Below are positions 1 to 41,637 of a stretch of DNA of 41,637 nucleotides, piece after piece. Each line of letters begins with the position of its first letter. The first letter of the stretch is position 1. The position numbers and the translations under genes were made by a program. The DNA comes from Alteromonadaceae bacterium (GTDB lineage Bacteria; Pseudomonadota; Gammaproteobacteria; Enterobacterales; Alteromonadaceae). The notes beneath the pieces are model-generated. The model saw only the letters and a program-made list of their open reading frames with translations, was not told the DNA's origin and searched no databases. The stretch is from contig JALUXV010000466.1 in the NCBI GenBank assembly GCA_027013165.1, forward strand, positions 1 to 41,637, given 5' to 3'.

Positions 1-1
1 C

Positions 2-364
2 CTAGACTTGCACGGTGACGAAGCATTACCTTATAACTTTGTTGCTGGATGTGAGGGGAACCCAAGTTACTCCGAAGAGATTAAGCGCTTAGAAGATACT
101 TTCAAATCTTCACTAATGGCTGCGACGCCAGAGTTTCAAGATGTATACGGCTACGACAAAGACGCACCAGGCCAAGGCAATTTAACCGTTGCGGCAAATG
201 CGGTGGGAGAGCGCTTCAATTGTTTGTCATATACCGTCGAAATGCCGTTTAAAGACAATGCTGATTTGCCCGATTTGCAGTTTGGTTGGTCGGTACAGCG
301 CAGCCGCCAATTGGGCGAAGATATACTTATTGCTGTAAACGCAGTGATAAACCAATTAGGATAA
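2..364 (+). CDS. M14-family zinc carboxypeptidase, C-terminal part (5' end outside window)
   Basis: The frame is open from base 2 and ends at a TAA at 362-364, so only the last 120 residues are present. They begin LDLHGDEALPYNFV. This resembles the zinc-binding histidine segment of bacterial cytosolic-type M14 carboxypeptidases (CCP/M14D-like), in which the motif LDLHGDE followed by PYNFVAG is familiar. TVEMPFKD, about 40 residues from the end, matches the position of the family's catalytic glutamate. M14 enzymes release C-terminal residues using one zinc ion. The substrate here cannot be told. The TTG at base 8 is inside the conserved block and is not the true start. I am fairly sure of the family and unsure of the subfamily. 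Confidence 0.75.
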   Translation, partial: LDLHGDEALPYNFVAGCEGNPSYSEEIKRLEDTFKSSLMAATPEFQDVYGYDKDAPGQGNLTVAANAVGERFNCLSYTVEMPFKDNADLPDLQFGWSVQRSRQLGEDILIAVNAVINQLG

Positions 365-368
365 TAAA

Positions 369-385
369 TTCACAACGATTGTGAA
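369..385. promoter_or_regulatory. 17-bp palindrome between peptidase and symporter genes
   Basis: Seven-base arms TTCACAA and TTGTGAA flank CGA. It lies four bases after the peptidase stop and about 45 bases before the symporter start. There is no T-run after it, so an operator fits better than a terminator. The regulator is unknown. Confidence 0.35.
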
Positions 386-427
386 CCATAACGACAACAT
401 AACAACAATTACATAGGGGTAGATACC

Positions 428-2086
428 TTGGAAGGGTTATATAGTTTTTTAGTCACGCTCGATGGCTTGTTAGGGGGGGCAGGTTGGTTCCCATTTGTTC
501 TGCTGGGTGTTGGTTTTTTCTTTACCATCTATCTTAAGTTTCCCCAGATCCGCTTTTTTAAACACGCATGGCAGGTGGTGACAGGTAAGTACGACAAAGA
601 GAGTGATCCGGGCGATACTACTCATTTTAGAGCACTCACCACCGCACTATCAGGTACTGTGGGTACAGGTAACATCAGTGGTGTGGCATTCGCTATATTT
701 CTGGGCGGGCCAGCAGCACTATTCTGGATGTGGGCTACCGCGTTTCTTGGTATGACAACCAAGTTTGTAGAAGTTACCCTTTCGCACAAATATCGCGTTA
801 AAACTGAAGATGGCACCATGGCAGGCGGACCAATGTACTATATGGATCGCCGCCTTAACATGAAATGGTTAGCAGTAGCTTTCGCAATCGCAACAGTTAT
901 CAGTTCTTTTGGTACGGGGAACTTACCGCAGAGTAATGGTATTGCACAAAGTATAGAAGCGACCTTCGGCTTCGAACCTTGGATTGTAGGTAGTGTGCTT
1001 GGTATTTTCCTTGCCTTGGTTATTTTGGGTGGTATTCAACGCATCGCTGCATTTACTGCTCGAGTGGTACCAGTGATGGCGGTGGTTTATTTGATTGGTG
1101 CCCTTGCCGTTATTTTCGCCAATATCGAAAACGTAGGACCTTCGTTTGCAGCGGTTATAAGCGATGCCTTTACTGGTTCCGCTGCTGCGGGTGGTTTCCT
1201 AGGTGCATCATTAGCATACGCATTTAATCGTGGCGTAAACCGCGGTTTGTTTTCGAACGAAGCTGGTCAAGGTTCTGCGCCTATCGCTCACGCAGCGGCA
1301 AAAACTAAAGAGCCTGCATCAGAGGGCATGGTGTCGCTACTTGAGCCTTTCATCGATACCATTATTATTTGTACCATCACAGGTTTAGTTATTCTTTCCT
1401 CTGGTGTTTGGAAAGAAAAGCACGAAAACGTATTCGATCGTTCAGACATGCTGTTTGTTGAAGGACACTACGACGACAGTGACCAAGCCGATGTCGATAA
1501 ACTGTACGGATACCTAAACGAAATTGAAGGTAATGACGTATCAGCATTTAATGGCACAATTTCAGTGGTTAATGGAACGGCAGTTAGCGACGGCTTTACA
1601 CTGCTAAATTCTCGCTCTGTTGCTGAAGACGTTACTTACTCAGTAGGTAGTGAAGATCCTTTTACTGGCACCTTGACTATTGAAGACGGTAAGCCGATTA
1701 AACAAAATCTTATTGTTAGCGGTAAGTCCCTTGTTCACTCGGCAACCTTAACCACGATTGCATTTACCCGCGGTTTCTTCGGTGATTTTGGTCAGTACAT
1801 TGTATCTATCGGGCTTCTGTTGTTCGCATTCTCAACAGCAATAGCGTGGTCGTATTACGGAGATCGCGCCATGACCTATTTGATGGGCCCCCGTTCAGTA
1901 ATGCCATATCGCGTTATTTATGTTGCTGGTTTTGTGTGGGCATCTTTCTCTGATACTACCCTAGTATGGGCGTTGTCTGCCGTGGCTATTGTCGTTATGA
2001 CCTTGCCTAACTTGTTCGGTATTATGTTACTAGCAAAGGAAATGAAGGAAACCGTCAATGAATATTGGAATAGAGTAGGCAAGTAA
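428..2086 (+). CDS. AGCS-family sodium:alanine/glycine symporter with large insertion
   Basis: This is an inner-membrane symporter that takes up alanine or glycine with sodium. The N-terminus ([20 protein letters not shown]), the [20 protein letters not shown] block near residue 70, and [20 protein letters not shown] near residue 275 are AGCS hallmarks. About ten hydrophobic segments are visible. The start is a TTG preceded by AGGGG at about nine bases, and no better start exists upstream. At 552 residues it is about 75-100 longer than typical family members. The excess lies at about residues 328-433, between the helix ending VILSSGVW and the one beginning [10 protein letters not shown]. This acidic, soluble-looking stretch is absent from ordinary AGCS proteins. 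The family call is firm; the exact amino acid is not determined. Confidence 0.9.
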
Positions 2087-2174
2087 GCCGATATTTCAAA
2101 AATACCGCGGTTCGGATGCTGTGGGCTTTTTGTGGTAGCAATTTGAAAAGCCCCAACATCGATGAAAATATATG

Positions 2175-2193
2175 GCCCACGTTTTACGTGGGC
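2175..2193 (+). terminator. Hairpin after symporter gene, possible weak terminator
   Basis: GCCCACGT and ACGTGGGC form an 8-bp stem with a TTT loop. Only TTTG follows, so termination would be weak. It lies about 90 bases after the symporter stop and before the next gene. Confidence 0.5.
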
Positions 2194-2253
2194 TTTGACT
2201 GTCTAAAACCATAGCTGCCTGGTTGTGACGCAAGACTTATTCAGGAGCATATG

Positions 2254-2583
2254 ATGGCGCTTATCGACTGCCCAGCATGTAACAAAAAAACGTCAGACAA
2301 AGCCACCGAATGCCCGCATTGCGGTTTTAAACTTGGTGACGCCACTGCCGAAGATATAGAAAGAAAACAAAAGTTGCAGAAATTCACCAAACTACAAGGT
2401 ATTCAGAATCAGTCATTGATTGCGATGCTGATTTTTGTCGCCGGTTTTGGTTTCATGTATTGGGGTGGGGCACAACCCGGTGATTTACAACACAACCTTG
2501 CAATACTTGCCAGTATTTGTGGCTTTGTATGGTATCTTGTGAACCGTGTTCGGGTTGTAATGATTAAACGATTTAAGTCATGA
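2254..2583 (+). CDS. Small zinc-ribbon membrane protein
   Basis: The N-terminus holds two CxxC pairs (CPAC and CPHC) spaced as in a zinc-ribbon. A charged linker follows, then two hydrophobic segments (about residues 48-64 and 75-95) and a basic tail (RVRVVMIKRFKS). It is therefore likely a membrane protein with a cytoplasmic zinc-ribbon. Two ATG codons are adjacent at 2251 and 2254. The second has better spacing from AGGAG at 2243-2247, so it is chosen here. The stop overlaps the start of yeaC by four bases (ATGA), which suggests translational coupling. The function is unknown. Confidence 0.75.
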   Translation: MALIDCPACNKKTSDKATECPHCGFKLGDATAEDIERKQKLQKFTKLQGIQNQSLIAMLIFVAGFGFMYWGGAQPGDLQHNLAILASICGFVWYLVNRVRVVMIKRFKS

Positions 2584-2870
2584 ATATAGATGTAATGGTT
2601 AACGCCATGACCCCAGAGGTTTACGACCGCTTACGCCAGGCGGTTGAAACGGGAAAATGGCCAGATGGAACTCCTCTTTCCGAGGAGCAAAAAGAAAGTA
2701 GTATGCAAGCTGTCATGTTGTATCAGGCTAAGATAGCCCGTTCAACAGAACATATGACCGTTAATGAAGCCGGTGAAATTGTTCACAAAAGCAAGCAAGA
2801 TTTTAAGCGTGATATCAACGCACCATCAGACAAGAATACAATAGCACGGTTTAAACAGGATGATATTTAG
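2580..2870 (+). CDS. yeaC: YeaC family protein (DUF1315)
   Basis: The protein begins MNIDVMVNAMTPEVYDRL and continues with AVETGKWPDGTPLSEEQKE. This matches E. coli YeaC closely over the N-terminal half (MTPEVYxRL, GKWPDG, EQKE). The family is short, cytoplasmic and of unknown function. It overlaps the preceding zinc-ribbon gene by four bases, and its own end overlaps the DUF349 start by 11 bases, so the three are surely one operon. The C-terminal tail, rich in lysine and aspartate, looks disordered. Confidence 0.85.
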   Translation: MNIDVMVNAMTPEVYDRLRQAVETGKWPDGTPLSEEQKESSMQAVMLYQAKIARSTEHMTVNEAGEIVHKSKQDFKRDINAPSDKNTIARFKQDDI

Positions 2871-5688
2871 GCGTTTTTTTGGCCCTTCGCACACGAGTAA
2901 AAACCCTCAACAGCGACTACGTGCCATTGATGAACTCAATCCCGAAAAGGCGAATGAGAAAACTTTTCTTCACGAGCTAGCGTTTAATGACGACGATAGC
3001 AAGGTATCTATTGCGGCACTAAAAAAACTCAACTCTTTCGCGCTTTGGCAGAAAATGGCGCAAATTGCAAAGTGTCCAGTGATTAAAAAAACCGCCGAGA
3101 AACAGGTGAAAGATACCCTGTTCGGTGTTTCTGGTATCACTATTACATCGAAAGAAAAAGAAGCTTTCGTTACTGAATCAGCAAACAGTGATTTGGTGCA
3201 ACAGGTTATTGAGCACGACGCGGCTCTTCGGCAAAACGACGAGTTAATGCGCGCTCTCATGATAAAATGGGATAAGCCTAGCTTTAATCAATATGTGTTT
3301 CTTAACGGCAGTGAGTCGTTGCAAGAATATATGCTTGAAAATACATGTGATGAGTCTTTGTTGCAGAAGTTAGAAAAAAAGGCGCGTAAACTTCCTGTAC
3401 ACAGCCGCATTGTAGAGCGAATTAACACGTGTAAAGCTCTGGCTCAACAGCCAATTTTAGTGCGAAAAGATGTCACGCTTTGTTTGTCAAAATATCAGGC
3501 ACTATTAGACAAAAGCGATGTCGACCATATCAATTCATCACGGGCTGAGTTAGTCAGTGAATATCAATCTATTGCTGAAAAGTTTGATTGTTTAGAGGCA
3601 TCAGAGCGCGATACTTTAATCAACAAGTTTGAACGTATTGACGGGCAAATTGAACGGCACTTGGCCAGAATTACTCCTGAATGGGAAGCGCATCGCGCAA
3701 AAGAGCGCTTAGCTGCTTTGTTGGCGTTATGTCATCAGCAACATGAACACGCAGTGTCTCAAGTTAATTGGTTGTACAACAGTCGCTTGGTTGAAGCCAC
3801 GCTAGCAGACGTAGCCACAGTTAATGAAGCAGTACGAAGTGTAGAAGCCACTATAGCTGAACTTCATAATTATCAAGGCGATGAATCTACTATTGCTTCG
3901 GTGGTTAACTCGGTGGTTGGTCTTGTGAGTAAGCTAGACGCTTTCTCTATGCAGCAACAGTATGCGCAAAAATTAATCGTGTTATTGGAAGAAGCGGAAC
4001 AGTTGGCACAGCGCTTTACAGCGTCACTTGAAACCCAAGACACCCAGGATTCCACTGATGTTGCTCCACTGATAAGTGCTTTTGAAGCGGTTAAAAAACA
4101 ATGGAAAGAGCAACTTAGCTTACTAGAACAAGTTCCATCCACTATTCATTCACGCTGGAAAGCGGTAAATGGTGTTTTTAAAGGTTATCTCGACGCTCAA
4201 ACTCAAGTACTAAACAGCCAAGTTAAGCAGTGTCGAAAGCTCATCAATGTGGTTGACACGTTAATAGAGAAGGGGCGCTATCGCGGGGCACTATCAAAGT
4301 TTCGCGCGTTACAAGAGAGTTACTCCAACCTACCGCTAGACGCTCAGAGCAAAGTTAATAAGCGTTTTGAATCGACCAAAGCAAACATTGAAAAAGTGTC
4401 GGGCTGGCAAGCGTTTTTAGTGTCGGATAAAAAACCATCCTTGCTTGAAGAGGCGCGTGCATTGGCAGAGCAACCTGCTGAGAAAATTGACGTTCGGGCT
4501 GGAGATATTCGCCGATTGAGACAGCAGTGGATACAACTTGGTGACAGTGGGAATGAAGACAATACTGCTCTGAATAATTCATTTGACGAAGCCTTAGAAA
4601 AAGCCTTCGCGCCATGTCGAGCGTTTTATGCCAAACAAGATGAAGCACGAAACGAAGCGCTACAAGACCGTGAGAAATTAATTAGTACGCTATCAAGCTT
4701 ACCCAATGATATGCCAATGCAGAAACTGGCACGTGAATTGGAACAGCTAAAACAGCAATGGTTTAACGCAGGTCACGTTGACAAAACCAAATACCAAGCG
4801 GTCAAACTGGCTTGGCAAGAAGCTTATAAACCACTTCAGCAGAAAGTAGAAGGCTGGTATGCCGAGAACAAACAGCAGAAGTCAAAGTTGGTTGCTCAAG
4901 CAAACGCCCTTATCGACAGTGACGATACTCAACTGGCAACAGAGCAAGCGCAAGAATTGCAAAAAGCATGGAAGGCCATAGGTCATGCAGGGCGTCGGGA
5001 CGAATCTCAATTGTGGGGCGAGTTTAAAACCGCTAACGATAAGATTTTTGCTAAGTTGCACGCATTTAAAAACGCACAGCACAGTGAGAACGAAGCGTTA
5101 TTAAACGCACTGCTCAACAAAGTGATAAGTGTGAAGTCGCAACTCGAATCTGAAGCTCAGGTTAAGACCGCAAGCCTCACTGCTTTACTTGATGAAGTTC
5201 AAGTGGAGGCTAGCGCACTTCCAAAGGTACTAAGAAATAAAGTGTCGGCGGAAGTTTCTCTTGTACTTAAAGCCATTGAATCGGCACAGCAAAATGTCAA
5301 AGATAGGCGTTTGAAGCAACGTACCGAGTCGCTTATTCAATTACTGCGCACAGGTGCTGATAGAAGTTTAAGCGAAGATATTTCGGATACCTTGGGGCGT
5401 CGTTGGCTAAATGCTATTAATGGTGACGCCGATAGCCAACAGACTCGTCATTGGCTAACCGTTGCTCTAGAGGCAGCAACTGATATGCCAACACCCAGCA
5501 AAGACAGTGCTCTTAGAACTGATGTGCAGCTAAGTATGATGACGGCCAAACTCGAGCGCGGAGAAGTTATCACCGCAGATGATTTGTTTGAGCAATGGCT
5601 AGCACATGGTTATGTTTCTGACACAGAGCAAGGGCTACTTGAACGGGTAGAGCAAGTACTTAGCGCAAAGCCAGAAATAGTGGGGTAG
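2860..5688 (+). CDS. Large DUF349-repeat protein
   Basis: This 942-residue, mostly alpha-helical protein has no signal peptide or membrane segment. Recurring stretches of the type LxxxWxxxGxxxRxxxxxLWxxF (for instance LQKAWKAIGHAGRRDESQLWGEF near residue 710 and LKQQWFNAGHVDKTKYQAV near residue 630) are the DUF349 repeat. Several copies occupy roughly residues 470-760. The N-terminal 120 residues resemble a HEAT-like helical region. The rest is coiled-coil-like and rich in Q, E and A. The molecular role is not established. The ATG lies inside the end of yeaC, which suggests coupled translation. The next gene starts three bases after the stop. Confidence 0.8.
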   Translation: MIFRRFFGPSHTSKNPQQRLRAIDELNPEKANEKTFLHELAFNDDDSKVSIAALKKLNSFALWQKMAQIAKCPVIKKTAEKQVKDTLFGVSGITITSKEKEAFVTESANSDLVQQVIEHDAALRQNDELMRALMIKWDKPSFNQYVFLNGSESLQEYMLENTCDESLLQKLEKKARKLPVHSRIVERINTCKALAQQPILVRKDVTLCLSKYQALLDKSDVDHINSSRAELVSEYQSIAEKFDCLEASERDTLINKFERIDGQIERHLARITPEWEAHRAKERLAALLALCHQQHEHAVSQVNWLYNSRLVEATLADVATVNEAVRSVEATIAELHNYQGDESTIASVVNSVVGLVSKLDAFSMQQQYAQKLIVLLEEAEQLAQRFTASLETQDTQDSTDVAPLISAFEAVKKQWKEQLSLLEQVPSTIHSRWKAVNGVFKGYLDAQTQVLNSQVKQCRKLINVVDTLIEKGRYRGALSKFRALQESYSNLPLDAQSKVNKRFESTKANIEKVSGWQAFLVSDKKPSLLEEARALAEQPAEKIDVRAGDIRRLRQQWIQLGDSGNEDNTALNNSFDEALEKAFAPCRAFYAKQDEARNEALQDREKLISTLSSLPNDMPMQKLARELEQLKQQWFNAGHVDKTKYQAVKLAWQEAYKPLQQKVEGWYAENKQQKSKLVAQANALIDSDDTQLATEQAQELQKAWKAIGHAGRRDESQLWGEFKTANDKIFAKLHAFKNAQHSENEALLNALLNKVISVKSQLESEAQVKTASLTALLDEVQVEASALPKVLRNKVSAEVSLVLKAIESAQQNVKDRRLKQRTESLIQLLRTGADRSLSEDISDTLGRRWLNAINGDADSQQTRHWLTVALEAATDMPTPSKDSALRTDVQLSMMTAKLERGEVITADDLFEQWLAHGYVSDTEQGLLERVEQVLSAKPEIVG

Positions 5689-5691
5689 GCT

Positions 5692-5907
5692 ATGGATAAT
5701 CAAGTCGAATTCAGTTTTGACAGTGAAATGCACGCCTACAAGTTTCTGAATACGGTTAAACACTTTGATGCCGATGGCTTAAAGGTAAAGTTCGGTCGTT
5801 CAGATCATCATGTTAACGTGTCGTATCGCGTTGCGATGGGGGCGTTCGACACCACTTTGTCTCAATTGGATGACTTAGCACGAGACTTGGGCGGCGAAGA
5901 AGTTTAA
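5692..5907 (+). CDS. Conserved-looking 71-residue protein of unknown function
   Basis: The ATG is three bases after the DUF349 stop, and yfbR follows 27 bases later, so it sits inside an operon. The protein is soluble and has a pattern of short beta-strands and helices (VEFSFDSEMHAYKFLNTV, then VNVSYRVAMGAFDTTLSQLDDLARDLGG). It has no recognisable motif. Codon use looks like that of its neighbours and spacing is operon-like, so I consider it a real gene. I do not recognise the family. Confidence 0.7.
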   Translation: MDNQVEFSFDSEMHAYKFLNTVKHFDADGLKVKFGRSDHHVNVSYRVAMGAFDTTLSQLDDLARDLGGEEV

Positions 5908-5934
5908 TCAGCGAAAAACGAGGCGGTATTAGGG

Positions 5935-6582
5935 ATGGCAAACACTCACTCAGCTTTTATCGGACTTATGCAACGGGCCCGCAATGTAAAGCGTTGGCCA
6001 CTGATGGCTCAGTTTCAAGAGGAGATGTTGTCGACTCACATCTATGAAGCTGCGGTGGTCGCTCATATGTTGGGTGCTATTGCGAAAGATGTGTGTGGTC
6101 AAGATGTAGATCCCGACAGAGTCGCTACAATGGCCCTGTTTCACGAAGGCAGTGAAATCGCCGGTATGAGCGATATACCAAGCCCAGTAAAATATCATGA
6201 TCCGGAAACAACGGCGGCAATTAAGAAGTTAGAACGCCGTTTTGAAGCCATGTTAATTCAGACGTTGCCCGATTCCTTACAGGACAGATACCAACCTTTG
6301 ATAGAGCAAAACAAAGACGATATTCACGTGCGATTAGCAAAAGCCGCTGATGTTCTTTGCGCTTACTTGAAGTGTGAGAATGAGCTGTCGAAGTCAAATT
6401 TGGAATTTGCTAACGCTATGCAGGAAATGGAAGTGCAACTGCGTCAATATCGAGAAAGGTTTGATGCCGTTGAGTATTTTTGCAAGGTGTTTCTAGAAGA
6501 CGCCAAAGGGACTCTGGATGAACAAACTAAAGATTTGGATTGGGTTGAGCGAGCAAATACACTGCACCTAGATAAAGACTAA
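5935..6582 (+). CDS. yfbR: YfbR-type 5'-deoxynucleotidase (HD superfamily) with HE in place of HD
   Basis: YfbR hydrolyses dNMPs to deoxynucleosides and phosphate. The match to E. coli YfbR is clear: RWPLM at residues 20-24, PSPVKYHD near 82-89, and ADVLCAYLKCENEL near 138-151. The metal ligands of the family are two histidines and two aspartates. H35 (in LSTH), H70 and D139 are present, but the residue after H70 is E71 where the HD motif has aspartate (FHEGSE rather than YHDASE). Glutamate can still bind metal, so activity may be kept or altered. It is the last gene of the run that begins at 2254. Family sure; activity uncertain. Confidence 0.85.
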   Translation: MANTHSAFIGLMQRARNVKRWPLMAQFQEEMLSTHIYEAAVVAHMLGAIAKDVCGQDVDPDRVATMALFHEGSEIAGMSDIPSPVKYHDPETTAAIKKLERRFEAMLIQTLPDSLQDRYQPLIEQNKDDIHVRLAKAADVLCAYLKCENELSKSNLEFANAMQEMEVQLRQYRERFDAVEYFCKVFLEDAKGTLDEQTKDLDWVERANTLHLDKD

Positions 6583-6613
6583 GCGGGCGTTACGCCAGAG
6601 TAAACGTGCGCTA

Positions 6614-6811
6614 GCTAACTAATGCCAGTCAGTTGAGCGATAAAAGGTTGTCTCCATCTCACTGAGGGAAAGTAATGCACTTTTTACCGCACGCAATAGA
6701 CCCTTCCATGGGGCTCGGCCTCGGCATCCATGCCGAGGACGGCCGTAAAAAGTGCATCACTTCCCCTCGCTTACTTTCGAAAACCCTACTAGCTGAATGG
6801 CATTAGTTAGC
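6614..6811. repeat. Nested palindromic intergenic element, copy 1
   Basis: About 198 bp with three nested inverted repeats. The outer arms are a 14-bp perfect repeat (GCTAACTAATGCCA at 6614-6627, complement at 6798-6811). The middle arms at 6664-6687 and 6745-6768 carry GTAATGCACTTTTTAC and its imperfect complement. A central cap at 6719-6738 has 9-bp arms (CCTCGGCAT/ATGCCGAGG). It contains no coding frame of note. A related element lies at 27648-27791 and shares the core CTTTTTACCGCACGCA. It looks like a MITE or REP-like family. No convincing target duplication was found. Confidence 0.8.
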
Positions 6812-6836
6812 AGCCTAACCCACAGCGCCGCGTTGA

Positions 6837-7184
6837 TTAAGCAAACGCATTAGTGATTTTTTCCATGTCACAGGTAATAACGTAGACGTTTTTGTACCCA
6901 AGGTTTAGCAATTGTTCTGCGGCAAGTGTTGCTCTGACACCTGAAGCACAGTGCAGATAAATTGGTTTATTTTCATCGCCTTCCATCGCAAGTATTTTCA
7001 TTTCTAAAATACCCCTTGGAATGTTGATTGCGGATGAAACAGGCGCATTAGCAGCCTCTTGTGGCTCTCTTACATCTATGAGTAAGCCTTGGTTTGAAAC
7101 GATTTGAGACTGCGCCTCATTCGCTGTGATTTTACTAATATCGAAGGGAATGTTTGCTAGGCGTTGTGCTATCGTAATAGGCAT
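6837..7184 (-). CDS. Single-domain rhodanese (sulfurtransferase)
   Basis: The 115-residue protein has LLIDVREPQE near residue 35, the substrate strand region AINIPRG near 63, and the active-site loop HCASGVRA with the catalytic cysteine near residue 79. This is a complete single rhodanese domain that would carry sulfane sulfur as a cysteine persulfide. It is cytoplasmic, with no signal peptide. It is divergent from a BigR/SqrR-like ArsR regulator 167 bases away. An AT-rich inverted repeat lies between them, close to its own promoter. This pairing suggests a role in sulfide or persulfide handling under that regulator. The physiological acceptor is unknown. Confidence 0.9.
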   Translation of the reverse strand: MPITIAQRLANIPFDISKITANEAQSQIVSNQGLLIDVREPQEAANAPVSSAINIPRGILEMKILAMEGDENKPIYLHCASGVRATLAAEQLLNLGYKNVYVITCDMEKITNAFA

Positions 7185-7215
7185 AGTGTTGTCACCACCG
7201 TTATTGACTTATATT

Positions 7216-7237
7216 AATATTAGCTTATTCTAATATT
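7216..7237. promoter_or_regulatory. AT-rich inverted repeat, likely ArsR-family operator
   Basis: Perfect 8-bp arms AATATTAG and CTAATATT are separated by six bases. It lies about 32 bases before the rhodanese start, where a -10 region on the minus strand would sit, and about 60 bases upstream of the regulator's putative -35. Binding by the neighbouring regulator is inferred from position and symmetry. Confidence 0.6.
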
Positions 7238-7277
7238 TGATGTATTGCAAAGTTTGTAAAGGTCATTTTCCTTAGAG

Positions 7278-7305
7278 TCGACATTTTCTGGCGGATGAGT
7301 ATACT
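7278..7305 (+). promoter_or_regulatory. Putative sigma70 promoter of the ArsR-family regulator
   Basis: TCGACA at 7278-7283 and TATACT at 7300-7305 are spaced by 16 bases. This predicts a start near 7312, about 40 bases before the ATG. Confidence 0.5.
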
Positions 7306-7351
7306 TTGGGTCGATTAAGATTAACTTCACAATTCGGAGAGTTTAGTAGTA

Positions 7352-7675
7352 ATGTCTGTTTCAGAGCTTCGTAATGCTGAAGAAATGCTTAAACATGCCA
7401 CTGATGCAGAGCAGTACTTAAAGCAACTCGCAAATAAAACCCGCTTAATGATTTTATGCTCATTGCTAAATGAAGAGCTCTCGGTGTCTGCATTACTTGA
7501 TAGGGTCGATGTTTCACAGCCGGTCATGTCACAGCATTTAGCATTGCTTCGAGAATCAGGATTGGTAGCAACACGCCGACAAGGACAGGTTATCTGTTAC
7601 CGCCTTGCCGATGAGCGTGTAAAGCAAACAATCAATTTGTTGTATCAGTTCTTTTGTGCGCCTTCTGACCAATAG
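7352..7675 (+). CDS. ArsR/SmtB-family regulator, BigR/SqrR-like persulfide sensor
   Basis: This 107-residue winged-helix repressor has NKTRLMILCSLL, the recognition helix region SQPVMSQHLALLRESGLV near residues 55-72, and the wing TRRQGQVICYRL. Two cysteines sit at C36 (in RLMILC) and C102 (in YQFFCAP). This is the same arrangement as the dithiol pair of BigR and SqrR, which form a tetrasulfide link with persulfides and release DNA. A third cysteine is at C82. The classical metal-binding ELCVCDL-type motif is absent, which argues against a metal sensor. It is divergent from a rhodanese, which supports a sulfur role. The DNA target is likely the inverted repeat at 7216-7237. Confidence 0.85.
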   Translation: MSVSELRNAEEMLKHATDAEQYLKQLANKTRLMILCSLLNEELSVSALLDRVDVSQPVMSQHLALLRESGLVATRRQGQVICYRLADERVKQTINLLYQFFCAPSDQ

Positions 7676-7791
7676 CCTTTTCCCAACCTTTTATCTCGTG
7701 GATAAAAGTGCGTTACTAACGTAAACTTTCATTATCTTTGTTGGTCGCTCTTCATTCTGTCTAGAGCGGCGAAAATACTGTATGTGGTGAT

Positions 7792-8142
7792 ATGAATAAC
7801 CTCCTAGAAAAATCTGCATTTGAGCGACTAGAACTGTCGTTTGGGCTTTTTAGTAGTAATGAAAAAGTCTGGATCCTTACCGATGAACATGGGTGTGTTA
7901 TGCTTACCACCGATGACGAAGATGGTGTACCTGTATGGCCTAGCGATGACTTGGCAAAACTATGGGCAACCGAAGACTGGGCCGATTGTGAACCTATGGC
8001 AATTTCGCTATCAGACTTTGTCCAAAAGTGGATACCGGGTATGGAAAAAGATGGGTTAATGCTGATGGTTTGCCCAATTCCAGCGGAAGAAGGAGAGGTG
8101 ATCCCACCCGATGCGTTTATCGAATATATCAATAGAGCGTAA
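7792..8142 (+). CDS. DUF2750 domain protein
   Basis: This acidic, soluble 116-residue protein contains VPVWPSDDLAKLWATEDWADCEPMAI, then LSDFVQKWIPGMEKDGLMLMVCP. This layout (a WP segment, the W.D..P motif, then KW.PGM..DG) is that of DUF2750. The domain is small and has no known function. It stands alone between the regulator gene and an RNase J-like gene, with 116 bases of noncoding DNA before it. That gap contains a hairpin with arms CTTTTATC/GATAAAAG at 7688-7708, which may mark the end of the regulator transcript. Confidence 0.75.
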   Translation: MNNLLEKSAFERLELSFGLFSSNEKVWILTDEHGCVMLTTDDEDGVPVWPSDDLAKLWATEDWADCEPMAISLSDFVQKWIPGMEKDGLMLMVCPIPAEEGEVIPPDAFIEYINRA

Positions 8143-8230
8143 GTTGCAATCCGCTTGATTGAAGTACCCGTGCCGTAAAAGTAAACCAGTCATGGATGGC
8201 TGGTTGTGTAACAAGAGGAGACAAGGTCGT

Positions 8231-9598
8231 TTGTTAATCCCAGGAAGTGATGATTTATGGTTTCTCCCCCTTGGAGGAACAGGTGAAATAGGGATGAATC
8301 TCAATTTATATGGTCACGACGGAAAGTGGCTCATGATAGATTGTGGAATATCCTTCGATGAGCCCCTCATACCATCCTATCGGAGTTCCAACAACAGTCA
8401 AACATCACACCCTGTAGTGGCGCCAGATCCGTCATTTATTACGCAACAAAAAGACCATTTAGTGGGTATAGTGATTACCCATGCCCATGAAGATCATATT
8501 GGAGCTTTACCTCATTTGTGGGAACGCTTTAAGTGCCCTGTGTATACTACGCCATTTACCGCCGAGGTGCTTAGGCGCAAGCTTTCTCGTTCGACTATTG
8601 CTAATAAAGTGCCGATCGTAGAAGTTACTGGGCAAAGTACGCAGAGTATTGGACCCTTTACTCTGCAATGGCTTGCAATCACTCACTCAATTCCTGAACC
8701 CTATGCCATAAAAATAACCACGCCAGTTGGTACTGTATTACACACTGCCGATTGGAAGATTGACCCCCAACCGGTGACAGGAAAGCCTTTTAATCATCAA
8801 GCGTTTCGTCAATTGGCGAACGAGGGGATACTGGCGCTTGTGGGAGATTCAACCAATGCCAATAAGCCCGGATTTTCTTTGTCTGAACGTACCTGTTACG
8901 ACGGATTGTTAAATACTATTAAACCGCTCAAAGGGCGAGTAGTGGTGACTTGTTTTGCAAGCAATGTAGCCCGCCTTATTTCTTTGGCCAAAGTTGCACA
9001 GAAGACAGGACGGTACATAAGCTTGTTTGGTCGCTCCTTGCTAAACATGTACGCTATTGCCAAATATCGGGATTTGTGGCCTGAGGATTTAACCTTGCTT
9101 GATCCTGGCCATTTAGGCTATCTCCCCCCAGAAGAAGTCATGATAGTGGCAACGGGAAGTCAAGGAGAGCCAAAAGCAGCACTGGCTAGACTTGCGGCAG
9201 ACACTCATCATCAAGTGGAGCTTGCAAAAGGCGATGCGGTGGTTTACTCGTCCATTGTTATACCCGGTAACGAATGCGCCGTAGATAAAGTTAATCGGGC
9301 TTTGAAAGCTAAGGGTATTAGTGTTATTCAAAGTGAACACAGTACTTTGCCTATACACGCCAGCGGACACCCTTGTGCAGAAGAGCTGAAGCTGATGTAT
9401 CAGTGGATCCAACCTGAAATAGCCATTCCTGTTCATGGTGAGCAAGAGCATTTAAACGCTCATGCACAAATTGCCAAATCTTGCGGGGTTAACAAGCACT
9501 ACGTTGGTCAAAACGGCGATTTGTATCGTTTAGCGCCACAGCCAAGTATTCGAAGGCAGCAAGTGGCAACGGGACGCATCCCTTTGCAACAAGGCTGA
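8231..9598 (+). CDS. RNase J-like metallo-beta-lactamase/beta-CASP nuclease
   Basis: This is an RNA-processing type metallo-nuclease. Visible motifs, in order, are FLPLGGTGEIGMN, the zinc motif THAHEDHIGALPHLW, ITHSIPEPYAI, LHTADWKID, GDSTNANKPGFSLSE, HASGHP and PVHGE. These are the metal-binding and beta-CASP motifs of RNase J. At about 455 residues it lacks the extra C-terminal domain of Bacillus RNase J (about 550). The open frame extends up to 8159. The upstream residues are atypical, and AGAGGAG at 8214-8220 is well placed for the TTG at 8231, so that start is preferred. An ATG at 8192 is possible. The role of RNase J homologues in gammaproteobacteria, which rely on RNase E, is unclear. 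Confidence 0.8.
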   Translation: MLIPGSDDLWFLPLGGTGEIGMNLNLYGHDGKWLMIDCGISFDEPLIPSYRSSNNSQTSHPVVAPDPSFITQQKDHLVGIVITHAHEDHIGALPHLWERFKCPVYTTPFTAEVLRRKLSRSTIANKVPIVEVTGQSTQSIGPFTLQWLAITHSIPEPYAIKITTPVGTVLHTADWKIDPQPVTGKPFNHQAFRQLANEGILALVGDSTNANKPGFSLSERTCYDGLLNTIKPLKGRVVVTCFASNVARLISLAKVAQKTGRYISLFGRSLLNMYAIAKYRDLWPEDLTLLDPGHLGYLPPEEVMIVATGSQGEPKAALARLAADTHHQVELAKGDAVVYSSIVIPGNECAVDKVNRALKAKGISVIQSEHSTLPIHASGHPCAEELKLMYQWIQPEIAIPVHGEQEHLNAHAQIAKSCGVNKHYVGQNGDLYRLAPQPSIRRQQVATGRIPLQQG

Positions 9599-9617
9599 AA
9601 TACAAACTAATCCGCAC

Positions 9618-9633
9618 TGTGAGAATATTCACA
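9618..9633. promoter_or_regulatory. CRP-type site upstream of the GGDEF-EAL gene
   Basis: TGTGA-GAATAT-TCACA matches the cAMP-CRP consensus half-sites exactly with the N6 spacing. Its centre is about 79 bases before the GTG start. TACACT at 9659-9664 could be a -10 element, which would place the site near -45. Binding is inferred. Confidence 0.65.
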
Positions 9634-9704
9634 CGTGCATTTGAACATTTCGATCTGTTACACTTAGCTTACAAAAAATAACAACATTAGAGTGATGCGT
9701 TGCT

Positions 9705-12700
9705 GTGCAAAGGAAGGTTTGGCTATTTTTTTTACTCCCACTATTTGCTTTAGGGGTTAATGCCGAACCTAAGTTGCCCAACCCTGTTTTTCAGTCGCTT
9801 TCTACCAAAAATGGCTTACCACAAGACGTGGTCAATCACATCCAAATAGACGACGAAGGCTTTGTTTGGATTGCTACAGAAGGCGGTGTTATCCGTTGGG
9901 ACGGTACCAAGGCTCAATTAATACGCGGGCCAGACGATGTCTTTATCAACCTTTCTATTGATCGGCTTTCTATCGAAAAAGGCAAAGCGCTGTGGATTAG
10001 TACTTTTTCTGGTGGTGTATATCGATTAGATTTTCAGACCAATCAAACTGAGCAAGTGTTGGCGCTACCTTACGCAGAGCAGAGCGATTGGATTCAAAAC
10101 GCAGAAGATTTTTTTTGGCATACCGAAAATACGGTTTATTTAGCCTTACCTGAACAGGTGATTCGGTATAATACCGCCACCTCAAAATTTGAAGTTGTAT
10201 TTACTTTAGATGCTTCTTTACTCGCTGCTGGCCATGGAAATCGAGCGGTACATATCATCGATGAATTTCTCTTAGTTGCTACTTCGGCAGGAGTTTTTTA
10301 CAAAGATTTAGACGACTTAAATTCGCCTGCCGAGAGGCTAAATTATCTTAATGGTGTTGAACCTGATATCGATAATCAAAATGCTAAGTTACTCCTGCGG
10401 GACGACAGCGATAGATTTTGGATTGGTACGGTTAGTGGTGTTTATCAATCGTCGGTGTCGGATCTTCGTCTACAACTGAGCAAGCAATCACAGTCGAAGT
10501 TTTCTGCTCATATGCCCATGCGTAATGTTTGGACGATGGAACCGTCCGGTGATTCGTCGTTTTGGATTGGAACTAACAAGGGCTTATTTAGCCTTTCAAA
10601 GCGCCAAGACAGCTGGGTGAGTGAACATATTTTAGAGCCCCATAACGGTCGCAGTGAATTGTCGAATAAACGTATCCGAACGCTTGCGACGGATCAATTG
10701 GGTAATTTATGGTTGGGCTCTATCTACGGCGGTGCGCTGTATTTTGGCGTTAAAAGCGCTGAAATTGAAACCATTCAAAACTCTCGGTTCGCTGACAATC
10801 AACTACTCACCGACGGGGTGATATGGTCATTAGCTCAAACCGATGAAGATAGTTTGTGGATTGGTACGGAAAACGGGCTAAATAGGTATTATTTCGAAAG
10901 TAAAAACACCGATCAATATTGGTTCGAAGACAGTGAACTTTTCGAGCCTGGTTCGGCAGCCATTCAACGAATTCTACCTCAAACTAATGGTGCTCTATTT
11001 CTAGAGAGCTATTACGGTATACGCCTGTTTGATCCCGAATCAGGAGAAATTACGCGGCCCCCCTTATCAGAAGGTGATGAACAAGTCTTTGATGCTTGGA
11101 GTTCAGGTATGAACATCGACAGTAAAGACCGTTTGTACTTTATTGGGAGCGAGTTTTTTCGCTACACGCCAGATACTCAAAAAATTGAAGTACTACCGTT
11201 AAACGAGGATATTTTTGATACTAAGTTTTCGGTGGGGTTTTTAGGGGAGTCAAGCTATCACGGGGGCAAAATCTTTTTGTCTATGATGAGTGGTTTATGG
11301 CTAATCGACCCTGACTCCTTTGACACTGAATTGGTCTATCTTTTTTCAGAAGAGCAGCGCTCTAACCTGCAATCTGTATCTTCCTGGGTTATCGACGACA
11401 CGGGTATTCTTTGGTTGGCATTTACTGGCTATGGGCTTTTTGGTTTAGATGCCGATACATTTGAGCCTCAATACCACCTTAATGAAGATAATCTATTGTT
11501 GTCTAACATTGTTTATGGCTTGAAAAAAGACCAACAGGGCGGCATTTGGTTCAGCTCGCACAATGGGTTGCACCAGTACTCACCGAAAACTGGCCAAGTT
11601 TATAACTTTATCTATGGCAGAGAGCTTCCTGTGTCTGAGTTCAACCAAGGCGCTGTATCTAAAATAAAAGGTGGCCAACTCGCTTATGGGTCAACGTCTG
11701 GCGTGGTGGTTTTTTCTCCTGAAACGTTGAGAAACATGGATAAATCTGGGAGTTTGTTGTCGTTTCAAGCAGCGATAACAGGCGTTACTTCTGGGAATCA
11801 GAATTTAGATTTACCTTTTTCTAATTTACACGGAATGGAAGTGACTCTTTCTCACGAGGAAAATAGTTTTACCGTTGATTACTCTGCAATGACTATGAGT
11901 GGTATTGGTAACGTGAAATATCACTATCGTTTTCAACAAGGTAATCAAATTATTAGCGAAGGGATCACTCGTGATAGTCAGTTAACTATTACTAATGTAA
12001 AGCCAGGGAGCTATACCTTTACGGTGACACCAACTCCCGGAAGTATGGAATACCGTGTACTTCCCGCAGAACTGCGGATTATCATGCCGTATGCGCCTTG
12101 GCGCTCTCCGCTGGCTTACCTTGCCTATGTGCTTATCTTCCTTATGCTGGCGTCTGCCATTGTGTTGTCTCGAAGAAAGCAGTTATTCAGGTTGCAAAGT
12201 GCTCAAGAAGAAGTGGCATTGTTCAGTGAAGCTTTCAAACAAACACGAGACTGGGTGGTTATTTTTAATGATCAAAAAGTCCCAGTTGCTGCCAATCCTG
12301 TGTTCGAAACGGTATTTGGCATAAATACAAACAATCCATTGCCTACCGAAATGGAGAAAATTTACCGACGCTCTACTAATTTGAGCAGACAACTCTTGGG
12401 TAAGCTCAGCAACATGACATCTGGTGAATTCTGGAAAGGCGAGGCGATTATTGAGGGGCCTAATGGAAAACGTTACGACACCATCATAGCGGTTACCGCA
12501 ATGGGCACAGAAGGCCAAGCACCGTCTCATTTCTTGCTCGTTATCTCTGATATTTCAGAACAAAAGTTGGCTGAACGTAAGCTGCTCAAAGTAGCCAATT
12601 ACGATGGCCTTACAGGTTTAGTCAATCGCAGTTTATTGTTAGACAGATTAGAGCACGCAATTGCCAATGCCCGTCAACACGAAACTCGCGTTGCTGTGAT

Positions 12701-13871
12701 GTTTATAGATTTGGATCGATTTAAAAGCATCAATGATACATTGGGGCACGACTACGGGGACAAACTCTTGCGAGTGGTGGCGAATCGCATGCGCAATTTA
12801 GTCGCCGATAAGGGAACGGTCGCGAGATTAGGCGGAGACGAATTTGTCATTGTGATAGAAGAGGTTTCGAAAGACGATGATCTCAGTTCGTTTGTTTCAC
12901 AAATTATCGACGCTGTAGAAACGCCTATAGCCCTTGCTAGTGAAATGCTAAGAGTGTCTTGCAGTATGGGTATATCTTTTTACCCAGACGATGCAGTAGA
13001 GCCCGCTGAGCTAATTAAACGCGCCGATGTTGCCATGTACAGTGCGAAAAAAGATGCGCTCAATGGATTTGCCTATTTTACGTCTGATATGAATGAAAAG
13101 GCCAGACAACGACTAGTTACTGAAAATCTTGTTAAGCGTGCCTATTTAGAATCCTGTTTTGTTAATCACTATCAGCCCATTGTTGATGCAAAGTCAAATA
13201 AGGTGGTTGGCGTAGAGTTGCTTTTGCGCTGTTCTGTAGACCAATCGCCATTATATCCGGATGTATTTATCCCTGTACTGGAGCAATTGCGTTACATCGT
13301 AGACGTTACTCGACAAGCTATGGAGGATGCTGCATCGGATTTAGCACAATGGTACAAGGCGGGGTTTGATGGGTTCGTAGCAATTAACTTGTCGGCGCTG
13401 CATTTTAAGTCTGAATTTGATATTGATTTCGTAGAGAACATCTTAACCTCTTTTGGTTTACCTAAGCATGCGTTCCGATTTGAGATTACCGAAGGGGTAC
13501 TCATGGACGATAGCGACATGAGCCGCCAACAAATTCAGCGTTTAGTCGACGCTGGGTTTATTCTTGCCCTTGATGATTTTGGCACTGGTTATTCGTCGCT
13601 GAGTTACTTAAAACGCTACCCCTTATCTGTGTTGAAAATCGACAAGAGTTTCATCTTCGACATGACGTCGAAAACGGCAGACAACGCCCTTGTTGACACT
13701 ACCATAGCATTGGCAGCGAACCTTGGAATGTGCTGCGTTGCTGAGGGCGTTGAAACAGCGGAACAGGCGCAATCATTACTGCAAAAAGATTGTCGATATC
13801 ATCAAGGATATTTTTACGCCAAACCAGCCCCAGCCGCCGATATCCAAGCTTACATACTCCAACATTTTTGA
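9705..13871 (+). CDS. Propeller sensor / Y_Y_Y / PAS / GGDEF / EAL c-di-GMP protein
   Basis: This is a 1388-residue inner-membrane signalling protein. A signal peptide (VWLFFLLPLFALGVNA) is followed by about 700 periplasmic residues with repeated GxxWIGT/GLWLGS-type blades. That is a two-component-regulator propeller, and it is followed by a Y_Y_Y-type domain near 700-790. A membrane helix lies at about 800-820. A PAS-like segment follows, then a GGDEF domain (NYDGLTGL near 965; GGDEF intact at 1043-1047) and an EAL domain (about 1130-1385). In the latter, EAL reads ELL at 1171-1173, but NLS, ITE, DDFGTGYSS, LKIDKSF, AEGVET and QGY are all present. Synthesis and breakdown of c-di-GMP are both possible. 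GTG is the only plausible start, because a stop lies four codons upstream. Confidence 0.9.
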   Translation: MQRKVWLFFLLPLFALGVNAEPKLPNPVFQSLSTKNGLPQDVVNHIQIDDEGFVWIATEGGVIRWDGTKAQLIRGPDDVFINLSIDRLSIEKGKALWISTFSGGVYRLDFQTNQTEQVLALPYAEQSDWIQNAEDFFWHTENTVYLALPEQVIRYNTATSKFEVVFTLDASLLAAGHGNRAVHIIDEFLLVATSAGVFYKDLDDLNSPAERLNYLNGVEPDIDNQNAKLLLRDDSDRFWIGTVSGVYQSSVSDLRLQLSKQSQSKFSAHMPMRNVWTMEPSGDSSFWIGTNKGLFSLSKRQDSWVSEHILEPHNGRSELSNKRIRTLATDQLGNLWLGSIYGGALYFGVKSAEIETIQNSRFADNQLLTDGVIWSLAQTDEDSLWIGTENGLNRYYFESKNTDQYWFEDSELFEPGSAAIQRILPQTNGALFLESYYGIRLFDPESGEITRPPLSEGDEQVFDAWSSGMNIDSKDRLYFIGSEFFRYTPDTQKIEVLPLNEDIFDTKFSVGFLGESSYHGGKIFLSMMSGLWLIDPDSFDTELVYLFSEEQRSNLQSVSSWVIDDTGILWLAFTGYGLFGLDADTFEPQYHLNEDNLLLSNIVYGLKKDQQGGIWFSSHNGLHQYSPKTGQVYNFIYGRELPVSEFNQGAVSKIKGGQLAYGSTSGVVVFSPETLRNMDKSGSLLSFQAAITGVTSGNQNLDLPFSNLHGMEVTLSHEENSFTVDYSAMTMSGIGNVKYHYRFQQGNQIISEGITRDSQLTITNVKPGSYTFTVTPTPGSMEYRVLPAELRIIMPYAPWRSPLAYLAYVLIFLMLASAIVLSRRKQLFRLQSAQEEVALFSEAFKQTRDWVVIFNDQKVPVAANPVFETVFGINTNNPLPTEMEKIYRRSTNLSRQLLGKLSNMTSGEFWKGEAIIEGPNGKRYDTIIAVTAMGTEGQAPSHFLLVISDISEQKLAERKLLKVANYDGLTGLVNRSLLLDRLEHAIANARQHETRVAVMFIDLDRFKSINDTLGHDYGDKLLRVVANRMRNLVADKGTVARLGGDEFVIVIEEVSKDDDLSSFVSQIIDAVETPIALASEMLRVSCSMGISFYPDDAVEPAELIKRADVAMYSAKKDALNGFAYFTSDMNEKARQRLVTENLVKRAYLESCFVNHYQPIVDAKSNKVVGVELLLRCSVDQSPLYPDVFIPVLEQLRYIVDVTRQAMEDAASDLAQWYKAGFDGFVAINLSALHFKSEFDIDFVENILTSFGLPKHAFRFEITEGVLMDDSDMSRQQIQRLVDAGFILALDDFGTGYSSLSYLKRYPLSVLKIDKSFIFDMTSKTADNALVDTTIALAANLGMCCVAEGVETAEQAQSLLQKDCRYHQGYFYAKPAPAADIQAYILQHF

Positions 13872-13981
13872 TGTGCGAGCTAATGCAATAGCTCTATGGC
13901 GATATATCAGCGGGCCTAACTGATATCTATAAAAAATTTCGATGTTTACCGTACCATATGGCCTATCCGTCCGATCGATGT

Positions 13982-13993
13982 AAACGTTCGTTT
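13982..13993. promoter_or_regulatory. AAAC-N4-GTTT inverted repeat upstream of acyl-CoA synthetase
   Basis: AAAC-GTTC-GTTT lies about 95 bases before the gene. The half-sites resemble those reported for PsrA-type TetR regulators of fatty-acid genes. A second inverted repeat (ATGTAGCT at 14031-14038, AGCTACAT at 14059-14066) is closer to the start. Either may be an operator; this is a resemblance only. Confidence 0.3.
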
Positions 13994-14088
13994 AAAAAAG
14001 CTTGTCATGGCCTAAAAAATAGGGCTTATTATGTAGCTGTGAAAGATTTGTAAAATTAAGCTACATTTTAAAAACATACGAGTGACTT

Positions 14089-15762
14089 ATGCCGCTAGAT
14101 ATGACAGTAAACAGCACGGAAGTAATTAAATCGCCATTGACTATGCTTTACCACTGGGAAGCAACGCGTGGCAATGATCTGTACCTTACACAGCCAGTGT
14201 CGGGCGAGTACCAAGATTATACTTGGGCACAAGTTGCCAATCTGGCCCGTAAAGTCGCAAACAAACTCAAAAGCTTGGCTCTGCCTGAGGGAAGCCGCAT
14301 TGGCATTTTCTCAAAAAATTGCGTGGAGTGGTTTATCACTGACTTAGGTATCATGATGGCGGGCCATATATCTGTGCCCATATTCTCCACAGCGGGCCCA
14401 GATACTGTGAGTTACGTGTTAAAGCACGCAGATATCCAATTGTTGTTTGTGGGTAAATTAGACAATTCAGCCGAACAAGTCGCCGCTATTCCCAAAGAAT
14501 ACGAGACAGTTGCTTTTCCTTATCCCAATATCGACACCAAACAACAGTGGGAACAATTTATTGATTGTGAACCAATGACCGAATCGCCAGTGCCTGACAT
14601 GGACAGTGTTATGACCATTATCTACACGTCCGGTAGCACAGGGCAGCCAAAAGGAGTGGTTCACACTTACAATACGATTTGCTGGGCTGCACAGCGTTCG
14701 CTTAATCAATTATCGGTAAGCCAAGATGACTGCATTATGAGTTATCTTCCATTGGCTCACATCACCGAACGAGTGTTGGTAGAGCTAGCGAGTTTCTACA
14801 GTGGTGGCAAGATACACTTTGTTGAAGCACTCACCACATTTCAGCGAGATGTTGTTCACGCTCAACCGACCTTGTTTATTTCAGTACCTCGTTTGTGGAC
14901 GAAATTCCAAATGGGCGTGTTAGCTAAAATGCCACAACATAAACTTAACTTGCTGCTGAAAATACCAATTATTAACAAGCTAATTGCCAAGAAAATTCGA
15001 CAAGGTTTAGGTGTTGATAATGCGCGCTTATGGGCAAGTGGCTCAGCACCATTAGCGCCGCCAGTTATTGAATGGTTTGCAAAAATAGGCGTGTACATCT
15101 CAGAAGGCTGGGGAATGACTGAAAACAGCGCTTACGGTACAGGGAGTGTTCCTTTTCGACATGACAAAATAGGGTGTATTGGTATGCCTTATGATGGTGT
15201 TGATATCCGTATATCAGACGAGGGCGAAATTCAGGTTAAGTCTCCCTGTAATATGGTTGAGTACTACCTAGAGCCTGAAAAAACAAAAGAAGTTTTTACC
15301 GATGACGGATATTTACGCACGGGTGACAAAGGCGTTATTGACAGTGATGGCTATGTAAAAATTACCGGCAGGCTGAAAGATATATTTAAAACGGCTAAGG
15401 GAAAATATGTTGCGCCAGCACCTATTGAGTCCAAATTTATGGAAAACCCAATAGTAGAGCAGGTATGTGTAACAGGAACCAACTTGCCTCAGCCAATAGC
15501 GCTATTAGTTCTTAGTGAAGAAGCGCAAAAGCAAGACAAAGGCGAGGTTGAAGCCAGCTTAAAAGCAACGTTTAATGCTATTAATGCCAAGCTTGAAAGC
15601 CACCAAGTGATGGACCGTGTGATGGTTATGAGCAACGAGTGGAGTATAGAAAACGACTTGCTAACGCCAACGCTCAAAGTTAAACGTCACGTACTGGAAG
15701 AGCGCTTTGAACCTATTATCCAAGGCACATACTCTGAAGAATTAGTGTGGGTTAACGGGTAA
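14089..15762 (+). CDS. Long-chain acyl-CoA synthetase (AMP-binding, COG1022 type)
   Basis: The protein activates fatty acids to acyl-CoA through an acyl-adenylate. The P-loop-like A3 motif IYTSGSTGQPKGVVHTYN is near residue 178. YLPLAHITERV, the SGSAPLAPPVIEWF block, ISEGWGMTEN (A5) near 340, YLRTGDKG (A7) near 405 and KITGRLKDIFKTAKGKYVAP (A8/A10) near 425 are all intact. The FKTAKGKYVAP tail motif and the overall order fit the FadD15/FAA1 long-chain branch rather than the FadD branch. At 557 residues it is slightly short for that branch. It appears monocistronic, with a hairpin terminator after it. Chain-length preference cannot be read from sequence. Confidence 0.9.
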   Translation: MPLDMTVNSTEVIKSPLTMLYHWEATRGNDLYLTQPVSGEYQDYTWAQVANLARKVANKLKSLALPEGSRIGIFSKNCVEWFITDLGIMMAGHISVPIFSTAGPDTVSYVLKHADIQLLFVGKLDNSAEQVAAIPKEYETVAFPYPNIDTKQQWEQFIDCEPMTESPVPDMDSVMTIIYTSGSTGQPKGVVHTYNTICWAAQRSLNQLSVSQDDCIMSYLPLAHITERVLVELASFYSGGKIHFVEALTTFQRDVVHAQPTLFISVPRLWTKFQMGVLAKMPQHKLNLLLKIPIINKLIAKKIRQGLGVDNARLWASGSAPLAPPVIEWFAKIGVYISEGWGMTENSAYGTGSVPFRHDKIGCIGMPYDGVDIRISDEGEIQVKSPCNMVEYYLEPEKTKEVFTDDGYLRTGDKGVIDSDGYVKITGRLKDIFKTAKGKYVAPAPIESKFMENPIVEQVCVTGTNLPQPIALLVLSEEAQKQDKGEVEASLKATFNAINAKLESHQVMDRVMVMSNEWSIENDLLTPTLKVKRHVLEERFEPIIQGTYSEELVWVNG

Positions 15763-15776
15763 ACTAATACCAGAAT

Positions 15777-15813
15777 AACTCAATCAGCCTCTTTTGGCCG
15801 ATTGAGTTGTTCT
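15777..15813. terminator. Terminator between convergent genes
   Basis: AACTCAATC and GATTGAGTT form a 9-bp stem, with an inner GCC/GGC pair closing a TCTTTT loop. GTTCTTTA follows. It lies between convergent genes and may serve both strands. Confidence 0.75.
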
Positions 15814-15825
15814 TTATAACTGTAG

Positions 15826-16479
15826 TTATGCGGGGTAGCGGTGAGCAAGCCCTTGATAGACCTTGTCGCTATAGTTCTCATCAGCCATATCTAATGCGTC
15901 CAATACTTCAACTAAGTGCTCGTTATCTTCTTTCCCATTCCAGATTTTAATGTAAGTTCCTTCTTTGTAGCCGTTGTCTTGTCTAAAGAAGTTCAATACA
16001 TTTTTACCTACGTATTGGCGATATAGCTCGTCAGTATTCATTTCTGATTGTTCTACAATAACCATAAAGAGTGGCACACTAAAACGCTTGGCAGCACATA
16101 GCCCTGCCATTAGTTCTAGGTTATCGAGTAGGGAGTTTTCTGTTGGTGCGTATTCAACATTGTCAAAAGTCACCTTAGGTGATGATTCTGTCAGAGCGCC
16201 AGCTATTGTAGTTGCCGATGCGGAGATATCTCCGTTAAATTCGATGATGCTGGCTGAAAGCGCGAAGTGCCAAATATCTACCAACTCCATTTGTAATTGT
16301 GGCAGATCCTTTTGTTGCGCTTTCCACCACTTCCAACCGTGATGATCAATAGCTTCAACAGACTCCACCATTGCCGCGCGCAAATAGCCGTAACCCGCGG
16401 TTAACCAACTAGGGTTAACCTTTGTATTCATTTTGTCTTGTAGCGAGAGCATTGTTGAAAGCTGTTGTTGTGAAAGCAT
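15826..16479 (-). CDS. All-alpha (dimeric-type) dUTP diphosphatase
   Basis: The 217-residue helical protein carries the all-alpha NTP pyrophosphatase metal motif. MVESVEAIDHHGWKWWK (ExxE plus the following tryptophans) lies near residues 37-53, and LQMELVDIWHF (ExxD) near 61-71. The WKWWK and VDIWHF segments are typical of dUTPase_2 (Campylobacter/Leishmania-like) enzymes, which turn dUTP into dUMP. This differs from the trimeric Dut. It is convergent with the acyl-CoA synthetase gene, and its upstream region faces the sRNA/recC control region. The start is an ATG; the reading is unambiguous. Confidence 0.85.
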   Translation of the reverse strand: MLSQQQLSTMLSLQDKMNTKVNPSWLTAGYGYLRAAMVESVEAIDHHGWKWWKAQQKDLPQLQMELVDIWHFALSASIIEFNGDISASATTIAGALTESSPKVTFDNVEYAPTENSLLDNLELMAGLCAAKRFSVPLFMVIVEQSEMNTDELYRQYVGKNVLNFFRQDNGYKEGTYIKIWNGKEDNEHLVEVLDALDMADENYSDKVYQGLAHRYPA

Positions 16480-16596
16480 TGAAGTTCCTGAGGCTAAGTA
16501 TAGTGTTCTGGGCTCAGCGCCCTTAGTTATGTAGAAAGTTTACTGGAATGGCTGCGTAGCGTGAACTGTTTTGTTGTTTATCATCATGCTGTTTGG

Positions 16597-16612
16597 TGGT
16601 GCATTTGCACCA
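16597..16612. promoter_or_regulatory. 16-bp perfect palindrome, candidate enhancer site
   Basis: TGGTGCA-TT-TGCACCA lies about 100-114 bases before the predicted sigma54 transcription start at 16711. That is the usual place for an enhancer-binding activator site. The arms are those of NtrC sites but in the reverse order, so the activator is not assigned. Confidence 0.5.
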
Positions 16613-16684
16613 TGTGTTATCGGTTATGCTAGTGTTACCTTTCGGTGATTTAGTTAAAGTGTTGATTTTTAAGGTTTTAAAATT

Positions 16685-16700
16685 TGGCACTCCTCATGCT
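16685..16700 (+). promoter_or_regulatory. Putative sigma54 promoter
   Basis: TGGCAC-TCCTC-ATGCT has the invariant GG (16686-16687) and GC (16698-16699) with exactly ten bases between. The -24 box is a perfect TGGCAC. The -12 box has ATGCT rather than TTGCT. The predicted start is the G at about 16711. Confidence 0.6.
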
Positions 16701-16710
16701 ATATGAAATA

Positions 16711-16842
16711 GTGTTAACTGTGCTACTTCGTAACGTTAACCTCATCTAGTGCCAGGCAACGCTAGTTAAGGTTGTTATTGTTTAGCCCGTAAACCTTACC
16801 CATGTTGGTTTTTCGTGTCCTGAGGCCAACATGGGTTTTTTT
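16711..16842 (+). ncRNA. Candidate sigma54-dependent small RNA (or recC leader)
   Basis: No protein gene on this strand lies between the acyl-CoA synthetase and recC, yet a strong intrinsic terminator ends at 16842. Between it and the sigma54-like promoter are about 132 bases with three further stems: GTTAAC at 16713-16718 with 16735-16740; CTAGTG/CGCTAG at 16746-16765 (one G-U pair); and TAAGGTT/AACCTTA at 16767-16798. A structured transcript ending at a terminator is the simplest reading. It does not resemble Qrr, Spot 42, CrcZ or 6S as I know them. Alternatively it is a recCBD leader with a terminator that is read through. No expression data are available. Confidence 0.5.
16798..16842 (+). 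terminator. Strong intrinsic terminator before recC
   Basis: An 11-bp perfect stem (ACCCATGTTGG at 16798-16808 and CCAACATGGGT at 16826-16836) is followed by a run of seven T at 16836-16842. An ATG inside its right arm opens the recC frame but is very unlikely to be a start. Confidence 0.85.
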
Positions 16843-16941
16843 ATCCTCATGCTTTTAAGCTCAAAACTTTTATCGCTAATTTTTCTCTTCTTTTCTCTGT
16901 TTAGGGTAAACTATTACTTATTTATCAGGGATGTATTTGTC

Positions 16942-19900
16942 TTGCTGGCCCTTTACCCCTCGAACAAAATAGAGCACTTAAGTTTTCTACTGGCAACCCT
17001 GCTAGAACAGCATCAGGGCAGTATATTTGAGTCTCAAACCATATTGGTTGAAAGTCCAGGTATGCAACACTGGGTCAATATGGAGCTTGCCAAACATCAT
17101 GGCGTGGCCATGAATCTCGATTTTCCTTTACCTGTACGTTTTATGTGGAATGCCGCTAGGGCCATTTTGGGAGAAGATACCGTCCCTCGTAAGTCGCCTT
17201 ATCGAAGAGAAATCCTTACTTGGCGTATTGATGATTTAATTCAACGCCCTGAGATACAAAGTTTACCTGAGTTTTCTGAGGTTAATGCGTACTGGAAGGG
17301 AATTGAAAGTACACAAGAACAAGGTCTGCAACGCTTGCAATTCTCAACCGCGATGGCTGACGTTTACGAGCAGTATTTAATGTACCGGCCAGAATGGTTA
17401 CTTGCGTGGGAAGCCGGCGAGTCGGTGAATTTGCCAAGCAGTATGGAACCTTGGCAAGGCGCGCTGTGGAGAGCGCTGGTTAACCAAAATCCATTGCATC
17501 CAGCAGGGTTACTGCAATCGGCTTTGCAGAAGCTGAAGCAGGGCACAGTGCCGGAAGGGTTGCCTTCGAGTGTTATTGTTTTTGCAATTAACACCATGGC
17601 ACCTCAATTTGTACAGCTGCTAGAAGCCTTGTCATCACACATGGATATTCATATTTTTCACCTAAATCCAAGTGTGAATTATTGGGGTGACGCGAAAAGC
17701 CGAGGCGAACAAGCCCGTATACTCAGAGAGCAGGGTATAGAGAAATGGATGAGCGAGTCGCAAAGTCATCCGTTATTAGGAAACTTGGGTAAACAAGGGC
17801 GAGAGCTATTCAATTTACTCACCGAGCTCAATACCTTTGAAGTGAGTGCTTTCGATCTTCCGCCCATTGAAGATAAGTCTCTCAAACAAACATTACTTCA
17901 GCGTGTACAGAATGATATTTTACATGCAGAGTTATCTAACGATCCTATTGAAGCTGATGAAAGCTTAATAGTGGTTTCTGCACACTCTGCACTTCGCGAA
18001 GTGCAGTTGCTACACGACCATCTGCTCCATTGGCTGTCACAAGATAGTGGGCGTTCGCCCTCGGATATTTTGGTGATGTGTCCAGCCATTGAAAACTATG
18101 CTCCGTTTGTCGACAGTATCTTTCAGCGCGTGGGTACTTTTTCCCCTTCAAGAGAGGTTCCAAGGCTTCCGTGCTCAATTGCAGACCGAAGTCCATTAGA
18201 TGCAAACCCTTTGGTGTCTGCTTTTATTAGTTTACTGAGTCTTCCTGACAGTCGCTTTGGTGTTGTTGATATCATTGATTATCTTCAACTACCCGCGATA
18301 CAGCGCAAGTTCGACTTTTCTCAAGATGATGTTTCGCAAATGACGGTCTGGTTGCATAAAGCGCATGTACACTGGGGACTAAACGGGCATCACAAAGCCG
18401 CCATATCCGGCCTAAATGAAGCTAATGAAGAAGAAATATATACCTGGTGGTGGGGGTTAAAGCGGCTGCTGTTGGGCATGGCGGCATCAGATAGTGAAAC
18501 CTTGGTTGACGGCTTACTGACACTCCCTGATGTCGAAGGGCAAAATACCCTAGTATTAGGCAAGCTCATTGATCTGGTTGGTGCGTTACAGCACCAAGCT
18601 CAGGAACTTGAACAAGCGCGAACAGCGAAGGAATGGCACGCATGTTTAGTTGCTCTGTTAGACGCTTGTTTTGACATAGACAGCAAAGAACAGTCTACCT
18701 GGGACATGCTTGCCAATGTGTGTGCTGACCTTGAATTGCGCTGTGAAGAAGCCGAGTACACTAGCCAGTTAAACCTTAATCAAGTGCGAATGTTACTCCT
18801 CAACCGTTTTTCGTCACCCGATGCGGGAAACCATTTCATGACAGGTCAGGTGACCGTATGTTCCATGCTACCTATGCGCAGCATACCTTTTAAGAAAGTG
18901 TGCATTTTGGGCTTGAACGATGGTGAGTTTCCTCGTCAGTCTACGCCCATGGGATTAGATATGATGGCTCAATCCTCTCGTAAAATGGGTGATAGATCAC
19001 GGCGTTTAGAAGATAGGTACTTGTTCTTAGAAGCATTGATCTCGGCCCGTGACAGCATTTATCTAAGCTATCAGGGGAATAACGTTAGAAACAACAACGA
19101 ACGTCAACCTAGCTTGGTACTAGGAGAGCTATTAGACGTTTTGACTAACGGTTACGGTTTATCTACGTCGAATATAGTTAAACACGCCGCACTACATCCT
19201 TTTAGTGAAGGTAATTATACTGGGGGAACCCCAAGCCATGAAGCAGGATGGTTGCGACTCACGAAAGCCATACGATCACAAAATAGCTCGCATGAATCGC
19301 TAGATAAGATTGAATCAGTGGAGTTGAGTGACGGGTATCATGTCTCAGAAATTGCCAACGGGTTTGATGATCCATTAGCGTACTTTGGGCGCAATGTGCT
19401 GGGTGTTTATCTATCTCAACCACATATTGAACTCGACAGCAGTGAACCCTTCGACGTAAACAGCTTAGTTAGGTATCAGGTAGTAGACAAGCTGCTTGAT
19501 GACTTGGTGGTAAATTCTGCTCAACAGTGCCAAAGCTATGATGGAATTGCGTTGGCAACGATGCGAGGCGACATTCCTCAAACACCGGCCACAAAGATTA
19601 CGACGCAAGTCTGGAAAGACGCAACAACAGCCTTACAAATTGCCCTAGGCGATCTGCCAGAGGAGCCAAGCCAAGTGGTGTGGCACGGAGAGCAATTTGA
19701 GATTCAGGGCCAAGTTTGGATTAGAGATGATGTTAGTGTTAATTATTGTCCTACTGCAATAAGTGACAAACGCAGTTTCGCGTTTTACCTTTCTCATTTG
19801 TGTCTGTGTGCTAGTGGAACTCAGTTACCCTGTGACGTTTATTTTCCCGTGTGGGAAAAGGGTGAATACACAATAAAGATTACTCGTTACGCCGTTGTTG

Positions 19901-20232
19901 AACCTCAAGTGGCCACAGAGATGTTGGCCATAGTGGAAACACTTTTCACCCAGCTTCACCGTTGTCCATTGCCGATTTACCTTGGTCTTATCAATACGTT
20001 AGTGAAGAAAGCCGGAAAAAATGATGTGTTCGAGTACCTTGATAGTGCACAAGCAAATGATGATCTTGTGAATTGGCAAACCCAAGCTGATCGCGGCGCA
20101 AATATCGCCACAGACAACCCGTATTTGGCGTGGTTACTACCCGAGGGAATTGAAATGGCACATATTCACCACACCCAGGTATTTGCACTGATTAGCCATT
20201 TGGCCAGCATTAGGAAGGTGGTGAAGTTATGA
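16942..20232 (+). CDS. recC: Exodeoxyribonuclease V subunit RecC
   Basis: RecC is the Chi-recognising, inactivated-helicase subunit of RecBCD. LVESPGMQHWVNMELAKHHGVAMNLDFPLPVRFMW, near residues 30-64, matches the conserved RecC N-terminus. Later blocks such as VCILGLNDGEFPR and DRYLFLEALISARDSIYLSYQGN are also typical. The frame is open from an ATG at 16831, but that codon lies in a terminator stem and would add a hydrophobic extension unlike any RecC. The TTG at 16942, ten bases after AGGGA, gives MLALYPSNKIEHL and 1096 residues, close to E. coli (1122). The stop overlaps the recB start (ATGA). In E. coli ptrA intervenes between recC and recB; here it does not. Confidence 0.9.
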   Translation: MLALYPSNKIEHLSFLLATLLEQHQGSIFESQTILVESPGMQHWVNMELAKHHGVAMNLDFPLPVRFMWNAARAILGEDTVPRKSPYRREILTWRIDDLIQRPEIQSLPEFSEVNAYWKGIESTQEQGLQRLQFSTAMADVYEQYLMYRPEWLLAWEAGESVNLPSSMEPWQGALWRALVNQNPLHPAGLLQSALQKLKQGTVPEGLPSSVIVFAINTMAPQFVQLLEALSSHMDIHIFHLNPSVNYWGDAKSRGEQARILREQGIEKWMSESQSHPLLGNLGKQGRELFNLLTELNTFEVSAFDLPPIEDKSLKQTLLQRVQNDILHAELSNDPIEADESLIVVSAHSALREVQLLHDHLLHWLSQDSGRSPSDILVMCPAIENYAPFVDSIFQRVGTFSPSREVPRLPCSIADRSPLDANPLVSAFISLLSLPDSRFGVVDIIDYLQLPAIQRKFDFSQDDVSQMTVWLHKAHVHWGLNGHHKAAISGLNEANEEEIYTWWWGLKRLLLGMAASDSETLVDGLLTLPDVEGQNTLVLGKLIDLVGALQHQAQELEQARTAKEWHACLVALLDACFDIDSKEQSTWDMLANVCADLELRCEEAEYTSQLNLNQVRMLLLNRFSSPDAGNHFMTGQVTVCSMLPMRSIPFKKVCILGLNDGEFPRQSTPMGLDMMAQSSRKMGDRSRRLEDRYLFLEALISARDSIYLSYQGNNVRNNNERQPSLVLGELLDVLTNGYGLSTSNIVKHAALHPFSEGNYTGGTPSHEAGWLRLTKAIRSQNSSHESLDKIESVELSDGYHVSEIANGFDDPLAYFGRNVLGVYLSQPHIELDSSEPFDVNSLVRYQVVDKLLDDLVVNSAQQCQSYDGIALATMRGDIPQTPATKITTQVWKDATTALQIALGDLPEEPSQVVWHGEQFEIQGQVWIRDDVSVNYCPTAISDKRSFAFYLSHLCLCASGTQLPCDVYFPVWEKGEYTIKITRYAVVEPQVATEMLAIVETLFTQLHRCPLPIYLGLINTLVKKAGKNDVFEYLDSAQANDDLVNWQTQADRGANIATDNPYLAWLLPEGIEMAHIHHTQVFALISHLASIRKVVKL

Positions 20233-23200
20233 GTTCCCATAGCCAACTTAATGTAACCAGCATGCCACTGTGTGGCCGTCACTTGATTGAGGCGAGTGCG
20301 GGTACAGGAAAAACCTACAATATTACCCGTATTTATCTGCGATTATTGCTCGAGAAAAAGCTCTCTGTGAAGGAAATTTTGGTCATGACCTTCACTCGTG
20401 CGGCGACGGAAGAGATACGAGGAAGAATAGGGGAAACCCTTCGGGAAATAACTCCTCTGTGGGAACAGGCTGTTGAGCAGGCGTGCGAGCTTCCAGAAAA
20501 TGCAGATCCTGTATTTAAGCAGGTATTTGAAGCCTGTGACAAACAGGAAGGCTTGGCACGACTAAAAGCCGCGCAATTGGAATTAGATGAAGCGTCTGTG
20601 TTTACCATTCACGGTTTTTGTCAGCAGGTTATCGCTCAATTAGCCTTTAAGAGCGGTTTCGCCATGTCGCTGAATCTTGAGACTGATACCAGTGATTTAT
20701 ACCTCACTGCTGCGGAAGATTGGCTGAGAAAACTGCGCTACGACGACAATGCCTTTTTAACCCTTGCCGAGCATGGTTGGCATCTACCTCAAGGGTTACT
20801 CGATAGTTTTACTATGGCATGCCGCCAGCACCAACCTAGATTGCTCATCGACGAACAACAGCTGGATAATGAATACGAAACGGCATTAGCCCATCTAACT
20901 GAGGCGTTAGCAAGCGAGTTTGAATCTGTTCGACAAGGATTACTCGACAACGAGCTAAGCATACTCTCTGGCGTGGTTCATGGTCATAAAGATGAACAAA
21001 AAAGAACTCAGGAGTGGGAGTCCATTTTACATTGGCTGTCGCTCAAATGCGTTACTCCTTTAGATAAAACTGCAACTGCGTTCTATCACGGAGGTCGTTT
21101 TAAAGGGGCAGCAATAAAACCATTGGTCCCTCTTTTTGATGACCTTAAAGCCCTTGTCGCTAAGGTCAAAAAATCTCTGACTGACCTAACATCGCGTAAG
21201 CAAAAGGCCCTTGAAACCTTGCCTGCGCTCGCCTTGGTTAACGAGGGAATAAGTTTTATTCAAAAAAGCGTCGCAACGCAAAAACAAAAACTTGGAGTGA
21301 TGGATTTTGATGATCTTATTCGCCTGCTAGCTAATGAAATCACTAAGTCAGGCTCGTCAGTAGTGTCGGCACTCAAGAGTGCATACCCAGTGGCGCTTAT
21401 TGACGAATTTCAAGACACCGACGCAGACCAATACACCATACTTAATCGAGTTTACGATAAGGGGTGTCAAGATACTTCGCTCATGATGATAGGCGATCCA
21501 AAACAGGCCATTTATCGATTCAGAGGCGGCGATATATTTACTTACCTTAAGGCAGGTAAAGAAGCGGATTTTCACTGGGTAATGAATACCAACTGGCGCT
21601 CAGTTGAGGGTATGGTAAAGGCTTACAATCGTCTTTTTTATGGTACCCCGGTGTCAGATGGGGGCGCAGATGTCTTTGGATTTAGTATTGGTTATATACC
21701 CGTAGACTCCACACCTCATGCAAAGGCGGCTAAAGCGCCTCTGGTTGATCCAGACAATACTCGCAGTGCCATGAACTATGTGTGGCTAACTTCCACAGAC
21801 GATAAGTCAAATGCTCAATCTATGCAGCGCCAAATAAGTCAGTGGATTGGCAATGAGATACATCGCTTGTTTGCACAGGCAAGGTTAGGTGAGGCATCCA
21901 TTAAGCCTTCAGATATTGCGATATTGGTGAAAAATCGCAACGAGGCTGCGGTGGTGAAATCGACCTTACAAGAACAAGGCCTTACCTCTGTATTTTTGAG
22001 CGACAGAAATAACTTGTTTACCACAGCACAAGCCAGCGATCTTTTCACCGTGCTAGACGGCATATGGCACCTTGATGATGCTCGTAAAGTCACTGCGAGT
22101 TTGGTGAGCCCTTTGTGGGGCATTTCGCCTCAAGATCTTGTGACCTTGTTGTATCATGACGATGAAGGGCAGTGGGATAGGGTAATGAACCTAGTGTCGC
22201 AAATGCGATTACTGTGGCAACAGAAAGGCTGTATGACAGTGGTGTTGGAGTTATTGCAACAACATTACACACCCACCAACCGTCAAACCGAGCGGGCACT
22301 GACGAATTACCTTCACTTGGCTGAGGTATTAGAGCAGGCGGCCATAGTTCAAAAACGTCCTGAGCAACTTTTGGTGTGGTTATACCGGCAGGTAAATTCA
22401 CCACAAGCTGACGAAGAAATGACATTGCGCCTAGAAAGCGACAGTCAGTTGATTCGCATTGTTACTCAACACGGCTCCAAGGGACTCGAATATCCCATTG
22501 TTTTCGTGCCATTCGCCAGTGGCTACAAAGACCCCGCTAAAGTGGGTAATAGCTATGCCAATGTAATGAACTATTACGACGAAAGCTCAGAGCAACTCGT
22601 TTTGCAACTTGGCTATAGTGAGAGTGCTGTTGCCCGTGTACGTGCCGAAAGTCATGCTGAAGATACACGCTTGTGTTACGTTGCCGTAACCCGAGCTGCT
22701 CATCGTTGCTACATGGGCATCGCTGAGTTTAAAGACAATGAAAAAAGCGCGCTGGCAAGAGCATTAGGCGTTGATTTAACGTCTCAAGACACTCACTGGT
22801 TAGCTAGTCTTGAAAGAATAGCGAGTGAGCCAGATGCGTTTAGCCGATGTATTTTAGTTGAACAAGCATTTGATGCAGAACACCTTGTGCAGAACATTAG
22901 CACGGCAGATGAATCAGAATTAGCGCCACTTGCGCTAAGTACATTCTCGGGTAAAGCAGAAGAAGCATGGCGCTTGTACTCTTTCACCGCCTTGTCTAAA
23001 CAAACCGAGTCTAAAAACGCGGCCCATGTTGTCGACCAACAGGCTAGGGCATCGGAGATTTATCCCGAGACATTAGATGACACCGCCGTCGATAGTAGCC
23101 TTGAGTCTGAATTGGCATTGCCGTTTAGGTTTGCGCTAGAAAAAGGGGCTAATTCGGGCAATCTGCTTCATGACACCCTAGAACACCTCGATTTTTCAGC

Positions 23201-23900
23201 ACCTGACTGGGCTGAATCTGGCGATCCTATGGCGTTAAAGTATGGTGTGGATGAGGAAAAAAAACCTCTATTATACGAGTGGTTGGGGCAGGTATTAGAA
23301 ACGCCATTGTCTATCGACGATCCTGCGCTTTGTTTATCCTCGCTTTCGCACCAGCATACGTTGCGAGAAGCGGAGTTTTATTTTCCGATGGAGAAAACCC
23401 AATGGAAGAAACTCGCCGAATTACTTGCTGAACATAGGGCTAACGGTATTTTAGGTGGTGAATCACTCCCAGTACCCTCAAGTTACCTTCCTGCAATGGA
23501 AGGCATGATGCACGGTTTTATCGACTTGATTTTTGAATACAAGGGCAAGTTCTACGTGTCTGATTATAAGTCTACCTGGCTTGGAGATAGCTTCGCAGAT
23601 TACGACCGCCTGTCTGTCGCCAAAGACCTACAATCTCATCTGTACGATTTGCAATACATGATATATAGCCTAGCGCTACACCGGTACTTATCGAAACGTT
23701 TGCCTAACTACGACCCACAACTGCACTTTGGCGGTGTTTACTATTTGTATTTGCGAGGGATGCATCCGGAAAATGAGGGGTGTGAAGGTGTCTACTTCTC
23801 TAAACTCACAACAAAGGAGTTGCTGCGCCTTAGCGCTATTTTTTCTGAGTCAGCGGGGACGAATACTTCAACACCAAATGCGACGGAGGCCCAAGAATGA
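20229..23900 (+). CDS. recB: Exodeoxyribonuclease V subunit RecB (helicase/nuclease)
   Basis: RecB is the 3'-5' helicase and the single nuclease of RecBCD, acting in double-strand-break repair. The SF1 Walker A is EASAGTGKTY (K28), followed by MTFTRAATEEIRGRI. The Walker B is DEFQDTD at 392-398, then GDPKQAIYRFRGGD. QHGSKGLEYPIVF and LCYVAVTRAAHRCY complete the helicase motifs. The C-terminal nuclease has D1099 (GFIDLIF), D1112 and K1114 (DYKST). Their spacing equals that of E. coli D1067, D1080 and K1082, so the enzyme should be active. It is 1223 residues, slightly longer than the E. coli protein. It is coupled by four-base overlaps to recC and recD. Confidence 0.97.
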   Translation: MSSHSQLNVTSMPLCGRHLIEASAGTGKTYNITRIYLRLLLEKKLSVKEILVMTFTRAATEEIRGRIGETLREITPLWEQAVEQACELPENADPVFKQVFEACDKQEGLARLKAAQLELDEASVFTIHGFCQQVIAQLAFKSGFAMSLNLETDTSDLYLTAAEDWLRKLRYDDNAFLTLAEHGWHLPQGLLDSFTMACRQHQPRLLIDEQQLDNEYETALAHLTEALASEFESVRQGLLDNELSILSGVVHGHKDEQKRTQEWESILHWLSLKCVTPLDKTATAFYHGGRFKGAAIKPLVPLFDDLKALVAKVKKSLTDLTSRKQKALETLPALALVNEGISFIQKSVATQKQKLGVMDFDDLIRLLANEITKSGSSVVSALKSAYPVALIDEFQDTDADQYTILNRVYDKGCQDTSLMMIGDPKQAIYRFRGGDIFTYLKAGKEADFHWVMNTNWRSVEGMVKAYNRLFYGTPVSDGGADVFGFSIGYIPVDSTPHAKAAKAPLVDPDNTRSAMNYVWLTSTDDKSNAQSMQRQISQWIGNEIHRLFAQARLGEASIKPSDIAILVKNRNEAAVVKSTLQEQGLTSVFLSDRNNLFTTAQASDLFTVLDGIWHLDDARKVTASLVSPLWGISPQDLVTLLYHDDEGQWDRVMNLVSQMRLLWQQKGCMTVVLELLQQHYTPTNRQTERALTNYLHLAEVLEQAAIVQKRPEQLLVWLYRQVNSPQADEEMTLRLESDSQLIRIVTQHGSKGLEYPIVFVPFASGYKDPAKVGNSYANVMNYYDESSEQLVLQLGYSESAVARVRAESHAEDTRLCYVAVTRAAHRCYMGIAEFKDNEKSALARALGVDLTSQDTHWLASLERIASEPDAFSRCILVEQAFDAEHLVQNISTADESELAPLALSTFSGKAEEAWRLYSFTALSKQTESKNAAHVVDQQARASEIYPETLDDTAVDSSLESELALPFRFALEKGANSGNLLHDTLEHLDFSAPDWAESGDPMALKYGVDEEKKPLLYEWLGQVLETPLSIDDPALCLSSLSHQHTLREAEFYFPMEKTQWKKLAELLAEHRANGILGGESLPVPSSYLPAMEGMMHGFIDLIFEYKGKFYVSDYKSTWLGDSFADYDRLSVAKDLQSHLYDLQYMIYSLALHRYLSKRLPNYDPQLHFGGVYYLYLRGMHPENEGCEGVYFSKLTTKELLRLSAIFSESAGTNTSTPNATEAQE

Positions 23901-25777
23901 AAATAGCCCGTCGTAATGAGAACACTGAAGCACCTAAATTAGCGAGTATTGATATTCATTTTGCTAGAGCCATGGGTGAGCTATGTGTTTTGCCTGAAGA
24001 ACATGTAGATATTTGGCACCAGCTACTTATTGCTTTGTCGTTTTATCAACGACAGGGGCACAGTTGTATTGTGCTTGGGCACATTGCGAATACACAAGTC
24101 TTGTATGCCGATATTAATAGTGACAGTAATTGCGAGCGTGTATTTGATTTCTTTCCAGCTTTCGAGAGCCTAAAAACAACCGTTGAAATTGCGCTTAGTG
24201 ATAATGGGCTGCAATCTTTGTTGAAGTTTGACGGTGAACGTTTGTATACCCAACGCTACTGGCAATTTGAACAAGAAGTCGCGGCATATATCAGGGCCAA
24301 TACTCAGCCTCAAGCTTTATCCGAGCAACAAATAGGTGCATTAATTGATTGCTGGCCTAGTATGTTTCCAGTGGCGGAAACTAGCGAACAAGATTGGCAA
24401 CAAGTGGCAGTGGCGAAAAGTGTCAGCCAGAAGTTTAGTGTGATTAATGGCGGGCCAGGCACAGGTAAAACTTATACCGTGACGCGCTTACTTTTAGCGT
24501 TACAAAGTATCAGTGATATACCCAAAAACATTGTACTTGCTGCACCTACCGGTAAAGCGCAGCAGCGCATGACCGAGTCTATTACAAAAAGTTTAATGGC
24601 ATTGAAGGGGAAAATTTCTCAATCCTTGAGTGAAAGTATTCCTACTCAAGCGAGTACAATCCACAGCCTACTGGGAGTACGTGAGCACACGGTTGAAACG
24701 CGGTATAACAATGAACGTAAGTTGTCACTCGATGTATTGATTATTGATGAAGCATCCATGATTGATCTTGCGCTAATGGCAAGGCTCATGCGTGCTATGC
24801 CTGAGCACGGCCACCTGTATTTAATCGGTGATGCTGATCAATTGCCCGCGGTAGAAACCGGCAATGTATTAGAACAATTAGCGTTTGATACAAATACAAC
24901 CGGTGCCGTGCCTTCTTCGGTTGAAAGTTGGGTAGGGCAGTTATGCCCACATTTACCCAAGTTGCCGGTTAACGACCACGTCCAGCCATGGCTTCATACA
25001 TTAGTGGCTGCTCAGCGATTTAAAGGGGTGTTAGCAGAAGTCGCTAGTCAGATTCAACAAGGTAATGAAGCTTTGAGTTTCGCCGCATTGAATTACTCTG
25101 TATCACAAACCTTAACCTTACCCGGCGATACTGTAACATTAACCGATGAGGCTAATATTACCGCTGCGCAATTACAGACACTGGCGAAAGAGAGCTTTTT
25201 GCCTTTAATGCGTGCGCAAAACCCGAAAGACGCTCTGGTAGCATTAGCAAACGTGCGTTGGTTAACACCTGTGCGTAAGGGGGCATTTGGCGTAGAGGGG
25301 CTTAATCGACTGATAGTCCAGTCTTTAGCGACCACAAAAGCCGTAAAGGAAAATACCTTTTATCAAGGTCGTCCCATTATGGTGACGAAAAACAACCGTG
25401 CTCAACGACTCTCTAACGGAGAAGTCGGTGTTATTTGGCCGGATAGTTCAGGGGTGTTAAAAGCCTGGTTTGAGAACGACGAGGGTGGTTTGCGAAGCGT
25501 GTCTTTGGCGAGGTTGCCCAGTATTGAAACTGTGTATGCTATGACAGTACACAAGTCGCAGGGTTCTGAGTTTAATCAGGTGGTTATGTTTTTACCTGAA
25601 TTGTCTGATGATGTCGCTTCGTCCGTTGGACATCGAGGTATTTTATACACAGGCCTCACGCGGGCAAAACAAGGATGCTTAATTGTTTCTCGACCGCAAA
25701 CCTTTAAAAAAATGGTGCGTACAAAAGCACAACGCTTTTCTGGGCTGTCTTACGCCATACGAGAACCTAGGGTATAA
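23897..25777 (+). CDS. recD: Exodeoxyribonuclease V subunit RecD (helicase)
   Basis: RecD is the 5'-3' helicase of RecBCD. Motif I is NGGPGTGKTYTV with K191, followed by AAPTGKAQQRM (Ia), ASTIHSLLG, LIIDEASMIDLALM (II), LIGDADQLPAVETG (III), VRWLTPVRKGAFGVEGLN (IV), AMTVHKSQGSEF (V) and YTGLTRAKQGCLIV (VI). All are intact. At 626 residues it matches the usual size of about 610. It begins within the end of recB (ATGA) and is the last gene of the operon. A convergent gene begins 14 bases beyond its stop, with no clear terminator between. Confidence 0.97.
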   Translation: MKIARRNENTEAPKLASIDIHFARAMGELCVLPEEHVDIWHQLLIALSFYQRQGHSCIVLGHIANTQVLYADINSDSNCERVFDFFPAFESLKTTVEIALSDNGLQSLLKFDGERLYTQRYWQFEQEVAAYIRANTQPQALSEQQIGALIDCWPSMFPVAETSEQDWQQVAVAKSVSQKFSVINGGPGTGKTYTVTRLLLALQSISDIPKNIVLAAPTGKAQQRMTESITKSLMALKGKISQSLSESIPTQASTIHSLLGVREHTVETRYNNERKLSLDVLIIDEASMIDLALMARLMRAMPEHGHLYLIGDADQLPAVETGNVLEQLAFDTNTTGAVPSSVESWVGQLCPHLPKLPVNDHVQPWLHTLVAAQRFKGVLAEVASQIQQGNEALSFAALNYSVSQTLTLPGDTVTLTDEANITAAQLQTLAKESFLPLMRAQNPKDALVALANVRWLTPVRKGAFGVEGLNRLIVQSLATTKAVKENTFYQGRPIMVTKNNRAQRLSNGEVGVIWPDSSGVLKAWFENDEGGLRSVSLARLPSIETVYAMTVHKSQGSEFNQVVMFLPELSDDVASSVGHRGILYTGLTRAKQGCLIVSRPQTFKKMVRTKAQRFSGLSYAIREPRV

Positions 25778-25791
25778 AAAAAACGTATTCC

Positions 25792-26196
25792 TTAGCCAGA
25801 GTCGCTTGGTGAGAATAGCATCCACCCATGAATATGTATGTCTTGAGCCGTACTTGCTAAGAGGTGGATATTGAGGGGTTGAGTAGTTCTAAGCGACCCG
25901 TCTTCAGCGAAGAAAAACCGTGTTCTCAGGGCCTCGATATCTACACTTTCACCCGGTAATAGGCTTGTTGGTTTAATGACTAAATGGTCAAGGCGATTGT
26001 GATCGAGCCACCCTAGTAAACAACTTGGTTGAGCTACAAAGTTAGTTTCCTTTAAAGAAGGTGGGAACAAGGTCACGTTTGCGCCAAATACAGGCCTTTC
26101 GGATATCGCAATTTCGGCAGCCTTGCGAATAGATACACGATATAGAGCATCACTATGGGGTAAAACATCAGAGGTGTTGAAGTTGGTTTCGCTCAT
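25792..26196 (-). CDS. Unknown 134-residue protein
   Basis: The protein is soluble, with no signal peptide, membrane segment or motif that I recognise. It is proline-containing and looks beta-rich in the middle (NVTLFPPSLKETNFV, LDHLVIKPTSLLPGESVDIEALRTRFFF). The C-terminus, HLLASTAQDIHIHGWMLF, resembles the end of a small beta domain. No convincing ribosome-binding site precedes the ATG at 26196. It lies convergent to recD and downstream of, and on the same strand as, the oxidoreductase gene, with a strong palindrome in between that probably separates the transcripts. A real gene is likely because there is no competing frame; the function is unknown. Confidence 0.6.
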   Translation of the reverse strand: MSETNFNTSDVLPHSDALYRVSIRKAAEIAISERPVFGANVTLFPPSLKETNFVAQPSCLLGWLDHNRLDHLVIKPTSLLPGESVDIEALRTRFFFAEDGSLRTTQPLNIHLLASTAQDIHIHGWMLFSPSDSG

Positions 26197-26267
26197 CGAA
26201 TATCAAAGGGTATGGCACGTTTAGTTTATTGTGCACAAATCCTGTGATAGCCGCGTTGATATGGATC

Positions 26268-26287
26268 AAGGGGGCATATGCCCCCTT
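26268..26287. terminator. 20-bp perfect palindrome downstream of the oxidoreductase gene
   Basis: AAGGGGGCATATGCCCCCTT is fully self-complementary and lies 29 bases past the stop of the minus-strand oxidoreductase gene. The stem is very GC-rich, but there is no real T-run, so terminator activity is likely but not certain. Confidence 0.55.
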
Positions 26288-26315
26288 TGCGAAATACTAA
26301 AGTTTTATTCCCAGA

Positions 26316-27491
26316 TCACTTCTCAACAGTAAAAGTGAGCCCCGCTTTCTGTGTAAGGCGCTGAATTATAGCATCGCCAAAAGCTGCGGCAGGCGTATAA
26401 ATGCCGCCCGTTAACTCAACATCATGGGCTAAACAAAGGGCAGATTCTGCAATCATTTTACTGGTAGAGCCATAGCCTGGATCCTTGTCACCTTTCACAG
26501 AAGTGATTAGCGTGTTCCCTTGGGGAGTTTGACCAACAAACATAACATCGTAAAAACCCGTTTCACGTTCTTCTTTACTTGGACCTTCTCCAGGTTTTGG
26601 ACCTTTGTCACTCGCAAGAGATTTATCTTGGGCAACGTGCTGTGCCATCGCTTGTCCTTTCTCTCCCGGCCCTGTTAGCAACATTTCATCGTACTTAAAG
26701 CTTTCGCCATAGGGGTAACCGGCTAAATGGTTTGAACGGTGAACATTTTTAGTGTTAATCGCTGCCATAATAAAGGGTGCAGACCAAGAGTTGAGTGCCT
26801 CATCAAGGTGGGGCGTATTTCCGTCAGGCTGTGGAAAGGGGTTTTCAGGGTTAGCCAACGAGTAAGGGTTTTGCAGCGCAGCTAGCACCGACTGATCGCT
26901 TTTCGCAGCAACTAAGGTCGCTTTCAAGCTAGCGGCTGTACCACCGGAAAAAGTCCCTTTCATAGCTCTTACTCGGCCTTTTACATGACCAAGGGGTTTG
27001 CCTGTTTCCGCGATTGCATGCTGTTGGAAATAATAAACTCCTAAGTCAAAGGGAATTGAATCAAAACCACATGAGAATACGATATTAGCGCCGGTTTCTT
27101 TGGCTCTTGCTTCATATTTACCAATCATTTGATGCATCCACGCAGGCTCGCCACATAAATCTGTGTAACCCGCACCGTTTTCAACGCAGGCTGCAAGGAG
27201 TTTTTCACCGTATATTTGATACGGACCAACGGTAGTAAGCACCACACTAGTGCGTTTAGTCAGGTTTGAGAGCGCCTCTTCATCATCGCTGTCAACCACG
27301 ATAGATGCCACACTATCGCTTATTGAGAGTTCCTGCTTAATGCTAGCTAGCTTGTCGGCGTTACGTCCCGCAATTGCCCAGCGCACCGATTCATTATCAG
27401 CATATTGTGCTTGAAAGTATTCTGCGACTAGCTTTCCGGTAAAGCCTGTAGCACCAAAAATCACTACATCAAATTCACGACTAGATGCCAT
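26316..27491 (-). CDS. Saccharopine dehydrogenase-like oxidoreductase (COG3268)
   Basis: The N-terminus VVIFGATGFTGKLVAEYF (residues 9-26) is an NAD(P)-binding GxxGxxG Rossmann motif. It is followed by WAIAGRNADKL and later YTDLCGEPAWMHQMI and FSCGFDSIPFDLGVYYF. This order is that of the saccharopine dehydrogenase-like oxidoreductases related to mycobacterial trans-acting enoyl reductases. True lysine-pathway activity is unlikely on sequence alone. No membrane segment is evident, and the substrate is unknown. AGGA sits eight bases before the ATG. The gene is transcribed away from the repeat at 27648-27791. Confidence 0.85.
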   Translation of the reverse strand: MASSREFDVVIFGATGFTGKLVAEYFQAQYADNESVRWAIAGRNADKLASIKQELSISDSVASIVVDSDDEEALSNLTKRTSVVLTTVGPYQIYGEKLLAACVENGAGYTDLCGEPAWMHQMIGKYEARAKETGANIVFSCGFDSIPFDLGVYYFQQHAIAETGKPLGHVKGRVRAMKGTFSGGTAASLKATLVAAKSDQSVLAALQNPYSLANPENPFPQPDGNTPHLDEALNSWSAPFIMAAINTKNVHRSNHLAGYPYGESFKYDEMLLTGPGEKGQAMAQHVAQDKSLASDKGPKPGEGPSKEERETGFYDVMFVGQTPQGNTLITSVKGDKDPGYGSTSKMIAESALCLAHDVELTGGIYTPAAAFGDAIIQRLTQKAGLTFTVEK

Positions 27492-27647
27492 AAGTTGTGT
27501 CCTATTGGTTGTGGTTACTCAAATATACGCAAAGCATAGAACAGGTATCATTTTTTTCAGTAATAACAGTCTATTTAAGAAATGAATCGCTCACTGGTAA
27601 TACGATGATTGGTGGGGTAACGTAGTACAACAAGTACGCCATAGTCT

Positions 27648-27791
27648 AACACCAGTTAGTCAAGCAAAATGATTGTTTTATGAGAGGAAGTAATGGGCTT
27701 TTTACGGAGGTGCTTGCTGCGTGCGGTAAAAAGCCTGTTACTTTCTCTCAACTAAGCTAATACATCCTTAAATACTTAATTGACTGGTGTT
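27648..27791. repeat. Palindromic intergenic element, copy 2
   Basis: About 144 bp in the 384-base gap between the oxidoreductase and metalloprotease genes. The outer arms are AACACCAGT at 27648-27656 and its complement at 27783-27791. The inner arms, at 27682-27705 and 27726-27749, carry GGAAGTAATGGGCTTTTTAC and its imperfect complement. The right inner arm, read on the minus strand, matches copy 1 (from 6664) in 27 of 32 positions, including CTTTTTACCGCACGCA. Four of the five differences are clustered and are largely compensated in the opposite arm. The rest of this gap shows no gene. Confidence 0.8.
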
Positions 27792-27875
27792 GCGCAATAA
27801 TCGGCATTCAAAGAGTGTCTGATTGATGAATTCATAACAAACAATAAGTACTTGGTCTTACAACAGGGAATCAAA

Positions 27876-30257
27876 ATGAAAAAATACGTTATCACCTTGA
27901 TGCTTTTTGTTTCATCGGTTTGGGCAGATGTGCCTACCATCTCCGATTACACCCAAAACATGGATAAGCGCGACGGACTTATCCCAATTTATTATGACGA
28001 AAGTAATGACAAAGTGTTTCTGGCTATTCCCGAAAGTGACACACAATACATTTTCCAAAGCAGCTTGCCACATGGCGTTGGTTCCAACGATATCGGACTA
28101 GATCGCGGTCAATTGGGCCAAACCCGTTTGGTTATGTTTCAGCGCTTTGGCAACAAAATGCTACTTAAGCAGCTAAATACGGATTATCGCGCAGTGACTG
28201 ACAATCAAGCCGAACGCAGCAGTATCGACGAGGCATTTGCTGATTCTGTGATCGCGGGGTTTAAAATTGTTGCAACCTCTGATGATAGTGTGTTGATTGA
28301 CTACACTCCTTATTTATTCAGTGATATTCACGGTATATCAAATCGGTTAAGTGGCCGTGGACAAGGCAACTTCAAAGCAGATAGTTCTCGTAGTGGTGTG
28401 TATTTACCTCGTACTAAAGCCTTTGTTGAGAATACAGAGCTAGAGGCATTGGTTACCTATGGCGGCAGTAATCCCGGTGATTTTGTTACCCAAGTGACGC
28501 CTGATCCTATTAGTATTTCGGTGCATTTACATCACTCTTTTGTTGCTTTGCCACCTGAAGGTTTTGAACTCCGCGAATATCACCCGTATTCGGGTTACTG
28601 GAAATTCCGCTATTTCGATTATGCTACTCCTATTGATGCAGCTACCGAGCAGCGTTTTATCACTCGCCATCGCCTCGAAAAAGTGTCACCTGAACTTGAG
28701 GTGAGTGAAGCGGTAGAACCTATTGTTTACTACCTTGACCCTGGTATTCCAGAGCCCGTGATGTCGTCGCTCAAAGAAGGTGCACAATGGTGGAATCAAG
28801 CGTTTGAAGCAATCGGTTATAAAGATGCGTTTCAAGTTAAAGTGCTGCCCGAGGGTGCAGACCCCATGGACGTACGTTACAACGTTATCAACTGGGTACA
28901 CCGTGCTACTCGAGGTTGGTCTTACGGCTCATCGGTGGTTGATCCGCGTACTGGTGAAATTATCAAAGGGCACGTAACCCTGGGTTCTTTGCGGGTACGT
29001 CAGGATTACTTGATTGCCCTTGGCCTAACAAGTCCATTTGGCGAAGGTAATGATGATACTGCTGAACAGCAGGCCATGGCTCTTGATCGTATCAAGCAGT
29101 TGTCCGCCCACGAAGTAGGTCACACCTTGGGTATTGCTCACAATTTTGCTGCTAGTGAGAATGGCCGTGCCTCTGTGATGGATTATCCTCACCCTAAAAT
29201 TGCCTTGGTTAATGGTAAAATTGTATTGGACGATGCATACGACAAAGGGATGGGCGCATGGGATTTACATACGGTGGCCTATGGCTATCAAGATTTTGTA
29301 TCTCAAAACGCTGAGACCGAAGGACTAGCCAATATTATTCAAGCCTCACGGGATGCGGGGTTATTGTTTAAGTCTGATGCTGACACGCGCAGCGCTCGCC
29401 ATGGTTCCTCCACAGGGCATATGTGGGAAAACGGCAGCGATCCACTGATCGCGTTTGAAGAAATATCAGAAATTCGTGCTCATGTATTGAATAATATGGG
29501 GCTAGATACCTTGAGTGACGGTGCTAGCTTATCTTCTCTTGAAAATGCTCTGGTGCCTATTTACCTATTGCACCGCTACCAGTTAGAGGCTGTTGCAAAA
29601 CAAGTTGGCGGCTTAAATTACGAGTATGAGCGCAAAGGTGATTATACCGAGGTAAAAGGGCAAACCTTTGTTGCTCCCGTAACTCAGATAAAAGCAATCG
29701 AACAACTCATTTCAGCAACCCAATCGAACTATCTAGCCATGCCAGAAGCGGTATTGTCGATCATTCCTCCAACGGCTTACGGTGATGATATTACTCGCGA
29801 ACACTTCAATGGCCGTATGGGGTTAATGCTAGACCCCATTACAGCAGGGGCTTCCGCTGCAAACTATGCATACTCGCTATTGCTCCACCCTGAAAGACTT
29901 AATCGCCTGCAATATCAGAGTGGAATGGAAGACAAACTACCGAGTGCAGGTGAACTGGTTTCCAAAATTTTATCGGCTCACTGGTACAGTAATAAACGAG
30001 CAACTGACAATCTTGATGTGCGTTTGCAAATGGTGTCGGTAAACGCTGTAATGGCGGCAGTTACCTCACCCCAACTCTCATCAGAGGCTAAGTTGTCTAT
30101 TCACAATGCTTTACTCGAGTTCGCTGAATGGCTTGACGATGACAGTAAGCGAGATGCCGATGAAGTCTTGTACAACCAGCTATCGATTTACCTTGAAACG
30201 GGAGAGTGGACAGGTGGGTTCGACGTTCCAGCATTGCCACCAGGTTCACCCATTTAA
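27876..30257 (+). CDS. Secreted zinc-dependent metalloprotease (DUF5117/DUF4953 type)
   Basis: The signal peptide MKKYVITLMLFVSSVWA starts at the ATG at 27876, which has AGGGA seven bases upstream. The open frame extends 24 bases further up, but without support. The zinc motif HEVGHTLGIAH lies near residue 413, with a possible Met-turn in SVMDYPHP near residue 438; both are metzincin features. The long N-terminal part, with DYTPYLFSDIHG and HHSFVALPPEGFELREYHPYSGY, and the block WWNQAFEAIGYKDAFQVKVLP are those of the DUF5117/DUF4953 zinc-dependent metalloproteases of marine bacteria. The protein is likely periplasmic or secreted; the substrate is unknown. At 793 residues it is complete. Confidence 0.88.
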   Translation: MKKYVITLMLFVSSVWADVPTISDYTQNMDKRDGLIPIYYDESNDKVFLAIPESDTQYIFQSSLPHGVGSNDIGLDRGQLGQTRLVMFQRFGNKMLLKQLNTDYRAVTDNQAERSSIDEAFADSVIAGFKIVATSDDSVLIDYTPYLFSDIHGISNRLSGRGQGNFKADSSRSGVYLPRTKAFVENTELEALVTYGGSNPGDFVTQVTPDPISISVHLHHSFVALPPEGFELREYHPYSGYWKFRYFDYATPIDAATEQRFITRHRLEKVSPELEVSEAVEPIVYYLDPGIPEPVMSSLKEGAQWWNQAFEAIGYKDAFQVKVLPEGADPMDVRYNVINWVHRATRGWSYGSSVVDPRTGEIIKGHVTLGSLRVRQDYLIALGLTSPFGEGNDDTAEQQAMALDRIKQLSAHEVGHTLGIAHNFAASENGRASVMDYPHPKIALVNGKIVLDDAYDKGMGAWDLHTVAYGYQDFVSQNAETEGLANIIQASRDAGLLFKSDADTRSARHGSSTGHMWENGSDPLIAFEEISEIRAHVLNNMGLDTLSDGASLSSLENALVPIYLLHRYQLEAVAKQVGGLNYEYERKGDYTEVKGQTFVAPVTQIKAIEQLISATQSNYLAMPEAVLSIIPPTAYGDDITREHFNGRMGLMLDPITAGASAANYAYSLLLHPERLNRLQYQSGMEDKLPSAGELVSKILSAHWYSNKRATDNLDVRLQMVSVNAVMAAVTSPQLSSEAKLSIHNALLEFAEWLDDDSKRDADEVLYNQLSIYLETGEWTGGFDVPALPPGSPI

Positions 30258-30274
30258 GTTGTTTCGATAACAGA

Positions 30275-30715
30275 ATGAAAACCCTTCACTTTGTTGTAGG
30301 CTCAGTCACAGGCACATCCCGAGGATTTGCCTGTGATTTACAAGACAAGCTTGCAAACACCTACAAGATACATTTTCACGAATATTCAACGCTAGATGAT
30401 GTATTGATAGCGCCTACGCAAACCGTGGTGTTTTTTGTATCCAATACAGGAGCGGGGGAGTTTTCTCCATACCTCCGGCGTATCTATTTGCAGCTAACTA
30501 GGCAGCAATATTTGTTGCCTGATTGCGAGTATTTGATTTTAAATTTTGGCGACAGTCGCTATAAAGAGTTTGGTACGGCTGGCTTCTTACTTGATGATGC
30601 CCTTCGCAATGCCGGCGCAAAGCCATTATGCGACATACTCACTTTAGATGCATTCAACAACAATCATACAGACATTCCTATCTACGACTGGGTAATGAAT
30701 AATTTACCTGAGTAA
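30275..30715 (+). CDS. Flavodoxin-like protein (MioC-like)
   Basis: The ATG at 30275 gives MKTLHFVVGSVTGTSRGFA. GSVTGTSRGFA is the FMN phosphate-binding loop. VVFFVSNTGAGEFSPY and YLILNFGDSRYKEFGTAG, near residues 60 and 95, are the two isoalloxazine-side loops of short-chain flavodoxins. This is a 146-residue single flavodoxin domain resembling MioC/sulfite-reductase flavodoxin domains. The open frame extends upstream into the protease gene, but those residues are not conserved in kind. It starts 17 bases after the protease stop and may be co-transcribed. The redox partner is unknown. Confidence 0.8.
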   Translation: MKTLHFVVGSVTGTSRGFACDLQDKLANTYKIHFHEYSTLDDVLIAPTQTVVFFVSNTGAGEFSPYLRRIYLQLTRQQYLLPDCEYLILNFGDSRYKEFGTAGFLLDDALRNAGAKPLCDILTLDAFNNNHTDIPIYDWVMNNLPE

Positions 30716-30785
30716 CCTTTTCCCGTGCTTAGAAGTTAGCATTGTGATTTGCTAGACTGCCTGTAAAAGCATTGAGGGAATTTTT

Positions 30786-31277
30786 ATGACGCATTATCTT
30801 AAAAAGGCTGTTTTTATCGGACTAGTCAGTGTTGGGCTAATCGGATTGTCGGCGTGTAGCGACAGCGAAGTCGGGGATGTTTCCTTGGGAGTATTTACCA
30901 CCAAAGACATTAAAATTGACGCCTTACAAGACCCCATAGTGACAGGTGTTACTTGTCATATTTCGAGTATAGAAGCAGACTTGGATTTTTCAGACCCGTC
31001 CGACAGCTCCATTGCGTGTCGCCAAACAGGGCCTATCACCGCTGAAATGCTTGCAGCCATTGATATGTCAGATTCTGGCGAAGTGATTTTCAAGAAATCG
31101 AAGAGCGTGTTTTTCAAAAATATGAAATTGCGCAGAATTTATGACGCTGGTTCACACACGTTGATTTACTTGTCTTACAGTACCAAGGAAACTTCAGGAA
31201 GCTTTAAACACAGCATTTCAACTGTGCCGTTGTGGAATGCAGGTGTGGATCTTGTTGGCATCCAACCTACCACTTAG
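30786..31277 (+). CDS. creA: CreA-family lipoprotein
   Basis: The N-terminus carries a lipoprotein signal with lipobox LSAC (cysteine near residue 24), so the mature protein should be lipid-anchored. The remainder matches E. coli CreA: IKIDALQDPIVTGVTCHIS, SIACRQTGPI, GEVIFKKSKSVFFKNMKLRRIYDA, LIYLSYSTK and HSISTVPLW. The function of CreA is unknown. It is followed at 62 bases by the PBP-like stub and SEDS genes, all on the same strand. Confidence 0.88.
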   Translation: MTHYLKKAVFIGLVSVGLIGLSACSDSEVGDVSLGVFTTKDIKIDALQDPIVTGVTCHISSIEADLDFSDPSDSSIACRQTGPITAEMLAAIDMSDSGEVIFKKSKSVFFKNMKLRRIYDAGSHTLIYLSYSTKETSGSFKHSISTVPLWNAGVDLVGIQPTT

Positions 31278-31339
31278 TATGTAAAATCACATCATCGGTG
31301 CGTCGATTCAATATCCGGAAACATAAACAAGGAATTGTT

Positions 31340-31609
31340 ATGCAAATTAAAGACCCCGCAGGTGAAGATAAACTCAACAATCGCATAGTGGTTTTAACTA
31401 TCGCCATAATTGTTTTGTTTGTCGTAGTCATTGGACGATTCATTTACCTAGTTGTTTGTGAAGGTGAGTCTTTGAGAAAAGAAGCTGAGGCTCGGGTAAA
31501 AGTAAGTGCCGTATTTTCGGAGACTAGTTTCACCGACCTAGCTGTCACTCTTGCTAAGCCCCAATCCCAAAAGAGCATACCAAAACAAGGAGGGCATGAT
31601 TATGTTTAG
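31340..31609 (+). CDS. Class B PBP (PBP2/FtsI)-like N-terminal membrane stub
   Basis: The 89-residue protein has AAGGA six bases before its ATG. It has a short cytoplasmic N-terminus, one membrane helix (about residues 16-39), and then GRFIYLVVCEGESLRKEAEA, followed by RVKVSAVFSETS. This aligns by eye with the start of FtsI/PBP2 (GRxxxLQVIxxxxLxxEGxxR, then RVxxxxxxRG). There it stops: the pedestal and transpeptidase domains are absent and no remnant follows. Its last eight bases overlap the start of a SEDS gene, the usual partner of class B PBPs. It could be a deleted PBP or a purposeful regulatory subunit; the intact RBS and overlap favour the latter. Resemblance is moderate. Confidence 0.65.
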   Translation: MQIKDPAGEDKLNNRIVVLTIAIIVLFVVVIGRFIYLVVCEGESLRKEAEARVKVSAVFSETSFTDLAVTLAKPQSQKSIPKQGGHDYV

Positions 31610-32726
31610 CCTCCGAGATTATTTGTACATTGACAAACTATTACTAGCACTTTGGCTTACATTAGTTGGGATTGGGCTTTTCACCGTGTGTTCAGCAGTG
31701 AGTGAGGGGTATCCAGAATTTATTAAAGACTCAGTAACTAATGGGCATGTCTTCCAAACTATATTCGCGGTGGTTTTGTTCAGTATTTTCGTTTTAAACC
31801 CTTTAAAGTTTGTTCGATTGATTAGCCAGTATGCTTTGTTTTTTGCACTGTTTATCGCTGTTTTACTTACGTTTTTTGGTACTCACATCAATGGTGAAAT
31901 CCCGTTCTTTAAGCTAACGCTGTTTGGTGATACTCAGGTGTCTATTTATGGTATTGGCATAGTAGTCATTGCCTGTGTGTTCTATTTTTCATATTTATTT
32001 GAAGCAGAGTTTTCAGCGTTTAGAACGTCAACATTAGCTAAGTTTAGCCATGTATTTTTGTTCGCTCTGCTTGTAGTACTTTGTTTTCTTCTGACAGCGT
32101 CCTCGGTGGTTACCTTATTTATAATTGCTTTAATGTTTGCTTACTTGAAGGGCGCGAGTTACACCTCTATGTCTTTGCGCTTTGCATCTATAGCAGTTTT
32201 TACTTTGCTAATTGTACTTGCTAATGAATATCGTCTTAGGCGGCTGCTTACGTTTTTAGACCCGTGGGATGACCCTTTTGGGGCTGGATATCAATTATTA
32301 ATCTCTTTGATGGCAATTGGCCGAGGAGGATGGACAGGTCAAGGTGTTGGCGAAAGTGCATTTAAACAGGGTTTGCTTCCCGAAGGCTATGGTAATTTTA
32401 TCATCGCTATTATTGCGGAAGAAGTCGGCGTACTTGGTGTTATCGTACTGCTTAGCTTAATACTCATGTTAGTGTTGAAAGTCTTTAAGATAGGGAAACA
32501 ACTATATAGTGCTGGCAACTATTTTGGAGCGAGCTTTAGTTGGCTAACTGGTATGTTGATTACCGTCAATACCTTTTGGCATTGCGCCAGCGTATCAGGG
32601 CTTATCCCAACCATAGGCAAAGCACTACCGTGGATAAGCTACGGCAGCAACAATGTAGTGCTTTACACTATGTTACTGGCCGTAGTCATTCGGTGTGATA
32701 TTGAACGAAAGTTGTCGGAACGTTGA
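31602..32726 (+). CDS. SEDS-family protein (RodA/FtsW-like) lacking catalytic motifs
   Basis: SEDS proteins polymerise lipid II with a class B PBP. This 374-residue, roughly ten-helix protein has the fold signatures: DPWDDPFGAGYQLLISLMAIGRGG near residue 222, LPEGYGNFIIAIIAEEVGVLG at 259-279, and GLIPTIGKALPWISYGSNN near 340. The core motifs are changed: PExHTDF reads PEGYGNF, so the catalytic Asp (D262 in E. coli RodA) is N265; QPSE reads QVSI; and QPDLGTA is not recognisable in TASSVVT. It is therefore probably inactive as a glycosyltransferase. AAGGAGG lies eight bases before ATG 31602; the ATG at 31596 is too close. Family sure; inactivity inferred. Confidence 0.85.
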   Translation: MFSLRDYLYIDKLLLALWLTLVGIGLFTVCSAVSEGYPEFIKDSVTNGHVFQTIFAVVLFSIFVLNPLKFVRLISQYALFFALFIAVLLTFFGTHINGEIPFFKLTLFGDTQVSIYGIGIVVIACVFYFSYLFEAEFSAFRTSTLAKFSHVFLFALLVVLCFLLTASSVVTLFIIALMFAYLKGASYTSMSLRFASIAVFTLLIVLANEYRLRRLLTFLDPWDDPFGAGYQLLISLMAIGRGGWTGQGVGESAFKQGLLPEGYGNFIIAIIAEEVGVLGVIVLLSLILMLVLKVFKIGKQLYSAGNYFGASFSWLTGMLITVNTFWHCASVSGLIPTIGKALPWISYGSNNVVLYTMLLAVVIRCDIERKLSER

Positions 32727-32733
32727 ATGCACG

Positions 32734-33855
32734 TTAGGTTAGCGATTCATACTCAGTAAACACCTTATACAATTGCGTGCCACTCAGTACCGATGCCGAT
32801 GGAAAGTGTAAGATGGGAATAAGATCACACGGGGCGTTTAAGATTCGACTGCCGTTTTCATTGTCTAAATCATCAATGTTGAGGATTTGCGCTAATGGCT
32901 CCCCTTGTTTGACGTATTGCCCCGGTTTTGCGATGTACTCCACCATGCCACCCCAATCGGTAAAAAGGGTTTTGTAGTCCTTCAAATACACACCGACACG
33001 GTCGATGGCTTTGGGCGTGATCCCGTTTTGATGTAGAGAACCTTTGGCATTTAAATAGGCCAGAATGCTCTCGGCATCCTCGTCGCCTTCTTTAAAATTG
33101 ATGACTTCTTGGCTGCCCATTTCGAGGGTGAAGGCTTCTACCTCAAAGTTCACCTTTCTACCTGTACTGTTTTCAATCGCATCGGTTAGCGCCCACCATG
33201 GGCAGAAGGTCGCTTCGTCTAGCGCACCAGCAAATACGTTAGGGATAAAAATACAATGGGGAATGTTAAATAACGTAGCGCTTGCCTTTGCGTATTCAGG
33301 TACATAGATATGGCGTGTAGATACTGGGCCATTATGTAAATCCAAAACGTAGTCGGCATTAACGGCTATTTGTTGAAGTTTAAGATTAAGCTGCTGTGCT
33401 AGGCCAAGTCCCCAAGGAGACGCAAGTTTTTCATCAATGGCTGTAGATAAGCATTGGCGAAAACGGCGTTTAATGCCTTCAATGGATTCTTCTGGGGTAA
33501 CGGTTTTGGCAAAGTCAGCCACTAAATTAGGATCATAGTGATATCCTCGATTCCAATTGGTACCGTTAACGGGGTCGAAGCGTCCAAGAGTGTATTCACC
33601 TGCTTTTATATTCGTACCAACTGGGTTGCAGTTGGGTACTAGAATAACTTCACCACAAATATCCAACTGCTTTAAGCGCTGGATGAGATGATAAATGACA
33701 ACGTTACCTTGTACTTCCGCACCGTGTATTGAGCTTTGAATATATACTGTTGGCCCAGGGCGACTGCCTCTCAATCGGTATATTGGTACGTTCATGTTAC
33801 GCCCCGAGGCGTTTTGCGCGACGACGATATGTTGCTTAGTCACGTCTATGGTCAT
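32734..33855 (-). CDS. Succinylglutamate desuccinylase/aspartoacylase-family (M14-like) hydrolase
   Basis: The zinc-binding motif HGAEVQGN (HxxE) is near residue 44 and the third ligand in DLHNGP near residue 172. PTVYIQSSIHGAE, ILVPNCNPVG and GRFDPVNGTNWNRGY are typical of the AstE/AspA branch. A catalytic glutamate lies in FEVEAFTLEMG. The C-terminal portion (YIAKPGQYVKQGEPLAQI) is a biotinyl/lipoyl-like beta-hairpin common to deacylases of this group. The substrate is unknown; no arginine-catabolic gene is nearby, so AstE itself is unlikely. It is convergent with the SEDS gene with seven bases between the stops, and lies downstream of moeB. Confidence 0.85.
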   Translation of the reverse strand: MTIDVTKQHIVVAQNASGRNMNVPIYRLRGSRPGPTVYIQSSIHGAEVQGNVVIYHLIQRLKQLDICGEVILVPNCNPVGTNIKAGEYTLGRFDPVNGTNWNRGYHYDPNLVADFAKTVTPEESIEGIKRRFRQCLSTAIDEKLASPWGLGLAQQLNLKLQQIAVNADYVLDLHNGPVSTRHIYVPEYAKASATLFNIPHCIFIPNVFAGALDEATFCPWWALTDAIENSTGRKVNFEVEAFTLEMGSQEVINFKEGDEDAESILAYLNAKGSLHQNGITPKAIDRVGVYLKDYKTLFTDWGGMVEYIAKPGQYVKQGEPLAQILNIDDLDNENGSRILNAPCDLIPILHFPSASVLSGTQLYKVFTEYESLT

Positions 33856-33903
33856 GTTGGAAGTCTCTCTATCGTTTTGTTCTATTTCTATTTCTTATGG
33901 GTG

Positions 33904-34653
33904 CTATTCACCACAAACAGGGCAATTGGGCTGTTTGGGCAAAGACCATCGCTGCCATTGGTGGCCTAGTCCATCAAAGGTGAGTAGGGCGTTTAGTGGT
34001 ACTTCACCTACCTCCATAATGAGCTGCATGGCAAGCATAGCTTGATAGATACCAATAATATTTACCACGGGGGAAAATATCCCCGCCTCAGTACAACTCA
34101 GCTCGGGTGCGTCAAAAAGTGTGCGAAGACAGGCATAGCAAGCAGATGCTCTCGGCTTATAAACAAAGAGCTGCCCTTCAAAACGTATGGCTGCCCCAGA
34201 CACCAAAGCTACGCCCTGTTCTACGCAGGCTTTATTAATGGCATCGCGACTATCTGTGTTATCAGTACAATCGAGTACTACGTCGTGTTGTGCGATTAGC
34301 GCATTGATATCTTGCGCATGGATCGAAGTGGAAAGTGCTGTGATAGCACATGCCTGGTTGATGGCTTCCAAACGCTGCTTAGCGGCAATGACTTTTCCTT
34401 CACCAATTTGGGTTTCATCAAACAAGGTTTGTCTAGGTAAATTCGTCGCCTCAACGGTGTCGTTATCCACTAAGGTGAGGTTTCCCACACCGCTAGCGCA
34501 CAAACTATTTGCCGCAGCACTACCAAGTCCACCCACGCCGATAACCAAAATGCGGCTTTCTGCCAAACGCTCTTGTCCCTCAAGATCTATCTGAGGAAGC
34601 ACTATTTGGCGATTAAAGCGCATGGCGTCAGTGTGAGAAAGCGGTTTAGGCAT
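33904..34653 (-). CDS. moeB: Molybdopterin-synthase adenylyltransferase MoeB
   Basis: MoeB adenylates the C-terminal glycine of MoaD so that it can be loaded with sulfur. The match to E. coli MoeB runs the whole length: RFNRQIVLPQIDLEGQERL, the ATP loop ILVIGVGGLGSAAANSLCASGVG near residue 35, NLPRQTLF, VLDCTDNTDSRDAIN, PLVSGAAIR-like ALVSGAAIRFEGQ, and the zinc cysteines CYAC and CPVC. No rhodanese domain is fused. It diverges from moaB, and the 169-base gap presumably holds both promoters. Its partner MoaD is in the facing operon. Confidence 0.95.
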   Translation of the reverse strand: MPKPLSHTDAMRFNRQIVLPQIDLEGQERLAESRILVIGVGGLGSAAANSLCASGVGNLTLVDNDTVEATNLPRQTLFDETQIGEGKVIAAKQRLEAINQACAITALSTSIHAQDINALIAQHDVVLDCTDNTDSRDAINKACVEQGVALVSGAAIRFEGQLFVYKPRASACYACLRTLFDAPELSCTEAGIFSPVVNIIGIYQAMLAMQLIMEVGEVPLNALLTFDGLGHQWQRWSLPKQPNCPVCGE

Positions 34654-34822
34654 AGCTATTTACATTTCGTTATTGAATTCAACGTGTTTAGCCTTACTTA
34701 ATAAGGTACATTTGTTGGATAAAATTAATGAGTTCCAAAAGCCAAGGGCGTCGTACTCAAACTTAAGGGTATGTACTGTAACAAAACCCGCTTGGAATTC
34801 GCAGCGCATTTTAGGAATTCTT

Positions 34823-35323
34823 ATGTCTACTGTTAGCCAGCCATTGAACCTTGCGGTTCTCACTATCTCTGATACACGAACCTTAGAAACTGACAAGTCT
34901 GGGGATTATTTGGTGGAAGCCCTCACATCGGCTGGGCATGTGCTTGGAGCACGGGATTTAGTCAAAGACGACATTTATCAACAACGAGCCATAGTGTCTC
35001 AGTGGATCGTTGATAAAAACATTCATGCCGTTCTCATTACTGGTGGCACTGGATTTACCCATCGTGATTCAACGCCAGAAGCTATTAGCGTGTTATTCGA
35101 CAAAGAAGTTGACGGATTTGGTGAACTCTTCCGTCACATTAGCTACGAAGAAATTGGTACATCCACCATTCAGTCTCGTGCCATTGCAGGGTTTGCCAAC
35201 AACACAGTGATTTTCTGTTTGCCCGGTTCAACAGGTGCTTGTCGCACTGCGTGGGAGAAAATTATCGCAAGTCAGTTAGATGCAGACTTTACTCCGTGTA
35301 ACTTCGTTAAGCACTTAGTGTGA
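34823..35323 (+). CDS. moaB: Molybdopterin adenylyltransferase-type protein MoaB
   Basis: MoaB/MogA-type proteins bind molybdopterin in late cofactor assembly. The ATG at 34823, with AGGA seven bases upstream, gives 166 residues beginning MSTVSQPLNLAVLTISDTRT. The binding motifs LITGGTGFTHRDSTPEAI (near residue 72) and FCLPGSTGACRTAWEKI (near 130) are intact. The open frame runs further up, but that part has no MoaB character. It is the first gene of moaB-moaC-moaD-moaE-modABC, and moaC follows after seven bases. Confidence 0.95.
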   Translation: MSTVSQPLNLAVLTISDTRTLETDKSGDYLVEALTSAGHVLGARDLVKDDIYQQRAIVSQWIVDKNIHAVLITGGTGFTHRDSTPEAISVLFDKEVDGFGELFRHISYEEIGTSTIQSRAIAGFANNTVIFCLPGSTGACRTAWEKIIASQLDADFTPCNFVKHLV

Positions 35324-35330
35324 GGCGAGT

Positions 35331-35828
35331 ATGAGTACTTTTAGTCATTTAAATGCCGGCGGCGAAGCCAACATGGTGGATGTGAGCGAAAAAGCGATCA
35401 CCGTTCGTGAAGCCACCGCCGAAGGTTATCTTTATGCCAGCGCTGATGTACTGCGTCAAATCAGTGAAGAAAAAATTGCTAAGGGCGATGTATTTGCGGT
35501 AGCTAGAGTTGCCGGTATTCAGGGAGCCAAGCGCTGTGCTGATCTTATTCCGCTGTGCCACCCGTTAGCCTTGTCAAAAGTTGATATCTCTTTTGATATC
35601 GACATTGAAAATCAACGTATTCGCGCACAGTGTTACTGTAAACTCAGTGGTAAAACCGGTGTTGAAATGGAAGCGTTAACGGGCGTAAATGTGGCACTGC
35701 TGACATTGTTTGATATGTGCAAAGCGATTGACCCGGCAATGCATTTTGAAGGCATTCGGGTGCTTGATAAAAAAGGTGGAAAGACAGGCCATTGGCAAAA
35801 CAATCAAGCATCAACCCAGAGCTGTTAA
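35331..35828 (+). CDS. moaC: Cyclic pyranopterin monophosphate synthase MoaC
   Basis: MoaC turns the MoaA product into cPMP. Conserved elements are FSHLNAGGEANMVDVSEK, GIQGAKRCADLIPLCHPLAL near residue 63 with the catalytic region histidine, LSGKTGVEMEALTGVNVALLTLFDMCKA near 104, and the C-terminal lysines in LDKKGGKTG. It is 165 residues, the usual size. MoaA, which acts with it, is not in the window, so it must be encoded elsewhere. The moaD ATG follows directly after the stop. Confidence 0.97.
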   Translation: MSTFSHLNAGGEANMVDVSEKAITVREATAEGYLYASADVLRQISEEKIAKGDVFAVARVAGIQGAKRCADLIPLCHPLALSKVDISFDIDIENQRIRAQCYCKLSGKTGVEMEALTGVNVALLTLFDMCKAIDPAMHFEGIRVLDKKGGKTGHWQNNQASTQSC

Positions 35829-35829
35829 C

Positions 35830-36084
35830 ATGGAAACCATTCTTGTTATTAAAACCTTCGCTCAGGTACGTGAAGTGAGTGGTGAAGGCGAATTGGAGTT
35901 CTCGCTGGACGCCCATAAAACCATTGCAGATGTGTTGTTGAGTTTGAAAGCAAAAAATGAAAAATGGGCGCTTGCCCTCGATGGAACTGTAATTTGCGCG
36001 AAAAATCAGCAGCTCTGCACGCCCGACACGCCAATAGCGGCCGGTGACGAGGTCGCTTTTTTCCCGCCAGTGACTGGGGGCTAG
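35830..36084 (+). CDS. moaD: Molybdopterin synthase sulfur carrier subunit MoaD
   Basis: This ubiquitin-fold sulfur carrier of 84 residues ends in PPVTGG. The terminal GG is adenylated by MoeB and then made a thiocarboxylate. FAQVREVSGEG, near residue 10, and AGDEVAFFPPVTGG are the family hallmarks. The frame is open further upstream inside moaC, but the ATG at 35830 gives the right length. It is followed one base later by moaE, its synthase partner. Confidence 0.95.
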   Translation: METILVIKTFAQVREVSGEGELEFSLDAHKTIADVLLSLKAKNEKWALALDGTVICAKNQQLCTPDTPIAAGDEVAFFPPVTGG

Positions 36085-36085
36085 C

Positions 36086-36568
36086 ATGTTTGCGCGAATA
36101 GTCACCAACGACTTTTCACAACAAGGTTTGTACGACGAGCTACTTGCACAAGCTCAACAGGAGCATGCAGGCGCCGTTGGTGCCATCGTGACTTTTACGG
36201 GACTGGTGCGTGATACAAACGCCGATGGAACCATTGACGGTATTTCGCTGGAGCACTATCCGGGGATGACAGAAACCGCACTCACTCAACTAGCGCAAGA
36301 CACCATGGATAAATTCGAGTTGAGGAATATAGGTGTGGTGCATCGCGTAGGGCGGCTACACAACAACGAACAAATCGTTTGGGTCGGATGCTGTGCCTCT
36401 CATAGAAAATCTGCCTTTGACGCTGCCTGTTATTTAATGGACTTCCTAAAAAAATCGGTTCCTTTGTGGAAGAAGGAATTTGCTGCCGATGGCGAGTATT
36501 GGGTTGAGGTGAAAGCCTCTGACGAACAAGCAGCGATGGCGTGGTTAACGCCAAAAGCGAAGAATTAA
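36086..36568 (+). CDS. moaE: Molybdopterin synthase catalytic subunit MoaE
   Basis: MoaE inserts two sulfurs from MoaD into cPMP to make molybdopterin. AGAVGAIVTFTGLVRDTN, SLEHYPGMTE, VVHRVGRLHNNEQIVWVG and the lysine-rich active-site segment FLKKSVPLWKKE are all present. The 160-residue length is normal. It starts one base after the moaD stop and ends one base before the modA ATG, which makes a single transcript with the transporter likely. Confidence 0.97.
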   Translation: MFARIVTNDFSQQGLYDELLAQAQQEHAGAVGAIVTFTGLVRDTNADGTIDGISLEHYPGMTETALTQLAQDTMDKFELRNIGVVHRVGRLHNNEQIVWVGCCASHRKSAFDAACYLMDFLKKSVPLWKKEFAADGEYWVEVKASDEQAAMAWLTPKAKN

Positions 36569-36569
36569 C

Positions 36570-37394
36570 ATGCATTGTTGCCGAACACATGGGTTTAGCT
36601 GGGTTGTTAAGGCTGCCGCATTACCTATGGTGTTTCTCGCGATAATATTTACGAATTACGCATTAGCCACGCAGAACGACGAAGACCCATTAAAAATAGC
36701 CGTTGCAGCCAACTTTTCTCAGCCAGCCAAGCAAATCGCCGCCTTGTATACGGAAAAAACGGGAATACCAGTACGCATTTCCGTGGGTTCTAGTGGAACA
36801 CTGTTTGCGCAGATATCCAGAGGCGCGCAGTTTGACCTGTTTTTATCTGCCGACAGTGCACGACCCAATGCACTTATAACGTCAGGTAAAGTAAACGCCG
36901 ACGACGTTTTTCCATACGCCCAAGGGCAGCTTGCTTTAATAGTAGATGCAAGCCTATTCGATATTGATACACTAAATTGGCAGCAGTTAGATGACGTATT
37001 TTGCGCTTCCTCTCAACGCCTAGCGATAGCGAACCCCGCCATTGCGCCATACGGTGTGGCTGCAAAAGAAGTATTGTCGCAAGGAAACGCTTGGGAATGT
37101 GCACAAGCGTCAATGGTGAAAGGCAACAATGTGATTCAAGCCTATCAGTTTTTCGAGTCGGGTAATGTGCCAGTAGCATTTGTTGCACGCTCGCTGGTGG
37201 TAGACCGAAACGATATCCTAGAGGTTCCATCTCACTTACACGAACCCATAGTACAGAGCTTGGCCATTACCGCCCCTCAAGATAACAAGCATCGAGCTAG
37301 TGCCTTTGTGGACTTTCTATTGTCGGCTGATGTCCAACGGCGTTTAGTTGCTCTTGGTTACGAAACTATTGCAGAACCTGGGGCGAATGAGTAA
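36570..37394 (+). CDS. modA: Molybdate ABC transporter substrate-binding protein ModA
   Basis: This is the periplasmic molybdate-binding component. An N-terminal signal segment (AAALPMVFLAIIFTNYALA) is followed by IAVAANFSQPAKQIAALY, ISVGSSGTLFAQISRGAQFDLFLSAD and GNNVIQAYQFFESGNVPVAFV. These fit the ModA oxyanion-site and domain signatures. The cytoplasmic start MHCCRTHGF is rather long for a signal peptide, but no better start is present. The stop overlaps the modB ATG by one base. Confidence 0.93.
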   Translation: MHCCRTHGFSWVVKAAALPMVFLAIIFTNYALATQNDEDPLKIAVAANFSQPAKQIAALYTEKTGIPVRISVGSSGTLFAQISRGAQFDLFLSADSARPNALITSGKVNADDVFPYAQGQLALIVDASLFDIDTLNWQQLDDVFCASSQRLAIANPAIAPYGVAAKEVLSQGNAWECAQASMVKGNNVIQAYQFFESGNVPVAFVARSLVVDRNDILEVPSHLHEPIVQSLAITAPQDNKHRASAFVDFLLSADVQRRLVALGYETIAEPGANE

Positions 37395-38083
37395 TGCCTC
37401 TAGACTATCTTCCCGCCATTTGGCTCACCGTTAAACTGGCCCTAGTGACCAGTGTTTTGCTGTTGATTATTGCTACGCCACTGGCGTGGTGGCTCGCTCG
37501 GTGGCAAAGTGGGTTTAAGCCCATAGTACAGGGGATAATTGCGCTTCCTCTCGTATTACCTCCAACAGTACTTGGCTTTTATTTACTCATTGCATTTTCA
37601 CCCGACAGCCCACTGGGGGCGTTTTGGCTCAATACCTTTGGCAGCACTCTCGCGTTTAGCTTTGAAGGCTTGGTTTTAGGCTCACTCCTGTATTCTATGC
37701 CTTTTGCGGTGCAACCTCTCTATGGTGGCTTTTCGCAGCTCGATAATCGCTATTTAACGGTAGCAAAATCCCTTCATCTTACACCTTTTGCCATCGCTAC
37801 TAAGTTAGTAATTCCCCTGTGCAAATCGTCTTTTGTAGTGGCATTTGGTTTGAGCTTCGCACATACCTTGGGTGAGTTTGGTGTGGTACTGATGATTGGA
37901 GGGAACATCCCACAGGAAACTCAAGTGGTGTCGATAGCCTTGTACGAACAGGTTGAGTCTTTGAATTACTCGGGCGCTCATACGTTGTCTTTGGTGTTAT
38001 TGGCGTTCTCACTACTGTTGATGGTGGTGCTGTATTGGTTTAACGGAAAAGGAGGCCTAGGGTGGAATTCTCAATCTCGTTAA
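37394..38083 (+). CDS. modB: Molybdate ABC transporter permease ModB
   Basis: Inner-membrane permease of 229 residues with five or six hydrophobic segments. The family motifs LVLPPTVLGFYLL (near residue 50) and FAHTLGEFGVVLMIGGNIP (near residue 155; the EAA-type loop that docks ModC) are intact. It starts within the modA stop and its end overlaps the modC start by 22 bases. Confidence 0.95.
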   Translation: MPLDYLPAIWLTVKLALVTSVLLLIIATPLAWWLARWQSGFKPIVQGIIALPLVLPPTVLGFYLLIAFSPDSPLGAFWLNTFGSTLAFSFEGLVLGSLLYSMPFAVQPLYGGFSQLDNRYLTVAKSLHLTPFAIATKLVIPLCKSSFVVAFGLSFAHTLGEFGVVLMIGGNIPQETQVVSIALYEQVESLNYSGAHTLSLVLLAFSLLLMVVLYWFNGKGGLGWNSQSR

Positions 38084-39090
38084 ATCAGCGAGTTTCCTTG
38101 TCGGCCTCATTTTCACCAACGGCGAAAATGGTCGGTGTATCAGGGGTATCAGGTGCAGGAAAGAGTAGCTTGCTCAGCGCACTAGCAGGTGCTGAGGCCA
38201 GCGCAAAGGTCAATGTAGATTGGGGCGTTGATGCCGCCAGAGTGGGCGTGGTGTTTCAGCAGCCCATGTTGTTTCCCAATCTTTGTGTGCAAGACAATCT
38301 TTTGCTGTCTCAGCGCTATGCAAAGCAAGGTGGTATTGATTTCCAAAAGGTTGTCGAAGGGTGTGAAATCAGTGAGCTATTACAGCGCCCTGTTACCACA
38401 CTCTCTGGTGGAGAAGGGCAGCGCGTTGCTATTGCTAGAGCTTTGCTCAATGGCCCAGACATTCTACTGCTCGATGAAGCGTTGAGTGCTATCGATATCG
38501 CGCGAAGACACAGGATCTATCATTTCCTGTCGGCCAGTGCTGTAGCGGGCTATTTTAGATGCCTGTTTGTCTCTCACGATTGGCAAGATCTCGCCTTGTT
38601 CAGCGATGCACTGTTAATCATCGACAAGGGCCGCAATCAACACTGTGGTATGACTCAAGATGTGTTACGAGCATTGTCGGTAGATGAATTAGGCAGCAAT
38701 CCTTTTGCACTTCTCGAAGGTGAGGTCACACAGACTGCCGAGCAATCTGCCCACGCCCTGCAAACCGTGAGCATAGACAATACACCACTGTTTGTGAATC
38801 AGTGCTCTGTGGTGGATAGTCGAGCAAAGTTTGTTTTATATGCAAGCGATGTCAGCATATCTATTCCTAGCGATAATCACTCAATAGCCAGTGAGCAATC
38901 GAGCATACTCAATGCATTGCGCTGTGAAATTAAAATGATTAATGACAGCGAGGCCAAAACTACGGGAAAAGTGTTGCTGACTTTAGAGGCAGGTAATCAC
39001 TGCTTTTACTCTCGTATTAGTGTGTTGTCGTTATCGCGGCTAGGACTTGAAAAGGGGCAACAGGTTGTGGCGCGGTTTAAGGCGCTTTAG
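38062..39090 (+). CDS. modC: Molybdate ABC transporter ATPase ModC
   Basis: This is the ATPase of the importer, 342 residues. Walker A is GVSGAGKSSL, the Q-loop is VFQQPMLFP, the signature is LSGGEGQRVAIARALL, Walker B is ILLLDEALSAID, and the switch histidine is in FVSHDW. The C-terminal 100 residues are a TOBE/Mop-like domain that binds molybdate. The Walker A region carries GVSGVSGAGKSS, slightly longer than usual. The start is GTG, six bases after GGAGG, inside the end of modB. It is the last operon gene. No clear terminator follows; an IS element begins 53 bases downstream. Confidence 0.95.
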   Translation: MEFSISLNQRVSLSASFSPTAKMVGVSGVSGAGKSSLLSALAGAEASAKVNVDWGVDAARVGVVFQQPMLFPNLCVQDNLLLSQRYAKQGGIDFQKVVEGCEISELLQRPVTTLSGGEGQRVAIARALLNGPDILLLDEALSAIDIARRHRIYHFLSASAVAGYFRCLFVSHDWQDLALFSDALLIIDKGRNQHCGMTQDVLRALSVDELGSNPFALLEGEVTQTAEQSAHALQTVSIDNTPLFVNQCSVVDSRAKFVLYASDVSISIPSDNHSIASEQSSILNALRCEIKMINDSEAKTTGKVLLTLEAGNHCFYSRISVLSLSRLGLEKGQQVVARFKAL

Positions 39091-39140
39091 CTGTACTACA
39101 CCTTCATCGCCCATCAATAAAAAAGTTCTTGCTAATTAGT

Positions 39141-39172
39141 ACTGTAACCGTTCACCAGGGCCCTATTGACAG
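39141..39172. repeat. Left terminal inverted repeat of the IS66 element
   Basis: This is perfectly complementary to 40644-40675. The 32-bp symmetry includes three bases beyond the expected GTAAC end. Confidence 0.9.
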
Positions 39173-40672
39173 CTAAAAATATTTATTTTCAACGATCTTA
39201 GAGATCCTATTGATTGATCTCGCCAGTCTGTCAGAGTGCTTTCATGTCACGTAAAAAGCAACCACCCAAGCCGCCTGAAGTCAGCAATCTTGAAGATGCT
39301 AAGTTAGTAATTGAAGCACTCTGGGACAGGCTTAACGACCTCGAAGATCGACTGAATCAGAACAGTCGTAATTCATCTCGCCCGCCATCTTCTAATGGTC
39401 CAGGGGCGGGTTCTTCTGCACCGACTAAAAAGCCAACAGGACGTAAGCGCGGTGCGCAATCCGGTCATAAGGGCTGTAAGCGGGTAATGGCTGATAGCGT
39501 TGATGAGACCCGTACCTACTACCCGGAAGATACGTGCGCTTGTGGCGGTGTAATTGATGTCAGTCATTCACCCTACCGTCGTCATCAGGTGTTTGATATT
39601 CCCAGCCAAGCTTTTACCGTTGTTGAGCATCAACTTTATCAGGGACAGTGTTGCCAGTGCAGTAAAACGGTCAAAGCCAATTTACCTGACAATGTGAATC
39701 AAGGGCAGATGGGTAATAACCTGCTGGCCTATGTGGCGATGCAGTCAGGCCAGTTTCATCAGAGTATCAGTAAAATCCAGCAACAGCTTGAACAAAACTT
39801 TGGCTTGTCGTTTAGTCGTGGGGCTATCTCTGAAGCACAAGGCCGCGTCAGTGCAGTACTGACGCCAGCGTATCAGGATATCCGGGAGATTATGCAAAAT
39901 GAGGCGGTCGTACACTGTGATGAAACTCGTCATCAGCGCGGCAACGAAAACCGCTGGATGTGGCAGGTGTGCACAGCTGAATTGTCTTGCTTTATGACAC
40001 ACTTCTCACGTGGAGCATGGGCAGCGAAGAAACTGCTGGGCGATAATCCAGAAAACATCGTTGTTACCGACCAGTATGCCGGTTATCACTACATTGATGC
40101 AGACCACCGACAATTGTGCTGGGCGCATATCTTAAGGAATATGAATGCGCTGGCAGAAAGCTGGGGCACGAATAAAACCTATGGAACAACGTTAGTCAGG
40201 CTCATTCGCATACTGTTCCGGCTGCAACACCGGTATGAGCGTAACGCACTAAGTGAAAAGCGATACCGGGACCGAATGGAAAAACTACGTATCGCCTGGC
40301 GAGAACAACTGGAATTGGCATCAAGACGTTGTGTCACACCACGCTATCAGAACCGGTGCAAGCTGCTGCTTAAATACGATGACATGTGCTGGGTGTTTCT
40401 CAAACATAATGGCGTACCGCTGACAAATAATGAAGCAGAGCGTTCACTGCGAAGCTATGTGTTGTGGCGAAAAGGCAGCTATGGTGTCTGGTCTCACAGA
40501 GGGGAATTGTTCAGACAACGCATCCTCACTATTGTAGAAACCTGCCGGAAGCAAAAGCTGAATCCTCTGAATTGGATTCGGGCAATCCTGGCTGCAACGC
40601 TGAACAAAACTAGCTATCCACTACTCAACGACTTCAAAGCTGCCTGTCAATAGGGCCCTGGTGAACGGTTAC
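39144..40672 (+). mobile_element. IS66-family insertion sequence (single tnpC type)
   Basis: About 1.53 kb with perfect terminal inverted repeats. The symmetry covers 39141-39172 and 40644-40675 (32 bp), and begins ACTGTAACCGTTCACCAGGG. By IS66 convention the ends are GTAAC...GTTAC at 39144 and 40672. It has one transposase gene and no tnpA or tnpB, as in the ISBst12 subgroup. The 8-bp flanks (TTAGTACT and AGTGTTAT) do not match, so no target duplication is seen. The right end lies three bases from an attC core site. This suggests insertion into an attC followed by loss of the left side. Confidence 0.88.
39244..40653 (+). CDS. tnpC: IS66-family transposase (TnpC)
   Basis: DDE transposase of 469 residues from the ATG at 39244; the frame is open 30 bases further upstream. 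The N-terminus has the leucine-zipper-like helix and the NQNSRNSSRPPSSNGP motif typical of IS66. A zinc-finger region follows (CACGG near residue 100 and CCQCSK near 140). VVHCDETRHQRG (first D), IVVTDQYAGYHYI (second D) and NNEAERSLRSYVLWRKGSYG (E) complete the catalytic triad. No truncation or frameshift is visible, so it may be active. Confidence 0.93.
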   Translation: MSRKKQPPKPPEVSNLEDAKLVIEALWDRLNDLEDRLNQNSRNSSRPPSSNGPGAGSSAPTKKPTGRKRGAQSGHKGCKRVMADSVDETRTYYPEDTCACGGVIDVSHSPYRRHQVFDIPSQAFTVVEHQLYQGQCCQCSKTVKANLPDNVNQGQMGNNLLAYVAMQSGQFHQSISKIQQQLEQNFGLSFSRGAISEAQGRVSAVLTPAYQDIREIMQNEAVVHCDETRHQRGNENRWMWQVCTAELSCFMTHFSRGAWAAKKLLGDNPENIVVTDQYAGYHYIDADHRQLCWAHILRNMNALAESWGTNKTYGTTLVRLIRILFRLQHRYERNALSEKRYRDRMEKLRIAWREQLELASRRCVTPRYQNRCKLLLKYDDMCWVFLKHNGVPLTNNEAERSLRSYVLWRKGSYGVWSHRGELFRQRILTIVETCRKQKLNPLNWIRAILAATLNKTSYPLLNDFKAACQ

Positions 40673-40675
40673 AGT
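40644..40675. repeat. Right terminal inverted repeat of the IS66 element
   Basis: This is perfectly complementary to 39141-39172. It begins only nine bases before the transposase stop, so the gene reads into the repeat. Confidence 0.9.
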
Positions 40676-40682
40676 GTTATGT
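40676..40682 (+). other. Remnant attC core site (R') cut by the IS66 element
   Basis: GTTATGT is identical to the R' core site at the end of the two complete attC sites downstream (41144-41150 and 41615-41621). Only three bases separate it from the IS end, and the rest of the attC is missing. It marks the 5' boundary of the first cassette. Confidence 0.7.
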
Positions 40683-40699
40683 TGCAATAAGGAAATCAA

Positions 40700-41026
40700 A
40701 TGGATCGTGAATTCGCAGAAAATTTACTTGAACAACTCGCTATCCTGGAAGTAACAATTGAGGAAATTTCAAGAAAGATTCCAGTTGAACTTAGGAAGTT
40801 AATCTCAAAAGATTTAGGAACATTAATTAAGTGTTGTGCTGAAATGGAGATGGATATCGGAAGTAAAGAGCCAGATTTACATCCAATGTTCTTAGGACTA
40901 GAAAATTTTTCTAATCTTCGCAAAAAACATGAAAATCCAAAACACCCTGTTGAACGCCCATCTGACGAAGAGATCAAGAAGGCTAATGAGTTGTGGGTCA
41001 AAATCAAAAAAAGCGGCCCGAAATAA
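40700..41026 (+). CDS. Integron cassette 1 protein, unknown function
   Basis: This 108-residue, soluble, strongly charged protein is mostly alpha-helical (EFAENLLEQLAILEVTIEEIS, then a K/E-rich C-terminus). No motif is recognised. AAGGAAA lies seven bases before the ATG. The gene fills the cassette between the core site at 40676 and the attC beginning eight bases after its stop. AT content is higher than in the chromosomal genes to its left, as is usual for cassette genes. Confidence 0.75.
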   Translation: MDREFAENLLEQLAILEVTIEEISRKIPVELRKLISKDLGTLIKCCAEMEMDIGSKEPDLHPMFLGLENFSNLRKKHENPKHPVERPSDEEIKKANELWVKIKKSGPK

Positions 41027-41033
41027 ACATGCA

Positions 41034-41150
41034 ACATAACAAACCGCTGTAGACGCACGCGGGGCGTGCTGGGACAAAAACACGTGGGCTGTCCTCGCTT
41101 CGCTCGTTATTATAGCCCACGTATTTTCGCCCCTAAGCGGGGTGTTATGT
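41034..41150. other. attC recombination site of cassette 1
   Basis: A 117-bp imperfect palindrome. R'' is ACATAAC at 41034-41040 and R' is GTTATGT at 41144-41150, exact complements. Next to these are CCGCT and AGCGG arms (L'' and L'). The centre is a hairpin with arms ACGTGGGCT/AGCCCACGT. The layout CCCCTAAGCGGGGTGTTATG resembles the VCR-type ends of Vibrio and Alteromonadales integrons. Confidence 0.9.
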
Positions 41151-41174
41151 CGCTCGGTAAGGTTTTAGGATTAA

Positions 41175-41501
41175 ATGGAAGATTTTTTAGATACATTAAT
41201 AATCACTACCGCTGATGCACTGATTAATATTGCATTAGGAATTGTGCTTTGGTTGCTCGCTTCCAGATTGAGAGTAGCCGCCACCAATAGTGAAAACGTT
41301 ACACTAGGCAGTATTGGTAAGGGGTGTAAGTTTCTTGCACTATCTATTTTCGTACCAATAGTAACAGGTCTTTTCGCACCAATAATTTTCGAGGATGGTT
41401 CAAAACACTATTTAACGCTCATGGTAGACCTACCCTATCTATTACTAACTGCACTTGCGATATATTATTTTGCTAATGGAATTAGGCGGTTTGAGCTATA
41501 A
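41175..41501 (+). CDS. Integron cassette 2 protein, small membrane protein
   Basis: This 108-residue protein has three hydrophobic segments: about residues 10-30, 50-70 and 80-100. The first helix is followed by a basic SRLRVAATN loop and the second by a short acidic loop EDGSKH. No family is recognised. The start has TTTTAGGAT upstream. It occupies the cassette between two attC sites and ends nine bases before the second. The cassette has no evident promoter of its own. Confidence 0.75.
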   Translation: MEDFLDTLIITTADALINIALGIVLWLLASRLRVAATNSENVTLGSIGKGCKFLALSIFVPIVTGLFAPIIFEDGSKHYLTLMVDLPYLLLTALAIYYFANGIRRFEL

Positions 41502-41510
41502 CGGTATGCG

Positions 41511-41621
41511 ACATAACAAAACGCTCAAGTCGCATCCCGCTGCGCGGGCTGCTGGGACAAATATACAATGCGGCTTCGCGATTATCGCATTGTACATTTG
41601 CCCCTTAGCTTAGTGTTATGT
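41511..41621. other. attC recombination site of cassette 2
   Basis: A 111-bp palindrome. R'' is ACATAAC at 41511-41517 and R' is GTTATGT at 41615-41621. The central hairpin has arms TACAATGCG/CGCATTGTA around GCTTCGCGATTAT. CCCCTTAGCTTAGTGTTATG at the 3' side resembles other attC ends. The bases after 41621 begin a third cassette that runs off the window. Confidence 0.9.
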
Positions 41622-41637
41622 TTCAAGAAGAATTTAA

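Follow-up and report, generated by a model that had tools for sequence, protein, structure and literature searches.

The 41,637-nt stretch of DNA that we analysed (the window) carries two overlapping genes whose products resemble the two partners of the FtsW-FtsI pair, each in a reduced form: a stub that has only the FtsI-like N-terminus, and an FtsW-like SEDS protein in which Asn265 stands in place of the catalytic Asp. We tentatively read the pair as a non-catalytic mimic of FtsWI that would act as a dominant-negative regulator or decoy, and we hold this reading at somewhat less than an even chance, since a single genome cannot separate a mimic from a relic of a formerly active pair.

The pair sits on contig C466 of a 4.79-Mb assembly comprising 586 contigs. 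The stub gene (31340..31609, + strand; product P0001) encodes an 89-residue bitopic protein with one hydrophobic segment, and it shares 8 bases (31602-31609) with the SEDS gene (31602..32726, + strand), which encodes the 374-residue protein P0002. Each start is preceded by a Shine-Dalgarno-like site, AAGGA at 31329..31333 (+) with a spacer of 6 to ATG 31340 for the stub gene, and AAGGAGGG at 31587..31594 (+) with a spacer of 7 to ATG 31602 for the SEDS gene. ATG 31602 is the best start for the latter, as the alternative ATG 31596 leaves a spacer of only 1. The original prediction, made from the sequence before any database search, had placed both reading frames here with an eight-base overlap and a ribosome binding site, and both the coordinates and the Shine-Dalgarno-like sites bear this out. 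Upstream of the stub gene lies creA (PF05981; 30786..31277, +), and scanning 30700-32900 for consensus sites revealed neither a promoter-like nor a terminator-like site in the interval between the two genes, so read-through or co-transcription from creA is possible. Downstream, a succinylglutamate desuccinylase/aspartoacylase-like gene (PF24827; 32734..33855, - strand) is convergent with the pair. The neighbours identified in the window were creA, flavodoxin, desuccinylase, and Mo-cofactor genes, with no glycan or lipid-carrier gene among them. An IS66-family transposase gene (PF03050, 137.5 bits; 39214-40653, +) with a GC content of 49.1%, compared to 44.9% for the window, lies some 6.5 kb away from the pair, near the end of the contig. 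Searches of Rfam at gathering thresholds returned nothing for the locus, and together with repeat searches led us to reject an RNA or repeat element as the identity of the unit.

Supporting that P0002 is a SEDS protein, the PF01098 profile matched it over its whole length (158.3 bits against a cut-off of 26.4, covering profile positions 3-354 of 356). The original prediction had called it RodA/FtsW-like; the SEDS assignment stood and could be refined to FtsW-like, as TIGR02614 (FtsW) scored 178.5 bits and TIGR02210 (RodA) 142.8, each under its own model's cut-off. P0002 thus falls short of being called an FtsW orthologue, for which TIGR02614 needs 337.5 bits. The best PDB sequence match was likewise to an FtsW (25hr/8p1u, E-value 5.9e-35). 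An AlphaFold2 model built from 28 sequences had modest confidence (pTM 0.76, mean pLDDT 70.6), with pLDDT below 50 inside ECL4 at residues 218-237 and 257-264. A Foldseek search with this model gave FtsW 8p1u as the best match (E-value 7.2e-12, TM-score 0.78), and all seven matches at an E-value of 0.001 or less were FtsW or RodA entries; the next match after the SEDS entries, the O-antigen ligase WaaL, had an E-value of only 0.012. From profiles and the predicted fold, then, P0002 is a SEDS-fold protein that is FtsW-like rather than RodA-like. In a tree of 32 rows P0002 also grouped with FtsW, with support that was weak (68/55) and a terminal branch 10 changes per column long. We considered whether P0002 was a recent copy of the genome's own ftsW and rejected this, as the two proteins share 32% identity and the DNA matches were short, weak, and best to FtsW loci of other genomes.

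To see what P0002 has lost, we compared it to 80 FtsW sequences (its own FtsW, those of 29 further genomes among the 59 of the genus, and 50 loci from a scan of genome contigs, some of them cut by contig ends) and to the RodA of 16 of the 59 genus genomes. The catalytic Asp of ECL4 corresponds to E. coli FtsW D297 and RodA D262, and RodA D262N is a loss-of-function form in E. coli. In P0002 the PExHTDF motif reads PEGYGNF, so that both the His and the Asp of HTD are gone and Asn265 stands at the Asp position, as had been predicted; the Asp was universal in the sequences compared (80 of 80 FtsW and 16 of 16 RodA), including the genome's own FtsW, which keeps PEAHTDF (contig C226). FtsW of two congeners and one Pseudoalteromonas (L027, L033, L038) have HSDF or HNDF for HTDF, with the Asp kept. 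Also confirmed was the loss of QPDLGTA, as three columns of QPDLG are a gap and its Gly is Ser167. The reading of QPSE as QVSI stood only if a one-residue insertion was allowed; in an ungapped alignment of QPxE the Gln is Thr111 and the Glu is Ser114, with the position of the Gln ambiguous by one residue (TQVSI). The losses extend beyond those originally listed: the Arg and Trp of NGxxRW are replaced (P101 and F102; the motif reads NGEIPF), VNxG is lost (W326, H327, A329), and the Arg near TM2, the Lys after QPxE, and the second Gly of SYGG have become G48, G117, and S349, respectively, of which G48 is probably equivalent to RodA Arg48. P0002 thereby lacks the sequence hallmarks of an active SEDS protein in all three loops, namely the Asp of ECL4, NGxxRW...QPxE of ECL2, and QPDLG of ECL3, and on this basis its catalysis should be gone.

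Of the 67 columns where one and the same residue occurs in 90% or more of the 80 FtsW and of the 16 RodA, P0002 keeps 41. Tables 1 and 2 of PMC8765783 give 16 positions of E. coli FtsW with a dominant-negative, non-complementing substitution, and of those tabulated positions P0002 keeps 6, its own FtsW 14, and the RodA majority 15. The published essential positions were not lost significantly more often than the other conserved columns (4 of 11 kept versus 37 of 56; Fisher p=0.09).

A SEDS protein that had been repurposed, binding or moving a polyprenyl-pyrophosphate lipid or carrying out some other glycosyl transfer with a different catalytic residue, and using the stub as its activator helix, seems improbable to us. 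In its favour are the Foldseek match to WaaL, weak as it was, and the retention of the ECL4 residues Tyr210, Arg211, and Arg214, the last of which aligns with E. coli FtsW R246 and would, by our own match made by counting from the alignment, correspond to RodA Arg210, the arginine described for cavity A (PMC10449877). However, ECL3, which frames cavity A in the account of RodA in PMC10449877, is without its QPD in P0002, so the donor side would not be intact, and the loop near cavity B is changed as well (P101 and F102). Moreover, no substitute acid or base was identified, and the absence of glycan and lipid-carrier genes among the identified neighbours gives this reading no help from the locus.

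Loss of conserved residues in P0002 appeared to be regional rather than even. Of the columns with conservation of 90% or more among FtsW, P0002 keeps 39 of 48 in ECL4 and TM8 (residues 208-303) and 29 of 75 elsewhere, a split with a Fisher p of 3e-6 that is exploratory, as the ECL4 and TM8 segment was picked after the per-segment identities were known. RodA served as a control over the same columns, keeping 28-30 of 48 and 38-42 of 75 (p of 0.26 or more), with all 16 sequences showing no split. Among FtsW outliers, whose rows also contributed to defining the conserved columns, one (V082) leaned the same way less strongly (38 of 48 versus 43 of 75, p=0.019) and the four others showed no split (p of 0.24 or more). 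P0002 was more FtsW-like than the RodA majority in ECL4 and TM8 and less so in ECL2, ECL3/TM6, and TM9, the last keeping just 1 of 8 FtsW-conserved columns.

In the stub, an FtsI-like membrane helix (about residues 15-40) is followed by a first periplasmic helix, the Pivot helix (about 41-53), and then by a degenerate tail, and a profile search of the protein found neither a PBP_dimer/pedestal (PF03717) nor a transpeptidase (PF00905) domain. We built N-terminal HMMs from FtsI (11 of 15 sequences) and PBP2 (14 of 15), the rest being without the motif used for cutting, and compared the scores of the stub with those of 1000 versions of it, shuffled separately inside each of three regions. The FtsI HMM gave 23.0 bits, higher than any of the shuffles (best 13.6), and the PBP2 HMM gave 14.8 bits, again with no shuffle as high (best 13.3). 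Among the 2013 ORFs of the fetched loci, all that scored above the stub came from FtsI or PBP2 loci, apart from the stub itself; with the FtsI HMM the first ORF below it was from a PBP2 locus (17.0), the next scored 9.5, and E. coli FtsL scored -0.8. The only other match to the stub in 196 family genomes was weak (41% over 39 residues, E-value 0.002; L005) and proved to be the N-terminus of an FtsI (119.4 bits with the FtsI HMM versus 16.3 with that of PBP2), and a PDB search with the stub alone gave chance matches only. By these scores the stub is FtsI-like rather than PBP2-like, and above chance. It is roughly what would remain of an FtsI if only the membrane helix and Pivot helix were kept, which upholds the earlier description of it as the membrane helix and first segment of FtsI/PBP2 with no transpeptidase.

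The host genome has another FtsW (C226), a RodA with a PBP2 (C584), and an FtsI (C60). A profile search across it found PBP_dimer twice and transpeptidase five times, none of them on the contig of the pair. Two origins for the stub were rejected from this: a truncation of the resident FtsI or PBP2, as both occur elsewhere in the genome with both of their domains, and interruption of a longer PBP gene by a stop or frameshift, as C466 had no PBP domain match. A one-strain deletion of a PBP had been named at the outset as an outcome that would speak against a functional stub; what we found is not exactly that, because FtsI and PBP2 occur elsewhere with their domains and the stub is therefore not a deletion of a resident PBP.

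Much of what the two proteins retain lies where SEDS proteins and class B PBPs are reported to touch. In the model given in PMC10390529, the first periplasmic helix of FtsI meets ECL4 of FtsW through the pairs L53-M269 and R60-Q266. By alignment the stub keeps L53 and R60 as L45 and R52, and P0002 keeps M269 as M237 and has Ile234 for Q266, which makes L53-M269 the only one of these published Pivot pairs with both residues retained. Positions G57 and S61 of FtsI are described as needed for activation in E. coli, their mutation blocking it (PMC8078798); in the stub these have become Ala49 and Val53, and the places of L62 and V64 lie in a gap. Judging by these residues, the stub could bind better than it could activate. 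Activating and inactivating mutations of FtsWI or RodA-PBP2 are reported to cluster at ECL4 and the pedestal (PMC8078798), and the PBP2 membrane helix to pack on TM8 and TM9 of RodA (PMC10449877). According to the same account, fusing nothing more of PBP2 than its membrane helix is enough to stimulate RodA, so by analogy a protein the size of the stub can be a working partner. One further position we gave no weight: Gly257 of P0002 occupies the place of the E289G superfission variant of FtsW, but Gly is also found in 1 of the 80 FtsW and is listed there for Thermus RodA (PMC8078798).

The original prediction had proposed searching related genomes for conserved co-occurrence of the pair, and this was not found. 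At an E-value of 1e-20 or less the host genome had three SEDS matches and each of the other 58 genus genomes had two, FtsW and RodA. No genome but its own had an orthologue of P0002 among 59 of the genus, nor among 395 of the family, 394 of the order, 369 of the class, and 398 of the phylum, the last four searched at thresholds of 1e-52 to 1e-55 (the samples overlap, and each includes the host genome). Orthologues that keep the HTD Asp had been suggested as evidence against the idea; in the event no Asp-keeping orthologue of P0002 was found, which is not exactly the case envisaged. The genome-contig scan, which was limited to exact back-translated peptides, yielded 50 loci with 29-42% identity in the best segment, all of them with the Asp. 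Viral contigs searched with P0002, P0001, and an alignment (A2) gave no result, nor did a search of phage DNA. In phage and plasmid records (37 and 118), matches were below 60% identity and none covered 80% of the query; within the 20 listed of each, those with a gene name were FtsW, RodA, or SEDS-family genes, and the others were unannotated under the match. PADLOC had no match for either protein, and PHROGs had none for P0002 and just two for P0001 (E-values of 0.046 and 0.2), both to PHROGs of unknown function.

A segment of about 1.5 kb around the pair (31247..32746) is without a DNA match in the nearest relative (G229) and has a GC content of 40.6%, compared to 44.9% for the window. Similarity to this relative at the DNA level breaks off at 31246, inside the 3' end of creA, and picks up again at 32747; the relative's creA is 95% identical, and both flanks of the segment align with this congener on the same contig (84-93% DNA identity). 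Where the window has the pair, the relative carries a 1106-codon gene of the Sortilin/Vps10 family (L151, 9494-12814, +) on the strand opposite to that of the pair; a gene of this kind was not seen within 1.5 kb of the desuccinylase gene in any of the 28 further genus relatives listed. No pair of repeats joins the two segment ends. The CreA C-termini vary widely among the 29 relatives listed, so the left edge of the segment, set by the end of similarity, is blurred. As the pair is absent from the rest of the genus, gain of the segment by the host lineage is favoured over loss in the relative, the direction being the preferred rather than the proven one.

We also weighed that the contig or segment might be foreign to this genome, an artefact of assembly or contamination, and think this very unlikely. 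The number of contigs, a contamination of 6.53% in the assembly, and the failure to find an orthologue of the segment's genes elsewhere would fit such an origin. However, with both flanks matching the congener on the same contig contamination is unlikely, the adjoining moeB-like and desuccinylase genes are adjacent in all 30 genus loci listed (29 relatives and the host), and apart from the pair the genome has a single FtsW, a single RodA, and PBP_dimer in two genes.

More serious is the possibility that the pair is a relic, a third SEDS-bPBP pair that was acquired horizontally, lost the pedestal, head, and transpeptidase of its PBP and then the active site of its SEDS protein, and is now decaying without function; this we consider plausible, at roughly one chance in three. 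It would account for the presence of the pair in one genome only, for a segment of lower GC that holds another gene in the nearest relative, for the degenerate tail of the stub, and for the very long branch of P0002 in the tree. Against it, when we let the genome's own ftsW drift neutrally to 33% identity, none of 200 runs was free of stops (mean of 11.2 stops), so the P0002 frame has probably been kept for most of its history. Both genes also keep a start, a Shine-Dalgarno-like site, and their overlap, and the loss of conserved residues is regional. In the other direction, a first stop in P0002 is expected only at a median of 0.016 substitutions per site (95%: 0.069), so constraint could have been lost recently.

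Under the reading that we favour, the non-catalytic mimic, P0002 would make no glycan, being without the Asp proposed as catalytic base and without most of the conserved residues of ECL2 and ECL3, and would retain in its FtsW-type ECL4 and TM8 the surface that receives FtsI. The stub and P0002 may then bind each other through TM8 and ECL4, and one or both may also bind the resident FtsI or FtsW, such that the pair either forms a dead FtsWI-like complex or swaps partners with the resident one. By taking up places in the divisome it would lower or gate septal glycan synthesis. The original prediction had proposed a regulator or decoy of either RodA-PBP2 or FtsW-FtsI. A regulator or decoy is reasonable, as ECL4, TM8, and the Pivot helix are kept and these are described as the SEDS-bPBP contact in the published accounts cited above; the part that did not hold was the conserved co-occurrence, and the pair is FtsW/FtsI-like and not RodA/PBP2-like. 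A more specific version, in which a horizontally acquired two-gene 'anti-FtsWI' occupies the divisome synthase slot and either gates septal synthesis or serves as a selfish or stress-induced brake on division, is speculative, and we consider it rather unlikely.

The pair could be a natural counterpart of those E. coli FtsW mutants that are dominant-negative and bind FtsI. FtsW D297A is reported to be dominant-negative, and nine dominant-negative FtsW variants to have co-purified FtsI and bound lipid II (PMC8765783). P0002 is changed at the same cavity positions as these mutants (D297A, W138A, Q147E/K, and others; PMC8765783); however, they are laboratory point mutants, and P0002 comes from a natural gene with many positions changed, accompanied by an FtsI-like stub. 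With so many cavity positions changed at once, lipid II binding may be lost as well. The superfission variant whose position Gly257 of P0002 occupies differs in that E289G is described as activating a catalytic FtsW (PMC8078798), and catalysis by P0002 should be gone. Compared to FtsW-FtsI itself, the pair shares the SEDS fold, the FtsW-style ECL4 and TM8, and the FtsI-like membrane and Pivot helices, but it is without the catalytic Asp, the ECL2 and ECL3 motifs, and the partner's pedestal sheet, head, and transpeptidase, and, as far as the window extends, none of the genome's other division genes stands next to it. It resembles RodA-PBP2 in its fold and in the PBP-like gene that comes immediately before the SEDS gene, as on contig C584 of the host, but P0002 and the stub score better with FtsW and FtsI, respectively, than with RodA and PBP2. 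In the titles and the beginnings of abstracts listed, a search that included few subscription papers and no preprints, we found neither a natural non-catalytic SEDS protein nor a SEDS protein paired with a PBP stub.

If the reading as a mimic is correct, the pair would provide a SEDS protein that is naturally non-catalytic and, ready-made, a dominant-negative form of FtsWI. It could serve as a tool to tell what FtsW-FtsI does as a scaffold and in signalling apart from its catalysis, with the stub offering a minimal FtsI, consisting of the membrane helix and Pivot helix, for structural work. Were it instead a relic, the pair would still suggest which surface of FtsW goes last.
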